Shown one piece after another: positions 1 to 64,000 of a stretch of 64,000 bases of DNA. The notes under the pieces are model-generated. The model saw only the letters and a program-made list of their open reading frames with translations. It searched no databases and was not told where the DNA came from. Every line of letters begins with the position of its first letter. Position 1 is the stretch's first letter. The stretch lies in assembly GCF_000759445.1 (NCBI RefSeq), contig NZ_JRMB01000001.1:2418001-2482000 (forward strand), in the 5' to 3' direction. The position numbers and the translations under genes are program-made. Origin of the DNA: Pseudomonas lutea. Its GTDB lineage: Bacteria; Pseudomonadota; Gammaproteobacteria; Pseudomonadales; Pseudomonadaceae.

Positions 1-2
1 AC

Positions 3-62
3 CCGCCCAGCGCGGATACGGTGAACGTCCACACCCAAGCCGGAGAAACGTCAAACAGCTGA
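3..62 (+). CDS. Possible C-terminal end of an upstream gene (partial)
   Basis: Frame 3 is open from the window edge to a TGA at 60-62 and would encode a 19-residue tail (PPSADTVNVHTQAGETSNS). A strong plus-strand terminator follows at 138-162, which fits a plus-strand gene ending here. There is too little sequence to name a family. Frame 2 also stays open, to a TAG at 77-79, so the reading frame is a guess. Confidence 0.25.
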   Translation, partial: PPSADTVNVHTQAGETSNS

Positions 63-135
63 TCTGCACGTAGCATTTTGTTTCTGTCGTTCGCTGCGTC
101 GTTGCTCCCGACGTGGTGCCTCCAAGCTCCAAACT

Positions 136-1389
136 TCAGCCGCTCCCCAGCGGCTTTTTTTTGCTCAGGATTTGTTGAATCCGACCTGCTATCTGCGCAG
201 TGTCGGCAACCGGGCGCGCATGAAGCCGACCGCAAGCACCCACCCGCAAAACATCGCCAAGCAATCGCGCGACCTCTGTCATGTCCTGCACATCCATCCC
301 CTGCCGTGTGATGAATTGCGTCCCCAGCCGCAAAGCCTGATGCCCCGCGCGGGAAGGATCGACGCAGGTCCCGATCAGAATTCCCTGTGTCTGTAGGGCG
401 TGCATCACCGCGCGTGGGTCGGCGTCGAGGGACAGCGGGAGCAGCAATTGATGGGTATGCACTTCCCCGCCGTTGGCCCCGATGACAGGCAAGCCGATGT
501 CGAGCAGCGATCGGTGCAAAGCCGCGCTGTTGCTGACGATGCTGGCAGCGTATTCACGGCCACTGGCCTGGGCTTCGGTGAGGGTGACCGCCAGGGACGG
601 CAGCCGGCCGGCGTCATAGTTGGCGAGCATGCGGGTGTCGAGGAGCTTGCGCAGCGCCGGTGCGTCGTCCGGGTCGCGGCCGAGCACCAGCCCTTGGGGG
701 CGTCCGGGCAGGGTTTTGTAGGTGGAGCTGCTGATGAGGTCGACGCCAGCGTCGAAGGGGTTGGGGTACATGCCGCCGGCGATCAGGCCGAGCACGTGGG
801 AGGCGTCGAACAGTGTTTTTGCGCCGACCGTGCGCGCCGCCTCGACCACTGCGACGATGTCGTCAGCCTTGATCATGATGCTGCGTCCCAGCACGACGAG
901 CTTCGGGCGAATGCGCATGATCATTTCCGCCGCGCGCGCTGTGTCCAGCGTGCAGTTGTGGCGGTCGTACGGCAGGTCTTCGACGACCAGGCCTGCCAGT
1001 TGCGGCGTGCCACCTCGGCGCTGACTAAGGTGCCCGCCGTGTTCGGCGGCGGGTGCCAGCACTGTGTCGCCCGGTTGGCAGTAGGCGTGGAAGATGGCGA
1101 GGTTGGCCAGGGTGCAGCTGGCTAGCCGGACTTCGGCCCAGGCGGCGTTGAACAAGGTCATGGCGGACTGGGTTGTGAAGCTTTCGAGTTCGCTGACCAA
1201 GTCGGTGTCGGGCTGCTCCTTGTGGTCAGTCGGGCCCATGGCCGGGTAAGCACTGAGCGCCGGGTTATACGCGGCCATGGCGCGGGCGCTGGGCAGGTTG
1301 GCGCCGGCATACAGCATCAGGCGCTGCGTCTGCAGTTGCGGCAGCCGGTCGGCACAGGCGCAGAGCAAGGCATCGAGATCACGGGGCAT
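136..1389 (-). CDS. Serine hydroxymethyltransferase-like PLP enzyme
   Basis: This 417-aa protein has the fold-type I PLP layout of the SHMT family (GlyA, PF00464), including an AAEHGGHLSQ region and a lysine near residue 225 in a TYKTLPGRPQG context that matches the PLP-binding loop of GlyA. GlyA normally has THKTLRGPRGG, so the His before the Lys is Tyr here and the following residues differ; this is a divergent paralogue rather than housekeeping GlyA. I chose ATG 1389 because AGGAAG lies 9 nt upstream; an in-frame start at 1449 would overlap the GntR gene. It lies just downstream of the GntR regulator on the same strand and is probably co-transcribed with it. Likely activity is aldol cleavage or transfer on a beta-hydroxy amino acid; the substrate is unknown. 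Confidence 0.75.
   Translation of the reverse strand: MPRDLDALLCACADRLPQLQTQRLMLYAGANLPSARAMAAYNPALSAYPAMGPTDHKEQPDTDLVSELESFTTQSAMTLFNAAWAEVRLASCTLANLAIFHAYCQPGDTVLAPAAEHGGHLSQRRGGTPQLAGLVVEDLPYDRHNCTLDTARAAEMIMRIRPKLVVLGRSIMIKADDIVAVVEAARTVGAKTLFDASHVLGLIAGGMYPNPFDAGVDLISSSTYKTLPGRPQGLVLGRDPDDAPALRKLLDTRMLANYDAGRLPSLAVTLTEAQASGREYAASIVSNSAALHRSLLDIGLPVIGANGGEVHTHQLLLPLSLDADPRAVMHALQTQGILIGTCVDPSRAGHQALRLGTQFITRQGMDVQDMTEVARLLGDVLRVGACGRLHARPVADTAQIAGRIQQILSKKKPLGSG
138..162 (+). terminator. Rho-independent terminator
   Basis: A 7-bp perfect stem (AGCCGCT, loop CCCC, AGCGGCT) is followed by a run of T on the plus strand. It overlaps the last codons of the convergent SHMT-like gene, so that gene's 3' end is shared with the terminator of whatever plus-strand gene lies left of the window. 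Confidence 0.75.
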
Positions 1390-1414
1390 GGTCGGCAGCT
1401 TCCTGAGTGAGGGG

Positions 1415-2140
1415 TTAGCGGCGAATTGAGTTGGGGTGCTCCGACTCATCCCTGACGAGCAGCATCAGGGCGTCGCGTTTTTCCAGCAGATGGTGGCGCA
1501 GGATGCTGCCCAGGCGCTTGCCGTCCCGGGCTTGCAGGGCGTCGATCATTTCTTCGTGGTCGTGCAGCGCGCGGTCCCATTTAGGGGCTTGGTGATTGGA
1601 GAGAAAGCGTAATGCGTGGATACGCCGGTTCAGCGACAGGTAGACCTGACGCAGCGCCGAGTTGCGCGCGGCGAGGTTGATGAGATCGTGGATGGCGCGG
1701 TTGCGCTGGTAGTAGCCCGGCAGGTCGTTCTGGTTTTTGCTGACGACCATGGCGTAGTGCAGCGCCTTGATCTCTTCGATTTCCTGGTCGGTGATGCGCT
1801 CGCACGCCAGCTCGCCGGCGAACGCTTCGATGCCGCTCATCAGTTCGAAGGTCTCGCGAATCTCCAGTTCCGACATCCGCGCAACGCTGGCGCCTCGATT
1901 GGGGTTGATTTCAATCAAGCCCTCCACCGCCAGCACCTTCAACGCTTCGCGCAACGGCGTACGCGAAATGCCGAGGGTTTCGCACAGCTCGCGCTCGTTG
2001 AGCTTGGTGCCCGGCGCGAGCACGCCTTCGGTGATGAAGCCGCGCAGGTGCTCGATCACGGTGTCGTGCAAGCGCTGGCGTTCAACTTTGGGGATCAGCG
2101 GGGCGCCAGGCAGCTGGCCGGTGTCTTCAGTATTTTGCAT
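1415..2140 (-). CDS. GntR-family transcriptional regulator (FadR/FCD subfamily)
   Basis: This 241-aa protein has an N-terminal winged helix-turn-helix (about residues 24-90, with LNERELCETLGISRTPLREA, the GntR recognition region) and a C-terminal all-helical FCD ligand-binding domain (about 100-225, with conserved His/Arg positions such as RNRAIHDLI). It is divergent from the aminotransferase/transporter/hydratase genes and lies upstream of the SHMT-like gene, so it probably controls both directions. Two matching palindromes, one over its own start codon and one over the divergent promoter, are probable operators. The ligand is unknown; a pathway 2-oxo acid or hydroxy acid is plausible. Confidence 0.9.
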   Translation of the reverse strand: MQNTEDTGQLPGAPLIPKVERQRLHDTVIEHLRGFITEGVLAPGTKLNERELCETLGISRTPLREALKVLAVEGLIEINPNRGASVARMSELEIRETFELMSGIEAFAGELACERITDQEIEEIKALHYAMVVSKNQNDLPGYYQRNRAIHDLINLAARNSALRQVYLSLNRRIHALRFLSNHQAPKWDRALHDHEEMIDALQARDGKRLGSILRHHLLEKRDALMLLVRDESEHPNSIRR

Positions 2141-2148
2141 TCAAAAAT
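2132..2148. promoter_or_regulatory. Candidate GntR operator over the regulator's start codon
   Basis: TTTTGCATTCAAAA differs at one base from the perfect palindrome TTTTGAATTCAAAA found 125 bp away at 2258-2271. It contains the CAT (start codon, minus strand) of the GntR gene, which would allow autorepression. That the regulator binds here is inferred from the paired sites and the divergent gene order. Confidence 0.55.
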
Positions 2149-2227
2149 CCTTGAGGACGGCGTGAGAGCCACGCGCCTTATTCGAAAACGCACCAGTTCG
2201 CAGGAAATATTAGCGTAATTGGCTCGT

Positions 2228-2255
2228 TTGACACACCACTGCCCTGTGCTACGGT
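2228..2255 (+). promoter_or_regulatory. Probable sigma-70 promoter of the aminotransferase operon
   Basis: A perfect -35 box TTGACA (2228-2233) is followed after 16 nt by TACGGT (2250-2255) as a -10. The 16-bp palindrome at 2257-2272 immediately follows and would cover the transcription start, as expected for a repressed promoter. Confidence 0.55.
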
Positions 2256-2256
2256 A

Positions 2257-2272
2257 ATTTTGAATTCAAAAT
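2257..2272. promoter_or_regulatory. Candidate GntR operator, perfect 16-bp palindrome
   Basis: ATTTTGAATTCAAAAT is a perfect inverted repeat just downstream of a good -35/-10 pair and 22 bp before the ATG of the serine-glyoxylate aminotransferase gene. A near-identical copy overlaps the divergent GntR gene start. FCD-type GntR proteins are known to bind short AT-rich palindromes. Confidence 0.6.
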
Positions 2273-2294
2273 ACAAAATAATAAGGAGTCACCG

Positions 2295-3506
2295 ATGCTC
2301 AAGCTCGACTTCCACCCTGCCGGCCGCCACTTTTTGCAGATCCCGGGGCCGAGCCCGGTGCCCGACCGCATCCTGCGTGCCATGAGTTACCCCACCATCG
2401 ATCACCGCGGCCCCGAGTTCGGCGCGCTGGGGCTGAAGGTGCTGGAAGGCATCAAGCAAATTTTCAAAACCGTGCATCCCGTGGTGATTTACCCGGCATC
2501 GGGGACCGGGGCCTGGGAAGCGGCGCTGTGCAATACGTTGAGCTCGGGTGACGAAGTGCTGATGTTCGAGACAGGCCACTTCGCCACCTTGTGGCAGAAG
2601 ATGGCCCTCAGCCTTGGCCTCAAACCGCAGTTCATTGGCCGGCCGGGCATTGAAGGCTGGCGCGGTGGTGTGGACGCGCAAATGATCGAAGACCACCTGC
2701 GTGCCGACAGCGCCCATCGCATCAAGGCGGTGTGCGTCGTCCACAACGAAACCAGTACCGGCGTGACGTCGGACATCGCGTCGGTGCGCAAGGCGATTGA
2801 TGCAGCGGGCCACCCTGCCCTGTTGCTGGTGGACACCATCTCGGGCCTGGCCTCCGCTGATTATCGGCACGACGAGTGGGGCGTAGACGTGACGGTCTCC
2901 GGCTCGCAGAAGGGCCTGATGTTGCCGCCCGGCATCAGCTTCAACGCCTTGTCGCCCAAAGCCATCGAGGCGAGCAAGCGCGGCGGTTTGCCGCGAAGCT
3001 TCTGGGCGTGGGACGAAATCATCGAAATGAACAAGACCGGTTACTGGCCCTACACGCCCAACACCAATTTGCTGTACGGCTTGTCCGAGGCGCTGGACAT
3101 GATCCTCGGCGAAGGCCTCGAAAACGTGTTCATCCGCCACAACCGCCTGGCCAAGGCCTGTCGCACCGCCGTCAATGCCTGGGGCCTGGAAATTCAGTGC
3201 GCTGACCCAAGCGTGTACAGCCCGGTGCTGACCGGCGTGATGACGCCCGACGGCATCGACGCTGACCTTGTCCGCAAGACCATTTACGAGCGCTTTGACA
3301 TGTCCCTGGGTACCGGCCTAGGGAAGATGAAGGGCCGCATGTTCCGCATTGGCCACCTGGGCGACTGCAACGACCTGATGCTGATGGCGACGCTGACCGG
3401 CTGCGAAATGGGCCTGCAGATGGCCGGTGTGAAATTGCAGTCCAGCGGCGTGCTGGCGGCCATGGATTACCTGGGAGGGCAATCCGTGCCGCTGCGGCGC
3501 GAGTGA
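2295..3506 (+). CDS. Serine-glyoxylate aminotransferase (class V PLP)
   Basis: This 403-aa class V aminotransferase begins with the family N-terminus (HFLQIPGPSPVPDRIL). It has the DTISGLAS metal/PLP-phosphate region and the PLP-binding Lys near residue 206 in GSQKGLMLPPG, the signature of serine-glyoxylate/alanine-glyoxylate aminotransferases. It should transfer the amino group from serine (or alanine) to glyoxylate, giving hydroxypyruvate and glycine, in the cytoplasm. AAGGAG lies 7 nt before the ATG. It is the first gene of a plus-strand group with the ACS transporter and a hydratase, and is divergent from GntR/SHMT-like. With the SHMT-like enzyme it suggests C2/C3 hydroxy or amino acid turnover; the inducing substrate is not evident. 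Confidence 0.85.
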   Translation: MLKLDFHPAGRHFLQIPGPSPVPDRILRAMSYPTIDHRGPEFGALGLKVLEGIKQIFKTVHPVVIYPASGTGAWEAALCNTLSSGDEVLMFETGHFATLWQKMALSLGLKPQFIGRPGIEGWRGGVDAQMIEDHLRADSAHRIKAVCVVHNETSTGVTSDIASVRKAIDAAGHPALLLVDTISGLASADYRHDEWGVDVTVSGSQKGLMLPPGISFNALSPKAIEASKRGGLPRSFWAWDEIIEMNKTGYWPYTPNTNLLYGLSEALDMILGEGLENVFIRHNRLAKACRTAVNAWGLEIQCADPSVYSPVLTGVMTPDGIDADLVRKTIYERFDMSLGTGLGKMKGRMFRIGHLGDCNDLMLMATLTGCEMGLQMAGVKLQSSGVLAAMDYLGGQSVPLRRE

Positions 3507-3516
3507 TGCAACACCT

Positions 3517-3537
3517 GGCTGCGGCACGCCCGCAGCC
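3517..3537. terminator. Stem-loop after the aminotransferase gene
   Basis: GGCTGCGG / CCGCAGCC form a perfect 8-bp stem with a 5-nt loop 11 nt after the stop codon. No T-run follows directly, so it may be a weak terminator or an mRNA-stabilising hairpin between the aminotransferase and the transporter. Confidence 0.4.
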
Positions 3538-3582
3538 TGATGATTTCCGCTGTTTTTCAATCTTCCTGCGTTACACCAAAGC

Positions 3583-3630
3583 TGTCCCGACTATCAGAAC
3601 TGTCCCGAACTGTCCCGAACTATCCCGAAT
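3583..3630. repeat. 10-bp phased repeats TGTCCCGAAC upstream of the transporter
   Basis: TGTCCCGA occurs at 3583, 3601 and 3611, and TATCCCGAAT at 3621, followed by the transporter gene at 3674. The last three copies are exactly 10 bp apart, so they face the same side of the helix. No known regulator is recognised; it may be an activator array or a slipped-strand duplication. Confidence 0.5.
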
Positions 3631-3673
3631 CATCGCGTTGTCAGCGAAAACAATAAGAAACTGGAGATAGCAC

Positions 3674-4972
3674 ATGAAGTTTTTACGTCTGCGCCCCACG
3701 GCGGTGGTGCTGTTCATGCTGTGCGCCATGTATTTCATTACGTACCTGGACCGCGTGAATGTCAGCACCGCCGCGGTCGGTTTCGGTAAAGAGTTCAATC
3801 TGACCAAGACCGAGATCGGCATCGTCTTTTCGGCCTTCGCGTACCCCTATCTGATCTTTCAGATCATTGGCGGCTGGGTCAGCGACCGGTTCGGCGCCAA
3901 GCGAACACTGGTGGTGTGCGGGCTGATCTGGGCCGGCGCCACGGTGCTGACCGGCCTGGCGGGTGGCTTCGCCTCGTTGATCGTTGCGCGAATCCTCCTC
4001 GGACTGGGCGAAGGCGCTACGTTTCCGGCCGCAACGGCGGCGATGTCGCGCTGGATCCCCAAGGAGAAACGCGGCTTTGCCCAAGGCATCACTCATGCGT
4101 TCGCGCGCCTCGGCAACGCGCTGGCCCCGGCCGCGATGATCGCCATCATGGCCACCTATGGCTGGCGGGAATCGTTTTACGTCTGCGCCGGCATCAGCTT
4201 CGTGTGGGTCCTGCTATGGATGATGGTGTTCACCGAGCATCCGAAGGACCACCCGCGTATCTCGAAACAGGAGCTGGACACCCTGCCGCCGCCAAAAGTG
4301 AAATCCAGCGTCGTGCTGCCGTGGGGTCGCCTGTTCAAGCGCATGGCGCCGGTCACCATCGTTTACTTCTGTTATGGCTGGACGCTGTGGCTGCTGCTGA
4401 GTTGGGTGCCGATGTACTTCATGAACATGGGCCTGGACTTGAAAGGCACCGCGATTTTCGCGTCCACGGTGTTCTTCGGTGGGGTGGTCGGCGACACCCT
4501 GGGCGGGATCGTCAGCGACCGCATTTATACGCGCACCAAGGACCTGAGCAAGGCGCGAAGCCTGATGGTCGCCGTGTGTCTGGGGCTGACGCTGATTTCG
4601 CTGGTGCCGTTGATGTTCACCAAGGACATGCACATTTCCCTGGCCTGTCTGGCGATCGGGTTTTTCTTCTCGGAAATGACCATCGGCCCGATGTGGGCGA
4701 TCCCCATGGACATCGCGCCGGACCACTGCGGCACCGCGAGCGGCATGATGAACACCGGCTCGGCCATGGCGGCCATCGTCAGCCCAGTGGCCGCCGGTCT
4801 GTTGATCGACAAATTCGGCAACTGGCAGCTGCCGTTTCTGGTCAGCATTGTGCTGCTGGCGATTGGCGTGGTGCTTTCGTTCCGCATGAAGCCGCAGAAC
4901 AAGTTTGAGTATGTAAAGCCAGCATCGCCTCAGGCGGCTAATGCGACGCCGGCGCCGATCGTCAGTAAATAG
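3674..4972 (+). CDS. MFS transporter, anion:cation symporter (ACS) family
   Basis: This 432-aa inner-membrane protein has about 12 hydrophobic segments. The N-terminal TYLDRVNVSTAA motif and the WVSDRFGAKR loop between TM2 and TM3 are typical of ACS-family symporters for organic anions (glucarate, galactonate, tartrate, 4-hydroxyphenylacetate types). A good SD (CTGGAG) precedes the ATG. Its position after the aminotransferase and before the hydratase suggests it imports the pathway substrate, probably a carboxylate. The exact substrate cannot be read from sequence. Confidence 0.88.
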   Translation: MKFLRLRPTAVVLFMLCAMYFITYLDRVNVSTAAVGFGKEFNLTKTEIGIVFSAFAYPYLIFQIIGGWVSDRFGAKRTLVVCGLIWAGATVLTGLAGGFASLIVARILLGLGEGATFPAATAAMSRWIPKEKRGFAQGITHAFARLGNALAPAAMIAIMATYGWRESFYVCAGISFVWVLLWMMVFTEHPKDHPRISKQELDTLPPPKVKSSVVLPWGRLFKRMAPVTIVYFCYGWTLWLLLSWVPMYFMNMGLDLKGTAIFASTVFFGGVVGDTLGGIVSDRIYTRTKDLSKARSLMVAVCLGLTLISLVPLMFTKDMHISLACLAIGFFFSEMTIGPMWAIPMDIAPDHCGTASGMMNTGSAMAAIVSPVAAGLLIDKFGNWQLPFLVSIVLLAIGVVLSFRMKPQNKFEYVKPASPQAANATPAPIVSK

Positions 4973-5043
4973 ATCAGGCGTCGGCGGACGCGCTAAAGCC
5001 TTCATCCGGCAGCTTGCAACAAGCACTTGAACGGAGAATATTT

Positions 5044-5808
5044 TTGGACACTGAGACCCAACCTTCGCGCCTGGCGCAGCTGATCGTCGATGCGCAAAAC
5101 GCCCACAGCCTTCTGGACGCGCCTGACTTCGATCTGAACCCGAAGGACCGCGACGCGGCTTATCTGACCCAGCAGAAAATCCTGCGCCTGCGTGGGGTGG
5201 AGGCAGGCGGCTGGAAGATCGGCTCGAAATCCCTGACCGGGCCGATTCAGGGATCGCCCCTGCCGCGCGATTGCCTGTTCCCGTCCACTGGCACGCTGGA
5301 CCGCAGCCTGTACGCGCCGGTCGGTCTGGAGCTGGAAATCGCCTTTCGCTTTAACCGCACCTTCAGCCCTCGGGAAGAGGCGTACAGCGACGAAGAGGTG
5401 ATGGCCGGCATAGGCGAGATGGCTGCGGCCGTGGAGGTGGTGTCCAGCCGATTTGCGGCGTGGCCAAAGATCGAGCCGCTGACGCAATTGGCCGACCTGC
5501 TGAACCACGGCGCGTTGGTGGTAGGTGATTTCGTGCCGTATGACGCGTCTTTTCCGTTCGCCGAACCGACGCTGTCGTTCACGGTGAACGGTGAGAGCGT
5601 CGTCCCCGGCAAGGCGGCCAATCCGGCAGGCGATCCGCGCCGTTTGTTGCCGTGGCTGGTCAATCATCACACGCTCCAGGGGCTGATCTTGCCCGAAGAC
5701 TTTGTGATCACCACGGGTTCCTACACCGGCATATTTTTCGCCCAAGGGATGGCTGAAGTACAGGGCGAGATCACCGGCCTGCCGTCCGTCGTGCTGACAC
5801 TGGCCTGA
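5044..5808 (+). CDS. 2-keto-4-pentenoate hydratase / FAH-superfamily enzyme
   Basis: This protein of about 254 aa resembles MhpD and the 2-oxo-acid hydratase/decarboxylase branch of the fumarylacetoacetate hydrolase superfamily: GGWKIGSKS near residue 58, the metal-ligand region ELEIAFRF, and a C-terminal GSYTGIFF segment in place of the usual GS.TG. I chose TTG 5044 (protein begins MDTETQPS) because GGAG sits 7 nt upstream; the in-frame TTG at 5014 lacks an SD. It is the third gene of the putative catabolic operon and could hydrate or decarboxylate a 2-oxo acid intermediate. Function beyond the superfamily is inferred. Confidence 0.75.
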   Translation: MDTETQPSRLAQLIVDAQNAHSLLDAPDFDLNPKDRDAAYLTQQKILRLRGVEAGGWKIGSKSLTGPIQGSPLPRDCLFPSTGTLDRSLYAPVGLELEIAFRFNRTFSPREEAYSDEEVMAGIGEMAAAVEVVSSRFAAWPKIEPLTQLADLLNHGALVVGDFVPYDASFPFAEPTLSFTVNGESVVPGKAANPAGDPRRLLPWLVNHHTLQGLILPEDFVITTGSYTGIFFAQGMAEVQGEITGLPSVVLTLA

Positions 5809-5907
5809 GGCTGGGTCACGGATAATCGCGCCTGGCGATCCGGCCAGCTGAACGCTGGCAGCAGTGGGACTGCGCATGACAACCTAGCCGGTTAAACGCT
5901 GGCAGTC

Positions 5908-6741
5908 GTGGGACCGGCTTTAGCCGGGAAGGCGTCGGATGTCACACCTCAAAGTGTAGGAGCGCGCTTGCCCGCGAAGGCTTGGGCACGGACTGCACAT
6001 ATGCGTCGGATGTACCGGCCTATTCGCGGGCAAGCGCGCTCCTACACCGATCGGCGGCGAACACTGCGATCTCGTTGCAGGCACTGGCCTCTTCCCGGCT
6101 GAAGCCGGTCCCACAATTGAGCCTGTGTATGACAACCCCGCCGGAGAAACGCTGACAGTCGTGGGACCGGCGTCAGCCAAGAGGCGTCGGATGTCACACG
6201 GGAGCAATGACCTGCCGCAGTTCTGGGTGTAGGAGCGCGCTTGCCCGCGAAGGCTTGGGCACGGAGTGCACACATGCGTCGGATGTACCGGCCTGTTCGC
6301 GGGCAAGCGCGCTCCTACACCGATTGGCAACGAGCACTGATACCTCGTTGCACGCACTGGCCTCTTCCCGGCTGAAGCCGGTCCCACAATTGAGCCTGTG
6401 TATGACAACCCCGCCGGAGAAACGCTGACAGTCGTGGGACCGGCGTCAGCCAAGAGGCGTCGGATGTCACACGGGAGCAATGACCTGCCGCAGTTCTGGG
6501 TGTAGGAGCGCGCTTGCCCGCGAAGGCTTGGGCACGGAGTGCACACATGCGTCGGATGTACCGGCCTGTTCGCGGGCAAGCGCGCTCCTACACCGATCGG
6601 CGGGGGACACCGATATCTCGTGGCAGGCACTGGCCTCTTCCCGGCTGAAGCCGGTCCTACAGGCTTGGCGGCTGAAGCCGGTCCCACAGGTTTGGCGGCT
6701 GAAGCCGGTCCTACAGGTTTGGCGGCTGAAGCCGGTCCCAG
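5908..6741. repeat. REP-rich 273-bp tandem repeat region
   Basis: The 1.08 kb between the hydratase and the next gene holds no convincing gene. It contains GGACCGGC...GCCGGGAA-type REPs and paired GTAGGAGCGCGCTTGCCCGCGAA palindromes. A 273-bp unit is repeated: GCCTGTGTATGACAACCCCG occurs at 6121 and again at 6394. The end (6630-6741) holds four shorter GGCTGAAGCCGGTCC repeats about 23-26 bp apart. Open frames here are by-products of the palindromes. Confidence 0.9.
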
Positions 6742-6892
6742 GGGTTAGGCGGCTGGGGTCACGTCGGTGAAATGCGCTTGCCCCGTGGAGGCAAGCAGCC
6801 CTGCGGGAATATTCCGCATTCTTGTGCCACTGGGAAACACCCTCAGGCAAAATGCCGGACCTATGTAGGAATCATCCCCGGGAGTGGTCGGA

Positions 6893-7477
6893 ATGCGCTT
6901 GTTCAGTTTGAAAACCCTGCTGGTCTGTACGGCCTTGGCTGCTTGTCTGGGGATGGTCGGCGCTGAGGGCGCTACCAAGGCTAAACCCGCGCCGAAACCG
7001 TCGGGGCAGAAGGTCTCGATGCTCGGCGGCAAATTCCTGTTCACCCTGCCGAAGGACTACGTCAAAGGTCCGATGGAGGAGATCGATGCCAAGGCCAGGG
7101 CCGCGGGTGTGACCGGTTCGATGTACATGAACAAGCCGGCCAAACGCGTGGTGATCATCACTGAAGCGCCGCTGCCGAATGATCAGAAGGTCGGCGCAAA
7201 CGACAAACAGACCCTCGACGGCATCATCGCGGACACGCTGCAACAGCAGCAGACGAGCTACAGGGATTTCAAGAAACTGGGCGAGAAGAAGATCGTACGA
7301 AAAGGCTTCGGCATGCGTCAGCTGGACATTGCCGGCAGCGTCGAAGGCGGCCGGGTGCTGAGCACCACGATCACCGCCGCCTACGGCAAACGCACGGCGA
7401 TGGTGAACGTGATTTCCCTGGCCAAAGACGCCAAGGCCCATGCCGACGTGGTGAAAGGCGTGACGGGAGGGAAGTAA
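6893..7477 (+). CDS. Secreted hypothetical protein
   Basis: This protein of about 194 aa begins with a Sec signal peptide (MRLFSLKTLLVCTALAACLG, cleavage near the GAEGA stretch), followed by a Lys/Pro-rich linker and a soluble domain containing LGGKFLFTLPKDYV. ATG 6893 is preferred over GTG 6884 because GGAG lies 8 nt upstream. The family is not recognised; similar small periplasmic proteins are common in Pseudomonas. It is monocistronic between a REP island and a convergent gene. Confidence 0.7.
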   Translation: MRLFSLKTLLVCTALAACLGMVGAEGATKAKPAPKPSGQKVSMLGGKFLFTLPKDYVKGPMEEIDAKARAAGVTGSMYMNKPAKRVVIITEAPLPNDQKVGANDKQTLDGIIADTLQQQQTSYRDFKKLGEKKIVRKGFGMRQLDIAGSVEGGRVLSTTITAAYGKRTAMVNVISLAKDAKAHADVVKGVTGGK

Positions 7478-7562
7478 AGTTGCTGCAGTCCCGACAGCGA
7501 TTGCAGCCGGAAAAGCACCACTTACCGTCATCGGATCCCTCAGCCCCTGGCAGCAGCCTGAA

Positions 7563-8732
7563 TCATTCCGGCAGCATCAATTTCGTCCCGCCCGGATGCG
7601 CTTTGACGACGCTGTAGGGCACCACTGACCACTCCGGGCCCTCGCAGGCGCGCTGAACGCGGGCGAAATAGGGCCCGAAGTAAACGCCTTTTTCGGTGAA
7701 GTACCACGAAGGGAATTCCCACACCGAGGGGTCGGTGTAGTCGCAATCGTCTTCGGTCGCGGGCGCTTGCATGTCGGCGGGCTGCGTCGCTTTCAACTGG
7801 GCGACGAGCCACGGGGCGAACTGTTTGCTGCGGTAGTCCGAATAAGTCTCGAAACTCCCGTCACCCTGTTCATCTCGCTCGTAATGCAGCGGCGCGCCCT
7901 TGCCGACCCACAGCACATCTTCCAGCGTCAAAGCCTTCCCCGTACCGGCATCCAGATTAAGCGGTGAGTCGCCGAAATCGGGGTGCGCGCCGCCGCAATC
8001 GTAGGAGGTAAACACGTTGAGGCTGACGATGCCCGGCGTGAGCAAATGCGGTGTAACGGTCTGGGCAAAGTCGCCACCCGAGCGACTGGCATTGAGCATG
8101 CACTCGTTGTAGCTGACCACTTCTTGCCACAATCGCGCGCGCAGTTGCTGATTGATGCGAGCCGCCTGATCCGTCGGGTAGCCCGATGTGATTTCAAACA
8201 TCGAGACGCCCGACGCAGGCTCGACCCACCACTGCAACGCATGGCCCATGAACGTGGTCTTTTTATCCGCCTTGAGCGGTAGCTGAGTCAGCCGTAAATA
8301 GTCGTAGGCCGACTGCTTGTAGATGTCCTGCCAGCCCGGTTCAGCGGCTTGGTCCGGCGCAGCAATAGCGCGCTCTTCCAGCTGCACCTTGAAGGTCTTG
8401 CCTTTGCTGCTCCACTGACCGGCCCAGGTCGCGTCCGGATTTTTGTGGAGCACCAGTTTCGGCAGATCGGCTTGTTCGTCGTAGCTGAGGCCTTCGGTCA
8501 GCGTGAGATCGTTGCCCTTTGAGCTACCCGAAAGCGGCAGGTCCTTGTGGTACTTCTCATAAAAATAGCGGCCGGTCACCTCCTCGGCACTGGTCAGATT
8601 CAGCTCAACGACAATCGGCGATTTGCCCAATGTGCCGGTAAGAACATGGACAGCGCTTTCGGCGTGAAGGGTAAAAGGCGCTACCAGCGCAATGAGGCAG
8701 GCCGTGCGCACAACGGAAAGCGAAACAGGCAT
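7563..8732 (-). CDS. Secreted hypothetical protein with DUF3298/RsiV-like C-terminus
   Basis: This 389-aa protein has a signal peptide (VVRTACLIALVAPFTLHAES). The N-terminal half resembles small beta-sandwich secreted domains. The C-terminal half (about 170-389) has NVFTSYDCGGAHPDFGDSPLNLD, GKALTLEDVLW and PYSVVKAHP segments, as in DUF3298/RsiV-type domains. SD AAGGGA precedes the ATG. It is probably periplasmic; the function is unknown and the domain assignment is from memory. Confidence 0.65.
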   Translation of the reverse strand: MPVSLSVVRTACLIALVAPFTLHAESAVHVLTGTLGKSPIVVELNLTSAEEVTGRYFYEKYHKDLPLSGSSKGNDLTLTEGLSYDEQADLPKLVLHKNPDATWAGQWSSKGKTFKVQLEERAIAAPDQAAEPGWQDIYKQSAYDYLRLTQLPLKADKKTTFMGHALQWWVEPASGVSMFEITSGYPTDQAARINQQLRARLWQEVVSYNECMLNASRSGGDFAQTVTPHLLTPGIVSLNVFTSYDCGGAHPDFGDSPLNLDAGTGKALTLEDVLWVGKGAPLHYERDEQGDGSFETYSDYRSKQFAPWLVAQLKATQPADMQAPATEDDCDYTDPSVWEFPSWYFTEKGVYFGPYFARVQRACEGPEWSVVPYSVVKAHPGGTKLMLPE

Positions 8733-8834
8733 CAGACGTCCCTTGTGAAGATGCTAACGAAGCGGGGGCGTCAATCTCGCGAATAGGCGAGCATCTGGCA
8801 AGGGTTTGCGGAATATTCCCCACGGTGCTTCCAC

Positions 8835-9470
8835 TCAGCGCCGGCCGTCCACCGCCATCCTCACCGCGAAGCCGAACAGCACCGTGCCCATCAACCACCG
8901 TTGCGCCGCCGCCCAAGCGGGCTTTTGCGTGAGGAACAGCGCCGTGGAGCCAGCGGCCATAACGATTAGTGTGTTGACGGTGAGGCTGACCAGAATCTGC
9001 GCGCTGCCCAGAATCAGCGACTGGCTCAGCACGCTGCTGCCGTTGTCGACGCTGATGAACTGGGGCAGTAAAGACAGGTAAAGCACGGCCACTTTGGGAT
9101 TGAACAGGCTGGTCATCAGGCCCATCAGAAACAGCTGTCGATGGCTGTCCCTGGGCAGCGCCTTGATCTGAAACGGCGAGCGGCCGCCCGGTTTCAAAGC
9201 CTGCCAGGCGAGATAGAGCAAGTACGCGGCACCTGCCATGCGCAGGGTGTCGTAGGCATAAGGGACGGCCATCACCAGGCCGGTGATGCCCAAGGCCGCA
9301 CAAAGCATGTAAAAGAAAAAGCCGACGGCGACGCCACCAAGCGAGATCAGCCCTGCCCTGCGCCCTTGTGAGAGGGATCGCGAAATCACGTAAATCATGT
9401 TGGGACCCGGCGTCAGCACCATGCCCAGAGCAATGAGGGAGAAAGCGATAAGGTTGGAGAGTTCGGGCAT
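8835..9470 (-). CDS. LysE/RhtB-family exporter
   Basis: This 211-aa inner-membrane protein has about 6 TM helices and the family N-terminus (GMVLTPGPNMIYVISRSLSQG) plus the SLFNPKVAVLYLSLLPQF segment after TM3. RhtB-type proteins export amino acids or homoserine lactone-like solutes. AGGAG lies 6 nt before the ATG. It appears monocistronic; the substrate is not deducible. Confidence 0.9.
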   Translation of the reverse strand: MPELSNLIAFSLIALGMVLTPGPNMIYVISRSLSQGRRAGLISLGGVAVGFFFYMLCAALGITGLVMAVPYAYDTLRMAGAAYLLYLAWQALKPGGRSPFQIKALPRDSHRQLFLMGLMTSLFNPKVAVLYLSLLPQFISVDNGSSVLSQSLILGSAQILVSLTVNTLIVMAAGSTALFLTQKPAWAAAQRWLMGTVLFGFAVRMAVDGRR

Positions 9471-9771
9471 CGTGGGCTCCTGCCGCGTAATGAAGGCCTC
9501 GCGGACGATGCCCTATCGGCGGACATTTCAACCAACCTGCGCAGAACTTTCTATACACAGATGGCCGCAAAACAGGCCATGACAGATGCCGTCGGCGTTC
9601 ATGCAGATCGCATCCGGCTTGCCAGGGCGGTCGGCCGACAGCCGGTGTGAATTATTTGATGAATAGTGGCACAACGCTCTTCCCAGCCCCACACCCGTAG
9701 GCCCACACTCTGAGCCGTTACTCGTGACCGATGTATCAGTCGGGATGCTGTGTTGAAACCCGGTGAGCGCT

Positions 9772-10851
9772 ATGAACACTTCGGTCCAAAAAGGTCTCTC
9801 CTTCGCCAGACGCATGTACTTGCCGCGCAGCATTGGCATGGGCATTGGCTTCTTTGCGGTGGCCGCAGCGTTGCAACCGTCCCAGCCGCCGCTCTGGGTG
9901 TGGATCGCGATGATCGCCCACGGTTATGCCTGGCCACATGTTGCCTACCAACTGGCCAGGCGCTCACGCCAACCTTACGCCGCCGAGCGCCGGAACCTGA
10001 TTTATGACTCGCTGGGCGGGGGCTTCTGGGCGGGTGCGATGGGGATCAGCCCGCTGCCGACCGTGACGGTGCTGTCGATGATGGCGATGAACAACATCGC
10101 GGCCGGTGGCATGCGTTTGTTCGTCATGGGTTCGGTCGCGCAGATCGCGGGCGCGCTGGTCGCCTACAGGCTCTTTCTGCCGCCAATGTTTCCCCACGTC
10201 AACGAGCTGCAGCTCTACGCCTGTTTACCGATGCTGGTGATCTACCCCATGGCAATCGGCCTGGTCTGTTACCGCGTCGCCGTGCAGCTGTCAAAAAGCA
10301 AGAAGACCCTGGAAAAGCTCAGCACCACCGACAGCCTCACCGGCCTGATGAATCACGGCGCGTGGAAGGATCGGCTGGCGCTGGAATTCGATCAGTGCCA
10401 GAACCAGGATCGTCAGCACAGTGTGGCGTTGATTGACATCGACCACTTCAAAACCATCAACGACACCTACGGACACATCACCGGCGACAATGTACTCAAG
10501 CAACTGAGCAACGCACTGTGCGCCGGTCTGCGTCAGACGGATCTGCCCGGGCGGTACGGCGGCGATGAATTCTGCGTCATCCTGCCTGATACCACTCTCG
10601 CCCAGGCCACCGAGATACTCGAACGGCTGCGCCGCACGGTGCACGACCATGCCCATTCCGCCCTCCCCGACCTCACATTGAGCCTGAGCATTGGCGTCGC
10701 CGCGTACGGCCCGCACCTGACCGACGCCGGCATGTGGCTGCATGAAGCAGACATGGCGCTGTATGAGGCCAAAAGCGCCGGGCGTAACCGCGTGACGTCG
10801 GCGCGCCCGTCCGGCAAAGCCTGCGCCCGGGAAGGGGCGGCGCTTGGGTGA
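9772..10851 (+). CDS. Diguanylate cyclase with MASE2 membrane sensor (GGDEF)
   Basis: The N-terminal 170 residues are hydrophobic and resemble MASE2 (RRMYLPRSIGMGIGFFAVAA, as in E. coli DgcC/AdrA). A GGDEF domain follows, with an intact GGDEF signature at residues 263-267 and an RQTD I-site (254-257) five residues upstream, so both catalysis and product inhibition should work. No EAL domain is present. It should make c-di-GMP at the inner membrane. ATG 9772 (GGTGAG just upstream) is preferred over GTG 9763, weakly. About 300 bp upstream (9471-9771) hold nothing I can identify. Confidence 0.9.
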   Translation: MNTSVQKGLSFARRMYLPRSIGMGIGFFAVAAALQPSQPPLWVWIAMIAHGYAWPHVAYQLARRSRQPYAAERRNLIYDSLGGGFWAGAMGISPLPTVTVLSMMAMNNIAAGGMRLFVMGSVAQIAGALVAYRLFLPPMFPHVNELQLYACLPMLVIYPMAIGLVCYRVAVQLSKSKKTLEKLSTTDSLTGLMNHGAWKDRLALEFDQCQNQDRQHSVALIDIDHFKTINDTYGHITGDNVLKQLSNALCAGLRQTDLPGRYGGDEFCVILPDTTLAQATEILERLRRTVHDHAHSALPDLTLSLSIGVAAYGPHLTDAGMWLHEADMALYEAKSAGRNRVTSARPSGKACAREGAALG

Positions 10852-10887
10852 GGCAACTGCTGGATGGGTGCCAGCAGTAAGCGGTAC

Positions 10888-11607
10888 CTAATCGGCGCAC
10901 GCCATGGCGTCGGTTGGCGTATCAATCTGTTTCAGCAGTTCAAGCGGCGTCATGCGCGTCAGCAGTGTCTGCAGGCTGTCACTCAGCACCAACGGCCCGT
11001 ACAACCCCTCTTCCCGCTCCAGATGGGTTTGCTGCACCTCGCGATACGCCTCGGGGTAGATGCTTTTTTCCACCGGCAAAAGCCGGTCGTAGTGTTCGAG
11101 CAGGCCAAGAAAGACAATGCGTCGCTCGGTCACGCCGCGTGTGGTGGCAATCAGTTTGATGAAAAAGTCCGAGTCGCTCTGGCGCATGGCTTCGAAGGCG
11201 GCGTAGCGCTCCGCCAGGCTGTACGTCCCGGACGCGTCGAACACCACGCAGCACAACTCCTGGCGCGAGCGGCCACCAAAAGGGTTGATCGCCGCATGAC
11301 GTCGGTTGCACTGCGCCAAAGCGAAGGCGACTGCCTGCTCGGCCTCGTTGATGCGGGCTGTGCTGCTGAGCGAGGCCAGGTCGTCCAGCACCGGTGCCTG
11401 ACGCCCAAGGCGCTCGACTTCCGCACTGAAGGCTGCGAACACACCATGCGGCCCAAGCCATTGCCCATGGAGTTCGCTTAACTGTTTTCTGGAGAAAGTG
11501 TTTTGTTCTTCAACCAATCGTTGAAATGCCACAGAGGCATCGATATGGGAGCCGGTGTCGATCAGGCAGTGTTCGAGGGGCCCGGATGTTGTGATTTGAA
11601 TGGTCAT
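10888..11607 (-). CDS. Hypothetical protein, 239 aa
   Basis: I do not recognise a family. The protein is soluble (no signal peptide or TM segment) and Leu/Glu/Arg-rich, with predicted helices and a central FGGRSRQELCCVVFD segment. AAGGA about 10 nt before the ATG supports the start. It is convergent with the GGDEF gene (37 bp apart). A LuxR-type HTH gene lies upstream on the same strand after a 172-bp gap. Confidence 0.6.
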   Translation of the reverse strand: MTIQITTSGPLEHCLIDTGSHIDASVAFQRLVEEQNTFSRKQLSELHGQWLGPHGVFAAFSAEVERLGRQAPVLDDLASLSSTARINEAEQAVAFALAQCNRRHAAINPFGGRSRQELCCVVFDASGTYSLAERYAAFEAMRQSDSDFFIKLIATTRGVTERRIVFLGLLEHYDRLLPVEKSIYPEAYREVQQTHLEREEGLYGPLVLSDSLQTLLTRMTPLELLKQIDTPTDAMACAD

Positions 11608-11779
11608 TCGGTTCCATCCTTATTATTGGTGATTATTGAAGTACATCACCGTGCACACTTTGACGGACCGCCCAAAGCGCTCACAGCGAGTTATATTCAA
11701 AAGCGAACACAGTGACGCGAGAAAGCATCACAACTTATCAGGCAAAACTTGGCTCAGCACTGTTATCAAATCAGGGTGA

Positions 11780-12061
11780 TTATGCACTTACCGTTCTGCG
11801 GAACAATCCGACAGATGTAGGGGTGGGGATGTTTTTCTCGTGCGAGGGGGGGGCGGCATGCAGTGCGATCAGCTGACCTCGGCTCTTCACGGCGTGCTTC
11901 CTGAGCAACGCTGAAACGTGGTCCCGCGCCGTGTAATCACTGATTCCCAGCCGCTGAGCGATGTCCTTGTTGGTCTGCCCCTGCAATACCAGCTGCAGGA
12001 CTTCCAGTTCTCGCGGTGTGGCTCGATTCAATCGTTTTCGCTTGCGTTCTTCTTCAGACAT
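11780..12061 (-). CDS. Stand-alone LuxR-type HTH protein
   Basis: This 93-aa protein consists almost only of a LuxR/FixJ HTH (about residues 12-68: ATPRELEVLQLVLQGQTNKDIA then the recognition helix) with a charged N-terminus (SEEERKRKRLNR) and a short tail. No receiver or autoinducer domain is present, so it probably acts as a dedicated DNA-binding protein or GerE-like regulator. An SD (GGAG, about 13 nt upstream) is weak. Its targets are unknown. Confidence 0.8.
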   Translation of the reverse strand: MSEEERKRKRLNRATPRELEVLQLVLQGQTNKDIAQRLGISDYTARDHVSALLRKHAVKSRGQLIALHAAPPSHEKNIPTPTSVGLFRRTVSA

Positions 12062-12404
12062 TTATGCTCGTCAGGCTCCGCTTGTTGCGCTCATTGTTTA
12101 AACCACCTTTGACAGTGGTACTTTCGCAACTGCCCGATATGGCAGCGCTGGCTTGATCAGGTTCAGGACAGCCGAATCAGAATAAGTAAAGTTTCCTACA
12201 AACAAGTGCGATACATCTCAAGCTAACTGCATAGCAGCACAGTCGAGCATGACCCTCTGAGGGGCCGCGGGATATATATAAAGTCGGGCAAGTTGTATAG
12301 ACAGGGACAATAAACGCTGCAAATGATAATTACAATCATCTGTTACAAATGAGCGGATGAAGCGTTGCGCTGCCGGGGTCTGGAATCAGCTGGAAGAAAC
12401 CAAC
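12062..12404. other. Non-coding gap with an ATGAT...ATCAT palindrome
   Basis: No gene is evident in this stretch. At about 12324-12338 ATGAT and ATCAT form an inverted repeat across AATTACA, inside an AATGATAAT stretch reminiscent of half a Fur box. TATATATAAAG (about 12272) could be a -10. The neighbouring LuxR-type gene reads away from here, so the site could control it or an unseen transcript. Confidence 0.3.
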
Positions 12405-12423
12405 GGGCGCCATTGCGGCGCCC
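12405..12423 (-). terminator. Terminator of the MHS transporter gene
   Basis: GGGCGCC / GGCGCCC form a perfect 7-bp stem with loop ATTGC. On the minus strand it is followed by a moderately T-rich tail (GTTGGTTTCTTCC). It lies 10 bp after the transporter stop codon. Confidence 0.6.
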
Positions 12424-12432
12424 CTGCTCTGC

Positions 12433-13752
12433 TCAACCGCCGGTGTGTACCACGCGGGTGTCATCCACCTGCATGCCTTTGCGCATGCCAAAGAACATCG
12501 CGGTGGCCAGACCCACCGCCCCCATGATCACGCAGTAGCCCACGCACACCCACGGGCTCCATGGCATCAGGGCGATCAGTGCCAGCGGCGTAGTGCTGGC
12601 CCAGAGGGCGTAGCTGATGTTGTAGGTCAGTGAGATGCCGGAGACGCGAATATTCGCCGGGAACAGTCCGACCATGACCGACGGCACAACGCCGACGATG
12701 CCGCACGCCAGCCCCGCCACGGCATAGGCCAGGCCCATGGGCAGCCAGTGGCCAACCAGACTGGCATAAAGCACACCAACGCCCACAGGCAGCAGCAAGC
12801 TGTAAAGGACCACCCCGCGCCAGGCGCCAATGCGGTCCACCAGCATGCCCGCCAGGACACAGCCAATGTTGAGAAAGACGATGCCGACGCTGCTCAGGGC
12901 GAAGGTGTCGCTGGGGCTCATGCCGAAGCGTTGCTGCATTACGGTAGGCGTGATGACCACCAGGGTGACGACGGCGGAGGTCAGCACGCAGGTCAGCAGT
13001 GCGGCGGGTAACAGCGATTGCCGATGCTGACGCAGAACCGCGCGCAGCGGCAGTTCGGTCATGCCTTCGCGCTGCGCATGCAGGGCCATGAACACAGGGG
13101 TTTCACTGAGCCAGCGGCGTAACCACACGCCAATGACGCCGAACACACCGCCCAGCAGAAACGGGATGCGCCACGCGTAATCGAGGATTTCCGCGTGGCT
13201 GAAGACTTTCGCCAGCCAGGTCGCGGTCAGCGCGCCGATGAGGTAGCCGAAGGTAAGCCCCGCCTGCAACACGCCCAGCGCATAGCCACGATGGCCTTTC
13301 GGTGCGTGCTCGGCAACGAACACCCATGCGCTCGGCACCTCCCCGCCGACCGCAGCCCCTTGCAGGATCCGCAGCGCCAACAGCACCAACGGCGCCCAAT
13401 AACCGATGTCCGCGTACGTCGGCATGATGCCGATGAGCAGGCAAGGCAGCGCCATCATCAGAATGCTGAGGCTGAAGACACGTTTGCGGCCCAGCTTGTC
13501 GGCAAAGTGCGCCATCAGAATGCCGCCCAGCGGGCGCGCCAGGTAGCCCGTGACGAAGATCCCGAAGCTTTGCAGCAGGCGCAGCCACTCGGGCATTTCC
13601 GGCGGAAAGAACAGCTGACTGAGCGTCAGGGCGAAAAACACGAAAATGATGAAGTCGTAGATTTCCAGCGCCCCGCCCAACGCCGCCAGGCCCAGGGTTT
13701 TGTAGTCTCCCCGGCTGATCGGTTGTGGGCGTGGTCCAAGAATGGCTGTCAT
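12433..13752 (-). CDS. MFS transporter, metabolite:H+ symporter (MHS) family
   Basis: This protein of about 439 aa has 12 TM segments and MHS-family marks: the ALEIYDFIIFVFFA N-terminus (TM1), FADKLGRKRVFSL in the TM2-3 loop and RILQGAAVGGEVPSAWVFVAEHAP. Relatives carry citrate, 2-oxoglutarate, proline/betaine or shikimate. I placed the start at ATG 13752 (protein begins MTAILGPR) rather than 13815, since GGGG lies just upstream; the choice is uncertain. It is downstream of, and co-oriented with, the TonB receptor (116-bp gap), so the two may share a substrate route across the envelope. Confidence 0.85.
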   Translation of the reverse strand: MTAILGPRPQPISRGDYKTLGLAALGGALEIYDFIIFVFFALTLSQLFFPPEMPEWLRLLQSFGIFVTGYLARPLGGILMAHFADKLGRKRVFSLSILMMALPCLLIGIMPTYADIGYWAPLVLLALRILQGAAVGGEVPSAWVFVAEHAPKGHRGYALGVLQAGLTFGYLIGALTATWLAKVFSHAEILDYAWRIPFLLGGVFGVIGVWLRRWLSETPVFMALHAQREGMTELPLRAVLRQHRQSLLPAALLTCVLTSAVVTLVVITPTVMQQRFGMSPSDTFALSSVGIVFLNIGCVLAGMLVDRIGAWRGVVLYSLLLPVGVGVLYASLVGHWLPMGLAYAVAGLACGIVGVVPSVMVGLFPANIRVSGISLTYNISYALWASTTPLALIALMPWSPWVCVGYCVIMGAVGLATAMFFGMRKGMQVDDTRVVHTGG

Positions 13753-13868
13753 GAAAGACCCCAAATCACAGGTTGAAACGGCAGTTAGGTGCGACAAAGG
13801 CGCGCAGGATAACAAAGCTGACGATTTGAGGGCGGATCACTGACGGCTGGCGCTATCGACCCGACGGG

Positions 13869-16040
13869 TCAGAAGCTCACCGTTGCCGAGACCCGTGCCG
13901 TGCGCGGTGCGCCGAGGAACAGATAATCGTCGCCCAGGTATTCGCCCGCATCGCGCCAGTAGCGTTTGTCGAACAGGTTGTCGACGGTCAGGCGCAACAC
14001 CGTGTCGTAGCCCTCGACTTTGGTGCTGTAGCGGCTGCCCGCGTTGAACACGGCGTAGTCATCGACTTTCACCGAGCCTTCCCGGTTGGCGTATTTGCTT
14101 GTGCTGTACTGCACGCCGCCGAGCAGCGCCAGGCCCTGAATCGGCAAGGCGTAGTCGGCCGACAGGCTGCCACGGAATTTCGGCACGTTGATCGCCTGAT
14201 GATCTTCATAGGCCGTGGTGCCGCTGTCTTCGACCCTTGCCTTGATGGCCGCGACGCTGGCCGACAGTTGCAGTTGCGAGGTCAGGTAGCCGTTGGCGCC
14301 CAGCTCGACGCCGGTGTTTTTTTGCTGACCCTGCTGGACGAAGGTCAGGCTGCCGTCGTCGTTGGGCCTTGAATACTGATAGGCCTGGCGGGTTTGAAAC
14401 ACCGCTGCGGTGAAGCTCATGCGGCGCCAGTCGTATTTAACCCCGGCTTCGAGCTGACGAGAAATCGTCGGCGCCAGGATCTCGCCGACGTTGCTGTCGA
14501 ACACCGACGCCGTGCCGCCCAGGGACAGCCCTTTGCTGTAGCTGGCGTAGAGCGAAACGTCGTCAATCGGCTTGTAGATCAGCGCCGCCTGCGGCAGGAA
14601 GATCGACCGCTCGGTGTGGCGATTTTCGCTGCCGTCTTCGTTGTAGGCTTTTTCGTCGAGCTTGACCTGACGCCCGCCAATCACCGTCTGCCAGTGTTCG
14701 TTGAAACTGATGCGGTCCGTGGCAAACAGTCCGTACTGCCGGCTGTCGAGGCGGCGCTCGGTGTGGCCTGGGGTGAGGTCCGACGGCGCGAACTGGTCGG
14801 GCGTCTCGTGGATGTTCCCGGAGCCGACGTATTCGCTGAAATACGGCCGGGTGTCCACGGTGCGGCGGAACGCGCTGGTGCCAAAGGTCAGCTCGTGATC
14901 GAGCCCGCCGGTGGCGAACAGACCGGTCATCGTGGCCTCGACTTCGTCGTTGCGCCGGGTGTCATCGGGGCTGCGGAAATCGTAGATGTCGTAGCCGCCG
15001 CTCGGCGTGAAGTGCCCCGTCAGCGGCTCTGCGGGGCAGTCGCTCTGGAAATAACAGCCATAGGCGAAGGCGCTGTAGTCGTCGATGACCACGCGACTGC
15101 GGGAGGCGCTGAGGCTGGCTTTCCAGTCATCGGTGAGACGGTATTCATAACGGCCGTTCATGTTCAGCGAATCGATGCCCACCGGGTTCGAGTCGCTTTG
15201 ATAGCCCAGCAGTTTGCGTGGCGAGGCGTCATGGGGCAGTTCGGTGCCGCCCAGCAGTTGGTAGCCCGGGACCGAGCGCTGCTCTTTGGTCTGGTATTCG
15301 ACGTCAAGTTGCAGGGTGGACTGTTCGTTGATGTTCCAGTCGAACGCCAGCGAGGCGAAATCGCGCTGGCCATTGGCGTGTTCGACGTAGGAACGAATGT
15401 CCTCGTGGGCGACGTTGGCGCGCAGCCCGAATTGTTTCTCGCTGCCAAACCAGCCGCCGACGTCGGTGGCGATGTAGCGCTCGCCATGCTCGTTGGTCGA
15501 GACCGTCACCGACCGCACGTCTTCCGGGCGCTTGGTTTTGTAATTGACCACGCCCGCCGGCTCCGACACCCCGCTTTGCAGCCCCGAGAGGCCTTTGAGC
15601 AATTCGACCTGTTCTTTGTTTTCCAGCGCCACGTTCTGCTCGCCGGTGATGCTGCGGCCGTTGATGCGATAACTGTTGGCGGCGTTGAGGGAGAAGCCAC
15701 GCACGACGAAATTCTCGTAATACCCCACCGGCGCATAGCTGTCGCCCACCGAGGCGTCATTGCGCAATACGTCGCTGAGCAGTTTGGCTTGCTGGTTTTG
15801 CAGCCGTTCGGCGTTGAATACCGAAATCGACGCCGGCGTGTCGCGCAGAGGCGCCTCGCTGAAACCGCCAACTGATGCGCTGCCGGCCTGATAAACCGAT
15901 TCCTGCTCACCCGTCACCCTGAGCGCGTCCAGCGTCACCGGTTCAGCTTCTTGGGCCGCCAGCCACGGCGAAGCGAAGGCGATACTCAGCGGCAACAGCC
16001 GACGCGTGAAACCGGCAGCAGGACGGGAAGAGATGGTCAT
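13869..16040 (-). CDS. TonB-dependent siderophore receptor
   Basis: This 723-aa protein has a signal peptide, a plug domain (about 45-170: DTPASISVFNAERLQNQQ, NFVVRGFSLN, LLKGLSGLQSGVSEPAGVVNYKTKRP) and a 22-strand-type barrel ending in the terminal Phe strand RTARVSATVSF. It is of the FhuA/FoxA/FpvA-like siderophore class, without an N-terminal signalling (STN) domain, so it is not a surface-signalling transducer. The ligand is unknown. No clear Fur box is visible in the 338-bp upstream gap, which is unusual for this family. Confidence 0.92.
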   Translation of the reverse strand: MTISSRPAAGFTRRLLPLSIAFASPWLAAQEAEPVTLDALRVTGEQESVYQAGSASVGGFSEAPLRDTPASISVFNAERLQNQQAKLLSDVLRNDASVGDSYAPVGYYENFVVRGFSLNAANSYRINGRSITGEQNVALENKEQVELLKGLSGLQSGVSEPAGVVNYKTKRPEDVRSVTVSTNEHGERYIATDVGGWFGSEKQFGLRANVAHEDIRSYVEHANGQRDFASLAFDWNINEQSTLQLDVEYQTKEQRSVPGYQLLGGTELPHDASPRKLLGYQSDSNPVGIDSLNMNGRYEYRLTDDWKASLSASRSRVVIDDYSAFAYGCYFQSDCPAEPLTGHFTPSGGYDIYDFRSPDDTRRNDEVEATMTGLFATGGLDHELTFGTSAFRRTVDTRPYFSEYVGSGNIHETPDQFAPSDLTPGHTERRLDSRQYGLFATDRISFNEHWQTVIGGRQVKLDEKAYNEDGSENRHTERSIFLPQAALIYKPIDDVSLYASYSKGLSLGGTASVFDSNVGEILAPTISRQLEAGVKYDWRRMSFTAAVFQTRQAYQYSRPNDDGSLTFVQQGQQKNTGVELGANGYLTSQLQLSASVAAIKARVEDSGTTAYEDHQAINVPKFRGSLSADYALPIQGLALLGGVQYSTSKYANREGSVKVDDYAVFNAGSRYSTKVEGYDTVLRLTVDNLFDKRYWRDAGEYLGDDYLFLGAPRTARVSATVSF

Positions 16041-16198
16041 CGGCGGGCAATTCCTGGAATAAGCAGTCGGGCAGCAAAAAACGCAGGCCAGTTCGGCGGC
16101 GCATCTTGTACGTTCTGCGCCGACTTTTTACAACTGCAATGAATCCATCGACCCAGCCTAGCTGGCTTCATAGGACCTGCTTTGCCCTGGAAGCCTCT

Positions 16199-16304
16199 GC
16201 CCTTAGTGGAGCCGGCTTTAGCCGGGAAGCCCGCGCGTCACGTCGCGACAATGAGGGTGCCAGGACTGGCCCCTTCCCGGCTGAAGCCGGTCCCACAGCA
16301 TGCA
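16199..16304. repeat. REP pair
   Basis: Between the dehydrogenase and the TonB receptor, GGAGCCGGCTTTAGCCGGGAAG and CTTCCCGGCTGAAGCCGGTCCC form an inverted pair about 60 bp apart. Nothing else is recognised in this 338-bp gap. Confidence 0.85.
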
Positions 16305-16378
16305 TCCAGATGAACTGCACCCGCCTCTTCCCGCCTAAACCCAGCCCCACACCGCTATCCCAGGACCGGGAATTCCTA

Positions 16379-17545
16379 TCAGTTCTCGACCTTCAAACCC
16401 ACCTTCAACAACTTGCCGTCATCCTCGTCCGTCAACACATACACATAACCGTCCGGGCCCTGGCGCACGTCGCGGATGCGTGATTTGAGTTCGCCGAGCA
16501 ACCGCTCTTCGTGCACGACCTTATCGTCCTTGAGCTCCAGACGGATCAGGTCATCCGACGCGAGCGCGCCGATGAAAATATTGTGGTCCCACGCTTTGAA
16601 GGTGCTCGCGTCATAGAAGGCCATGCCGCTGATGCCTGGTGATTTCTCCCACACATGAAACGGGTTTTTCACGCCCTCGACGATCTTGCCTTTGGATTCA
16701 GGGATCGCCTCGCCGCTGTAATTGATGCCGAAGGTCGAAATGGGCCAGCCATAATTGCCGGCGCGTTCGATGATGTTGATCTCATCGCCGCCGCGCGGAC
16801 CGTGTTCATTGGTCCACAGCGTGCCGGTCCATGGGTTGAGCGCGGCGCCTTGCTGATTGCGGTGGCCGTAACTCCAGATCTCCGGGCGCACGTTCTTCTG
16901 GCCCACAAAAGGGTTGTCCTTGGGCACAGTGCCGTCGGGATAAAGGCGCACTACTTTGCCCTGAAGCTTGTCGAGGTCCTGAGCCGTGGCCCGCTCGTTG
17001 TTTTCGCCCAGCGCGATAAAGAGGTAGCCGTCTCGATCAAACACCATGCGCGAACCGAAGTGGTTGCCCACAGACAACTTGGGCTGCTGCTGGAAGATGC
17101 GGGTGAAGCCCTCCAGTCGGGTCATGTCGTCCGAGAGTCTCGCGCGGCCCGCCGCCGTGCCGCCGGTTTTGCCGTCACTGGCCGCTTCGGCGTAGGTCAG
17201 GTACACCATGCGGTCCTTGGCAAAATCGGGGGACAGCACGACATCGAGCAAACCGCCCTGCCCCTGCGCCCAGACCTTCGGCACGCCCGAGATCGGCGCC
17301 GAGAGTTTGCCGTCCGGCGTGACCCGGCGCAGATTGCCCGCACGTTCGGTGACCAGCATGCCCTGGGCATCCGGCAAAAACGCCACCGCCCATGGATGCT
17401 GCAGCCCGCCGACCACTTCATCGACGGTCAGCGTGCCGTTTTCGCTCTGGTACGTTGCCGCGGTCGCCTGTACCGAGATGCCCAGCAACGCGGAAGCGCA
17501 TAAGGTCGCCAGCAAGGTCTTGCGGAGGAAAGTGGTGCGCAACAT
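16379..17545 (-). CDS. PQQ-dependent soluble aldose sugar dehydrogenase (YliI-like)
   Basis: This protein of about 388 aa has a signal peptide (RKTLLATLCASALLGISVQA) and a six-bladed beta-propeller of the GSDH/SGDH type: GLQHPWAVAFLPDG-like first blade, the H-F-G core NHFGSRMVFDRDGYLF, YGHRNQQG and ENEHGPRGGDE-like (TNEHGPRGGDEINI) segments that hold PQQ and Ca. E. coli YliI is the reference. It should oxidise aldose sugars in the periplasm. I chose ATG 17545 because CAAGGA lies just upstream; the longer frame to 17611 overlaps the next gene. The small secreted protein upstream is probably in the same transcript. Confidence 0.88.
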   Translation of the reverse strand: MLRTTFLRKTLLATLCASALLGISVQATAATYQSENGTLTVDEVVGGLQHPWAVAFLPDAQGMLVTERAGNLRRVTPDGKLSAPISGVPKVWAQGQGGLLDVVLSPDFAKDRMVYLTYAEAASDGKTGGTAAGRARLSDDMTRLEGFTRIFQQQPKLSVGNHFGSRMVFDRDGYLFIALGENNERATAQDLDKLQGKVVRLYPDGTVPKDNPFVGQKNVRPEIWSYGHRNQQGAALNPWTGTLWTNEHGPRGGDEINIIERAGNYGWPISTFGINYSGEAIPESKGKIVEGVKNPFHVWEKSPGISGMAFYDASTFKAWDHNIFIGALASDDLIRLELKDDKVVHEERLLGELKSRIRDVRQGPDGYVYVLTDEDDGKLLKVGLKVEN

Positions 17546-17607
17546 GGACGATTCCTTGTGAGATGGAAGGAGATGCGATGAATCGGTTGGACGATCAACA
17601 GCCGGGC

Positions 17608-17967
17608 TCAATTGCTGCGACGCTGGGCATCGCCGGAAGGCCGAGCGGGTGCTTGCCGAGTGGGATAGCCGTTGCCGATGCCGCCGTTTTCGAGCGTGGG
17701 CGGCCGCGGCTGGGCAGGCCCGAGACGCGGACCATCGACGCGCGGCGCGATGGAGTCGGTGCCCTGACGGCTGTTGGGGTTGGCGCGGCGAATGGCGCCG
17801 TTGTCGGGCACATTGATCGAGCGGTTGGGGTAACCGGCGGCGGCCAGCAACTGCGGTGCTGGCGCGGTGTGTTCATCGGCCTGCACCACACCGGCGGGCA
17901 GGAGCCCTACAGACATGAGCCCGCCGAGCAGCACAACGGCAAGGTGTCGCGAAAAACTGTTCATCAT
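17608..17967 (-). CDS. Small secreted Pro/Arg-rich hypothetical protein
   Basis: This 119-aa protein has a signal peptide (MMNSFSRHLAVVLLGGLMSV, cleavage after VVQA), then a low-complexity tail rich in Pro, Asn, Arg and Gly. AGAAGG precedes the ATG. It lies 62 nt upstream of the sugar dehydrogenase start on the same strand, so both may be co-transcribed. No family recognised. Confidence 0.6.
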   Translation of the reverse strand: MMNSFSRHLAVVLLGGLMSVGLLPAGVVQADEHTAPAPQLLAAAGYPNRSINVPDNGAIRRANPNSRQGTDSIAPRVDGPRLGPAQPRPPTLENGGIGNGYPTRQAPARPSGDAQRRSN

Positions 17968-18157
17968 TTACCTTCTGTGGGATGGGTAACGATTCCGGTC
18001 TTTGATGGCGCTCAAGCGCGTAGGTTCGCGCCGGACGGATGGATCGGCAACGTGTAGGACGATTCGCTTTGTAACAAGAATAGTCGGCGATCATCTGGCT
18101 GGGACCGAATAGGCGGACGTCACGCAGACAACGTCCATATTTCGGGATCACACCAAT

Positions 18158-18190
18158 CTGTAGGAGCCGGCTTGCTGGCGAACGCATGAG
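18158..18190. repeat. Single REP (GGAGCCGGCTTGCTGGCGAA type)
   Basis: A single copy of the TGTAGGAGCCGGCTTGCTGG REP lies in the 410-bp divergent gap (17968-18377) between the small secreted protein and the AraC regulator. The rest of this gap presumably holds both promoters; none is clear enough to mark. Confidence 0.8.
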
Positions 18191-18377
18191 TCCAGCCTCT
18201 ACAGGCTGAACGCCAGATCACATTCTTCAGATCGGCGGCGCGGCGACAGATGCACACCCACCCACGACGCCTCGTCGGCTTCTGCACAATTCTTCCAGAC
18301 CTGCCGTAATCAGCGCGGTAACGTATCCGACTTGACTGACGACCCACACCCGCCACGCCACCCGCCCCGAGGCCGCA

Positions 18378-19214
18378 ATGTCCGACCGTAACTGGATCGA
18401 GCTCAAGCAGGACCCCACGTCCGGCATCGAGACAGTGCGCGCGCATTTCGAGGGCCATGCCTACGACCCGCACTGGCACGACAGTTATCTGGTGGGCATT
18501 ACCGAACAGGGTCTGCAGCAGTTCAATTGTCGACGGCAGCAGCACAACAGCACGCCGGGCAAGGTGTTTCTGCTTGAGCCCGGCGATATCCACGACGGCA
18601 CGGCCCCACAAGCGGGCGGCTTTACCTACCGCACCTTGTACCTGGACCCGAACTGGCTGGACCGCGAACTGCGTGCGCAGTTTGAGGACACCCCTGACAA
18701 CACCCAGTTAAGCTTCGCCGCCACCCTGGCCGAAGACCCGCAACTGGCAATCGCCACCGCCAGTGCCTTTGAAGCGATGCACCACGACGAGCTGCGCATC
18801 GTCCGCCAGACCGCTCTGGATCACCTGCTTGCCAACCTGACCAGCCACCTGCGCTGGCGCACCGTGCTCAATCCCGATCCACGTCTGCCGCTGGTGGCGC
18901 AACGCGCACGCGACTACCTGCACAGCCATTTGCATCAGGACATTGGTCTGGACGACCTGGCCCAGGTAACGGGCGTTGATCGCTTTCGCCTGAGCCGCGC
19001 GTTCAAGGCTGCATTCGGTATGGCACCCCACGCCTACCTGATTCAGCTGCGCCTGACCCGTGCCCGGCTGCTGCTGGCGCGGGGCGAGTTGCCGGTCAAC
19101 GTCGCCGCAGCGCTGGGCTTCGCCGATCAAAGCCACTTGGGCCGCTGGTTCCAGCGCGCCTACCGCGTGACGCCCGCCGATTACCGGCGGCGCTGCTCAA
19201 TTGTTCCAGACTGA
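18378..19214 (+). CDS. AraC-family transcriptional regulator
   Basis: This 278-aa protein has an N-terminal cupin-like AraC-binding domain (FEGHAYDPHWHDSYLVGITE, LEPGDIHDG) and two C-terminal HTH motifs (about 190-275: DIGLDDLAQVTGVDRFRLSRAF and VAAALGFADQSHLGRWFQR). GAGG precedes the ATG. It lies 54 bp upstream of a LysE exporter on the same strand; regulators of this type paired with LysE/RhtB exporters commonly sense the exported compound. The ligand is unknown. Confidence 0.92.
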   Translation: MSDRNWIELKQDPTSGIETVRAHFEGHAYDPHWHDSYLVGITEQGLQQFNCRRQQHNSTPGKVFLLEPGDIHDGTAPQAGGFTYRTLYLDPNWLDRELRAQFEDTPDNTQLSFAATLAEDPQLAIATASAFEAMHHDELRIVRQTALDHLLANLTSHLRWRTVLNPDPRLPLVAQRARDYLHSHLHQDIGLDDLAQVTGVDRFRLSRAFKAAFGMAPHAYLIQLRLTRARLLLARGELPVNVAAALGFADQSHLGRWFQRAYRVTPADYRRRCSIVPD

Positions 19215-19268
19215 CAGCGCACCGCACGTCGATCATGGCCAGACGATCAACGACCGTCGAGTTGCCCC

Positions 19269-19871
19269 ATGCAAACGCTGCTGCCTTTTTTGCTCTTCGC
19301 CTTCGTCGCCTCCATTACGCCGGGCCCAACCAACATCCTGGTGCTGACCAATAGCTCGCGTTACGGCTTGCTGCGCACGCTCCCAATAGTCTTCGGCGCC
19401 TGTGCCGGTGCCGCGTTGCTGGTGCTGATGGTGGGCACCGGGCTGGGCGACGTATTGGCTCGGCACCAGCAGGTGCAAACGGTAATGTCCTGGGTCGGGA
19501 TCGGCTGGCTGACCTGGCTGGCCTGGCAGATTTTCAGCGCGCCGGCCGAGGCGATCGACCCGACGCAACCGCGCGGTGGCCCGACGCTAGGCCTTTGGGG
19601 CGCTGCGAGCCTGCAACTGGTCAACCCGAAAACCTGGATGATGGCGCTGGCCGTGGTCAGTGTATTCGCCGGCACCGACGCGGACCGCATGATGCGGGTG
19701 ATCTGGCTGTCGCTAGCGTTCTTTCTGGTGTCGATCCCGTGCATGAGCGCCTGGGCGTATCTGGGCGTCAGTGCCGCCAGATTCTGCCGCTCGGCGCAGA
19801 GCATGAAGCGCTTCAACCAGGCGATGGCAGTGCTGCTGCTGGTGTCGGCGTGGTTAACGCTGGTGGTCTGA
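19269..19871 (+). CDS. LysE/RhtB-family exporter
   Basis: This 200-aa protein with 6 TM helices has SITPGPTNILVLTNSSRYG at the N-terminus and LQLVNPKTWMMALAVVSVF mid-protein, both typical of the family. It is probably controlled by the adjacent AraC regulator and followed after 67 bp by the DapF-like gene. Together they may handle a non-standard amino acid. SD is weak. Confidence 0.88.
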   Translation: MQTLLPFLLFAFVASITPGPTNILVLTNSSRYGLLRTLPIVFGACAGAALLVLMVGTGLGDVLARHQQVQTVMSWVGIGWLTWLAWQIFSAPAEAIDPTQPRGGPTLGLWGAASLQLVNPKTWMMALAVVSVFAGTDADRMMRVIWLSLAFFLVSIPCMSAWAYLGVSAARFCRSAQSMKRFNQAMAVLLLVSAWLTLVV

Positions 19872-19938
19872 ATCCTCCGACGGCAGGCTCCAACGGGCCG
19901 TGATTTAATGCCCGCTGATCCCCTGATTCGGACCGACC

Positions 19939-20991
19939 ATGGCTCGCCTCTACGACGCACGCGGCAACCTCTACGCGGTGATTACCCCTGAAGCCCTGCG
20001 CGGGCTCGGCGTTGCTCTGCCCGTCTCAGCCGCAGACGCTGCTGCCCAGCGTCATAACTGGACAGCTCAGGCCATCGCCGCGATCTGTGACTGGCCGCCA
20101 GGCACCCGGCCGCTCGGCAGCAAAACCCATCGCTGCGACGGGTTGCTGGTAGGGCCGTTTCAAGCGGCGGCGCCGTGTGAAATGCCTGCACCGGGTGAAA
20201 TGTCCGCACCGTCCGCGTCGTATGACGTGCTGATCGTCAACACCGATGGCACGTTTGCCGAACGCAGCGGCAACGGGCTGACCATCTTCGCGCAATCGCT
20301 GACGGATGCAGGCCGAATCACCGGCACCGAGCCGTTCATTTTGAATGTGCATCACGACAACACGGGCTCGGTCAGCCCCGTACCCACCCAAGTGACCCCT
20401 GCACTGCTCGACGGAGCTAGCGGCTTCTGGCTGAACATCGGCGCACCGGGTTTTGGCGCACACGCCTTGGGCGCCACTGGAGATGGGGTCGGCACCGCGA
20501 CGTTCAACACGCGCGAGGTCAATCGGGTCGAACGGCTGGCCGCCCTGAACCCGGCCTGGCATAGCAGCGTGTTTGTGCGGGTCGGCAATCCCCATTGCGT
20601 CACGCTGGTCAGTCAGACCAGCGACCTGCCAGGCTTCGAGGATCTGCACGAAGCTGAGCTGAATGCAGCACTGACGCGAATTGCCTTCGTCGCCGGTGCG
20701 TCAGGCAACGGCGACCCCTGCCCCGGCGGAATCAACTTGCAATGGGCCGCGCAATCGAGCTCAAACCGCATCACCGCGCGGGTGTTCGAGCGAGGCGAAG
20801 GCCCGACGGCATCTTCGGGTACCAGCGCCAGCGCTGTCGCGTCAGCCGCGTGGTTGTGCGGGTGGGTGCAAGCGGGATTGGTCGAGGTGGTGATGCCCGG
20901 CGGCACCGCGCCGTTGCGCCTGATCGAGCGCGACGGGCAGTTGCAGCAGGTGCAGCTGTTCGGCGCAGCGCAGTTGAAGCCTGAGCCGTAG
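19939..20991 (+). CDS. DapF-like protein with both catalytic cysteines replaced by serine
   Basis: This 350-aa protein has the pseudo-symmetric two-domain layout of diaminopimelate epimerase: NTDGTFAERSGNGLTIFAQ (DapF has E-x-CGNG here), VGNPHCVTLV, and FERGEGPTASSGTSASAVA (DapF has ERGxGETxACGTGACA). The two catalytic Cys of DapF align with Ser110 and Ser293. The DNA is unambiguous (AGC and TCG codons). It is longer than DapF (about 274-276 aa). It is therefore unlikely to be the housekeeping epimerase; it may use another acid/base pair or bind without catalysis. It follows the AraC/LysE pair and ends 1 bp before the convergent deaminase stop codon. Confidence 0.75.
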   Translation: MARLYDARGNLYAVITPEALRGLGVALPVSAADAAAQRHNWTAQAIAAICDWPPGTRPLGSKTHRCDGLLVGPFQAAAPCEMPAPGEMSAPSASYDVLIVNTDGTFAERSGNGLTIFAQSLTDAGRITGTEPFILNVHHDNTGSVSPVPTQVTPALLDGASGFWLNIGAPGFGAHALGATGDGVGTATFNTREVNRVERLAALNPAWHSSVFVRVGNPHCVTLVSQTSDLPGFEDLHEAELNAALTRIAFVAGASGNGDPCPGGINLQWAAQSSSNRITARVFERGEGPTASSGTSASAVASAAWLCGWVQAGLVEVVMPGGTAPLRLIERDGQLQQVQLFGAAQLKPEP

Positions 20992-20992
20992 C

Positions 20993-21430
20993 CTACTCGC
21001 CGATGTCCTCGTTCCACAGCTCCGGCTTGTCGGCGATGAACTGCTGCATCAGGCCGACGCAAACCGGATCATGCAACACGTCCACCTCAACGCCGCGAGC
21101 CTTGAGCAGCTCCTCTTCCCCCATGAACGTTTCGTGCTCGCCGACGATGATCTTGCGGATGCCGTACAACAGGATGGCACCGCTGCACATGGCGCAGGGC
21201 GAGAGGGTTGTGTAAAGCGTTGCCTCGCGGTACACCCGGGCAGGCTGGCGGCCGGCGTTTTCAAACGCGTCCATTTCGCCATGCTTGATGGCACTGCCTT
21301 CCTGAACCCGGCGGTTGTGGCCGCGGCCGATGATCTTGCCGTCGTGGACGATGACCGAGCCGATGGGAATGCCGCCTTCGGCCAGGCCTTTTTGCGCCTC
21401 ATCGATGGCCGCTTGCATGAATGGGTCCAT
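20993..21430 (-). CDS. Cytidine/deoxycytidylate-fold nucleoside deaminase (cytosine deaminase-like)
   Basis: This protein of about 145 aa has the zinc deaminase motifs IKHGEMDAFENA (HxE) and SPCAMCSGAIL (PCxxC), and an overall sequence like yeast Fcy1-type cytosine deaminases and bacterial homologues. It should deaminate a free base or related heterocycle in the cytoplasm. ATG 21430 is chosen for the AAGGAG 6 nt upstream rather than the longer frame to 21490. It lies 60 nt after the secreted-protein gene on the same strand. Confidence 0.85.
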   Translation of the reverse strand: MDPFMQAAIDEAQKGLAEGGIPIGSVIVHDGKIIGRGHNRRVQEGSAIKHGEMDAFENAGRQPARVYREATLYTTLSPCAMCSGAILLYGIRKIIVGEHETFMGEEELLKARGVEVDVLHDPVCVGLMQQFIADKPELWNEDIGE

Positions 21431-21490
21431 GGTCTCTCCTTGCTGGGTGACGGGGTATTCGACGATGCAACGCCTGAGAAAGGCGCGCAC

Positions 21491-22006
21491 TCAAGGCTTG
21501 GCTTTTTTCAGCGCGTTGTCCAGTGCGGTGGACACGTAAACTTTGAGCAGATCGCTGGAGCGGTCTTTCATGTCCGCGCCGACATCGCGCTGTTTGTTGC
21601 GGAATTTGCTCGCTACGTCCGGCGCCGGGTCTGCGGCATCCAGCGCCTGCAGCTCTTCGGGGCTGAACGATGAAGCGTAGGCCGCCGCCAGGTTGCGGTC
21701 CCATTCCTGCTGGTAGTTGGGCTGCAGGCTTTGCAATTCGTCCTGCACGATTTCCTGCGCTTTGGTGCGGCCAACGGCCTCGACGATGGTGGCGAAAGTC
21801 ACCGTGTGCGACGCGACCTGGTAGCCGAGCCAGCCCAGGCTTTCGCCCAAGTGCCGGTCCTGGACGAAGGTCAGCGCGGAATCCGTTGCCGGTGCTGGCG
21901 TGATGTCTGCGGCGACGGTGATTGAAGGCAGCAGTATCGCGCCCATTAGCGCCAGTGCCCGCGTTGCGCGTGGCAACGTCAGCGCTGTCGATCTGCGATA
22001 TTCCAT
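21491..22006 (-). CDS. Secreted DUF2059-like protein
   Basis: This 171-aa protein has a signal peptide (RALALMGAILLPSITVAA) and a helical, charged mature region with a FSPEELQALDAA segment, similar to periplasmic DUF2059-type proteins. Function unknown. It lies upstream of the deaminase and may share its transcript. Confidence 0.6.
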   Translation of the reverse strand: MEYRRSTALTLPRATRALALMGAILLPSITVAADITPAPATDSALTFVQDRHLGESLGWLGYQVASHTVTFATIVEAVGRTKAQEIVQDELQSLQPNYQQEWDRNLAAAYASSFSPEELQALDAADPAPDVASKFRNKQRDVGADMKDRSSDLLKVYVSTALDNALKKAKP

Positions 22007-22101
22007 GTCCTCTCCCGGCGACTTTTCAGTGTGATCAACGCTCTGACCGCCTTTTGTCGGCTAACGTCAGTGCCGTGGGTCATGTATCGGACGAAACGGG
22101 C

Positions 22102-22267
22102 TCTTCCCGGCTGAAGCCGGTCCCACAAAAAGTGGTAAGGCCTCTTCCCGGCTGCAGCCTGTCCTGCAAAAGTGCGCTCTGCGGAGTCGGCTGCGTGAGC
22201 ATTGCACACTGATTGCACACTTATTGCACACTGATTGCATACTGTAGGACCGGCTTTAGCCGGGAAA
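22102..22267. repeat. REPs and 11-bp tandem repeat
   Basis: Two CTTCCCGGCTGAAGCCGGTCC-type REPs (22102, 22143) and one inverted copy (22243-22267) surround four 11-bp repeats of ATTGCACACTG at 22201-22244 (third-position variants in copies 2 and 4). No gene is present between the secreted protein and the GNAT. Confidence 0.85.
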
Positions 22268-22282
22268 GCTGAAGTGGCATCG

Positions 22283-22861
22283 CTAAAGCGACTTGCTACT
22301 CACTGATGCCCATTGCAACGCCGTCATGCGGTAAATCCTCACTGCCCGGCGATGATACTGGCTGTAGACAAACCCACTGTACCCCAGCTTCTTGATCACC
22401 CCCACCGACGCCACATTGCCCGGCTGGACAATTGCGATCACCGACGCCACGTTGAGGTGTTCAAAAGCATGACGAAGCGCGGCGCGGGCGGCTTCGGTGC
22501 CCAATCCCCTGCCCCAAAATGCCGGCGCAAGCCGATAACCAAGCTCGATTTCATCGGCATCATCGACGCGCTCGGCGTTGAGACCGCAGAAGCCGGCCAG
22601 CGCAGCGCTGGATTTCTCCACCACTGCCCAGGGACCAAAGCCGTGTTGCTGGTAGGAATACTGACACCACTCGATGAACTCACCCGTGGCCTTTTCCGAC
22701 AACACCCCGGCCACCGAATACTGCATGACCTCGGAATCGCCCAGTATCTGCGCCAGCGCCGGACGATCATCCGGTGTGAGCCGGCGCAGCATTAGCCGCT
22801 CGGTTTCCAGCAAGGTATCAGCCGCTTCCACATTGGCGCGTTCAGGCAAATCAGTGACCAT
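22283..22861 (-). CDS. GNAT acetyltransferase (RimJ/RimL type)
   Basis: This 192-aa protein has ETERLMLRRLTPDDRPAL at the N-terminus, the acetyl-CoA loop LAPAFWGRGLGTEAARAAL and VQPGNVASVGVIKKLGY, standard for the Acetyltransf_3 branch. It should acetylate a protein N-terminus or small molecule. It is the last gene before a REP cluster and lies 32 bp downstream of the ProX-like gene. Confidence 0.88.
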   Translation of the reverse strand: MVTDLPERANVEAADTLLETERLMLRRLTPDDRPALAQILGDSEVMQYSVAGVLSEKATGEFIEWCQYSYQQHGFGPWAVVEKSSAALAGFCGLNAERVDDADEIELGYRLAPAFWGRGLGTEAARAALRHAFEHLNVASVIAIVQPGNVASVGVIKKLGYSGFVYSQYHRRAVRIYRMTALQWASVSSKSL

Positions 22862-22893
22862 GACGCTCGCCTCTCAGCCTGAACGGCCCCCGC

Positions 22894-23907
22894 TTACAGG
22901 CCCGCCGTCACCTTCTTGGCGACGTCCGCAGGCACCCACTTGGACCAGACGTCCGGGTGGTCTTTCAAAAAGCTTTTCGCCACAACGGAAGGCTCCTGGC
23001 GCTTTTCGCTCATCTCGCCGAGGGTCTTGTTCAACTGGTCGATCGGCAGGTCGACTTTTTCAAAGAAGCTCACCAGGTCCGGGTACTGCTGGCGGAACGG
23101 CTCCGACACGCCGATGGCCAGGTGCGCAGCCAGAGAACTCGAACCGATGGGGTTCGGGTTGCTGGCGTCGGCGAGGGTTTTCCAGGCGGCTTCGTTGAAC
23201 GGCGGCTCCTCAAGCTTGATCAGCTTGAAGCGACCGAGCAGCGGCGTCGGTGACCAGTAGTAAAACAGCACGGGCTTGCCGCGACGAATCGACGAAGCGA
23301 CTTCCGCATCCAGCGCCGCACCGGAGCCGGTGCGGAAGTTCACGTAGCTGTCGTTGAGCTTGTACGCCTTGAGCTTCTGCGTATTGACGATCTCCGAGGT
23401 CCAGCCGGTCGGGCTGTTGAGGAAGCGGCCCTTGTCCGGGGACTCAGGGTCCTTGAAAACGTCTTTGTACTTGGGCAGGTCCGCCACCGATTTCAGGTCC
23501 GGCGCCAGCGGCTTGATACCGCGCTCCGGATCGCCCTTGATCACGAATTCCGGCACCCACCAGCCTTCGGTCGCGCCTTTGACGATGTCGCCCAGGCCAT
23601 GCACCTTGCCTTCCGCCTCGGCCTTGACCCACGCAGGGCTGCGACCGGCCCACTCTTCGCCGATCACCTGAATGTCGTTTTTCGCCAGCGCCGCTTCCAG
23701 GCTGACCGTGCTACCCGGCAGCTTGTCAGTGGGATACCCGTAGCCCTTCTCTACGATGGTGCGCAGGATTTCGGTGATCAGGCTGCCACTCTCCCACGTG
23801 ATGTCACCGAAATGAATGGGCGCCGTTTTGTCTGCGCCGTGCGCCGAGCCGGTGAGGGCCGCCAGTGCAAGCAGCGAGCCGCCCAGCAGTTTTTTGATTG
23901 GTGTCAT
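22894..23907 (-). CDS. Glycine betaine/choline-type ABC substrate-binding protein
   Basis: This 337-aa periplasmic protein has a signal peptide (LLGGSLLALAALTGSAHGA) and an OpuAC/ProX fold: FGDITWESGSLITEILRTIVE, EEWAGRSPAWVKAEAEG, and aromatic-rich regions (WWVPEF, YYWSPTPLL) that form cation-binding cages in quaternary-amine binders. No permease or ATPase gene is next to it, so it may feed a transporter elsewhere. An ECF sigma factor gene lies just upstream. Confidence 0.88.
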   Translation of the reverse strand: MTPIKKLLGGSLLALAALTGSAHGADKTAPIHFGDITWESGSLITEILRTIVEKGYGYPTDKLPGSTVSLEAALAKNDIQVIGEEWAGRSPAWVKAEAEGKVHGLGDIVKGATEGWWVPEFVIKGDPERGIKPLAPDLKSVADLPKYKDVFKDPESPDKGRFLNSPTGWTSEIVNTQKLKAYKLNDSYVNFRTGSGAALDAEVASSIRRGKPVLFYYWSPTPLLGRFKLIKLEEPPFNEAAWKTLADASNPNPIGSSSLAAHLAIGVSEPFRQQYPDLVSFFEKVDLPIDQLNKTLGEMSEKRQEPSVVAKSFLKDHPDVWSKWVPADVAKKVTAGL

Positions 23908-23965
23908 GAGGTCTCTCGTCGCTCAGGGATGGGAAAAGCTCGTTCGGTTGGGCACAGCGCACGCT

Positions 23966-24475
23966 TTACTCCAGACAAGCGCGGCGGCAACAGGTTTCAG
24001 CCTGATCCATGTAGTCGCTCACCGAACGCTGCGAAATGCCTAGGTGCGCGGCAATTTCAGGGTAGGTCAGACCGCCGCGCCGTGACAGCACAAAGGTCGA
24101 TTTGATCTTCACTGGCAGGCGGTCGAGGCGGCGGTCCAGGCGGTCAAGAATTTGCAGCGTGGCCGCATGGCTTTCTACCGATGCGGAGGAAACCGAGGCC
24201 TCTTGGGACACTCCTTGCAGGTAGCCGCGCTCCTGGTCACGTCGCCGCCAGTGCTCATAGACCAGGCGTTGGGCAATGGTGGTCAGCAACGCACGCGGAT
24301 CACGGATCGGCACAACGTTGGGTGCAGCGAGCACTTGCAGGAAGGTGTCGGACGCGATGTCTTCGGCGGTTTGCATGCTGTCCACCCAACGGCGAATGCG
24401 CAGACACAACCAGCCGTGGTGCTGGGCAAAAAGCTCGCTTACATAGTTGCTATGCGTAGGATCGGCACCGGTCAT
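23966..24475 (-). CDS. ECF (FecI-like) RNA polymerase sigma factor
   Basis: This 169-aa protein has sigma region 2 (LFAQHHGWLCLRIRRWVDSMQTAEDIASDTFLQVL) and region 4 (IKSTFVLSRRGGLTYPEIAAHLGISQRSVSDYM), as in FecI-type iron-starvation sigmas. ATG 24475 has AGGGG 8 nt upstream; the frame extends to 24532 without an SD. Neither a FecR-like anti-sigma nor a receptor follows; the next gene is a betaine-type binding protein. The regulon is unknown. Confidence 0.85.
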   Translation of the reverse strand: MTGADPTHSNYVSELFAQHHGWLCLRIRRWVDSMQTAEDIASDTFLQVLAAPNVVPIRDPRALLTTIAQRLVYEHWRRRDQERGYLQGVSQEASVSSASVESHAATLQILDRLDRRLDRLPVKIKSTFVLSRRGGLTYPEIAAHLGISQRSVSDYMDQAETCCRRACLE

Positions 24476-24589
24476 CGAACATCCCCTGCCCTGAGTCGTG
24501 TCGTCGGGAGTTTGTTGGGGGCATCCTAGCAAGCGCAGTTATGCAGTAAAAATACCTAAAAGGCGAACTGATAGACCGTTCTGGAATAA

Positions 24590-25381
24590 TCAGACCTCAT
24601 GTAGGCCGAGCGATGCCGCCTGGCGCTGGTAATCGAGCAACACCTCGTAGTCGGCTTCACTCGCAGGCAGCACTTCCCTGATCGCCAATGCCGCCGCGAC
24701 CTCCGGGTGTTCGAGCAATGCCTGATTCATTGTCAGACGGATGGCCGCTGCGTCGGCACCCAGGCGGGTGATGTAGGGCAGGCAAGGTCCGGGCGCCGTG
24801 CGAGCAACGACTTTCAGGCCGGCGACTTCATCGCTTTCGTCGCGGGCCAGGTAATCGAACGTGACGCTGTCAATGGCCGCAAGGTCGCCCTCGCCCGCCT
24901 TGATCCGGGCAAGGCTGTTGCGATGGCCACCGGTGAGCATGGTATCGGCGAAGAACCGCCCTTCTCGCTGGAGCGGCGCCAAGGCGTGACGGAACAGGTT
25001 CATGCCGGAGTTCGAGTCCCGGGAATTAACAAGGCCGTGGCTGCCGCGGAACGCCTCAAGGGTCTGGCGAGAATCGTCCGCGCGCGCGACCAACAGGCTG
25101 CAATGGGCGCCTTCGTTACTGTGAGGCAACTGGTAAACAGGACGGCCAACGACCTGGACCTTGCCGCGCAGCGCCGTCATCAGCGGATAGCCACAGGTTT
25201 GCGTCAGCAGCAGTTGCGGCGACAGCCACAGCGCCATGAGGTCCGACGCCAGCCCCGCAGCCTGCGCATCCAGTCGCTCGACCCCGAGGATTCGGGTTAT
25301 TTGCTGCAGCCACTGGTGTTGCGCCTGCTCAATGCGTTGCGGGGCCACGTACATCAGGAGTTCGGCAAAGCCCGTTTGCAT
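24590..25381 (-). CDS. PhnD-like phosphate/phosphonate binding-domain protein without signal peptide
   Basis: This 263-aa protein matches the PhnD-like substrate-binding fold (LWLSPQLLLTQTCGYPLMTALRGKVQVVGRPVY, RGSHGLVNSRDSNSGMNLFRH, AGEGDLAAIDSVTFDYLAR). It begins directly with MQTGFAELLMYVAPQ and shows no signal peptide or lipobox, so as encoded it would stay cytoplasmic. No PhnC/E genes are nearby. The desaturase gene is 15 bp upstream on the same strand. Confidence 0.72.
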   Translation of the reverse strand: MQTGFAELLMYVAPQRIEQAQHQWLQQITRILGVERLDAQAAGLASDLMALWLSPQLLLTQTCGYPLMTALRGKVQVVGRPVYQLPHSNEGAHCSLLVARADDSRQTLEAFRGSHGLVNSRDSNSGMNLFRHALAPLQREGRFFADTMLTGGHRNSLARIKAGEGDLAAIDSVTFDYLARDESDEVAGLKVVARTAPGPCLPYITRLGADAAAIRLTMNQALLEHPEVAAALAIREVLPASEADYEVLLDYQRQAASLGLHEV

Positions 25382-25396
25382 GTTCTGGTTTCCGCT

Positions 25397-26338
25397 TCAG
25401 ACGTAGGGATGTTGCGGACTGTCGATAGGATTGAAGCTGTGGCGACGAAAGAGTTCAGCGTAACCGGCCACCAGAAACCCGCCGCTGCGCGCCAGCCATT
25501 GCTCACGCCGCGCCCGGTAAACCCGGGGCATGTGATACCACGACAAGCCGGGCAAATCATGATGCACCAGATGCAGGTTCAGATTGAGGAACAGCCACGC
25601 CCATGGCCACGACGCTTCGTTGATCACGGTGCGCTCCTGAGGTTGTTCGCCAGGGCGATGCTCGTAATAGGAACGCACCATCGATACCGCCAGCGCCGGC
25701 ACGCTGCAGAAAAGCAGGTAATGCACTGCGGACATCGCGCTGTAACGCTCGATGAACGTGAACGTCAGGATCAAGAAGAAGCCATGGGTGGACCACATGA
25801 GCCAGGCCTGACGCTTGCCTCGCAGCAGCCGCCGGGTTTCGCCGACGAACAGGCTGCTCAGGGCCAATGGCACGCCGAACACCAGACGCCCCGGCGGGGT
25901 CTTGTCGAGCCAACGGAGGACGCGCATCAAGGTGCCAGTCTGCTTCCACTGCAACTCGCTCAGGTAACGGCTTTCCGGGTCGCGACCGGGCACAGTCAGG
26001 TCTTCATCACGGTGATGCTGCATGTGCGTGTCACGGTAAAGGGTGTACGGGTACCAGACCGCCAACGGCGCGTAGCCCAGCGCTTTGTTCAATCTCAGCG
26101 AGCGCGTCGGATGGCCGTGCAGGACCTCATGCTGCACCGACATCCACAGCACCAGCAGGGGAATCATCAACAGCGTGCTCAGCGACGCCCCCAAGTGTGG
26201 GCTGGCAAGCAGCAACGCTGGCCAGCCTGTGTACACGCCGACCAGCAACAACCATGTCGGCCATTCCGTGCGGCCTGTAAAGCTTGCACGCAAGCGCACG
26301 ATTTCTTCGCGCTGCGCGTCGTCCAGGTAGTTGGGCAT
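25397..26338 (-). CDS. Membrane fatty acid desaturase
   Basis: This protein of about 313 aa has several TM segments and three histidine boxes of the membrane desaturase/hydroxylase superfamily: QHEVLHGH (about 70-76), HMQHH (105-109) and HLVHH (about 255). These bind the di-iron centre. I chose ATG 26338 (protein begins MPNYLDDAQ), which has AGGA 8 nt upstream, over 26353 or 26377. The substrate chain and double-bond position cannot be read from sequence. Confidence 0.87.
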   Translation of the reverse strand: MPNYLDDAQREEIVRLRASFTGRTEWPTWLLLVGVYTGWPALLLASPHLGASLSTLLMIPLLVLWMSVQHEVLHGHPTRSLRLNKALGYAPLAVWYPYTLYRDTHMQHHRDEDLTVPGRDPESRYLSELQWKQTGTLMRVLRWLDKTPPGRLVFGVPLALSSLFVGETRRLLRGKRQAWLMWSTHGFFLILTFTFIERYSAMSAVHYLLFCSVPALAVSMVRSYYEHRPGEQPQERTVINEASWPWAWLFLNLNLHLVHHDLPGLSWYHMPRVYRARREQWLARSGGFLVAGYAELFRRHSFNPIDSPQHPYV

Positions 26339-26460
26339 TGCCGGTTCCTGCATTCGGGCTGATAAACCCTTGTGCAACGGCTCGGAAAAAACTTGTAGAC
26401 CAAATGGTTATGACGGTAGAACCATGCGCCATTCCCCCGCTGATACCGCACATGCCCGCC

Positions 26461-26859
26461 ATGTTGTTTCTGCCACTTCCCGATTTGCAGCGCCCGCTGC
26501 TGGCGAAATTCTACCGAGCGCATCGCTCGCCCATGCGCGCCAGAGGCGAGGCGCAGCTGTGGGTTGCGCGGACTTCCGAGATTGTCGGCGGCCTGTGCCT
26601 GACACCTGCTGCTGATGGGCACTGGCTGACCGGGCTCTTCGTCGCACCGACCGAGCGCGGACGCGGCGTCGCCGCGGGCCTGGTGGCGGCGGCCCTGGCA
26701 GCAACGAATGGCGATGTCTGGTTATTTTGCGAACCCGAACTTGGCGGATTTTATCAGCGGCTTGGCTTTGCTGAGGCAACCGACCTGCCACCACCGCTCG
26801 CTGAAAGACTCGCCCGCTACCGACAGAGCAAACAGCTGATTGCCTTCGTCCGCGTTTGA
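26461..26859 (+). CDS. GNAT acetyltransferase
   Basis: This protein of about 132 aa has the GNAT core LTGLFVAPTERGRGVAAGLVAAAL and a C-terminal FYQRLGFAEA. It is divergent from the desaturase. The start is uncertain: ATG 26461 fits the usual family length, ATG 26452 is possible, and no SD is clear. Confidence 0.75.
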   Translation: MLFLPLPDLQRPLLAKFYRAHRSPMRARGEAQLWVARTSEIVGGLCLTPAADGHWLTGLFVAPTERGRGVAAGLVAAALAATNGDVWLFCEPELGGFYQRLGFAEATDLPPPLAERLARYRQSKQLIAFVRV

Positions 26860-26944
26860 CCTGTGGGTGCGGTTTAATAGATCACCTGCGGGAGCGCGCT
26901 GGAATGAAGATCACGGCAGTAACGCGCTTGAATAAGTGTCGACT

Positions 26945-27691
26945 GTAGGAGCCGGCTTGCTGGCGAACGCGGTGGGTCATCGGCATCAATGGCGGCTGGC
27001 ACTCCGCATTCGCGGGCAAGCGCGCTCCTACACCAGTTTGCGTCACTTTTGAGAGGGTGCGGGCAGTGCACGAATTGGCAACAATCACTCAAATTTTTGA
27101 AGTCAGGTCAGATCCGTAGGAGCCGGCTTGCTGGCGAACGCGGTGGGTCATTGGCATCAATGGCGGCTGACCCACCGCATTCGCGGGCAAGCGCGCTCCT
27201 ACAAGGGGTCTGCGTTGTGTAAGGCTCTGCATCGTTTTTAGAAATTGCAGCTGCCCCAGATCCGTAGGAGCCGGCTTGCTGGCGAACGCGGTGGGTCATC
27301 GGCATCAATGGCGGCTGGCACTCCGCATTCGCGGGCAAGCGCGCTCCTACACCAGTTTGCGTCACTTTTGAGAGGGTGCGGGCAGTGCACGAATTGGCAA
27401 CAATCACTCAAATTTTTGAAGTCAGGTCAGATCCGTAGGAGCCGGCTTGCTGGCGAACGCGGTGGGTCATTGGCATCAATGGCGGCTGACACTACGCATT
27501 CGCGGGCAAGCGCGCTCCTACAAGGGGTCTGCGTCGTGTAAGGCTCTGCGTCGTTTTTAGAAATTGCAGCTGCCCCAGATCCGTAGGAGCCGGCTTGCTG
27601 GCGAACGCGGTGGGTCATTGGCATCAATGGCGGCTGACACTACGCATTCGCGGGCAAGCGGGCTCCTACAACGGGTCTGCGTCGTGGTAGG
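26945..27691. repeat. 319-bp tandem repeat built on REP pairs
   Basis: GTAGGAGCCGGCTTGCTGGC occurs at 26945, 27116, 27264, 27435 and 27583. Copies 1/3, 2/4 and 3/5 are each exactly 319 bp apart, so this is a tandem duplication of a two-REP unit (about 2.3 copies). Each half-unit is a REP paired with GCATTCGCGGGCAAGCGCGC. No gene is present between the GNAT and the deformylase. Confidence 0.92.
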
Positions 27692-27711
27692 GCTCTGCGT
27701 CTTTTTGGCCT

Positions 27712-28251
27712 TCATTCGTCGCTGTTCGGGTCCATCCCCGGGAACAACACTTCGATAAACCCGAACCGGCTGAAGTCGGTGATCCTCGAAGGGTATAAGC
27801 GCCCGATCAGGTGATCGCATTCGTGCTGAACAACGCGCGCATGGAACCCTCGGGCTTCGCGCTGGATACGATGACCGTCAGGGTCGAAGCCTTCGTAGCG
27901 AATGTGCTCGTATCGATCCACCACACCGCGCAGGCCGGGCACTGACAGGCAGCCTTCCCAACCCTCCTCCAGCGTCTGCTCCAGCGGCGTAATCAACGGG
28001 TTGAGCAAAATGGTCTGCGGCACCGCCTCTGCATCGGGGTAACGCTCACTGCGTTCGAAGCCGAAGATGACCAACTGCAGATCAATGCCGATTTGCGGGG
28101 CGGCCAGACCCACGCCGCCGACACTCTCCATGGTTTCAAACATGTCCTCGATGAGGGTTTTCAACTCCCGGGAGCCAAACATCGATTCAGGGACAGGCGG
28201 TGCGATACGCAACAAACGCTCGTCACCCATTTTCAGAATTTCACGAATCAT
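27712..28251 (-). CDS. def: Peptide deformylase
   Basis: This 179-aa protein has all three deformylase motifs: [10 protein letters not shown] (about 47-56), EGCLSVPG (Cys101) and HECDH (His143, His147, with the catalytic Glu144). It removes the formyl group from nascent N-terminal methionine. ATG 28251 (begins MIREILKM) has AGGTG 5 nt upstream. It stands alone, not beside fmt, so it is probably a second deformylase; the primary one in Pseudomonas is usually next to fmt/rsmB. Confidence 0.9.
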
Positions 28252-28336
28252 TGCGGCACCTATGTAACGGGCAAGGAGCAAGGGGTAACCGACAAGGAGC
28301 AAGGGCCCCGAAGCGGAACCCTTGTCGCAAGCGTTA

Positions 28337-29335
28337 TCAGAATTTATCGGTCTTCAGCGTCGGCGGCACAGGCGTGTAATCGTGATCATGGCTATGGTCA
28401 CGGCCAAGCCCGGATACGTGCTGCTTGATGTGCACCGTCTCTACATTGGCCACGGTGTCACGCTCGCCTTCTTCCTTCTCGCCCTTGTCCTTGCCTTCGG
28501 CTGACATGTGCTCGATCACCGCATTCATTTCTGCGCCCAGCAGCAATACCGCTGCCGAGATGTAGAAATACAACAGCAAGACGATGATCGCCCCGATGCT
28601 GCCGTACATCGCGTTGTAATCGGCGAAGGTCTTCACGTAATAGGCAAAACCCAGCGACGCGACAATCCAGACCACCACCGCCAGGACCGAGCCCGGGGTG
28701 ATGAACCGGAAGCTCTGCTTAACGTCCGGCATCACGTAATACATGATTGCAACTGCCACCATCAGCAGCATGATGATCAGCGGCCAGCGCAGGATCGTCC
28801 ACAAGGTGACGATGAAGTCTTCCATGCCGATCTGTGCAGCGAGCCAGTTCATGACCTGCGGACCTGTCACCATCAACGCCGCCACGGTCAGCAGCATGCC
28901 GGCGATGCCGATGGTATAGAACACCGACAATGGAATGCGCTTCCAGGCCGGACGGGCTTCCACCACGTCATACGCAGCATTCATTGCGCTCATCATCAGC
29001 CTCACGCCGGCAGAGGCGGTCCAGAGGGCGATGACGATACCGATCGACAACAAGCCGCCTTTGGACTGCTGTAGCTGGTCGATGACCGGGTTCACTTGGT
29101 CCAGCGCCTGCGGCGGGAGCACGAGCTCGGATTGCAGTCGCAACCAGCTGAAAAAGTCCGGCAGGTGCAGGAAGCCGATCAGGGCGATGAGGAACAGCAG
29201 GAAGGGGAACAACGAAAACAGCATCTGGTAGGCCAGTGCCGAGGCGTACGTCGACATCTCGTCATCGAGAAACTCTTTGACCGTTCTGACCAACACTGTT
29301 TTGACACTGAGCTGGCGCAATTCCGGGAATATCAT
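28337..29335 (-). CDS. YihY/BrkB-family inner membrane protein
   Basis: This protein of about 332 aa has 6 TM helices and family segments ([52 protein letters not shown]). The C-terminal tail is charged and ends with a HSHDHDY stretch. The function of the family is unsettled (transport or membrane integrity). ATG 29335 has AAGGAG 5 nt upstream; the longer frame to 29380 lacks one. Confidence 0.88.
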
Positions 29336-29524
29336 GGCGTCTCCTTCGCGACACAGATGTAGCCCAAGCCTATTTTTCAATTCGAACGCATCTACAGGCG
29401 CTAAGCATACGAGCAGGCAAACGCGTTGAAATTCCGTCGGCCGCCCGCAGTGCCCGGCTTTTTACCCTTAGCCTTCCCGGTTGGCCAGCGTTGTTGAGTT
29501 TCCAGCTACCGGTGACACAAACAA

Positions 29525-29550
29525 TAACGGCCATCAAAGGATGGCCGTTA
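29525..29550 (-). terminator. Terminator of the CsbD-like gene
   Basis: TAACGGCCATC / GATGGCCGTTA form a perfect 11-bp stem with loop AAAG. The minus-strand continuation TTGTTTGTG is T-rich. It lies about 50 nt after the CsbD-like stop codon. Confidence 0.65.
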
Positions 29551-29602
29551 CGGTGATTCAAATCAGCTCGCCGGGAGCGCTACAGCCGCCGGCGCAAGGG
29601 AT

Positions 29603-29794
29603 TTAGACCTTGTCTACGCCTTTCTTCACGGCGTCTTTTGCGTCGCCAACAGTCTGCTGGGCTTCGCCTTTGACTTCCTGCGCCTTGCCTTCTGCGCGCA
29701 GTTTGTCGTTGTCGGTCGCTTTACCGACGCCCTGCTTGATATTGCCCACTGCTTCGTTAGCCATGCCTTTGACTTTATCGCCGGTGCTGCTCAT
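29603..29794 (-). CDS. CsbD-family stress protein
   Basis: This 63-aa hydrophilic protein (begins [18 protein letters not shown]; repeats of K-G-x-A-Q-x-x-V-G-D) is typical of CsbD-like proteins, which are general stress/stationary-phase proteins of unknown molecular role. ATG 29794 has GGAG 8 nt upstream. It is transcribed alone. Confidence 0.9.
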
Positions 29795-29969
29795 AGGGTT
29801 CACTCCAGGGTGAGAATAGGATGTCATTGTCTCGACACTAGAACTGACCGAAGCCTGCGATCAGAGGTTCAATGAATTCTCAAACGGATTGATTGGAGGT
29901 CACGGCGGGTTGATCAGCCCGCGAATCCGGCGACTCCCATTATGAATGTCCGCCTATTGATCCGGGCCC

Positions 29970-30058
29970 TGCAGGAGCGCGGTTTTCCGCGAAGGCGTTC
30001 CAGGCCCAGCGCATGTATCGCCTGAAATGAAGCATTCGCGGGCGGGCGCGCTCCTGCA
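29970..30058. repeat. REP inverted pair
   Basis: TGCAGGAGCGCGG and CGCGCTCCTGCA with intervening GCGAAGGCG/GCGGGCG form an imperfect 89-bp inverted repeat in the 445-bp divergent gap between CsbD and the next gene. Nothing else is recognised in that gap. Confidence 0.8.
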
Positions 30059-30239
30059 TCTCACCGCCTACCGTGAACATTGCGGGCACTGCAACGGTCG
30101 GGTGATAGCTGGAGACAAGACGGCGACCTGCACCAATTTTGACTTTATGTTTGCCCCGGAACCTCGGAGAATGCCCGACCGAACCGGACGCGCTCAATGG
30201 CGCTGGCCCCGGTTGACGAGACAGCGATTCAGGAATGTT

Positions 30240-30620
30240 ATGAAACTCGACAAGCAGCAGGCCATTGCCCGCCGTAACGAACAGCTCGGCGGCGCCGTGC
30301 TCGGCACCAACAACACGCATTTCGCGGTTCTCGACCCCAAGCGCAATATCTGGTGGTTCGACTTGCCCATGAGCCGCCTGGCAGTGGGTCAGTACGAGTG
30401 GCTGCACCTGCTGTTGCACACACCGGCCACCGACGAGTTGATTCACCTCAAAGTGACAACCAAGTTCCTGCGCGAGCAGAAAGACGGCGTGGTCATCCGC
30501 AACGAAGGCAAGCGCAAATCCACCGTGAGCCTAGAGCTCTCGGCAGACAAGGATTCGTACTTGAAGGACATGCGCCCGAACGGCGCGAACCTGAGCTTCG
30601 CGGCTTTCGTGCAGAATTAA
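30240..30620 (+). CDS. Hypothetical protein, 126 aa
   Basis: A soluble basic protein with a central NIWWFDLPMSRLAVGQYEWL segment. Family not recognised, though it looks like a conserved Pseudomonas protein. ATG 30240 has AGGA 6 nt upstream; the open frame continues upstream through a REP and is not coding there. It is convergent with the CvfB-like gene. Confidence 0.7.
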   Translation: MKLDKQQAIARRNEQLGGAVLGTNNTHFAVLDPKRNIWWFDLPMSRLAVGQYEWLHLLLHTPATDELIHLKVTTKFLREQKDGVVIRNEGKRKSTVSLELSADKDSYLKDMRPNGANLSFAAFVQN

Positions 30621-30639
30621 ACAGCGGGAAATGATGTAA

Positions 30640-30669
30640 AAACCGCAGCCCGGCTCACCGGCGCTGCGG
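30640..30669 (-). terminator. Terminator of the S1-domain gene
   Basis: CCGCAGC / GCTGCGG with an inner CCGG/CCGG stem is followed on the minus strand by TTTTTACATC. It lies 13 nt after the CvfB-like stop codon. Confidence 0.75.
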
Positions 30670-30681
30670 CTTGCTCTCACG

Positions 30682-31518
30682 TCAGACCAGCTCGATGCGG
30701 TCAGCGTGAATGACGATCTGGCCCTGCTTGTACAGCGCGCCGATCGCTTTCTTGAAGTTGCCTTTGCTGACCCCGAACAGGTTGCTGATGACCTGCGGAT
30801 CGCTTTTGTCACTGACCGGCAACACACCGTTGTTGTCGCGCAACTTGCCGAGGATCTGCGCGTTCAGGCTGCTGGCAAGCTGCTCGCCCACCGGCTGCAG
30901 ACTCAGGCTGATATTGCCGTCGCTGCGCACTTCCTTGATGAAGCCTTTTTCCTGTTTACCCGAACGCAGGAACTTGAACACCTCGTTCTTGTGAATCAGG
31001 CCCCAGTGTTTGTTATTGATAATCGCCTTGAAGCCCATCGCGGTCTCTTCGGCCACCAGCAAATCGACTTCCTGACCGACCGCGTAATTGGCCAGCGTTT
31101 TATCCAGGTAACGATCCAGACGCGTGGTCGCCGTGATCCGCCGGGTGTGCTTGTCGAGATAGACATGCACAACGCAGTAATCACCAGCCTTCAACGGTCG
31201 CTTTTCTTCCGAGTACGGCAGCAGCAGATCCTTGGGCAATCCCCAGTCCAGAAAGATACCAATGCTGTTGACCTCAACCACTTTGAGGCTGGCAAATTCG
31301 CCCACCTGAACTTTTGGCTTCTCGGTGGTAGCGATCAATTTGTCATCGCTGTCCAGATAAATGAAAACGTTGAGCCAGTCTTCATCTTCGCTGGGAATGT
31401 CTTTGGGAATATATCGATTGGGCAGCAATATCTCGCCGTCCTGCGCCCCGTCCAGATATAAACCGAAGTTGGTGTGTTTAACCACTTGCAAACTGTTGTA
31501 GCGCCCGACTAAAGCCAT
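30682..31518 (-). CDS. CvfB-like S1 RNA-binding protein
   Basis: This 278-aa protein has three S1-like OB-fold repeats (residues about 1-62, 68-130 and 145-215; VVEVNSIGIFLDWGLPKDLLLPYSE is the second) and a C-terminal winged helix (FGVSKGNFKKAIGALYKQGQI), the CvfB/YitL architecture. These are cytoplasmic RNA-binding proteins linked to virulence-gene and translation effects. It is monocistronic. Confidence 0.88.
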   Translation of the reverse strand: MALVGRYNSLQVVKHTNFGLYLDGAQDGEILLPNRYIPKDIPSEDEDWLNVFIYLDSDDKLIATTEKPKVQVGEFASLKVVEVNSIGIFLDWGLPKDLLLPYSEEKRPLKAGDYCVVHVYLDKHTRRITATTRLDRYLDKTLANYAVGQEVDLLVAEETAMGFKAIINNKHWGLIHKNEVFKFLRSGKQEKGFIKEVRSDGNISLSLQPVGEQLASSLNAQILGKLRDNNGVLPVSDKSDPQVISNLFGVSKGNFKKAIGALYKQGQIVIHADRIELV

Positions 31519-31901
31519 GTGCAGATACCCTCGTTACGTCGGCGGCATTCTACCCGAATTCCCGCCTGCATTTGGCTTCGCCCTTTGACATGGCTGTGCG
31601 GTCCCTTCGGCCACACCACAATAAATGAAGCGCCGCTCATGCCGCTTGCCGTGACCAAGGCTGGCCAAGGCCATTCGTCAGGTTATCGAATCTGCTCAGA
31701 AGGTGAGCGCCTGTGCGCTTCCGCCTGACTCCAAAGTCAAACAATGCAATTAAAACAGGCATTTAGTCGTGTGATCACAACCAGATTGCCCGGGAATTAT
31801 TCATTCCCCACTGTCCGGTCGCCCGATAATTACCAAGCAATTTGTGCCTGATTCCGATAGGATGGCCGGCCGTATTAAATTTATATAGGTCAATTGCAGC
31901 C

Positions 31902-32081
31902 ATGCGTGTAAAAGCATCCAATTCGAAAGCCAAACCAGCTCCTGCCGTTGAAACCAGCGATTCGATCAACGCACAAATTGCAGCTTTTCTGAAATCCGGT
32001 GGCGAGATCCAGCAAATCGCCAAAGGTGTCAGCGGCCAGACCTTCGGCCCGTCCAAGCAGATCTCCCTCGGCAAAAAGTAA
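31902..32081 (+). CDS. Small basic hypothetical protein
   Basis: This 59-aa protein starts MRVKASNSKAKPAP and ends SKQISLGKK, with a central INAQIAAFLKSGGEIQQIAKG helix. It looks like a conserved small Pseudomonas protein, possibly nucleic-acid binding given the basic ends, but I do not recognise a function. A TATATAGG -10-like element lies about 18-25 bp before the ATG. The 383-bp divergent gap upstream (31519-31901) holds nothing else I can identify. Confidence 0.65.
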   Translation: MRVKASNSKAKPAPAVETSDSINAQIAAFLKSGGEIQQIAKGVSGQTFGPSKQISLGKK

Positions 32082-32278
32082 ATTTTCTCCCGCCTCCGCG
32101 GTCGACATCCAGGCGCTTTGATCACAAGGCGCCAGGTCCATCGCTCCTCGCTTCACAAAGCTCTGCTTTACTCTTTCGTCACACAGCGCACCTTGTTGCC
32201 TCTTCGCAGCACTGTGCACGACCATGGCGAATGAACGGACGATGCGCTGATCTGCTGACGTCTCTGCGGAAAACAGTC

Positions 32279-32764
32279 ATGAACAAACGGATGATCATCG
32301 GTGCCTTGTTAAGCCTCGGGCTGGCGGGCTGTGCGACTCACGGTTGTGACACCAGCCAGGCGGGCAGTGCCTGTCGTGTTGACTATCTGCTGTATCAGAA
32401 CGACATGCTCCAGGCCAAGCTGCTGCTCAACGAGCGTCGCCCGGAGAATGACGAGCTCGCCAGCGCCTTGCTTGAGCGGGCAGCCCGGGATGACACGACG
32501 GGCGAAGCGGCGTTTTATCAGGCGATCTTGCTGGTGCGCCAGAATGCCAGCCCGGCGTTGGTGGACGACAAGCTCAACGATGCTGCCGATGACAATTACC
32601 CGCTGGCCATCGCGCTCCTGGCGCAACGCGCTGGAACGCAAGACCCGGACAAGGCCAGCGCCTACCGTGCCAGGTACGACAAGCTGGACGTGGCCACGAG
32701 TGGCTATCCCTCGTTCCCCCAGGCGCTGATCGTCGTCAATCAGCTGGTTTCCCCCAGAAACTGA
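32279..32764 (+). CDS. Small lipoprotein, hypothetical
   Basis: This 161-aa protein has a lipoprotein signal with lipobox LGLAGC (Cys at about residue 18) and a helical repeat-like mature region (LLERAARDDTTGEAAFYQAILL) similar to TPR/Sel1-type helices. Probably anchored in the outer membrane; function unknown. Confidence 0.7.
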   Translation: MNKRMIIGALLSLGLAGCATHGCDTSQAGSACRVDYLLYQNDMLQAKLLLNERRPENDELASALLERAARDDTTGEAAFYQAILLVRQNASPALVDDKLNDAADDNYPLAIALLAQRAGTQDPDKASAYRARYDKLDVATSGYPSFPQALIVVNQLVSPRN

Positions 32765-32924
32765 TCGCTATATCCGGTGCATCTGCATTGAATCGACCAA
32801 TGGTCGCGAGAGATCGTCAATCAGCGGTATCCTTGCGACGCTCTAGCTCGCGGTTCTTGTCTGGCCTTCCGGCTTCTGGATAAAGACCTCCGACCCACTC
32901 CTCTGAACCTGAAAGGAGTGAAGC

Positions 32925-33668
32925 ATGCCCCATGCTCGCTGTTTTACCCGTTGGACCGGTGCGGTGTTCGCCTGCGCCACCCTTATGCACCACACCGCCA
33001 GCGCTCAGGTGATCGAGCGCGAGCTGGGCGACTTCAGCCTCAAGCTCGGCACAACGCCAAGCCGGACCATGGCCCAGGGCCTGGTCACCCCGAGTGGTGG
33101 CGATTCAAAATTCCATGGCGGGCTCGACCTGACTCACGAAAGCGGCTTCTACTTCGGCCAATGGTCACCCAGCACAGGGCTGGCGCCAGATACTTCGCTG
33201 GAAGTCGACTCCTACATGGGGTTCAAAAAGCCGTTCGACAAAACCCTCGGTTATGAGTTGGGCGTTATCCGCTACAGCTACCCGAATACCGATCAGCTCG
33301 ACAGCCACGAGCTGTATGCCGGCTTCCGCATCTTTGACAGCCGCATTGGCACCGCTTTCAGCACCGACGCCGGGCGCCAGGACAGCACGTTGTTCCTGGA
33401 CCTTGGCAGCGTGATTCCGCTGGGCCTTGACCTGCGCATGCAGTACGGCAATCACCAACTCGACTCCCCTTCGGTCATTGACGGCGGCGGCGTGGTCAAC
33501 GCCTACAGCGACTGGTCGTTCAACGTGTCGCGCCCTGTGCTGGGCATGGACATGAACCTGATGTACAGCGGCTCCAGCCTGACCGGCGCAGATTGCAGCG
33601 CCTACAGCGGGCACAACACCCAATGCGAAAGCACGGTCACGCTCAAGGTTGTGCGTTCGTTTTTCTGA
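32925..33668 (+). CDS. TorF-family putative porin
   Basis: This 247-aa secreted protein has a signal peptide and the pattern of the TorF/TIGR02001 outer-membrane family: FHGGLDLTHESGFYFGQWSPS, YSYPNTDQLDSHELYAG and a C-terminal VTLKVVRSFF strand ending in Phe. AAGGAG is 7 nt before the ATG. Substrate unknown. Confidence 0.82.
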   Translation: MPHARCFTRWTGAVFACATLMHHTASAQVIERELGDFSLKLGTTPSRTMAQGLVTPSGGDSKFHGGLDLTHESGFYFGQWSPSTGLAPDTSLEVDSYMGFKKPFDKTLGYELGVIRYSYPNTDQLDSHELYAGFRIFDSRIGTAFSTDAGRQDSTLFLDLGSVIPLGLDLRMQYGNHQLDSPSVIDGGGVVNAYSDWSFNVSRPVLGMDMNLMYSGSSLTGADCSAYSGHNTQCESTVTLKVVRSFF

Positions 33669-33731
33669 TCGGCTGAACCGCCATGACCTGACTTGCTCTA
33701 TAACTGGGAGACGAACCGGCAAGGAGCTGTC

Positions 33732-34604
33732 ATGGGCATTGTGTTGAAGACCTGTTTTACGCTGTGGCTGAGCCTGGCGCTGTTGGCAGGGTGCAGTCAG
33801 ATCGGTCTGACGTATCGGCATCTGGACTTCATCATTCCCTGGTCGCTCAACGACTACCTGGACATGAACGCTTCGCAGAAAGACTGGCTCGATGAACGCC
33901 TGAAGGAGCATCTGAGCTGGCACTGCACCACCCAGATTCCCGGCTACCTTGACTGGCTGGACCGCCTGGAAGCGATGGTCCGGGACAACCAGGTCAACGA
34001 AGACCAGCTCAAGGCGCGCACCGCTGAAGCGCGGCAAGCCATCGCCACCCTTTCCAGGGAAATCACGCCATCGGCGGTCGAGCTGCTTCGCCAGCTGGAC
34101 GATCAGCAAGTGGGCGAAATGCAGGCCGCGTTCGCCAAGGACCTGCGCAAGCATGAGGACGAATACGTGGACCAGCCACTGGATCGGCAGATTCGCGATC
34201 GTGCCGAACGCATGGAGAAAAGGCTGACACCCTGGATAGGCAAGCTGAACCCCGCACAGCATGCGCGAGTGGTGCAGTGGTCGACCTCCCTGGGCGAACA
34301 AAACCGCGTATGGATCGACAACCGCGCGCACTGGCAGTCGCTGCTACTGACCGCAGTCAAACAGCGCAATGCTCCGGGCTTCGATCAGAAGATCGCCAGC
34401 CTGTTGCAGGACCGGCAGACCTTCTGGACGCCCGAATACCGCACGGCCTACGACCACACCGAGCAGGCGGCCATCTCGCTGATCACCGACTTGATGGCGC
34501 AGAGCACCGACGATCAACGGCAGAAGCTGCTGACCAAGATCGCCGACGTGCGCAAGGATTTCACAGATTTGAGTTGCTACAAGAGCATGAAAAAAGCGTC
34601 CTGA
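33732..34604 (+). CDS. DUF6279-like lipoprotein
   Basis: This 290-aa protein has a lipobox (LALLAGC, Cys near residue 20) and an all-helical mature region (WLDERLKEHLSWHCTTQIPGYL, KRLTPWIGKLNPAQ). AAGGAG is 6 nt before the ATG. The terminator overlaps its last codons and stop. Function unknown. Confidence 0.8.
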   Translation: MGIVLKTCFTLWLSLALLAGCSQIGLTYRHLDFIIPWSLNDYLDMNASQKDWLDERLKEHLSWHCTTQIPGYLDWLDRLEAMVRDNQVNEDQLKARTAEARQAIATLSREITPSAVELLRQLDDQQVGEMQAAFAKDLRKHEDEYVDQPLDRQIRDRAERMEKRLTPWIGKLNPAQHARVVQWSTSLGEQNRVWIDNRAHWQSLLLTAVKQRNAPGFDQKIASLLQDRQTFWTPEYRTAYDHTEQAAISLITDLMAQSTDDQRQKLLTKIADVRKDFTDLSCYKSMKKAS

Positions 34605-34616
34605 TCAGGACGCTTT
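34593..34616. terminator. Bidirectional terminator over a stop codon
   Basis: AAAGCGTCC TGATCA GGACGCTTT is a perfect inverted repeat that includes the TGA (34602-34604) of the lipoprotein gene. On the minus strand it continues TTTTTTCATG, so it also ends the convergent 107-aa gene (stop at 34622). Confidence 0.8.
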
Positions 34617-34621
34617 GAGAG

Positions 34622-34945
34622 TCAGGCGATCTGCGCCTTGGAGGCCACTTCATCAAAGGTCGCCGTATCCAGCGCATCGCCCTGTTCATCCAGCACCTGA
34701 CGCGGATGGTCATTGCCCGGGATGCTGCTGTCGATCATCGCCAGCAAGCTTGCGCCTCGGGGGGTAAGGCTGGCGCCTTGGCCATTCCCGCCTGCACCAC
34801 TGGTGTGAGCGGCAATGAACCCACGTTCAAGCAACAATGCTTTCAATTCGGTGGCAGACGCCTCTGATGCATCGGCGCTTGCGACGCTGTTTTGAACGTC
34901 GTGCAACAGACGCTCGATCACGTCCCAGTCGTATCGTTTGGACAT
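34622..34945 (-). CDS. Hypothetical protein, 107 aa
   Basis: A small acidic soluble protein (begins MSKRYDWDVIERLLHDVQN) with a winged-helix-like segment (ATELKALLLERGFIAAHT ... ASLTPRGASLLAMI). Family not recognised; it may be a small DNA- or RNA-binding wHTH. GGAGG lies 7 nt before the ATG. Confidence 0.65.
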   Translation of the reverse strand: MSKRYDWDVIERLLHDVQNSVASADASEASATELKALLLERGFIAAHTSGAGGNGQGASLTPRGASLLAMIDSSIPGNDHPRQVLDEQGDALDTATFDEVASKAQIA

Positions 34946-35070
34946 ATCTCAACCTCCAGTGGGCCAACAGGGCAATACCCGTGACATCCGGTCATCGGGC
35001 TTGATGCTCTGTGGATGTGACCCAGCGGAGCGCCAGCCGTTCAGCAGGCTGGCGGTGGCAGAAACCGGCG

Positions 35071-36423
35071 TTATTCAGCGACCGGCGGGCGCGTGACGCG
35101 CTTTTTCAGCGGCGCCATCCCGTCCTGACTGACCAAAGACTCGGCTTTCGGGCGATTCACCGACTTGCGCTTGGTCGGCCCCTTGGCGACGGCCTTCTTT
35201 TTGTCGCCCTTCTTGTCACCTTTGCCATCGGTTTTTTTCTTCTTCACGCCAACAGCCTTGCCCGACGCCTTGACCTTCTTCGGTCCGGTGTAGGTGCCTT
35301 TGACTTCCTTGATCGTGCGGCGCTCGAATTTCTGCTTGAGGTAGCGCTCGATGCTGGACATGAGGTTCCAGTCACCGTGGGTGATCAGCGAGATCGCCAG
35401 ACCTTCGCCGCCCGCCCGGCCAGTACGGCCGATACGGTGAACGTAGTCATCACCGGTGCGCGGCATGTCGAAGTTGATGACCATGTCCAGGCCGTCGACG
35501 TCCAGACCACGGGCCGCGACGTCGGTGGCTACCAGAATCTTCACGCCGCCCTGCTTCAGACGATCGATCGCCAGCTTGCGGTCCTTCTGGTCCTTGTCGC
35601 CGTGCAGCACGAACGCTTTGTACTCAAGCGCCACCAGACGCCCATAGATACGGTCGGCCATGGCGCGGGTGTTGGTGAAGATGATGGCTTTCTGGTAGGT
35701 CTCGTTGGCGAGCAGCCAATTGAGGACCTGCTCTTTGTGAACGTTGTGGTCGGCGGTGATGATTTGCTGACGGGTGCCCGGGGCCAGCTCGCTCACGCTG
35801 TTGACCTGCAGGTGCTGAGGGTCTTTCAGCACCTTGCCGATCATTTCGCGCAGACCCGAACCGCCGGTGGTGGCCGAGAACAGCATGGTCTGTTGACGAT
35901 TGGCGCATTCGCCAGCCAGACGCTCGACGTCTTCGGCAAAGCCCATGTCGAGCATGCGGTCGGCTTCATCGAGCACCAGCAGCTCGACGTGCTTGAGGTC
36001 GAGGTTGCCTGCGTTGAGTTGTTCGAGCAGGCGGCCTGGCGTGCCGATGAGGATGTCCGGCACCTTGCGCAGCATGGCGGCCTGAACCTTGAAGTCTTCG
36101 CCACCGGTAATCAGCCCGGCCTTGATGAAGGTGAACTGGGAGAAACGCTCGACTTCCTTGAGGGTCTGCTGCGCCAGCTCGCGGGTCGGCAACAGGATCA
36201 CTGCGCGGATGTCCACACGCACCTTGGCCGGACCCATCAGACGATTGAGCATCGGCAATACGAACGCGGCAGTCTTGCCGCTGCCGGTCTGCGCCGTCAC
36301 CCGTAGATCGTGCCCTTCCAGCGCCAGCGGAATGGCCGCTGTTTGCACAGGCGTAGGCTCGACGAAATTGAGTTCGGCCACGGCTTTTAGCAGGCGTTCG
36401 TGCAGGGCGAATTGGGAGAACAC
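35071..36423 (-). CDS. DEAD-box ATP-dependent RNA helicase
   Basis: This protein of about 450 aa has the full DEAD motif set: Q motif (FSQF... PTPVQTAAIPLAL), AQTGSGKT (Walker A), PTRELAQQ, VLDEADRMLDMGF, SAT, and HRIGRTGRAG. A Lys-rich C-terminal tail (KKKKTDGKGDKKGDKKKA) could bind RNA. It resembles RhlE/SrmB-type helicases acting in ribosome assembly or RNA decay. I chose GTG 36423 with GAGGT upstream; the frame can extend to a TTG at 36447 that lacks an SD. Confidence 0.92.
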   Translation of the reverse strand: MFSQFALHERLLKAVAELNFVEPTPVQTAAIPLALEGHDLRVTAQTGSGKTAAFVLPMLNRLMGPAKVRVDIRAVILLPTRELAQQTLKEVERFSQFTFIKAGLITGGEDFKVQAAMLRKVPDILIGTPGRLLEQLNAGNLDLKHVELLVLDEADRMLDMGFAEDVERLAGECANRQQTMLFSATTGGSGLREMIGKVLKDPQHLQVNSVSELAPGTRQQIITADHNVHKEQVLNWLLANETYQKAIIFTNTRAMADRIYGRLVALEYKAFVLHGDKDQKDRKLAIDRLKQGGVKILVATDVAARGLDVDGLDMVINFDMPRTGDDYVHRIGRTGRAGGEGLAISLITHGDWNLMSSIERYLKQKFERRTIKEVKGTYTGPKKVKASGKAVGVKKKKTDGKGDKKGDKKKAVAKGPTKRKSVNRPKAESLVSQDGMAPLKKRVTRPPVAE

Positions 36424-36603
36424 GGGTGTTACCTCGGCGGAATACAAAAAAACAGTCGCATAGGTTACCGGTTTAAGCCCGATTCGCCGAGCGTCTTTAG
36501 CTCAAAGGGCCTATTTTGTTACCGGATTTGCCCCGCACTGCCCTCCCTTTCCCAACAATGCTCTAATCGCGCCCCGCTTTTTTGATCAGGAGATGCAGCG
36601 CCC

Positions 36604-37893
36604 ATGGACACCTCTTCGCTTTGGCTACGCGCCCAGGAAATCTGGACGCTGCTGGAGAACCAGCCAATGCTGCGCACCATCGTCGGCTTGCTGCTCTTGC
36701 TCGTCGCCGCCTTCGCCCTCGGGCGGCTTGCACGCTGGATCATTCTGTACGCCATGAAGGCGCTCAGCCGCCAGCCGGCGCTGTTCTGGCTCAACGATTT
36801 TCTGCACACCAAAGTCTTCCATCGGCTGGCCCAGGTCACCCCGTCGCTGGTGATCCAGTTCGGTCTCAACCTGGTTCCCAACCTCAGCCCCGCCGCCAAC
36901 CATGTGCTGGGCAACATCGCCCTGGCGTTCACCATTCTCTTCCTGATGCTCACCATCGGCGCGTTGCTCAACGCGTTGCTGGACATCTACGCGCGCACCG
37001 AGCACGCCCGTACCCGCTCGATCAAGGGCTACGTGCAGCTGACGAAGATGATCCTGTACGTGTTTGCCGCGATCATCATCGTTGCCACATTGATTGACCG
37101 ATCGCCGCTACTGCTGCTGTCCGGCCTTGGCGCGATGTCGGCAGTGATTCTGCTGGTCTACAAAGACACCCTGCTGTCGTTCGTTGCCAGCGTGCAGCTG
37201 ACCAGCAACGACATGTTGCGCGTAGGCGACTGGATCGAAATGCCCCAGGTCGGCGCCGACGGCGACGTGGTGGACATCACCCTGCACACCGTCAAGGTGC
37301 AGAACTTCGACAAGACCATCGTCTCGATTCCGACCTGGCGGCTGATGTCGGAGTCGTTCAAGAACTGGCGCGGCATGCAGCAATCAGGCGGACGCCGGAT
37401 CAAGCGCAGCCTGTTTATCGATGCCAGTGGGGTGCGTTTCGTCTCCGATGAAGAGGAGCAGAAACTGACCCAGGTGCGTCTGCTGACCGACTACATGGGC
37501 CGCAAAAAGGCCGAGCTCCAAGCCTGGAACCAGGCGCAGGGCAATGTCAGCGAAATGGCCGCCAACCGCCGACGCATCACCAACATCGGCACGTTTCGCG
37601 CTTACGCACTGGCGTACCTGAAAAGCCACGCCGACATTCACCCGGACATGACCTGCATGGTCCGCCAGATGGAAGCCACGGCGCAGGGTGTGCCGCTGGA
37701 GATCTACTGCTTTACCCGCACCACCAGTTGGGCTGACTACGAGCGGATTCAGGGCGATATCTTCGATTACCTGCTGGCGGTATTGCCGGAGTTCGGGCTG
37801 GGGGTTTATCAACAGCCGAGTGGGTCGGACTTGCGAACCGGATTGGCAGGATTGTCGGGTATCAGGTCCTTAAAGGAAGATGAACCGATGTGA
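36604..37893 (+). CDS. MscS-family mechanosensitive channel (YbdG/MscM-like)
   Basis: This 429-aa protein has about 5 N-terminal TM helices and an MscS pore/beta domain (LSGLGAMSAVILLVYKDTLLSFVASVQL, the RVGDWIEMPQVGADGDVVDITLHTVKV beta domain). Length and the extended C-terminus fit YbdG. It releases solutes under hypo-osmotic stress at the inner membrane. It is divergent from the helicase. Confidence 0.88.
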   Translation: MDTSSLWLRAQEIWTLLENQPMLRTIVGLLLLLVAAFALGRLARWIILYAMKALSRQPALFWLNDFLHTKVFHRLAQVTPSLVIQFGLNLVPNLSPAANHVLGNIALAFTILFLMLTIGALLNALLDIYARTEHARTRSIKGYVQLTKMILYVFAAIIIVATLIDRSPLLLLSGLGAMSAVILLVYKDTLLSFVASVQLTSNDMLRVGDWIEMPQVGADGDVVDITLHTVKVQNFDKTIVSIPTWRLMSESFKNWRGMQQSGGRRIKRSLFIDASGVRFVSDEEEQKLTQVRLLTDYMGRKKAELQAWNQAQGNVSEMAANRRRITNIGTFRAYALAYLKSHADIHPDMTCMVRQMEATAQGVPLEIYCFTRTTSWADYERIQGDIFDYLLAVLPEFGLGVYQQPSGSDLRTGLAGLSGIRSLKEDEPM

Positions 37894-37969
37894 GTGCAGC
37901 TGTAACTAGTCTTTGCTTCGTCTGTTAAAGAGAGCTTGTTTGGCAATTGGAACTTCCAAGCGAACAACA

Positions 37970-37995
37970 AAAAGCCCGGCGTCTGCCGGGCTTTT
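37970..37995. terminator. Bidirectional rho-independent terminator
   Basis: AAAAGCCCGGC / GCCGGGCTTTT form an 11-bp stem with a GTCT loop. It lies 77 nt after the channel gene and 30 nt beyond the 3' end of the convergent 78-aa gene; A/T runs on both sides suit both strands. Confidence 0.9.
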
Positions 37996-38024
37996 ATGTT
38001 TTGGATATTTAAACATCCAGAGTA

Positions 38025-38261
38025 TTAACGGTCACGCTGGTAGCTGGAACCGAATTCCTTGCGGTTTTCAGCGACGGTCAATGTGCCCGAAGTCTGAGCG
38101 GCGAACGGCTTGACCGCGTCTTTGCTGGCTACTTTGCTGTCCAGCAGCGTGGCGCTGGAGGCGTCAACGATGGCGCGTTGGCTGATCTGCTCAGGGCTGG
38201 CGAAGGCTGAACCGGCGGCCAGGATGGACAATGCGAAACCGAAGGCGATGGACTTTTTCAT
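38025..38261 (-). CDS. Small secreted hypothetical protein, 78 aa
   Basis: It starts with a clear signal peptide (MKKSIAFGFALSILAAGSAF, cleavage near FAS). The mature part of about 57 residues is Ser/Ala-rich. GGAG lies 9 nt before the ATG. Such short periplasmic proteins are common in Pseudomonas; no family recognised. Confidence 0.75.
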   Translation of the reverse strand: MKKSIAFGFALSILAAGSAFASPEQISQRAIVDASSATLLDSKVASKDAVKPFAAQTSGTLTVAENRKEFGSSYQRDR

Positions 38262-38413
38262 GTTTTAAATCTCCGCTTAGTGGGTAGTAAGTTGGTTAAC
38301 TCGTTTCGTTGGGGCCAATCTAATGGGTCGGCCCCAACATGAAAAACCAAGCGTGAAGATAGCTAACATCACCGCCGCTGATGTCGTTGACGCGGGTGTC
38401 TAACCCGGATGTT

Positions 38414-39280
38414 TCAGGCTGCCGCTCGGCGTTCGACCAGACCGCGCCGACTGATCCAGACCGACAAAACAATCACCAGCGCGCCGGAAAACAGCTTGCC
38501 CAGGTCTTCGTTTTGCCCCCAGATCAGCAGATTGATCAGCAGCCCGACGGGCACATGCAGGTTGTTCATCACCGCCAGCGTGGCGCCATTGACCAGGCAG
38601 GCGCCTTTGTTCCACCAGTACATGCCGAGCGCGGTTGAGCACAGGCCGAGGAACAGCAGGACCCCCCACTGGTCTGGCGCATCCGGCAGGCGCTGGGCGT
38701 TGCCGAACAGCAGAAACGCCGGCAACGCCACAGCCAGTGCGCCGAGGTAGAAATAGCCGAAGCGGCGGTAATGCGGCATATCGCCGGGATAGCGGGCCAC
38801 CAGATGTTTGTAGAGGACTTGCCCTGCGGCGTAGGTAAAGTTTGCCAGCTGCAGCAACAGGAAGCCGCCCAGGAAATCCGGATCGACCCGGTCGTAACGG
38901 ATGATGACCGCGCCGAGCACGGCGACCAGTGCCGCCAGCAGACCCCACGGGTTGAAGCGTCGATTGAGGGCATCTTCAATCAGCGTGACGTGGAGCGGTG
39001 TGAGGATGGTGAACAGCAGGACTTCCGGTACGGTCAGCACCCGGAAGCTCAGATAGAGGCAGACGTAGGTCACGCCGAACTGCAAGGCCCCGATCAGCAG
39101 CATGCCGCGCATGAACGGCGCCTCTACTCGACGCCAGCGGGTCAGAGGGATGAAGACCAGCCCCGCCAGCAGCACCCGAAACAGCACGGCAAAGTAGCTG
39201 TCGACGTGCCCGGCCAGGTAAACGCCAATCAGGCTGAAGGAGAACGCCTGGATCAGCGTCACGAAAAGTAGATAGCCCAT
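38414..39280 (-). CDS. EamA-family (DMT) transporter
   Basis: This protein of about 288 aa has 10 TM helices in two EamA repeats (VTLIQAFSFSLIGVYLAG ... LFTILTPLHVTLIEDA and VLYKHLVARYPG ... LGMYWWNKGACLVNGA). ATG 39280 has AAGGGG upstream; the frame to 39442 is non-coding. Exports or imports a small metabolite; substrate unknown. Confidence 0.85.
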   Translation of the reverse strand: MGYLLFVTLIQAFSFSLIGVYLAGHVDSYFAVLFRVLLAGLVFIPLTRWRRVEAPFMRGMLLIGALQFGVTYVCLYLSFRVLTVPEVLLFTILTPLHVTLIEDALNRRFNPWGLLAALVAVLGAVIIRYDRVDPDFLGGFLLLQLANFTYAAGQVLYKHLVARYPGDMPHYRRFGYFYLGALAVALPAFLLFGNAQRLPDAPDQWGVLLFLGLCSTALGMYWWNKGACLVNGATLAVMNNLHVPVGLLINLLIWGQNEDLGKLFSGALVIVLSVWISRRGLVERRAAA

Positions 39281-39388
39281 GGTTGCCCCTTTTTTGAAGG
39301 CGGCGACCTTAGCCGTTTGGCCCATGACGTGTCCATTGCGCAACGTTGCCTGCGTTGCCCGCCCGTGAACGCGGCAGCAGCGACCGTA

Positions 39389-39500
39389 AAAGAAAAAACC
39401 CGATGACCCGGCGCAATCCTGCGGGTCGATCGGGCAATGCACTCAGGAGCGAACGAGTGCCAATGGAGTGTCGATGAACGAGAGGATGATCACGCGGCAG
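39389..39500 (-). ncRNA. Candidate structured small RNA or 3' element
   Basis: On the minus strand a stem-loop (GCACTC / GAGTGC, 39439-39460) is followed by a strong hairpin (CCCGATCGACCCG / CGGGTCATCGGG, 39399-39434) and TTTTTTCTTTT, a good terminator. The nearest minus-strand gene ends 240 nt upstream (39675), too far for a simple 3' end, so a separate sRNA is plausible. The 5' end and promoter are not defined. Confidence 0.4.
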
Positions 39501-39674
39501 GATTAACGGGCGATTAACGATTGAATGACGCTTTGGCGGGATGTGCCGTCAGCCAACGGATGGCAGGTCTTGGCAGCGCTCTCGATCAATGCGCACGGAA
39601 ATCACCCCTAACCCATTCAAGAATTTGTTTTATCGCCGACGGCGCAGTACGCTCCGTCGACGCCGGGCATGGCC

Positions 39675-39989
39675 TTACAACGGCTCGCACTTCAGAGAGA
39701 TACGCAGTTTGACGATGTCGCGGGTGAATTTCGCGGTGACTTCAGTGCTGCTCCTGGGTGCGACCTGAACCCGGCGCGTACGCGGCGCTTCCGGGCCGTT
39801 TCGGAAGACCACGCTGCATTTGGCAGGCACGTCGCCAAAGTTGTTCAGGGTGATGTTGCCGATGTCATAGGCGACGTCATGGCTGTTGTAGTCGACCTGC
39901 ACGCCCTTGATGTTCTTTTCGACATCGATCGGGTAGGCAAACGCGCTCAGCGGCAACATCGCCAGCAGCACACAACTGATTATTTTCAT
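39675..39989 (-). CDS. Small secreted hypothetical protein, 104 aa
   Basis: The signal peptide is MKIISCVLLAMLPLSAFA. The mature part has an Ig/chaperone-like beta pattern (YDIGNITLNNFGDVPAKCSVVF ... STEVTAKF). GGAG precedes the ATG. Function unknown; probably periplasmic. Confidence 0.75.
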   Translation of the reverse strand: MKIISCVLLAMLPLSAFAYPIDVEKNIKGVQVDYNSHDVAYDIGNITLNNFGDVPAKCSVVFRNGPEAPRTRRVQVAPRSSTEVTAKFTRDIVKLRISLKCEPL

Positions 39990-40039
39990 GCGGCAGTCTC
40001 CATGCAGGGACGGCCAGCTTAGGACAACAGGAGCGACAG

Positions 40040-40966
40040 ATGAAAGCGCCCCGCGTGACCCTTGATCAATGGCGCACTCTGCAGGCCGTTGTCGACCATG
40101 GCGGTTTTGCTCAAGCGGCCGAGGCCCTGCACCGTTCGCAGTCCTCCGTCAGCTACACCGTGGCCAGGATGCAGGATCAGCTCGGTGTGCCGCTGCTGCG
40201 CATTGACGGCCGCAAAGCGGTACTGACCGAGGCGGGCGAGGTGCTGCTGCGGCGCTCGCGGCAGCTGGTGAAGAACGCCAGCCAGCTGGAAGATCTGGCG
40301 CACCACATGGAACAAGGCTGGGAGGCCGAGGTGCGTCTGGTGGTGGATGCCGCCTACCCTAACGCTCGACTGGTGCGGGCACTGACCGCTTTTATGCCGC
40401 AGAGCCGCGGCTGTCGCGTGCGCTTGCGTGAGGAGGTGCTGTCAGGCGTGGAGGAAGTCTTGCTGGAGGGCGTAGCCGATCTTGCCATCAGTGGCTTCAG
40501 CATTCCGGGCTACCTTGGCAATGAGATGAGCAAGGTGGAGTTCGTTGCGGTGGCGCACCCCGGGCATGCGCTGCACCAGTTGCAGCGCGAGCTTAACTTC
40601 CAGGATCTGGAAAGCCAGTTGCAGGTGGTGATCCGTGACTCGGGGCGTAATCAACCCCGGGATGTGGGATGGCTCGGTGCCGAACAGCGCTGGACCGTGG
40701 GCAGCCTGGCGACGGCCGCTGCGTTCGTCAGCAGCGGATTGGGCTTTGCCTGGCTGCCACGCCACATCATCGAGCGAGAGATCCACGAAGGCGTGCTGAA
40801 GATTCTGCCGCTGGACAAAGGCGGCAGCCGGCATCCGACGTTTTACCTTTATTCCAGCAAAGACAAGCCGCTGGGTCCTGCGACGCAGATCCTTATCGAT
40901 CTGATCCAGAGCTTTGACACTGCGCCGCTGGACGCCCCCTTTCCAGGGCCCAAGCAGATGCTCTGA
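40040..40966 (+). CDS. LysR-family transcriptional regulator
   Basis: This 308-aa protein has the LysR HTH (residues about 7-66: WRTLQAVVDHGGFAQAAEAL, SQSSVSYTVARMQDQLG) and a C-terminal effector-binding domain (about 95-295). AGGAG is 6 nt before the ATG. It is divergent from the 104-aa secreted protein gene (50 bp between starts), a possible target. Effector unknown. Confidence 0.92.
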   Translation: MKAPRVTLDQWRTLQAVVDHGGFAQAAEALHRSQSSVSYTVARMQDQLGVPLLRIDGRKAVLTEAGEVLLRRSRQLVKNASQLEDLAHHMEQGWEAEVRLVVDAAYPNARLVRALTAFMPQSRGCRVRLREEVLSGVEEVLLEGVADLAISGFSIPGYLGNEMSKVEFVAVAHPGHALHQLQRELNFQDLESQLQVVIRDSGRNQPRDVGWLGAEQRWTVGSLATAAAFVSSGLGFAWLPRHIIEREIHEGVLKILPLDKGGSRHPTFYLYSSKDKPLGPATQILIDLIQSFDTAPLDAPFPGPKQML

Positions 40967-40985
40967 AGAAAGTGTCATTGGCGAT

Positions 40986-41199
40986 GTGTGAATGTGTGTG
41001 TGTGTGTGCATTCAGTGGGACCGGCTTTAGCCGGGAATGCGCCAGGGGTTACACCGCGAGATTGACGGCGTTCACGCTGGCCCCTTCCCGGCTGAAGCCG
41101 GTCCCACAAGGGCGCCGTATTGTTGGCCTCTTCCCGGCTGAAGCCGGTCCCACAAGGACGCCGTGTTGTTGGCCTCTTCCCGGCTGAAGCCGGTCCCAC
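40986..41199. repeat. GT microsatellite and 46-bp REP tandem
   Basis: A run of (GT) repeats at about 40993-41008 is followed by one GGACCGGCTTTAGCCGGGAA REP (41015) and three CTTCCCGGCTGAAGCCGGTCCC copies; the last two are in a 46-bp tandem (TGTTGGCCTC at 41121 and 41167). No gene is present between the LysR and ppiA genes. Confidence 0.85.
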
Positions 41200-41288
41200 T
41201 AGCAGGTCCCCACTGTCCAAATCCGCGCAAACGTGGTTCCCTTACGTCCTGTTTTATCGCCGTCGAAATCACTTTCAGGACACTGCCC

Positions 41289-41846
41289 ATGCTGAAGAAA
41301 CTTGCCCTCTGCGCCACTGCCATGTTGTTCGCCGGAAATCTGATGGCCGCTCCGGCGCCTCATGTCGTGCTCACCACCAGTTTCGGCGATGTCGAAATCG
41401 AGCTGAATCAGGACAAGGCGCCTGTCAGCACTCAGAACTTTCTGAAATACGTCGACAGCAGCTTCTACAACAACACCATTTTCCACCGCGTTATCCCGGG
41501 CTTCATGGTTCAGGGCGGCGGTTTCACTGCGCAGATGCAGCAAAAGAACACCAACGACCCGATCAAGAACGAAGCTGACAACGGCCTGCACAACGTGCGC
41601 GGTACCGTTGCCATGGCACGGACCTCGGACGTCAATTCGGCGACCAGCCAGTTCTTCATCAACGTCGTCGACAACGCGATGCTCGACCACGGTGCCCGCG
41701 ACTACGGGTACGCAGTATTCGGCAAGGTGGTGAAAGGCATGGACGTGGTTGACCAGATCGTCAACGTCCAGACCAGCACCAAAGGCGGCATGCAGAACGT
41801 GCCCGTGGACCCGATCTTTATCAAGACGGCCAAGCGCGTGAACTAA
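41289..41846 (+). CDS. ppiA: Periplasmic peptidyl-prolyl cis-trans isomerase A (cyclophilin)
   Basis: This 185-aa protein has a signal peptide ([20 protein letters not shown]) and the cyclophilin core [28 protein letters not shown] and [13 protein letters not shown]. It isomerises proline peptide bonds of exported proteins. AGGA is 8 nt before the ATG. A strong terminator follows, so it is monocistronic. Confidence 0.92.
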
Positions 41847-41862
41847 GCTCTGCCTTGAGCGC

Positions 41863-41888
41863 AAAAGCCGGGCCTCTGCCCGGCTTTT
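41863..41888 (+). terminator. Terminator of ppiA
   Basis: AAAAGCCGGGC / GCCCGGCTTTT form an 11-bp stem with a CTCT loop, 17 nt after the ppiA stop. Confidence 0.9.
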
Positions 41889-42035
41889 GCATTTCAGGGC
41901 CTGACCGCTTGAATCAACCTGAGCAATCGCGGTTTCGTGCGGTCTGAATCGGGGACCTTCCTCTAGCTGCTCTCATGCCGCTGCATACACACCCTACCGA
42001 AAGGAGAGCCCGCTCAAGCGTGGGCGTCATTGCCA

Positions 42036-43868
42036 ATGCTCTATCGCCGTTTTGAACAGCTGATCGATATCTTCCGCGAAGCCCCCAGCGCCGCCCCGCC
42101 CAACACCGTCTCGTCGTTCTACCTGTATTACCTACGGCAGGTGTGGCCGACATTCGCTGCATTGCTGGTGGTTGGCCTGATTGGCGCGCTGATCGAAGTG
42201 TCGCTGTTCAGTTACCTGAGCCGCATCATCGATCTGGCCCAGGGTACGCCCAACCCGAATTTCTTCCGCGAGCACGCATTCGAGCTGACGTGGATGCTCA
42301 TCGTCGCGCTCATTCTGCGGCCCATCTTCGTCGCCCTGCATGACCTGCTGGTTCACCAGACCATCAGCCCCGGCATGACCAGCATGATCAACTGGCAAAA
42401 CCACAGTTACGTGCTCAAGCAGAGCGTGAATTTCTTTCAGAACGACTTCGCCGGGCGCATCGCCCAGCGCATCGTTCAGACCGGCAATGCGTTGCGTGAA
42501 TCGGCCGTGCAATCGGTGGACGCGCTGTGGCACGTACTGATCTATTCGATCAGCGCCCTGGTGCTGTTCGCCGAGGCTGACTGGCGCCTCATGCTCCCCC
42601 TGCTGAGCTGGATCATCGCGTTCGTCCTTTCCCTGTGGTACTTCGTCCCGCGGGTGAAGGCACGCTCGGTTATTTCTTCCGATGCGCGCTCGAAACTGAT
42701 GGGGCGCATCGTCGACGGCTACACCAACATCACCACGCTCAAGTTGTTCGCTCACACCCAGTCCGAGCAGCAATATGCGCGCGAAGCCATCAGCGAGCAG
42801 ACCGAAAAGACCCAGCTGGCCGGCCGTGTCATTACTGAGATGGACACGGTCATCACCACCCTCAACGGGATTCTGATTGTCACCACCACAGGCCTGGCCT
42901 TGTGGCTGTGGACCCAGTCGTTGATATCGGTGGGTGCGATCGCGCTGGCGACTGGACTGGCCATCAGGATCGTCAACATGTCCGGCTGGATCATGTGGGT
43001 GGTCAATGGCATTTTCGAGAACATCGGCATGGTTCAGGACGGTCTGCAGAGCATTGCTCAGCCCGTCGGCATCACGGATCGCGACGCCGCGCCCAAACTG
43101 TCCGTCAACCGCGGCGGGGTTAAATTTCAGGACCTCAACTTTCAGTACGGCACAAGCAAGGGTGTGATTCATGGGCTTAACCTGGACATCAAGCCGGGGG
43201 AGAAAATCGGCCTGATCGGGCCGTCGGGCGCAGGCAAATCGACGCTGGTCAATCTGCTGCTGCGCCTGTATGACGTTCAGGGCGGGCGAATCCTGATTGA
43301 CGATCAGGACATTGCTCACGTAACGCAGGAAAGTCTGCGCTCGCACATCGGCATGATCACGCAGGACACCTCGCTGTTGCACCGCTCGATCCGCGACAAC
43401 TTGCTGTACGGCAAACCCGACGCCACCGACGCGGAGCTTTGGGAAGCCATGCGCAAGGCCCGCGCGGATGAATTCATTCCGCTGCTCACTGATTCCGCGG
43501 GCCGCAGCGGGCTGGATGCTCACGTCGGCGAGCGCGGCGTCAAGCTGTCCGGCGGCCAGCGTCAGCGCATCGCCATCACTCGTGTGCTGCTCAAAGACGC
43601 GCCGATTCTGATCATGGACGAGGCTACTTCTGCACTGGACTCCGAGGTCGAAGCGGCGATTCAGGAGAGTCTGGAAACGTTGATGCAGGGCAAGACCGTT
43701 ATTGCCATTGCGCACCGGCTGTCAACCATTGCGCGGATGGACCGCTTGATTGTCCTTGAAAACGGCCGCATTGCCGAAAGCGGGACCCACACCGAGCTGC
43801 TTGCGCACAAGGGTCTGTACGCACGGTTGTGGGCGCATCAAACAGGCGGGTTCGTCGGGGTGGATTGA
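42036..43868 (+). CDS. ABC exporter, fused permease and ATPase (MsbA type)
   Basis: This protein of about 610 aa has 6 TM helices (about 35-320) followed by an ATPase domain with Walker A GPSGAGKST, Q-loop (MITQDTSLLHRS), signature LSGGQRQR, Walker B LIMDEATSALD and the H-loop IAHRLST. It functions as a homodimer or heterodimer exporter in the inner membrane; the substrate is unknown. The start is uncertain: no SD precedes ATG 42036 (AAGGAG lies about 30 nt upstream) and a TTG at 42030 is in frame. Confidence 0.9.
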   Translation: MLYRRFEQLIDIFREAPSAAPPNTVSSFYLYYLRQVWPTFAALLVVGLIGALIEVSLFSYLSRIIDLAQGTPNPNFFREHAFELTWMLIVALILRPIFVALHDLLVHQTISPGMTSMINWQNHSYVLKQSVNFFQNDFAGRIAQRIVQTGNALRESAVQSVDALWHVLIYSISALVLFAEADWRLMLPLLSWIIAFVLSLWYFVPRVKARSVISSDARSKLMGRIVDGYTNITTLKLFAHTQSEQQYAREAISEQTEKTQLAGRVITEMDTVITTLNGILIVTTTGLALWLWTQSLISVGAIALATGLAIRIVNMSGWIMWVVNGIFENIGMVQDGLQSIAQPVGITDRDAAPKLSVNRGGVKFQDLNFQYGTSKGVIHGLNLDIKPGEKIGLIGPSGAGKSTLVNLLLRLYDVQGGRILIDDQDIAHVTQESLRSHIGMITQDTSLLHRSIRDNLLYGKPDATDAELWEAMRKARADEFIPLLTDSAGRSGLDAHVGERGVKLSGGQRQRIAITRVLLKDAPILIMDEATSALDSEVEAAIQESLETLMQGKTVIAIAHRLSTIARMDRLIVLENGRIAESGTHTELLAHKGLYARLWAHQTGGFVGVD

Positions 43869-43914
43869 TCGGGCGGTGATGGTGGCTGTGGCTCGGGCCG
43901 GGGTGTGGCTGGGC

Positions 43915-44010
43915 GGTGATGGCGATGGCGATGGCGATGGCGATGGCGATGGCGATGGCGATGGCGATGGCGATGGCGATGGCGATGGCGATGGTGATGG
44001 TGATGGTGAT
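43915..44010. repeat. GGYGAT hexanucleotide microsatellite, 16 copies
   Basis: One GGTGAT, twelve GGCGAT and three GGTGAT units run without interruption. It would encode Gly-Asp or His-Arg/His-His repeats, but no credible gene covers it. It lies 46 bp after the ABC exporter stop, so copy number could vary by slippage without affecting a protein. Confidence 0.95.
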
Positions 44011-44021
44011 GGTAACGACTT

Positions 44022-44110
44022 TGTAGGAGCCGGCTTGCTGGCGAACCCGGTCCGTCATTCACCATTGATGTGGCTGAATAAATCGGTTCGCCAGCAAGCC
44101 GGCTCCTACA
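44022..44110. repeat. REP pair, perfect 25-bp inverted arms
   Basis: TGTAGGAGCCGGCTTGCTGG... (44022-44046) and its exact reverse complement (44086-44110) flank a 39-bp loop. This is a BIME-like pair between the convergent ABC exporter and FemAB-like genes and could form a long hairpin at both mRNA ends. Confidence 0.9.
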
Positions 44111-44199
44111 GGGGAATGCGCTGTTCAGTTGCGTTGGTGGTGAATGACCGCATTCGCCGGCGCGCTGTTTGGTACGCAAACGCGCCGAGCTCTGTATAG

Positions 44200-45327
44200 C
44201 TACTCAGCCTGCCTGTACGGCAACGCCCCGCGCGCTTCTTCGGCATAGGCCAGAACCCCCGCGCGCTCCTGGGTCAGAAAGTCTGCCACTGCTTCGCGCA
44301 ATCCCGGGTGGGCCAGGTAATGCCACGAATGGGTGATCACCGGCTCGAAGCCGCGAATCAACTTGTGCTCCCCCTGGGCGCCCGCGTCGAAGCGCTTGAA
44401 ACCGTGGGCGATGGCGTAATCCATCCCCTGATAGAAACACGTCTCGAAGTGCAGCCGATCAAACTCGGCCAGGCAGCCCCAATAGCGACCGTAAAAGCTG
44501 TCGCCACCCGTCAGGCTGAACGCCATCGCCACCGGCCGTGAACCCTGCCGCGCCAGCACCACACGAATCGCGTCGGGCATGCGCTCGCCGACCAGGCTGA
44601 AGAATTCTCGCGTGAGGTACGGCGTTTGCCCACGCACTTCATAGGTATTTGAATAGCAGGCGTAGACGAAATCCCAATGCGCCTCGCTCAGCTCGTGCCC
44701 TTCGAGCCAGTCGAAATCAAAGCCCTGCCCCGCCACTTGCTCGCGCTCCTTGCGCATTTGCTTGCGCTTGCGTGAACTCAGCGCGTCGAGGAAATCCTGA
44801 AAATCCCGGTAGCCGCGGTTTTGCCAGTGGTACTGACAACCGATGCGCTGTAACCAGCCGGGTTGTTCGGCGAGCAACGCGTCGGCAACGGGGTCGGTGA
44901 AGTTGACGTGAACGCTGGACAGCTCCTCGCTCTGGGCATAGCCCGGCAGGCACGCGAGCAGTTCGCGGCCATCTTCGGGTGTCTTCGCCAACAGCCGTGG
45001 CCCGCTTACCGGACTGAACGGCACCGCCACCAACAGTTTCGGGTAGTAAGCCAGACCCGCGCGACGGCAGGCGTCCGCCCAGGCGTGATCGAAGACGTAT
45101 TCGCCGTAAGAGTGCCATTTGCGGTACGCCGGCAGCGCAGCGATCAGCTGCTCGCCCTCGTACTGCAGCAAATGCTCGGCGCGCCAGCCGGAGCGCGGCC
45201 CGAGGCTGCCGCTGTCTTCCAGCGAACTGAGAAAAGCATGGCGCAGAAACGGTGAATCGCCAGGTATCAGGGCGTCCCACTGTTCAGGCGCAAGGTCAGA
45301 GAGCTTATCCAATCGGTGTAACGACAT
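44200..45327 (-). CDS. FemAB/GNAT-like protein (DUF482 family)
   Basis: This 375-aa protein matches the family of PF04339 (FemAB-like acetyltransferase fold; AYRKWHSYGEYVFDHAWAD, SSRKRKQMRKEREQV, VVLARQGSRPVAMAFSLTGGDSFYGRYWG, HFETCFYQGMDYAI). The substrate is unknown; cell-wall peptide or aminoacyl transfer has been suggested for the fold. CTGGAG precedes the ATG. Codon use and length are normal for Pseudomonas. Confidence 0.82.
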   Translation of the reverse strand: MSLHRLDKLSDLAPEQWDALIPGDSPFLRHAFLSSLEDSGSLGPRSGWRAEHLLQYEGEQLIAALPAYRKWHSYGEYVFDHAWADACRRAGLAYYPKLLVAVPFSPVSGPRLLAKTPEDGRELLACLPGYAQSEELSSVHVNFTDPVADALLAEQPGWLQRIGCQYHWQNRGYRDFQDFLDALSSRKRKQMRKEREQVAGQGFDFDWLEGHELSEAHWDFVYACYSNTYEVRGQTPYLTREFFSLVGERMPDAIRVVLARQGSRPVAMAFSLTGGDSFYGRYWGCLAEFDRLHFETCFYQGMDYAIAHGFKRFDAGAQGEHKLIRGFEPVITHSWHYLAHPGLREAVADFLTQERAGVLAYAEEARGALPYRQAE

Positions 45328-45438
45328 CCCACCACTCCAGGTCGCGCCAACGTGGGCGCAGTATCACCTATTCACCCGTTCTGCACATGAAATTACTCAT
45401 GGCACCGCTCTAGCCCGCAGGTCCAACGAAATTTTCAC

Positions 45439-45456
45439 ATGTCATCGACATGACAT
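45439..45456. promoter_or_regulatory. Inverted repeat upstream of the porin gene
   Basis: ATGTCAT CGAC ATGACAT is a perfect 7-bp inverted repeat about 150 bp before the porin ATG and about 110 bp before the divergent FemAB-like ATG. It superficially resembles a Pho box but is inverted, not direct. Probable regulator operator; regulator unknown. Confidence 0.4.
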
Positions 45457-45501
45457 CACTTAGCCACTGTTTCGTCATAAACGCTGGCAATACTGGCGCC
45501 T

Positions 45502-45528
45502 GTTTTTAGAGCCAGAAGTTCTAAAAAC
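45502..45528. promoter_or_regulatory. 9-bp inverted repeat in the porin leader
   Basis: GTTTTTAGA / TCTAAAAAC form a perfect inverted repeat with a 9-nt spacer, 77 bp before the porin ATG. It could be an operator or an mRNA leader hairpin. Confidence 0.45.
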
Positions 45529-45605
45529 TCCGATTTGTTCCCGCCCGAATTTGGTCGGTTGTTCCCTGGATGATTCGGTCATCCCTCTCAGTTACGGAGA
45601 TTGAT

Positions 45606-46925
45606 ATGCGTCTTGCTTCCACGAAAACTGCGGCAGCCCTGTGTGGTGGTGTGCTGCTGGCCATGAGCGTTCCGGCCAGTGCCGCAGTCGACGCGAAACT
45701 GCTCGACATGCTCAAGGCCAACGGCTCGATTTCCCCGGCCCAGTATGCCGAGTTGCAAACCGAGCTGACGAAAGATCAGTTGGCTCAGCAGCAGGCCCAG
45801 AAAGCCACCTCTGACCAAATCGCCGCCGCCACTGCCGCCAAGTCCTCCGAGCTCTCGGCCTTCGAGCAAAAAGTAGCGTGGGCCGCCAAGACTCAGTTCA
45901 AAGGTGACGTTCGCGTTCGGCAAGAGACGGTCAAGATCGACGACCAGAACAACAGCCAGGATAAAAACCGTCAGCGCATTCGCGTGCGACTGGGCGCTTA
46001 CACCGATATCAACCCGCAAGTCAGCACCGGCATTCGCATCGCCACCGGTGGCGACAACAAGGCCAACTCCACCAACGTTGACCAGAACGATTACTTCACC
46101 AAAAAAGACTTGTGGCTGGATCAGGGCTTTATCGACTACCACCCGACTGCCATCCAGAACCTGCACGTGATTGGCGGCAAAATGGCCCAGCCGTGGGTCA
46201 GCGAAGGCGACGTCATCTGGGACAACGACATCAACCCTGAAGGTCTGGCGGCCACCTACAGCCTGCCGATCAATAAAGGTTTCGAGCTGTTCGGCAGCGC
46301 CGGTACTTACACTCTCAAGGACAACATCAGCGGCGAAGGTACGCAGTTCAAGAATGACCTGCGCCTCAACGCTGCGCAGTTGGGCACACGCGTTGCCATC
46401 ACCGATAACGTGAAAATGACGGTCGGTGGTTCGGTCTACAACTACGAAAACTCCAACGACTGTAATCCGGCCGCTGCGAGCACCAGCACGACGTTCTGTG
46501 GCTTGAGCATCAACGGCAACAACACCACGGACTTCCGCCTGTACGAAGGCTTCGGTCAATTGGACCTGACCGGGTTCGCCGTGCCGGTCGGTCTGTACGG
46601 TCAGTACGTGGTCAACAGCGCGACGAACAGCGACGAAGACACCGCCTGGCTGGCGGGTGTGAAGACCAAGGTGTTCGGTTTCGGTCTGGACTACAACTAC
46701 CGCGACACGCAGCGTAATGCGGTGGTCGGTGCGTTCACGGACTCTGACTTCGCCAACGGCACGACCGGGTCGCGTGGCCACAAGCTGAGCGTTTCCTACG
46801 ACATCGACAAGAACTTCGCTGTCGGCGCGACGTACTTCCTGACCAAGGCAGACTTTGCAACGTCGGCGCTGCCGCGTGACCAGGATGCCAATACGCTGCA
46901 ACTGGACGTGCTGGCGAAATTCTAA
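45606..46925 (+). CDS. Putative porin (Porin_5-like family)
   Basis: This 439-aa outer-membrane protein has a signal peptide (cleavage near VPASA), an N-terminal periplasmic coiled-coil (KLLDMLKANGSISPAQYAELQTEL, then a Gln/Ala-rich region), and a 16-strand-type beta barrel ending in QLDVLAKF with terminal Phe. It should form a general or substrate-selective channel. GGAG lies 6 nt before the ATG. Substrate unknown. Confidence 0.85.
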   Translation: MRLASTKTAAALCGGVLLAMSVPASAAVDAKLLDMLKANGSISPAQYAELQTELTKDQLAQQQAQKATSDQIAAATAAKSSELSAFEQKVAWAAKTQFKGDVRVRQETVKIDDQNNSQDKNRQRIRVRLGAYTDINPQVSTGIRIATGGDNKANSTNVDQNDYFTKKDLWLDQGFIDYHPTAIQNLHVIGGKMAQPWVSEGDVIWDNDINPEGLAATYSLPINKGFELFGSAGTYTLKDNISGEGTQFKNDLRLNAAQLGTRVAITDNVKMTVGGSVYNYENSNDCNPAAASTSTTFCGLSINGNNTTDFRLYEGFGQLDLTGFAVPVGLYGQYVVNSATNSDEDTAWLAGVKTKVFGFGLDYNYRDTQRNAVVGAFTDSDFANGTTGSRGHKLSVSYDIDKNFAVGATYFLTKADFATSALPRDQDANTLQLDVLAKF

Positions 46926-46968
46926 GAAAGCGAGCTCCAAGCCACAAGTTGCAAGCGACAAGTTAAAA

Positions 46969-47076
46969 GCTTCAAGCGGCGTGCTTCTGCCGTTTGAAGC
47001 CGCTAACACTAAAGCCCGCCGTTGCCCTGCCGGATCCCCATCATCCGTTCCGACAGAGCAGCGCCGGGCTTTTTTG
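46969..47076. terminator. Two hairpins after the porin gene
   Basis: GCTTCAAGCGGC / GCCGTTTGAAGC (46969-47000) is a 12-bp stem. A second longer element, AAAGCCCG (47011) and CCGGGCTTTTTT (47064-47075), is terminator-like with a T-run on the plus strand. Either would end the porin transcript. Confidence 0.6.
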
Positions 47077-47149
47077 TGGACTCTGCGAATCTTGTGCTGA
47101 TCCCTCCACTGCACGAGATATTCCCTCTCTTGCAGCTGGCGCAGTTCTT

Positions 47150-47236
47150 GTGGGAGTGAGCTTGCTCACGAAGGGGCCAGTCCGACTACCACATCTCTGG
47201 GGGCTGAAAGAACTTCGCGAGCAAGCTCACTCCCAC
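47150..47236. repeat. REP pair, GTGGGAGTGAGCTTGCTCACG type
   Basis: GTGGGAGTGAGCTTGCTC and GAGCAAGCTCACTCCCAC form a near-perfect inverted pair between the porin and the FabH-like gene; a different REP class from the GGAGCCGGCTTGCTGG type. Nothing else is seen in this 334-bp gap besides the porin terminators. Confidence 0.88.
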
Positions 47237-47259
47237 AATTTACAGCGGAGCCTGTCAGA

Positions 47260-48381
47260 TCACTTCTTGCGCAAAATCACGCTGCCAATCGAATACCCCG
47301 CGCCAAACGAGCTGAGCACGCCCAGCGCGCCGCTTGGCAGGTCGTCCTGGTATTCGTGGAAGGCGATGACCGAACCTGCCGAGCTGGTGTTGGCGTAGCG
47401 GTCGAGGATGACCGGCGCTTCTTCCACGGTGGCATCGCGGCCCAGCAGCTTCTTCACGATCAGGTGGTTCATGCTCAGGTTGGCCTGATGCAGCCAGAAC
47501 CGTTGCACGTCGGCGATGTTCAGCTGATTTTCCTCCAGATGCGCGGCCACCAACTCGGCAACCATCGGGCAGACGTCGCGGAACACCTTGCGACCTTCCT
47601 GCACAAACAGCTTGTCCGGCTTGCCTTCGCCCTCTTCCGCGGTGCGGTTGAGGAAACCGAAATTGTTGCGGATGTTGTTGGAGAAGGTCGTCAGCAGCTT
47701 GGTGCCGACGATGTCGAACTGGTGCGCTGAAGTGGCCAGATCAGCGCGTTCCACGACGACGGCCGTGGCGGCATCGCCGAAGATGAAATGACTGTCCCGG
47801 TCACGGAAATTGAGGTGCGCGGTGCAGATTTCCGGGCTGATCACCAGCAGCGCGCGGGCCTGGCCCAGCTTGACACTGTTGGCGGCGGTCTGGATGCCGA
47901 ACGTTGCCGACGAGCAGGCCACGTTCATGTCGAAGCCGAAGCCTTGGACCCCCAGTGCCGCCTGGATTTCGATGGAGATGGCAGGATACGCGCGCTGCAG
48001 GTTGGAGCAAGCGACGATGACGCCGTCGATGTCGGCGGCTGTCCTGCCGGCGCGCTGGAGGGCCTGGTGAGCTGCCGCTACGCCCATTTCGCAGAGGATC
48101 GACCACTCGTCATTGGAGCGCTCGGGCAGGCGCGGCTTCATGCGTTGAGGGTCGAGGATGCCGTCTTTGTCCATGACGAAGCGGCTCTTGATGCCGCTGG
48201 CTTTTTCAATGAACGCCGCGTTGGATTCCGTCAGGGCCGTGACGTCTCCGGCTTCGATAGCGGCGGCATTGTCGGCGTTGAACCGGGCCACGTAGGTGTT
48301 GAAAGACTGCACCAGCTCATCGTTGGAAATACTGTTGGCGGGAGTAAAAAGCCCGGTGCCACTGATCACGACTTCGTACAC
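47260..48381 (-). CDS. Beta-ketoacyl-ACP synthase III-like enzyme (PA3286-type)
   Basis: This 373-aa thiolase-fold protein has the FabH triad: Cys156 (DMNVACSSATFG), His298 (WLHQAN) and Asn331 (YANTSSAGS), plus the C-terminal SSFGAGYSIGSVIL. By length and sequence it resembles P. aeruginosa PA3286, which condenses octanoyl-CoA with malonyl-ACP and so moves beta-oxidation intermediates into synthesis. GTG 48381 with GAGGAA 6 nt upstream is chosen over the longer frame to 48441. The nearby fadD genes supply acyl-CoA, which fits such a shunt. Confidence 0.85.
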   Translation of the reverse strand: MYEVVISGTGLFTPANSISNDELVQSFNTYVARFNADNAAAIEAGDVTALTESNAAFIEKASGIKSRFVMDKDGILDPQRMKPRLPERSNDEWSILCEMGVAAAHQALQRAGRTAADIDGVIVACSNLQRAYPAISIEIQAALGVQGFGFDMNVACSSATFGIQTAANSVKLGQARALLVISPEICTAHLNFRDRDSHFIFGDAATAVVVERADLATSAHQFDIVGTKLLTTFSNNIRNNFGFLNRTAEEGEGKPDKLFVQEGRKVFRDVCPMVAELVAAHLEENQLNIADVQRFWLHQANLSMNHLIVKKLLGRDATVEEAPVILDRYANTSSAGSVIAFHEYQDDLPSGALGVLSSFGAGYSIGSVILRKK

Positions 48382-48604
48382 GGTCGTTCCTCTTGAGATA
48401 AAAGCGGCTGGTTGACGGCAGCAGCTGAACAGCCAGCACAAGCATGGGCGGCGATTGATCTGGAACTACAGTCCCAATGCAACGATGCAGCGACTCGCTT
48501 GGCGGACGACGGATATTGATGACACTTTGAAGTTTAGCCGCGAAGTTTGCCATAACGGCCGGTTTTTCGCGCTATTACACACAGCCATCACGCCGCGCAC
48601 TGCT

Positions 48605-48985
48605 ACAGCCGATCCGGGCATCACCGGCAACCTACGGTGAACGCAAAGTCTGCAGGCGCCGGCTTGATCTGGCGGAAGCAAAATCTGTAGGCGCCGGCTT
48701 GATCTGCCGAAAGCAAAAAATCTGTAGGAGCCGGCTTGCTGGCGAACGCGGTGGATCTGGCGACAAGTGCGCCGCAGCACCATCGCCTTCGCGGGCAAGC
48801 GCGCTCCTACAGTCGATCCGGGCAACACCGGCAACCTTCGGCGAAACGCAAAGTCTGCAAGCGCCGGCTTGCCGGCGAAACGCAAAGTTCGTAGGAGCCG
48901 GCTTGCTGGCGAACGCGGTGGATCAGGCGACAAGTGGGTCGCAGCAAAATCGCCATTCACGGGCAAGGGCGCTCTTACAGTCGAT
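48605..48985. repeat. Repeat island between hrpA and the FabH-like gene
   Basis: It mixes GTAGGAGCCGGCTTGCTGGC REPs (48725, 48891), degenerate GCGCCGGCTTG copies and a CCGGGCAACACCGGCAACCT repeat (about 48613, 48816, 48984). The latter is the same family as the tandem array beyond the other end of hrpA (53200-53590). No gene is recognised in 48442-49061. Confidence 0.85.
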
Positions 48986-49061
48986 CCGGGCAACATCTGC
49001 AACCTTCGGCAATCGCCAAGTCTTGTCCGACCGGTAATCTCATTCATGCAGCCGAAACACC

Positions 49062-52000
49062 CTACCCTTCAACTTGGCTCCACTGCTTGCTCAATCGCTT
49101 GTCCGAAATCGGCACCTTGGTGCCCAGTTGCTGGGCGAACAGCGAGACGCGGTATTCCTCAAGCCACCAGCGATAGACCACCAGCTCAGGGTCACGCTTG
49201 CCTTCCTGCGCATGCTTGTCGGCGCGGGTCTGGTATTGCGCCCACAGGTTGCCCAGCTCGATGCTCCAGACCCGGTCCTTCTGTGCCTGACTGCCGAGTT
49301 TCTCCAAACGGATTTCAACAGCCTTTAGATAACGCGGCAGTTCCTTCAGCCAGGCTGCAGGCGTCTCACGGACGAAACCGGGGTAGACCAGTTTGCTCAG
49401 TTGCCCTTTGATGTCGTTCAGCGCCACCGCCTGCGCGAGATCGATCTTGCCCTTGAAGCGCTTCTGCAGCCCGTGCCAGAGCTTGAGGATCTCCAGCGTA
49501 AGCTTCGCCAGACGCTCGGCATGCTCGGTCAGACCGCCGCGCTTGCGCTCCGCCAGTGACAGCAGCCCGGCGCCGTCTCGCGGCAGGCTCGCTTCGCCCT
49601 CCAGAATGCAACTGTCCAGGCTGGCCAGCAGAATGTCCTCGATCAGCGCGTCAACCCGGCCCAAATCGCGATACAGCAGCGCCAGCTCGGTTTGACCCGG
49701 CAGCTTGCTGCGCAGGAACTTCGTCGGCCCTGCCAGTTGCTGCAGCAAGAGCCGCTGCAAGGCGCGTCGGTGCTGGTATTCGGCTTCGGCCTGGGTAGAG
49801 AAACGCCCTTCCTTGACCGCACCACCCTCTTCTACCAACGCCGGATACACCGTCATCGACAGCCCGGCGATCTTCTGTTGAGTCTTCTCGGCCACCGCAG
49901 CAAAGCCCTTGGCTTCAACAGGCTGTTGGCCTTTTGCCGATTGCGGCACCGCCAATGCAGCCTGGCCGGCCTCGGCAAAGCGCGCGGTCAGCTCATCCAG
50001 ATCGCGTCCTTCGCCGAGAAACTTGCCGTTGGCATCGACCACTTCAAGGTTCATCTTCAGGTGGCTTTCCACCTGCTGCGCGGCCTCGGCCCAGGCTTCG
50101 TCAGTCACCCGAACCCCGGTCATGCGCAGCAATTCGCGGCCCAGCGCCTGGGGCAACGAGCCCTCGGCAAACACCATGCGCTGCAGGGCGGCCTTGACGA
50201 AGTCCGGCACCGGCACAAAGTTCTTGCGCAGCGCCTTGGGCAGGTTGCGCACCAGTGCCACGCACTTGGTTTCCAGCAGCCCCGGCACCAACCACTCCAG
50301 GCGCTCGGCCGGCAAGGACAGCAACAACGGCGCCGGCACCCGCAGGGTCACGCCATCGCGGGGGTGATTGGGTTCGAAGTGATAGGTCAGCGCCAGGGTC
50401 AGTTCGCCCAGTCGCAAGGTGTCGGGATACTGGTTGGCCGTGACCTCGCTGGCTTCACGGGCGAGCACGTCTTCCTCGCGCATGATCAGCAGTTGCGTGT
50501 TCTTCTGGCTCTCCATCCGGTACCAGGTGTCAAACGTCGCCGTCTGGTGGACCTCGGCCGGCAAACGCTCGTCGTAAAAGCGGTAGAGGGTTTCTTCGTC
50601 GGCCAGGATGTCGCGCCGGCGCGCCTTGGCTTCCAGCTCGTCAAGCTGCTCCAGCAGTTTTGTGTTGGCGCTCAGGCATCTGGCCCGCGACTGGATTTCA
50701 CCGCGCACCAGGCCTTCGCGGATAAAAAATTCGCGGGACACCACCGGATCGATCGGCCCGAAATGCACCGGCCTACGCCCAACGACAATCAGCCCGAACA
50801 GCGTGATCTGCTCGAAGGCGACGACCTGGCCGCGCTTCTTCTCCCAGTGCGGTTCGAAATGGTTCTTCTTGATCAAGTGGCCAGCCAGCGGCTCGATCCA
50901 GTCGGGCTCGATCTTCGCCACCATCCGCGCATACAGCTTGGTGGTTTCGACCAACTCGGCGGCCATGATCCATTGCGGGCGCTTGCGGCCCAGTCCTGAG
51001 GAAGGATGCACCCAGAAACGCCGCTGACGGGCGCCCATGTAGTCGCCCTCTTCGGTTTTCTGGCCAATCTGGCTGAGCAACCCGGAAAGAACGGCCTTGT
51101 GAAACTTGGGGAAATCGGCCGGCTCTTTATTGACCGTCAGCTGCAAGTCGCGGCAGATCAGGCTCAGCTGCCGGTGGGAGTCACGCCATTCGCGCAGACG
51201 CAGGTAATTGAGGAAGTTGCGCCGGCACCAGTTGCGCAGCGGGCTTGCCGTCAGCGCCTGACGCTGCTCCTCGAAGCCGCGCCAAAGATTGACCAGCCCG
51301 GCGAAGTCCGAATCCTGATCCTTCCACTGCGCGTGGGCCTGGTCCGCTGCCTGTTGACGTTCCGGCGGCCGCTCGCGCGGGTCCTGAATCGACATCGCGC
51401 TGGCCACGATCAGCACTTCCTGCAAGCTGCCCTGTTTGGCGGCTTCGAGCAACATGCGGCCCATGCGCGGGTCGACCGGCAGGCGCGCCAACTGACGGCC
51501 CATCGGCGTCAGGTTGTTCTCACGGTCGACCGCCGACAGTTCTTGCAGCAGGTTGAAGCCGTCGCTGATGGCCTTGCCGTCCGGCGGCTCGATGAACGGG
51601 AAATCGGTGATCTGCCCCAACCGCAGGTGGAGCATTTGCAGGATCACCGCCGCCAGGTTGGTACGCAGGATCTCGGGATCGGTGAATTCCGGCCGCGAGA
51701 GAAAATCCTCCTCGCTGTAGAGGCGCACGCACAGGCCCGGCTCGACCCGACCGCAACGGCCCTTGCGCTGGTTGGCGCTGGCCTGGGAGATAGCTTCAAT
51801 GGGCAGGCGCTGCACTTTGGCGCGGTAGCTGTAGCGGCTGATGCGCGCGGTGCCGGTGTCGATGACGTAACGAATACCCGGCACCGTCAGCGAGGTTTCG
51901 GCGACGTTGGTTGCCAGTACCACGCGGCGGCCAGGGTGCGACTGGAATATGCGTTGCTGCTCGGCCGGCGACAGACGCGCGTAGAGCGGCAGAATCTCGG

Positions 52001-52973
52001 TGTGCTTGAGTTGCGCCTTGCGCAGCATTTCGGCGGCGTCGCGGATCTCTCGCTCGCCGGGCAGAAACACCAGCACATCGCCGGGCGACTTGCGCTCGCT
52101 GCGCTCGAAGGCGGCGAGTTCGTCCAGCGTGGCCAGAATCGCCTGATCGACGGTCAGGTCTTCCTCGATGCTGTTGCCCTCTTCGTCCTGCTGGGCGGTC
52201 ATCGGGCGGTACCAGGTCTCCACCGGAAAGGTACGGCCCGAGACTTCGATCACCGGCGCCTTGTCGAAATGCTCGGAGAAGCGTTCGAGGTCGATGGTGG
52301 CCGAGGTGATGATAACTTTCAGGTCCGGACGACGCGGCAGCAGGGTCTTCAGGTAACCGAGCAGGAAATCGATGTTCAGGCTGCGTTCGTGGGCTTCGTC
52401 GACGATGATCGTGTCGTAACGCTCCAGAAAGCGGTCGTGCTGGGTTTCGGCCAGCAGGATGCCGTCGGTCATCAGCTTGATCAGGGTGTTTTCGTCGCTC
52501 TGGTCTTCGAAACGTACCTGGTAACCCACCAGACCGCCCAGCGGCGTGCCGATTTCCTCGGCGACCCGGCTGCCGACGCTTCGCGCTGCAATTCGACGGG
52601 GCTGGGTGTGGCCAATCAGGCCATGCTGGCCTCGGCCGATTTCCAGACATATCTTCGGTAGTTGGGTGGTTTTGCCCGAGCCGGTTTCGCCCGCGATGAT
52701 CAGCACCTGATGTTCCAGCAGCGCTTTTTTGATCTCGTCGCGTTTGGCCGCGATGGGCAGGTTTTCGTCGTAGCGAATGGTCGGCACGCTCTGCGCCCGA
52801 CTCACCACGCGCGCGCAGGACGACTGGACTCGCTCGATCCACTGCGCCAGCTTCGTCTCGTCCGGTTTCTTGCGCAGTTCGTGCAATTGCCGGCGCAAGC
52901 GATGACGATCGCTGATCATCGCGTGGTCGAGGTTTTTGAAGAGTTGGTCGATGGAGGTCGAATCGTCGGTCAT
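49062..52973 (-). CDS. hrpA: ATP-dependent RNA helicase HrpA
   Basis: This 1303-aa DEAH helicase has GETGSGKTTQLPK (Walker A, about 94-106), VDEAHERSLN (DEAH), SATID, the QRKGRCGRVEPG motif VI, the HA2 domain and a long C-terminal OB/DUF3418 region typical of HrpA. Length matches E. coli HrpA (1300 aa). It acts on RNA, including fimbrial mRNA processing and ribosome collision rescue in E. coli. The SD is weak. Repeat islands flank it on both sides. Confidence 0.95.
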   Translation of the reverse strand: MTDDSTSIDQLFKNLDHAMISDRHRLRRQLHELRKKPDETKLAQWIERVQSSCARVVSRAQSVPTIRYDENLPIAAKRDEIKKALLEHQVLIIAGETGSGKTTQLPKICLEIGRGQHGLIGHTQPRRIAARSVGSRVAEEIGTPLGGLVGYQVRFEDQSDENTLIKLMTDGILLAETQHDRFLERYDTIIVDEAHERSLNIDFLLGYLKTLLPRRPDLKVIITSATIDLERFSEHFDKAPVIEVSGRTFPVETWYRPMTAQQDEEGNSIEEDLTVDQAILATLDELAAFERSERKSPGDVLVFLPGEREIRDAAEMLRKAQLKHTEILPLYARLSPAEQQRIFQSHPGRRVVLATNVAETSLTVPGIRYVIDTGTARISRYSYRAKVQRLPIEAISQASANQRKGRCGRVEPGLCVRLYSEEDFLSRPEFTDPEILRTNLAAVILQMLHLRLGQITDFPFIEPPDGKAISDGFNLLQELSAVDRENNLTPMGRQLARLPVDPRMGRMLLEAAKQGSLQEVLIVASAMSIQDPRERPPERQQAADQAHAQWKDQDSDFAGLVNLWRGFEEQRQALTASPLRNWCRRNFLNYLRLREWRDSHRQLSLICRDLQLTVNKEPADFPKFHKAVLSGLLSQIGQKTEEGDYMGARQRRFWVHPSSGLGRKRPQWIMAAELVETTKLYARMVAKIEPDWIEPLAGHLIKKNHFEPHWEKKRGQVVAFEQITLFGLIVVGRRPVHFGPIDPVVSREFFIREGLVRGEIQSRARCLSANTKLLEQLDELEAKARRRDILADEETLYRFYDERLPAEVHQTATFDTWYRMESQKNTQLLIMREEDVLAREASEVTANQYPDTLRLGELTLALTYHFEPNHPRDGVTLRVPAPLLLSLPAERLEWLVPGLLETKCVALVRNLPKALRKNFVPVPDFVKAALQRMVFAEGSLPQALGRELLRMTGVRVTDEAWAEAAQQVESHLKMNLEVVDANGKFLGEGRDLDELTARFAEAGQAALAVPQSAKGQQPVEAKGFAAVAEKTQQKIAGLSMTVYPALVEEGGAVKEGRFSTQAEAEYQHRRALQRLLLQQLAGPTKFLRSKLPGQTELALLYRDLGRVDALIEDILLASLDSCILEGEASLPRDGAGLLSLAERKRGGLTEHAERLAKLTLEILKLWHGLQKRFKGKIDLAQAVALNDIKGQLSKLVYPGFVRETPAAWLKELPRYLKAVEIRLEKLGSQAQKDRVWSIELGNLWAQYQTRADKHAQEGKRDPELVVYRWWLEEYRVSLFAQQLGTKVPISDKRLSKQWSQVEG

Positions 52974-53094
52974 CAGGGCGCGGGATCTTTCTGTCTGAAA
53001 TGCTGGGCGCGGATTGTCGCAGATTTGGTGCAGCGGATGCAGGTCTGCGGATCAACGTCGTGTGGGGGGAGCATTTGTTGCCTCAACGGGACCA

Positions 53095-53690
53095 CCGCCC
53101 TGTTGGACCGGCTTGTTGGCGAATGCGGTGGGTCAGGCGTGGACTCATGCGTCAGCGACACCGCATTCGCGGGCAAGCGCGCTCCTACAGTTGATTCGCG
53201 CAACACCGGCGACCTTCGGCGTACGCGGAACCGGTTGATCCGGTGCAACACCGGGCAACCTTCGGCGTATGCGGAACCGGTTGATCCGGGCAACACCGGC
53301 GACCTTTTCGGCGTACGCAAAACCGGTTGATCCGGAGCAACACCGGCAACCTTCGGCGTACGCAAAACCTGTAGGAGCCGGCTTGATCTGGTCGAACGCG
53401 GTGGGTCAGGCATCGGTTATGTGTCAACGACACCGCATTCGCGGGCAAGCGCGCTCCTACAGTTGATTCGCGCAACACCGGCAACCCTTCGGCGTACGCA
53501 AAACAGGTTGATCCGGGCAACACCGGCGACCTTCGGCGTACGCGGAACCTGTCGGTCCGGTACAACACCGGCAACCTTCGGCGTACGCGAAACCTGTAGG
53601 AGCCGGCTTGCTGGCGAACGCGGAGGGTCAGATACGAAAATGTGGCTGACCCCATAGGTTCGCCAGCAAGCCGGCTCCTATGGATGTGTG
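53095..53690. repeat. REP island with about 47-bp CAACACCGGCRACCTTCGGCGTACGC tandem array
   Basis: The unit (core AACACCGGC[AG]ACCTTCGGCG, then a GAAACCGGTTGATCCGG linker) occurs about seven times: near 53200, 53247, 53291, 53338, 53472, 53519 and 53562. REPs interrupt it (53371, 53596) and close it with an inverted copy (53655-53680). No gene is recognised in 52974-53723. Confidence 0.88.
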
Positions 53691-53723
53691 GAGCTGGCGG
53701 GGTCTGCGGATGTCACGGCTGAC

Positions 53724-55421
53724 TTACGCAGGCTTCTTCAGCGCCAGCTTTTTCAGCTCTTCGTCACGCAACTCACGGCGCAGGATTTTGCCGACGTTGG
53801 TGGTTGGCAGCGCATCGCGGAATTCCACGCTGCGGGGCACTTTGTACGCGGTGACGTTGGCACGCATGTGCGCCATGACTTGATCCTTGCTCAGCGTCGT
53901 GCCCGGCTTGCACACGACGAACAGCTTGATGGCCTCGCCGGATTTTTCGTCCGGCACGCCGATGGCGGCGCACTGCAGCACGCCCGGCAAGGCGGCCAGC
54001 ACGTCTTCCAGTTCATTGGGGTAAACGTTGAAGCCGGAGACCAGAATCATGTCCTTCTTGCGGTCGACGATGCGCATGTAGCCATCGGGCTGGATGATTG
54101 CGATATCACCCGTCTTCAACCAGCCGTCGGCGTCGAGCATCTCGTCGGTGGCGGCCTGATTTTGCCAGTAGCCCTTCATGACCTGCGGGCCCTTGATGCA
54201 CAACTCGCCCACCTCACCCACCGGCATTTCTTCGCCAGCGTCATTGATGGTCTTGCACAGGGTCGATGGCACCGGAATGCCAATGGTGCCCATCTGGATC
54301 TGCTGGAACGGGTTGACCGACGCCACCGGGCTGGTTTCGGTCATGCCATAACCTTCACAGATCGAGCAGCCGGTCACTTCTTTCCAGCGCTCGGCCGCCG
54401 CCTGTTGCAGCGCCATGCCGCCTGACAGGGTGAGCTTGAGCGAGGAGAAATCCAGCTTGCGGAATTCGGCGTTATTGCACAGCGCAACGAACAGCGTGTT
54501 GAGCCCGACGAAACCGGAAAATTTCCACTTCGACAGCTCTTTGACCATCGCTGACAGATCACGCGGATTACTGATCAGGACGTTATGGTTGCCGCTCAAC
54601 ATCATCGCCATGCAGTGAAAGGTGAACGCATAGATGTGGTACAGCGGCAGCGGCGTGATCAGGGTCTCGGTGCCCTCATTGAGGTTCGCCGCCATCAACG
54701 CCTTGCACTGCAGCATATTGGCGATCAGGTTGCGGTGGGTGAGCATCGCGCCCTTGGCCACGCCTGTGGTGCCTCCGGTGTATTGCAACACCGCGACGTC
54801 GCCGCCGCCCGGAGAAACATCCTGCACCGGCTGGCCATGCCCTTTGGCGAGCACGTCGTTGAATTTGATCGCCTTGGGCAGATGAAACGGCGGAACCATC
54901 TTCTTCACGTACTTGATGACACTGTTGACCAGCAGACGCTTGAGGGGCGGCAACAAATCAGCGACTTCAGTGATGATGACGTGCTTGACGCCGGTTTTGG
55001 GCACGACCTTTTCGGCCAGATGCGCCATGTTTGCCAGGCAGACCAGCGCCTTGGCGCCGGAATCGTTGAATTGGTGTTCCATTTCCCGCGCGGTGTACAG
55101 CGGGTTGGTGTTGACCACGATAAGCCCTGCACGGATGGCCCCGAACACCGCCACCGGGTACTGCAACACGTTGGGCAGTTGCACGGCGATGCGATCACCG
55201 GGCTGCAGGTCGGTGTGCTGCTGAAGATAGGCGGCAAAGGCACCGGACAGCGTATACATCTCGCCGTACGTCAGGGTTTTACCCAGATTGCTGAAAGCAG
55301 GTTTGTTGGCGAAACGCTCGCAGGACTGTTTCAATACGGCCTGTACATTCGGATACTGGTCCGGGTTGATATCGGCATCGATACCCGTCGGATATTTATC
55401 CTTCCAGAAGTTTTCGAGCAT
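53724..55421 (-). CDS. fadD1: Long-chain fatty acid-CoA ligase FadD1
   Basis: This 565-aa adenylate-forming enzyme has the AMP-binding P-loop YTGGTTGVAKGAMLTH, YGMTETSP, DGWLKTGDIAIIQPDGYMRIVDRKKDMI and the C-terminal hinge/Lys (NVGKILRRELRD). It activates long-chain fatty acids for beta-oxidation at the inner membrane. FadD1 is named by position next to fadD2 and hrpA, as in P. aeruginosa PA3299. GAGGAG precedes the ATG by 9 nt. A terminator separates it from upstream fadD2, so it probably has its own promoter. Confidence 0.93.
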   Translation of the reverse strand: MLENFWKDKYPTGIDADINPDQYPNVQAVLKQSCERFANKPAFSNLGKTLTYGEMYTLSGAFAAYLQQHTDLQPGDRIAVQLPNVLQYPVAVFGAIRAGLIVVNTNPLYTAREMEHQFNDSGAKALVCLANMAHLAEKVVPKTGVKHVIITEVADLLPPLKRLLVNSVIKYVKKMVPPFHLPKAIKFNDVLAKGHGQPVQDVSPGGGDVAVLQYTGGTTGVAKGAMLTHRNLIANMLQCKALMAANLNEGTETLITPLPLYHIYAFTFHCMAMMLSGNHNVLISNPRDLSAMVKELSKWKFSGFVGLNTLFVALCNNAEFRKLDFSSLKLTLSGGMALQQAAAERWKEVTGCSICEGYGMTETSPVASVNPFQQIQMGTIGIPVPSTLCKTINDAGEEMPVGEVGELCIKGPQVMKGYWQNQAATDEMLDADGWLKTGDIAIIQPDGYMRIVDRKKDMILVSGFNVYPNELEDVLAALPGVLQCAAIGVPDEKSGEAIKLFVVCKPGTTLSKDQVMAHMRANVTAYKVPRSVEFRDALPTTNVGKILRRELRDEELKKLALKKPA

Positions 55422-55712
55422 GCAGGCCTACTCCTCATCGACAGCGTTTCTACACACCGCTTGATGCGATGATTTCTTGTGTTTGGAATACTGTAGTCAC
55501 CGCTTCTTGTTGACCGATGGTACAAAAAGCGGGGCGAGCGTAGCAGCTTTGCAAAGGGCCGCCTAGAGCCAAAAGCGGGCTCTCCAGTCACAACGATGAC
55601 TCTTGAATATTCGCCAGTCACGTTTAGAGCAATGAACCTAAATGTCGGAATTTTCCTACGCCAGAGGCTCATGCCGACGCCGACCGACAGACCCTTTTCT
55701 GCACCTTCAGCG

Positions 55713-55743
55713 CGAAAAAAAACGGCGTGAGCAACACGCCGTT
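55713..55743 (-). terminator. Terminator of fadD2
   Basis: AACGGCGTG / CACGCCGTT is a 9-bp stem; on the minus strand it runs into TTTTTTTT. It lies 21 nt after the fadD2 stop. The rest of the 342-bp gap up to fadD1 (55422-55712) presumably holds the fadD1 promoter; I see no clear FadR- or PsrA-like box there. Confidence 0.88.
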
Positions 55744-55763
55744 TTCATGTGACGCCATGCTGA

Positions 55764-57452
55764 TCAGGCGATGTCGCGCAATTCCCGGCGCAGGATTTTC
55801 CCGACCGGCGTCATGGGCAGTGACTCACGCAGAACGATCTGCTTGGGAATCTTGTAGCCGGTGAAATTCTCCTTGCAGTATGCCTTCAACTCCTCGCTGG
55901 TCAGCGTGGCATCCCTCGGCACCACGAACAGCTTCACAGCTTCACCAGAGCGGTCGTCCGGAACGCCGATCACTGCACAGTTGGCAACTTTGGGATGACG
56001 CGAGACCACGTCTTCGATTTCGTTGGGGTAGACGTTGAAGCCCGAGACGATGATGAGGTCCTTTTTGCGGTCGACGATGCAGATGAACCCGTCCGGGTCG
56101 ATGACCGCGATGTCACCCGTCTTCAGCCAGCCCTCGACATCGAGCACTTCGGCAGTGGCCTCTGGCTTGTTCCAGTAACCCAACATGATTTGTGGCCCCT
56201 TGAGGCACAGCTCGCCGCGTTCACCGACGGGCAGCTCGACGCCATCGTCGGTGATGACCTTGGCGGTGGTGCCCGGCACCGGCATGCCTACCGTGCCCAG
56301 CCTGGACTGATTGCCGTAGGGATTGGCGGTGGCGACGGGAGACGTTTCAGTCAGGCCGTAGCCCTCGACGATCGGGCAGCCCGTCAGCTGCAGCCAGCGC
56401 TCCGCCGTGGCCTTGACCAGCGCGGTGCCGCCTGAATTGGTGAGGCGCAGGGTCGAGAAATCCAGGGTTTTGAACTCGGGATGGTCCATCAGCGCCACGA
56501 ACAGCGTATTGAGGCCGAGCATCGCCGAGAACTTCCACTTTTTCAGCTCCTTGATGAAGCCGCCGATGTCGCGCGGATTGGTGATCAGCACGTTGTGATT
56601 GCCGCTGACCATCATGCACATGCAATTACAGGTGAACGCATAGATGTGATAAAGCGGCAACGGCGCCACCATGATCTCGCTGCCCTGCTTGAAGATCGGC
56701 AGACCGTCCGGGCCATGTTGCAACATGCAGGCATAGACCTGCTGCATGTTGGCGACCAGATTGCCATGAGTCAGCATCGCGCCTTTCGGCGAGCCTGTGG
56801 TACCGCCGGTGTACTGCAGCACTGCGACATCCTTCAGCGCCAATGGCACCGCCTGCAAACGATCGCCCTTCCCCCGCTTGAGCACGGTTTTGAACGCGAT
56901 GGCTTGGGGCAGGTGGTACGCCGGCACCATCTTTTTGACCTTGTCGACCACGGTGTTGATCAGCCAGCCTTTGGCGGCGGACTGCATGTCGCCCATCTTC
57001 ACTTCGATGAGGTACTGAATGTCGGTGTCCAGCAGCACTTCCTGAACGTTTTTGCCGAAGACGTTGAGGTACACCAACGCGCGCGCGCCCGAGTCCTTGA
57101 ACTGGTGACGCATCTCCCGGGCGGTATAAAGAGGGTTGGTGTTAACGACGATCAACCCCGCTCGCATGGCACCGAACACCGCGATGGGGTATTGAATCAG
57201 GTTGGGCATCTGCACGGCGATGCGGTCGCCAGGCTTGAGATCAGTCTGTTGCTGCAGGTAGCCGGCAAACGCCGCTGACTGCCGTTCAAGCTCCGCATAC
57301 GTCAGCGTGACGCCCATATTGCTGTAGGCCGGGCGGTCGGCATACTGGCGGCAACTGCGCTCAAACACCTCGACCACCGATGAGTAGGCCGCAAGGTCCA
57401 CCTCAGAGAGAACGCCAGCGGGGCGCTTGTCGTTCCAGAATTCAGGTTGCAT
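55764..57452 (-). CDS. fadD2: Long-chain fatty acid-CoA ligase FadD2
   Basis: This 562-aa paralogue of fadD1 has YTGGTTGSPKGAMLTH, YGLTETSPVA, DGWLKTGDIAVIDPDGFI and the C-terminal VGKILRRELRD. AGAGGA is 10 nt before the ATG. Pseudomonas paralogues differ in chain-length preference. It is divergent from a hydrolase, with a PsrA-type box (57509-57521) between them. Confidence 0.93.
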   Translation of the reverse strand: MQPEFWNDKRPAGVLSEVDLAAYSSVVEVFERSCRQYADRPAYSNMGVTLTYAELERQSAAFAGYLQQQTDLKPGDRIAVQMPNLIQYPIAVFGAMRAGLIVVNTNPLYTAREMRHQFKDSGARALVYLNVFGKNVQEVLLDTDIQYLIEVKMGDMQSAAKGWLINTVVDKVKKMVPAYHLPQAIAFKTVLKRGKGDRLQAVPLALKDVAVLQYTGGTTGSPKGAMLTHGNLVANMQQVYACMLQHGPDGLPIFKQGSEIMVAPLPLYHIYAFTCNCMCMMVSGNHNVLITNPRDIGGFIKELKKWKFSAMLGLNTLFVALMDHPEFKTLDFSTLRLTNSGGTALVKATAERWLQLTGCPIVEGYGLTETSPVATANPYGNQSRLGTVGMPVPGTTAKVITDDGVELPVGERGELCLKGPQIMLGYWNKPEATAEVLDVEGWLKTGDIAVIDPDGFICIVDRKKDLIIVSGFNVYPNEIEDVVSRHPKVANCAVIGVPDDRSGEAVKLFVVPRDATLTSEELKAYCKENFTGYKIPKQIVLRESLPMTPVGKILRRELRDIA

Positions 57453-57508
57453 GTTGTTTTTATCCTCTTACCTGAGTGGTACCCGAGTGTACTGGCCCCG
57501 TGGTATTT

Positions 57509-57521
57509 AAACGGGCGTTTG
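57509..57521. promoter_or_regulatory. Candidate PsrA box (AAAC GGGC GTTTG)
   Basis: AAAC-N4-GTTTG matches the reported PsrA consensus (G/CAAAC N2-4 GTTTG/C) except at the first base. PsrA is the fatty-acid-responsive TetR-type regulator of Pseudomonas beta-oxidation genes. The site lies 57 bp upstream of fadD2 and 168 bp upstream of the divergent hydrolase; the fit to position and pathway is good. Confidence 0.55.
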
Positions 57522-57688
57522 CCGGACGTTAGCAGCTATGGCATAGAAGGCAAATACTCGTACGCATGTCATCAACGCCGTGAATCTTGCGGGTAAACAG
57601 CCTGCCATCCGGCTACGGCTATACACTCAAGCGAAGCGCTCGCCACTGCGTTTTTTGCCACAACTTTTTACAGAGCCAGGGAAACGCA

Positions 57689-58633
57689 ATGGAACAGGAT
57701 GCTTTTTGGCTGGACGCGCACGACCATGCCCGCCTCTTCGTCCATTCGTGGCGACCGCTGGGCAATGCCCGGGCAGTGGTCCTGTTGTCCCACGGCATGG
57801 CCGAGCACAGCGGGCGGTATCAAAAGCTGGGTGCTGCGCTGGCACGGGCGGGTTTTGCCCTGTACGCCGCGGACCAGCGTGGCCACGGCCAGACCGCCAC
57901 GCACGGGATTCTGGGTCACTACGCCGACAAGGATGGCTGGAACAAGGTGGTCGGTGACCTCGCCACCCTTAAAGCATCCGTTGCGGTGCGGCATCCGGGC
58001 GTACCGGTGTTCCTGTTGGGCCACAGCATGGGCAGCTACATCGCCCAGGCGTATCTGTTGCACCACAGCGCCAGCTTGCAGGGCGCCATTCTCAGTGCCT
58101 CGAATTACCAGCCGGTGACGTTTTACCGATCGGCAGCGCTGGTGGCGCGGATCGAGCGTTGGCGCCAGGGACCTACCGGGCGCAGCGCGCTGATCGAGCA
58201 CTTGTCATTCGGCGCTTTCAATAAGCACTTCAAGCCCGCACGTACCTGCTATGACTGGCTCAGTCGCGATCCCGAGCAGGTTAACGCGTACGCCAGCGAC
58301 CCCCTTTGTGGGTTCCGCTGTACCAATCAGCTGTGGATGGATCTGCTCGGCGGCCTGCAGCAGATCAGCCGCCACTCGAACCTGGCGCAGATCGATTCAG
58401 GCCTTCCGATACTCATCATTGGCGGTGAATGTGATCCGGTGAGCGACGGCAAGCGTCTCACGCATCTGGCAGACGCGCTGAGAGGCACCGGGCACCCGTT
58501 GGTCACGCTGAAAGTCTATGCGCAGGCGCGTCATGAGCTTTTCAACGAGATCAACCGTGAAGAGGTCACCCGGGACCTGCTCGCCTGGCTTGAGCAGGCG
58601 CTGCAGCAGCCAAGACCGCGCCGCAGCGAATGA
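57689..58633 (+). CDS. Alpha/beta hydrolase, monoacylglycerol lipase/lysophospholipase type
   Basis: This protein of about 314 aa has the oxyanion segment VLLSHGMAEHSGRY, the nucleophile elbow GHSMGS and a C-terminal YAQARHELFNE (His), as in PldB/monoacylglycerol-lipase-like hydrolases. ATG 57689 has AGGGA 7 nt upstream; the frame continues upstream without an SD. Divergent from fadD2 and 39 bp before the MaoC gene, so probably lipid-linked; it matches the position of PA3301 from memory. Confidence 0.88.
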   Translation: MEQDAFWLDAHDHARLFVHSWRPLGNARAVVLLSHGMAEHSGRYQKLGAALARAGFALYAADQRGHGQTATHGILGHYADKDGWNKVVGDLATLKASVAVRHPGVPVFLLGHSMGSYIAQAYLLHHSASLQGAILSASNYQPVTFYRSAALVARIERWRQGPTGRSALIEHLSFGAFNKHFKPARTCYDWLSRDPEQVNAYASDPLCGFRCTNQLWMDLLGGLQQISRHSNLAQIDSGLPILIIGGECDPVSDGKRLTHLADALRGTGHPLVTLKVYAQARHELFNEINREEVTRDLLAWLEQALQQPRPRRSE

Positions 58634-58672
58634 CGCCAGCGGCCCACTTTTATTTATGCGACAGGACACTCC

Positions 58673-59143
58673 ATGACTCAAGTCACCAACACGCCGTACG
58701 AAGCCCTTGAAGTCGGTCAGACGGCCAGCTACAGCAAAACCGTCGAAGAGCGCCATATTCAGCTGTTCGCGGAGATGTCCGGCGACCGCAATCCGGTTCA
58801 TCTGGACGCTGAGTTCGCCGCCAAAAGCATGTTCAAGGATCGCATCGCCCACGGCATGTTCAGCGGCGCGTTGATCAGTGCGGCAGTGGCTTGTGAACTG
58901 CCGGGTCCGGGCACGATTTACCTGGGCCAGCAGATGACGTTCCAGAAGCCGGTAAAGATTGGCGATACCTTGACCGTGCGCCTGGAAATCCTCGAAAAGC
59001 TGCCGAAATTTCGCGTGCGCATCGCGACCCGCGTGTTCAACCAGAACGATGAATTGGTCGTTGATGGCGAAGCCGAGATCCTCGCCCCCCGCAAGCTGCA
59101 AACCGTGAGCCTGGCCGAGTTGCCGCCGATCACCGTGGGTTGA
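58673..59143 (+). CDS. MaoC-family (R)-specific enoyl-CoA hydratase-like protein
   Basis: This 156-aa hot-dog protein has the MaoC motif (FAEMSGDRNPVHLDAEFA) and a HGMFSGALISAAVA helix. Such enzymes hydrate enoyl-CoA to (R)-3-hydroxyacyl-CoA (PhaJ role). AGGA precedes the ATG. It lies 39 bp after the hydrolase and may share its transcript. Confidence 0.9.
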   Translation: MTQVTNTPYEALEVGQTASYSKTVEERHIQLFAEMSGDRNPVHLDAEFAAKSMFKDRIAHGMFSGALISAAVACELPGPGTIYLGQQMTFQKPVKIGDTLTVRLEILEKLPKFRVRIATRVFNQNDELVVDGEAEILAPRKLQTVSLAELPPITVG

Positions 59144-59219
59144 TCGAGGCTGCGAGGGCGGTTGGTTGGCGAATGCATGTGATTTGACGCTGGATGGCCG
59201 TGCGTAGATTGCATATGTT

Positions 59220-59591
59220 CAGATGCTGAATGGGCGTAGCGCAGGTCCGGTTCGCCAGCAAGCCGGCTCCTACAGTGGATCGGCGTCGACACCAAAATCT
59301 GCGCTTTGCACAAGAATCCGTAGGATCGGCGTCGACACTAAAATCTGCGCCTCGCACAAAATCCGTAGGAGCCGGCTTGCTGGCGAATGCTTGCGTTCAG
59401 CCACCGCATGGCTGTGGGCGGATGGCATATTTTTCCGCTGCACCACCGTGCGCAGATTGCATATGTTCTTCCGCTGCACCACCGTGCGCAGATTCCATGT
59501 GTTCTTCCGCTGCACGGTCGTGCGTAGATTGCATGTGTTCAGATGCTGCATGGGCGTAGCGCAGGTCCGGTTCGCCAGCAAGCCGGCTCCT
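59220..59591. repeat. Composite repeat array, left part (interrupted by IS110)
   Basis: It combines REPs, ATCGGCGTCGACACTAAAATCTGC units, and a 36-bp tandem around TTCTTCCGCTGCACCACCGTG (59436-59530, about 3 copies). It ends in AAGCCGGCTCCT at the IS junction. The same array resumes at 60930 with CTACAGTGGATCGG, so the IS split a single REP. Confidence 0.9.
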
Positions 59592-59825
59592 TGTATCTCG
59601 ACTTTGTCTTCTCAGAAGGTAAAGTTCTCGACTGATCATCGAGGGAAAGGCGTGAAGATGACCGGCTCCTAGTGGCGTTGTAGCCTGCGAAGTAGATCCA
59701 TTCTCCGCCTTTCCAACCTCACTCATTGAGCTCGTACGATATCTAGAGCCACTTTGTGAGCTCGCATTTACAAGGTCGAAGCCGAGTGACGCGATGATTG
59801 ATCTTTAGTTGAAAAGGAGAACAGC
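59592..59825 (+). ncRNA. Candidate IS110 bridge RNA (left end)
   Basis: Segments match, in order, as in the IS621 bridge RNA. Left-target guide CCGGCTCCT (59662-59670) equals target 59583-59591. Right-target guide TGTAG (59679-59683) is complementary to CTACA (60930-60934). Left-donor guide ACGATATCT (59736-59744) equals the right end 60923-60931. Right-donor guide TACAAG (59769-59774) is complementary to CTTGTA (59590-59595). The core CT is included in all four. Transcript ends and folding are not shown by sequence. Confidence 0.75.
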
Positions 59826-60797
59826 ATGTCTTCATTCGTTGGCGTTGACATGGCCAAGAATACTTTTGATGTTGCGACGCCGTTGGACAATGGCAAACAC
59901 CGCACCAAGGGCAAGTTGAGCAATGATGCCAAGGGCTTTGCCGAGTTCGAGTCCTGGCTTCGCAAGCACGCCACAGCGGACGCGCTGATTGTCATCGAGG
60001 CCACGGGTAATTATCACGAAGCGTTGGCTGACTTCCTTTTTCAAAAGGGATATCGGCTTCATATCGCGAACCCTGCCACCACCGCCGCTCACGCCAAGTC
60101 GGAGTTGTCACGCAACAAGACTGACAAGACTGACGCCAAACTCATCTCCGATTTCGCCATGCAGAAGCATCGCAAGTTACGGCTTTGGGTGCCTGAGCCA
60201 CAGTCGCGGCGCCGTCTGAGGGCTTTGGTCCGCCGCTTGGAAGATCTCAACGAGATCCGCCAGATGGAGAAAAACCGCTTGGAAGTTGCCAGCCCGAACG
60301 TCGTAACGTCGATCGAATCGGTGATTGCTCATGTCTTGGAAGAAATCACCAAAACGGAAAAAGCGATCAAGCAACACATCGACGATGATCCTGACCTACG
60401 CGGCAAGAGCGAGTTGATGACCTCCATTGATGGTCTAGGCGAGAAGACCGCCGCGCTGATCCTCGCGGAACTGGGAGACCCTCTGGACTACGAAGGACCG
60501 AAAAAACTTTCTGCCTTCGCTGGATTATCGCCCAGACAGGACCGCTCTGGAGGCTACGTGGGTCCAACCCGCATAAGTCGAACCGGCTCGTCGCGACTCA
60601 GGGGCGGCCTTTACATGCCCGCGATCGTAGGAATACAACACAATGTGGTGCTGAGAGAGTTCGCCAAGAGATTGAAGGCGAACGGAAAGGCTCCCCGGCA
60701 AATTATCTGTGCAGTGATGCGTAAGATGTTGCACTTGGTCTATGGCGTGCTTAAAAGCAACAGGCCTTTCGAACCTGAAATTGCTTTGGCTCATTAA
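59826..60797 (+). CDS. IS110-family recombinase (transposase)
   Basis: This 323-aa protein has the RuvC-like DEDD domain (Asp8 in GVDMAK, Glu58 in VIEATGNYH, Asp100 and Asp103 in KTDKTDAKLI) and the C-terminal Transposase_20 domain with probable catalytic Ser241 in PRQDRSGGYVG. These match the positions of IS621 (D11, E60, D102, D105, S241). AAGGAG is 7 nt before the ATG. All catalytic residues are present, so it appears functional. Confidence 0.95.
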   Translation: MSSFVGVDMAKNTFDVATPLDNGKHRTKGKLSNDAKGFAEFESWLRKHATADALIVIEATGNYHEALADFLFQKGYRLHIANPATTAAHAKSELSRNKTDKTDAKLISDFAMQKHRKLRLWVPEPQSRRRLRALVRRLEDLNEIRQMEKNRLEVASPNVVTSIESVIAHVLEEITKTEKAIKQHIDDDPDLRGKSELMTSIDGLGEKTAALILAELGDPLDYEGPKKLSAFAGLSPRQDRSGGYVGPTRISRTGSSRLRGGLYMPAIVGIQHNVVLREFAKRLKANGKAPRQIICAVMRKMLHLVYGVLKSNRPFEPEIALAH

Positions 60798-60929
60798 CGG
60801 CTGATCAAGTAGGACTTGAATGGCTAGGATGTCGCTGCGGGATGGGCCGCGGGCGTATATTCGTGCCTGCTTGAAAAGCAGCAGCGCTAGCGCGCTGCTG
60901 GGCTTGCAGTAGGAGCATTAAGACGATAT

Positions 60930-61297
60930 CTACAGTGGATCGGCGTGATGATCAGAATCTGCGCTCTGCACAAAATCCGTAGGATCGGCGCCGACACTAA
61001 AATCTGCGCCTCGCACAAAATGCGTAGGAGCCGGCTTGCTGGCGAATGCTTGCGTTCAGCCTCCGCATGGCTGTGGCGGACTGCATGTGCTCAGACGCGA
61101 CGTCGTCGTGCGTAGATTGCATGTGTTCAGATGCTGCATGGGCGTAGCGCAGGTCCGGTTCGCCAGCAAGCCGGCTCCTACAGTGGATCGGCGTGATGAT
61201 CAGAATCTGCGCTCTGCACAAAATCCGTAGGATCGGCGCCGACACTAAAATCTGCGCCTCGCACAAAATCCGTAGGAGCCGGCTTGCTGGCGAATGC
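60930..61297. repeat. Composite repeat array, right part
   Basis: It resumes the REP split by the IS (CTACAGTGGATCGGCGTGAT at 60930) and repeats the same unit at 61181 (CTACAGTGGATCGGCGTGAT again), a period of about 251 bp, with REPs at 61026 and 61273. It ends 1-2 nt before the phrS terminator. Confidence 0.9.
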
Positions 61298-61304
61298 AAA
61301 AAAA

Positions 61305-61326
61305 ACGGGCAACCGAAGTTGCCCGT
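61305..61326 (-). terminator. Terminator of the phrS-like RNA
   Basis: ACGGGCAA / TTGCCCGT form an 8-bp perfect stem with loop CTTCGG, followed on the minus strand by TTTTTTTT. The IS/REP array abuts it directly. Confidence 0.92.
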
Positions 61327-61367
61327 CATGCCCCGGTCCCGCGTTGCGTGCTCTTTTTATAAAAGCC

Positions 61368-61484
61368 TCAGCGTCTCGCGCGCCGGGTTGAGTCTTTCCG
61401 GGCGAACAGTGCGATGCCTGAGTAAATCACCATCAGCAACCCCACCGTCATGACGCCGGCTATTACCGCGTGGTCGAGAAACAT
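61368..61484 (-). CDS. Small membrane peptide in the PhrS-like RNA (CcoM-like?)
   Basis: This 38-codon ORF (starts MFLDHAVIAGVMTVGLLMV, ends RRARR) predicts one TM helix and a basic tail. AGAGGG lies 7 nt before the ATG. P. aeruginosa PhrS carries a 37-codon ORF at this position. It resembles small cbb3-oxidase-associated peptides (CcoM), which would fit ANR control, but this is from memory and tentative. Confidence 0.7.
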   Translation of the reverse strand: MFLDHAVIAGVMTVGLLMVIYSGIALFARKDSTRRARR

Positions 61485-61548
61485 GCGAGCGCCCTCTGCC
61501 TGGCTCTGTTTGATGAGCAAAGGTTAACCGCAGGTTTGCGGGGAGGAC

Positions 61549-61562
61549 TTGATGCAGGTCAA
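61549..61562 (-). promoter_or_regulatory. ANR/FNR box of the phrS-like promoter
   Basis: TTGAC CTGC ATCAA on the minus strand (TTGAT GCAG GTCAA on plus) differs from the TTGAT-N4-ATCAA consensus at one base. Its centre is 41.5 bp from the predicted start, the class II position for FNR-type activators. Confidence 0.75.
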
Positions 61563-61616
61563 CGCCGGCGTCATTCGCTGACAGCCGCCGGGAGCCGATA
61601 TGTAAGAAGGGGTCGT

Positions 61617-61778
61617 CTAGCGTTTTTTCGGTTTGCTCTTGGCTTTCTTCTTGCCCTTGCCCAAGGGCATTGCCTGCTCGAAAGCCTGACGCACTTCGTT
61701 CAGCCGCTTGTCATTGAGGTCGTGAACACGTCTGGCGCGCTCGGCGCTCAGGTCTACCAGTTTTTCGTCATTGCTCAT
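61617..61778 (-). CDS. Small basic hypothetical protein, 53 aa
   Basis: It begins MSNDEKLVDLSAERARRVHD and ends with a Lys-rich tail (GKGKKKAKSKPKKR). A single amphipathic helix plus basic tail suggests nucleic-acid or ribosome association, but no function is known. ATG 61778 is chosen (weak GAGCGG SD); the frame to 61811 is possible. Confidence 0.65.
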   Translation of the reverse strand: MSNDEKLVDLSAERARRVHDLNDKRLNEVRQAFEQAMPLGKGKKKAKSKPKKR

Positions 61779-61842
61779 GGCGTACCGCTCGTCAATACCC
61801 GTTGCGGCCAATGATGCGCAATCCCGACCTCGCTGACCAGCC

Positions 61843-62154
61843 TCAGACTTTCAGATCGACCCACAAACCCTGGCGCGGCTCGTCATCTATGATCGGCACT
61901 ACCGGCACGGTGTCGTCGGCATTGAGAAAATCCCCGGGAATGGCCGGGCCTTCCTCAAGCTCGGGATGACGGTCCGCGACGCGGCGGTCGCTGCGGCGGC
62001 GCTGATGCCGGCGCTGTTCTTCGCGCAGCAGCAATTCGCCCTGCTCGCGGTCGCGTTCGCCCATGTCGATAGTGGTTTCGCTCGAACTCTTTTGAATCGG
62101 CGTCACCGGCGGGATGTCCGGGGTAGGTTTGACCGGGTCCAGCTGCGAAGTCAC
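61843..62154 (-). CDS. Hypothetical protein, 103 aa, GTG start
   Basis: A disordered-looking protein rich in Pro, Arg and Glu (REEQRRHQRRRSDRRVADRH near the middle; ends GLWVDLKV). The GTG start overlaps the TGA of an upstream 12-codon leader ORF (GTGA). No family recognised. It lies upstream of the 53-aa gene on the same strand. Confidence 0.65.
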   Translation of the reverse strand: MTSQLDPVKPTPDIPPVTPIQKSSSETTIDMGERDREQGELLLREEQRRHQRRRSDRRVADRHPELEEGPAIPGDFLNADDTVPVVPIIDDEPRQGLWVDLKV

Positions 62155-62189
62155 GGGGCCGCGCTCAGTGGGATCAGCGGTGGCAGCAT
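62151..62189 (-). CDS. 12-codon leader peptide (MLPPLIPLSAAP) coupled to the next gene
   Basis: ATG 62189 has AGGAG 8 nt upstream. The ORF ends in TGA at 62151-62153, which overlaps the GTG start of the 103-aa gene (GTGA), a typical translational-coupling arrangement. The downstream GTG itself lacks an SD, so re-initiation may be its way of being translated. Confidence 0.45.
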   Translation of the reverse strand: MLPPLIPLSAAP

Positions 62190-62394
62190 GGTAATGGTCT
62201 CCTGTTATCAGGCTGTCGGCTGCCGTTTCGTCGACTTGAGCCGATTCAAGCGCGAGTTTCGACTATGTTTTTTGCAGCAAGTGCCCACACAGGCCTCATA
62301 TCCCGTGTATCCGGGGGTTTTTACAATGTGGCTTTGGCCTGGAGGCCTTGTTCCGTTAACATAGTCGGCTTTTTCAAGGCGGGAGTCAGGCAGC

Positions 62395-64000
62395 ATGTCG
62401 CAGCAGTATCAACCGGGGCAACGCTGGATTAGCGACAGCGAAGCCGAGCTGGGCTTGGGCACCGTTCTGGCGCAGGACGGTCGCTTGCTGACCGTGCTCT
62501 ATCCGGCCACGGGCGACACCCGCCAGTATGCCTTGCGCAATGCGCCGCTGACGCGAGTGCGCTTCTCGCCAGGCGACACCATCACCCATTTCGAAAACTG
62601 GAAGATGACCGTCCGTGAAGTCGACGACGTCGACGGCCTGCTGGTCTATCACGGCCTGAACGCGCAAAACCAGCCGGTGACCCTGCCAGAGACCCAGCTG
62701 TCGAACTTCATTCAGTTCCGCCTGGCCACCGACCGTCTGTTTGCCGGGCAGATCGACCCGCTGCCGTGGTTCTCCCTGCGTTACCACACCCTCGAACACA
62801 CCAGCCGTCAGTTGCAATCCTCGCTGTGGGGACTGGGCGGCGTGCGCGCACAGCCGATCGCGCATCAGTTGCACATCGCCCGTGAAGTCGCTGACCGTAT
62901 CGCGCCCCGCGTACTGCTGGCGGACGAAGTGGGTCTGGGCAAGACCATCGAAGCCGGTCTGGTCATCCACCGCCAGTTGCTGTCAGGCCGCGCCAACCGC
63001 GTACTGATCCTGGTGCCGGAAAACCTGCAGCACCAGTGGCTGGTCGAAATGCGCCGCCGCTTCAACCTGCAGGTCGCGCTGTTCGACGCCGAGCGCTTTA
63101 TCGAAAGCGATGCCAGCAACCCGTTTGAAGACACGCAGCTGGCGCTGGTTTCGCTGGAGTGGCTGGTCGAAGACGAGAAGGCCCAGGATGCGATGTTCGC
63201 CGCGGGCTGGGACCTGCTGGTGGTCGACGAAGCCCACCACCTGGTTTGGCATGAAGAAAAGGCCAGCCGCGAATACTCGCTGGTCGAGCAACTCGCCGAA
63301 GTGATTCCAGGCGTGCTGCTGCTGACGGCAACGCCGGAGCAACTGGGCCAGGACAGCCACTTCGCGCGTCTGCGCCTGCTCGACCCGAACCGTTTTCACG
63401 ACCTGCACGCCTTCCGCGCCGAAAGCGAAAACTATCGCCCGGTCGCCGAGGCCGTGCAGGAGCTGCTCGACAAGGGCACGCTTTCGCCCAAGGCCAACGA
63501 GACCATTCGTGGCTTCCTCGGCGCAGAGGCCGAAGCGTTGCTCACCGCGGTGGCCGCTGGCGATACCGAAGCCAACGCGCGCCTGATCCGCGAGCTGCTT
63601 GACCGTCACGGCACCGGCCGCGTGTTGTTCCGCAACACCCGTGCCGCCGTGCAAGGATTCCCCGAGCGCAAACTGCACCCGTACCCGCTGCCCTGCCCGG
63701 CCGAATACCTGGAACTGCCGATTGGCGAGCACGCTGATCTGTACCCGGAAGTCAGCTTCCAGGCCCATGGCGAGAGCAGCGAAGAAGAACGCTGGTGGCG
63801 CTTCGACCCTCGCGTCGACTGGCTGATCGACACCTTGAAGATGCTCAAGCGCGTGAAAGTGCTGGTCATCTGCGCTCACGCCGAAACCGCGATGGATCTC
63901 GAGGACGCCCTGCGCGTGCGCTCAGGCATCCCGGCAACGGTGTTCCACGAAGGCATGAACATCCTTGAGCGCGACCGCGCGGCGGCGTACTTCGCCGACG
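62395..64000 (+). CDS. rapA: RNA polymerase-associated ATPase RapA (HepA), 5' part
   Basis: The first 535 codons are present; the gene continues past the window. It starts [20 protein letters not shown] (N-terminal Tudor-like RapA domain), followed by the SWI2/SNF2 ATPase with [13 protein letters not shown] (Walker A, about 178-190), VVDEAHHL (DEAH) and TATPEQ. RapA recycles RNA polymerase. GGGAG precedes the ATG. It matches the position of PA3308 from memory. Confidence 0.95.

Follow-up and report, generated by a model that had tools for sequence, protein, structure and literature searches.

The 64,000-nt stretch of Pseudomonas lutea DNA analyzed here (the window) contains a mobile element inserted in the tail of a REP, within a REP array, and the question raised by this locus is what directs such an element to its site: an RNA guide carried by the element, or the recombinase recognizing the REP palindrome by itself. 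IS621 from Escherichia coli is described as inserting in REPs via a bridge RNA (PMC11208160), and we consider it about 95% probable that the window element is an IS110-group element of the cut-out-and-insert type that functions in the manner of IS621 and is guided by a bridge RNA to a REP. The coordinates of all features are given in Table 1.

Five identical copies with differing outer flanks, together with an empty site, settle the ends of the element and its CT core without recourse to another strain. The genome search identified these copies in the source genome (G000), identical over all 1340 bp and all preceded by the same left flank, TTCGCCAGCAAGCCGGCTCCT; the right flanks begin with ACAG in four cases and with ACGA in one. 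The CT cores are found immediately before the element (59590-59591) and as its last bases (60930-60931). The original prediction had placed the ends and the cores in these very positions, and the two tests it proposed agree with them: the four other copies all follow CCGGCTCCT, with the guides unchanged, and an empty site, found here in the same genome (61140-61219, 80/80 bases), yields the same ends (a second match to the joined flanks, at 59232-59311, has 7 mismatches). Moreover, among the matches listed for relatives the left end is the same and the right end alike, which supports these boundaries, and the CT core is common to target and donor, except for one copy in G266, which has CC at the right end. 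The search of phage records gave no match.

Table 1. Features of the IS110-group element and its surroundings (window coordinates).
Feature	Position	Strand	Remarks
Whole IS110-group element	59592..60931	+	1340 bp; five identical copies; empty site
Left target (REP tail) CCGGCTCCT	59583..59591	+	last two bases are the core
Right target flank ACAG	60932..60935	+	continues REP tail CTACAG
Empty copy of the same REP site	61140..61219	+	80/80 bases as in joined flanks of the window copy; same REP array
Bridge RNA region (left non-coding end)	59592..59800	+	5' stem-loop, target-binding loop, donor-binding loop
5' stem-loop	59600..59626	+	changes on both sides in 7/10 consensus pairs
Target-binding loop	59644..59714	+	stem 59644-59650 with 59708-59714
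Left target guide (LTG) CCGGCTCCT	59662..59670	+	same as left flank 59583-59591
TGTAG of the original prediction	59679..59683	+	in target-loop apical hairpin between the target guides; not a guide
Right target guide (RTG) GTAG	59692..59695	+	complementary to top-strand CTAC in the target; corresponds to IS621 G77-G80
Putative target-loop handshake guide AT	59696..59697	+	would correspond to IS621 A81-U82
Donor-binding loop	59720..59788	+	stem 59720-59724 with 59784-59788
Left donor guide (LDG) ACGATATCT	59736..59744	+	same as right end 60923-60931; IS621 counterpart is 8 nt
Right donor guide (RDG) ATTTACAAG	59766..59774	+	by homology to IS621 (ATTTGCAAG); discontiguous pairing with left-end CTTGTAT
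Putative donor-loop handshake base G	59775	+	complementary to target base 7 (C); suggested by IS621
IS110 recombinase, 323 aa	59826..60797	+	D8, E58, D100, D103, S241 at IS621 catalytic positions
Right end with -35-like TTGCAG (60904-60909)	60904..60931	+	17 nt before TATCTT formed only by joined ends; presumed promoter activity

The recombinase is a DEDD (RuvC-like) enzyme with the C-terminal PF02371 domain and the catalytic serine, as in the IS110 group. Both PF01548 and PF02371 of Pfam score above the cut-off, the NCBIfam model NF033542 ('IS110 family RNA-guided transposase') scores 223.7 bits (the cut-off being 140), and at E<=0.001 the only PDB sequences matched are IS621 (8wt6, E 1.3e-65) and ISCro4 (9t56). 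The protein is about 42% identical to the IS621 recombinase and has the same catalytic residues, given for IS621 as D11, E60, D102, D105 and S241 (PMC11208158). As in IS621, the non-coding RNA region lies upstream of the gene (59592-59825, 234 nt, typical of the IS110 group), the target loop precedes the donor loop, the core is CT, and the left end starts with TGTAT. Elements of the IS1111 group carry the RNA downstream of the gene, while in the window the guides are upstream and in the IS110 order. Judged by these sequence characters, the window element is an IS110-group, IS621-like mobile element.

The guides follow one another as LTG, RTG, LDG and RDG in two internal loops, as in other IS110-group elements, provided that the RTG is taken to be at 59692-59695. 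Both 9-nt left guides proposed in the original prediction, CCGGCTCCT at 59662 and ACGATATCT at 59736, are identical to the left flank and to the right end of the element, respectively, and the proposed TACAAG (59769-59774), the reverse complement of the left-end CTTGTA, lies in the right donor guide, which has the ATTTxCAAG form seen in IS621. The LTG of IS621 is ATCGGGCCT, compared with CCGGCTCCT in the window, where the target is the Pseudomonas REP tail. The segment GTAGAT, comprising the RTG and the putative handshake bases, is also shared with IS621, in which it has been defined structurally as the RTG (G77-G80) followed by the handshake bases A81-U82 (PMC11208158). It was found in 71 of the 76 left ends read (at 59692-59697 in the window), the other five being copies from G079 with ATAGAT. 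Base 9 of the LDG is C in six relatives.

A simple calculation bears on the argument that four guide matches are hard to explain by chance. It gives the probability of a match anywhere in the 234-nt left end as approximately 0.0009 for each 9-mer, 0.06 for the 6-mer and 0.2 for the 5-mer; hence the fourth match, TGTAG, carried little weight. This 5-mer (59679-59683) had been taken for the right target guide, and it is indeed the exact reverse complement of CTACA, found at four of the five right flanks in the source genome; the fifth flank reads CTACG, however, and the same place is occupied by TATAG in G182 and G348, the closest relatives, which share this target and whose recombinases are 95-97% identical to that of the window, while in the remaining aligned relatives TGTAG is absent from it. 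As it sits in the apical hairpin of the target loop, and the IS621 RTG corresponds to 59692-59695, 13 nt beyond it, we reject this assignment and give it only a very small chance of being correct. Thus a reader working from the sequence alone can find three of the four guides, the right target guide being the one easily misplaced.

Both guide-bearing loops, which the original prediction expected to appear on folding and in the IS621 order, were recovered, together with the 5' stem-loop, from the RNAalifold consensus of 25 aligned left ends. The alignment took 25 of the 34 distinct left ends (the window sequence replaces L003, and L026 was omitted beforehand), the other nine being further copies from the same hosts and L059 (G012). 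In this consensus, 96.9% of cells are paired and 24 of 51 pairs show changes on both sides; on each of the five measures, all 500 shuffled controls fell short of it. When the partner is slid by 1-3 columns, pairing falls to 36-42%, a comparison in which the consensus has an advantage, having been derived from the same sequences. The predicted pair of columns 153/199, joining the LDG to the RDG, is probably spurious. The window left end folded alone is not unusually stable (z -1.44, with 18 of 200 shuffles folding equally well) and is uninformative by itself. The Rfam search of window positions 59000-61500 at E<=1 yielded no bridge RNA family, the only match being the PhrS sRNA (RF01673, 94 bits, E 1.4e-22) on the minus strand at 61298-61500, a match that adjoins the REP array and is truncated at the edge of the searched region.

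When a covariance model built from the left-end alignment was run over 398 Pseudomonas genomes, 32 of them gave matches at E<=1e-5. Eight of the extra or partial matches were inspected as candidate orphan bridge RNAs without a recombinase; further partial matches lie in G088, G208, G345, G101 and G376. Among the eight, L135-L138 (G082, G237, G164 and G356, respectively) are decayed or internally deleted copies, and L139-L142 break off at contig ends or close to them. Two of the former, L137 (approximately 1519-1590, G164) and L138 (approximately 1519-1692, G356), are mini-copies that keep both ends and have lost most of the interior; both show CT-GC at the right edge.

Guides and targets change together across the genus. 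Relatives were identified in 26 of the 398 Pseudomonas genomes at E<=1e-60; since at most five candidates were scored per genome, copy numbers from this search are lower bounds. Among the 77 matches examined, the left end was readable in 76 and the right end in 73. With one copy taken per host, 27 hosts were compared, comprising 25 of the 26 relative-bearing genomes and two named records. Agreement between the LTG and the left flank extends to 9/9 positions in 24 hosts and to 8/9 positions in three (G110, G265 and G393), the flanks being of 15 distinct kinds. When guides are compared with different flanks, the mean agreement is 6.0/9, with one 9/9 case among 656 comparisons. None of 20,000 permutations reached the observed sum of LTG-flank matches in the set left after setting aside L026 (left flank cut at a limit of 320 nt) and L058/G331 (locus lacking a left end). 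The pattern of the left junction, searched for as exact matches and thus blind to T-initial targets and to the left-end variants present in G018 and G012 (0 matches each), was found at 113 junctions in 24 of the 26 genomes, with one single 9-mer per genome. Moreover, in a comparison of 24 proteins longer than 280 aa, the recombinase of G101 is 89-91% identical to those of G129, G100, G011 and G216, yet guide and target differ.

The departures from exact agreement are few. The right flank starts with AC in 71 of 73 copies, and the exceptions, AT (G182) and GC (G216), could pair with GTAG by wobble. At base 9 of the LTG, the position of the core T, G110 has A and G265 has G. By our own reading, wobble pairs would be required in G393, with guide G and target A, and in one copy from G012, with guide T and target C; in G079 ATAGAT replaces GTAGAT although the targets read CTAC. 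In 26 of the 28 element/target classes target base 7 is C and the donor-loop base is G. G101 has the opposite arrangement, with G at target base 7 and C at the donor-loop position following the RDG, possibly a handshake compensation, and the element of G086 lacks the handshake complement, having G opposite G.

Within genomes, the copies distinguish between REP variants. Site counts cover targets other than those of G086, G113, G164, G060 and G393 and the main target of G012; the copy number used for G018 is at least four, from the relative search and the left-end reading. In the source genome, free CCGGCTCCTAC sites number 640 (13 for the reversed pattern) and those of the REP-tail-like variant CGCGCTCCTAC number 509 (6 reversed); all five copies are in the former class and none in the latter, an outcome to which abundance alone gives p 0.05. 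In some other genomes the guide-matched class is used although it is the minority one. In particular, all nine copies in G079 are in CCAGCTCCT, with 103 free sites against 282 of the commoner CCGGCTCCTAC, all eight in G078 are in ACCCACCCT, with 18 free sites against 260 of the seven other counted variants, and both copies in G348 are in the matched class, with 52 free sites against 375; in G041, too, only the guide-matched REP variant is occupied, though others equal or exceed it in number. In G129, G216 and G011, among other genomes, the matched class dominates and the variant test is uninformative. The abundance model, with eight 11-mers counted, gives a product of approximately 10^-26 over 20 genomes, a figure that overstates the case, as the copies are not independent and the counted 11-mers are not all shown to be REPs. 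Hence the original prediction of a bridge RNA whose guide matches a REP stands as regards the IS621-type region, while the match is to one REP variant and not to REPs generally; CGCGCTCCT, for instance, is a REP variant distinct from the CCGGCTCCT class.

Hosts tend to be rich in the target of their own element. The enrichment is significant for four of five guides (p 0.008, 0.0001, 0.0015 and 0.003, by statistics that ignore host kinship), but not for GTCCGCCCTAC of G041 (p 0.32), and for three further guides the host ranks first (G079), second (G101) and fourth (G018) among 26 genomes in the number of its own target sites. Variants are also abundant in genomes that are not hosts of that target: CGCGCTCCTAC in G000 (509), G182 (553) and G348 (375), CCGGCTCCTAC in G079 (282), G078 (84) and G164 (80), GCCGCTCCTAC in G078 (129) and G012 (54), and ACAGCTGCTAC in G100 (123). 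In G041 (L088 and other copies), eight exact target sites are occupied and two are free, two of the copies being 1332 bp apart; judging from these counts, this element may be close to exhausting its target sites.

These observations bear directly on two other explanations of the locus. If the recombinase itself recognized the REP palindrome, by shape or by sequence, and the left-end matches were inherited or due to chance, all five source-genome copies would sit in the REP tail just as they do. Such general recognition by the protein is argued against by the copies found in guide-matched minority classes, since in G079, G078, G348 and G041 the matched variant alone is used though others are as common or commoner, and by the recombinases 89-91% identical to one another that use different targets with guides differing accordingly, so that we regard it as very improbable. 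Alternatively, the main role of the left end could be that of a leader regulating the recombinase mRNA, with the guide matches being secondary. Such a role has been proposed for ISPpu9, whose 5'-UTR (244 nt) is bound by an antisense RNA and for which the antisense sRNA Asr9 and the sense sRNA Ssr9 are described (PMC8450116). A leader and a guide are compatible roles, but the former leaves the covariation of guide and target across 15 targets unexplained, and as the main function of the region it seems very improbable. A bridge RNA directing the recombinase to one REP variant thus remains by far the preferred explanation.

The ends, the core, the guides, the catalytic residues, the conservation of the RNA structure and the covariation of guide and target can be read from the sequences; by analogy with IS621, we infer the following cycle. 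The recombinase would excise the element as a circle, in which the right end is joined to the left end at the CT core. The joined ends would create TTGCAG-17-TATCTT, from which the bridge RNA would be transcribed and then bound by the recombinase; its donor loop would pair with the circle junction (the LDG with the right end and the RDG with the left end) and its target loop with the REP tail (the LTG CCGGCTCCT with the bottom strand and the RTG GTAG with top-strand CTAC). Using its RuvC-like DEDD residues and serine 241, the recombinase would exchange strands at the CT core, so that the element would land within the REP tail CCGGCTCCT-ACAG.

The junction promoter in this scheme is a suggestion, because its hexamers have only 3-4 of 6 consensus bases. 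Of the 32 distinct junctions, 30 have a TTG box at a distance of 17 nt upstream of TATCTT, or in one case of TATCCT; L026 and G012 are off this register, the former scoring best at an IS621-like spacing and the latter having its top score elsewhere. From the start of the box to the end of the core the distance is 28 nt in the window element and, by our own reading, 21 nt in IS621. The 17-nt spacing is kept in the window group despite a right end that is approximately 115 nt longer than in most relatives. This long right end (60798-60931) is present in the window element and in G182, and a strong inverted repeat (60879-60887 with 60892-60900) lies wholly inside it. The scan of 59500-61000 for consensus promoters, which is blind to the joined junction, found none.

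Several known elements resemble this one. ISPpu9 and ISPpu10 from Pseudomonas putida are each described as having 7/7 copies in REPs, inserted after base 9 and before base 10 of the REP and showing a repeat of 2 bp (PMC1525189); by the published descriptions, they share with the window element the insertion in REPs, and ISPpu9 also the long 5'-UTR. For ISPpu9, antisense and downstream sRNAs have been reported. Its sense sRNA Ssr9, reported to be partly complementary to the 5'-UTR antisense and to occur in orphan copies too (PMC8450116), might be bridge-RNA-like. For ISPa11 from P. aeruginosa (IS1111 group), seekRNA-directed insertion in REPs is described and natural reprogramming is mentioned (PMC11187229). 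It is similar to the window element in RNA-directed insertion in a Pseudomonas REP and differs, according to the same source, in having the RNA downstream of the gene, the reversed guide order and subterminal inverted repeats. Concordance of guides and targets across IS110 orthologues has already been published (PMC11208160). The literature search, covering titles and abstract starts, with most subscription papers and bioRxiv preprints outside its range, found no paper on bridge-RNA guides following REP variants in Pseudomonas.

A REP-targeting bridge RNA is thus already known from IS621, and what is of interest here is the natural guide-target series and the discrimination of REP variants within a genome. 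The series is a natural data set for the rules of bridge RNAs, with fifteen targets, related recombinases and genuine exceptions in the form of wobble pairs, a mismatch tolerated at base 9 in the core and one altered handshake, and it makes the choice between RNA guides and protein recognition of the palindrome in REP-associated insertion directly testable. We tentatively propose, at somewhat less than even odds, that a single Pseudomonas IS110 lineage has kept its bridge-RNA frame while the 9-base target guide was rewritten to the REP variant abundant in each host, sometimes together with the handshake base, as in G101; the turnover of REPs would thus be the force behind natural reprogramming, and an element, as in G041, may come near to exhausting its matched sites.
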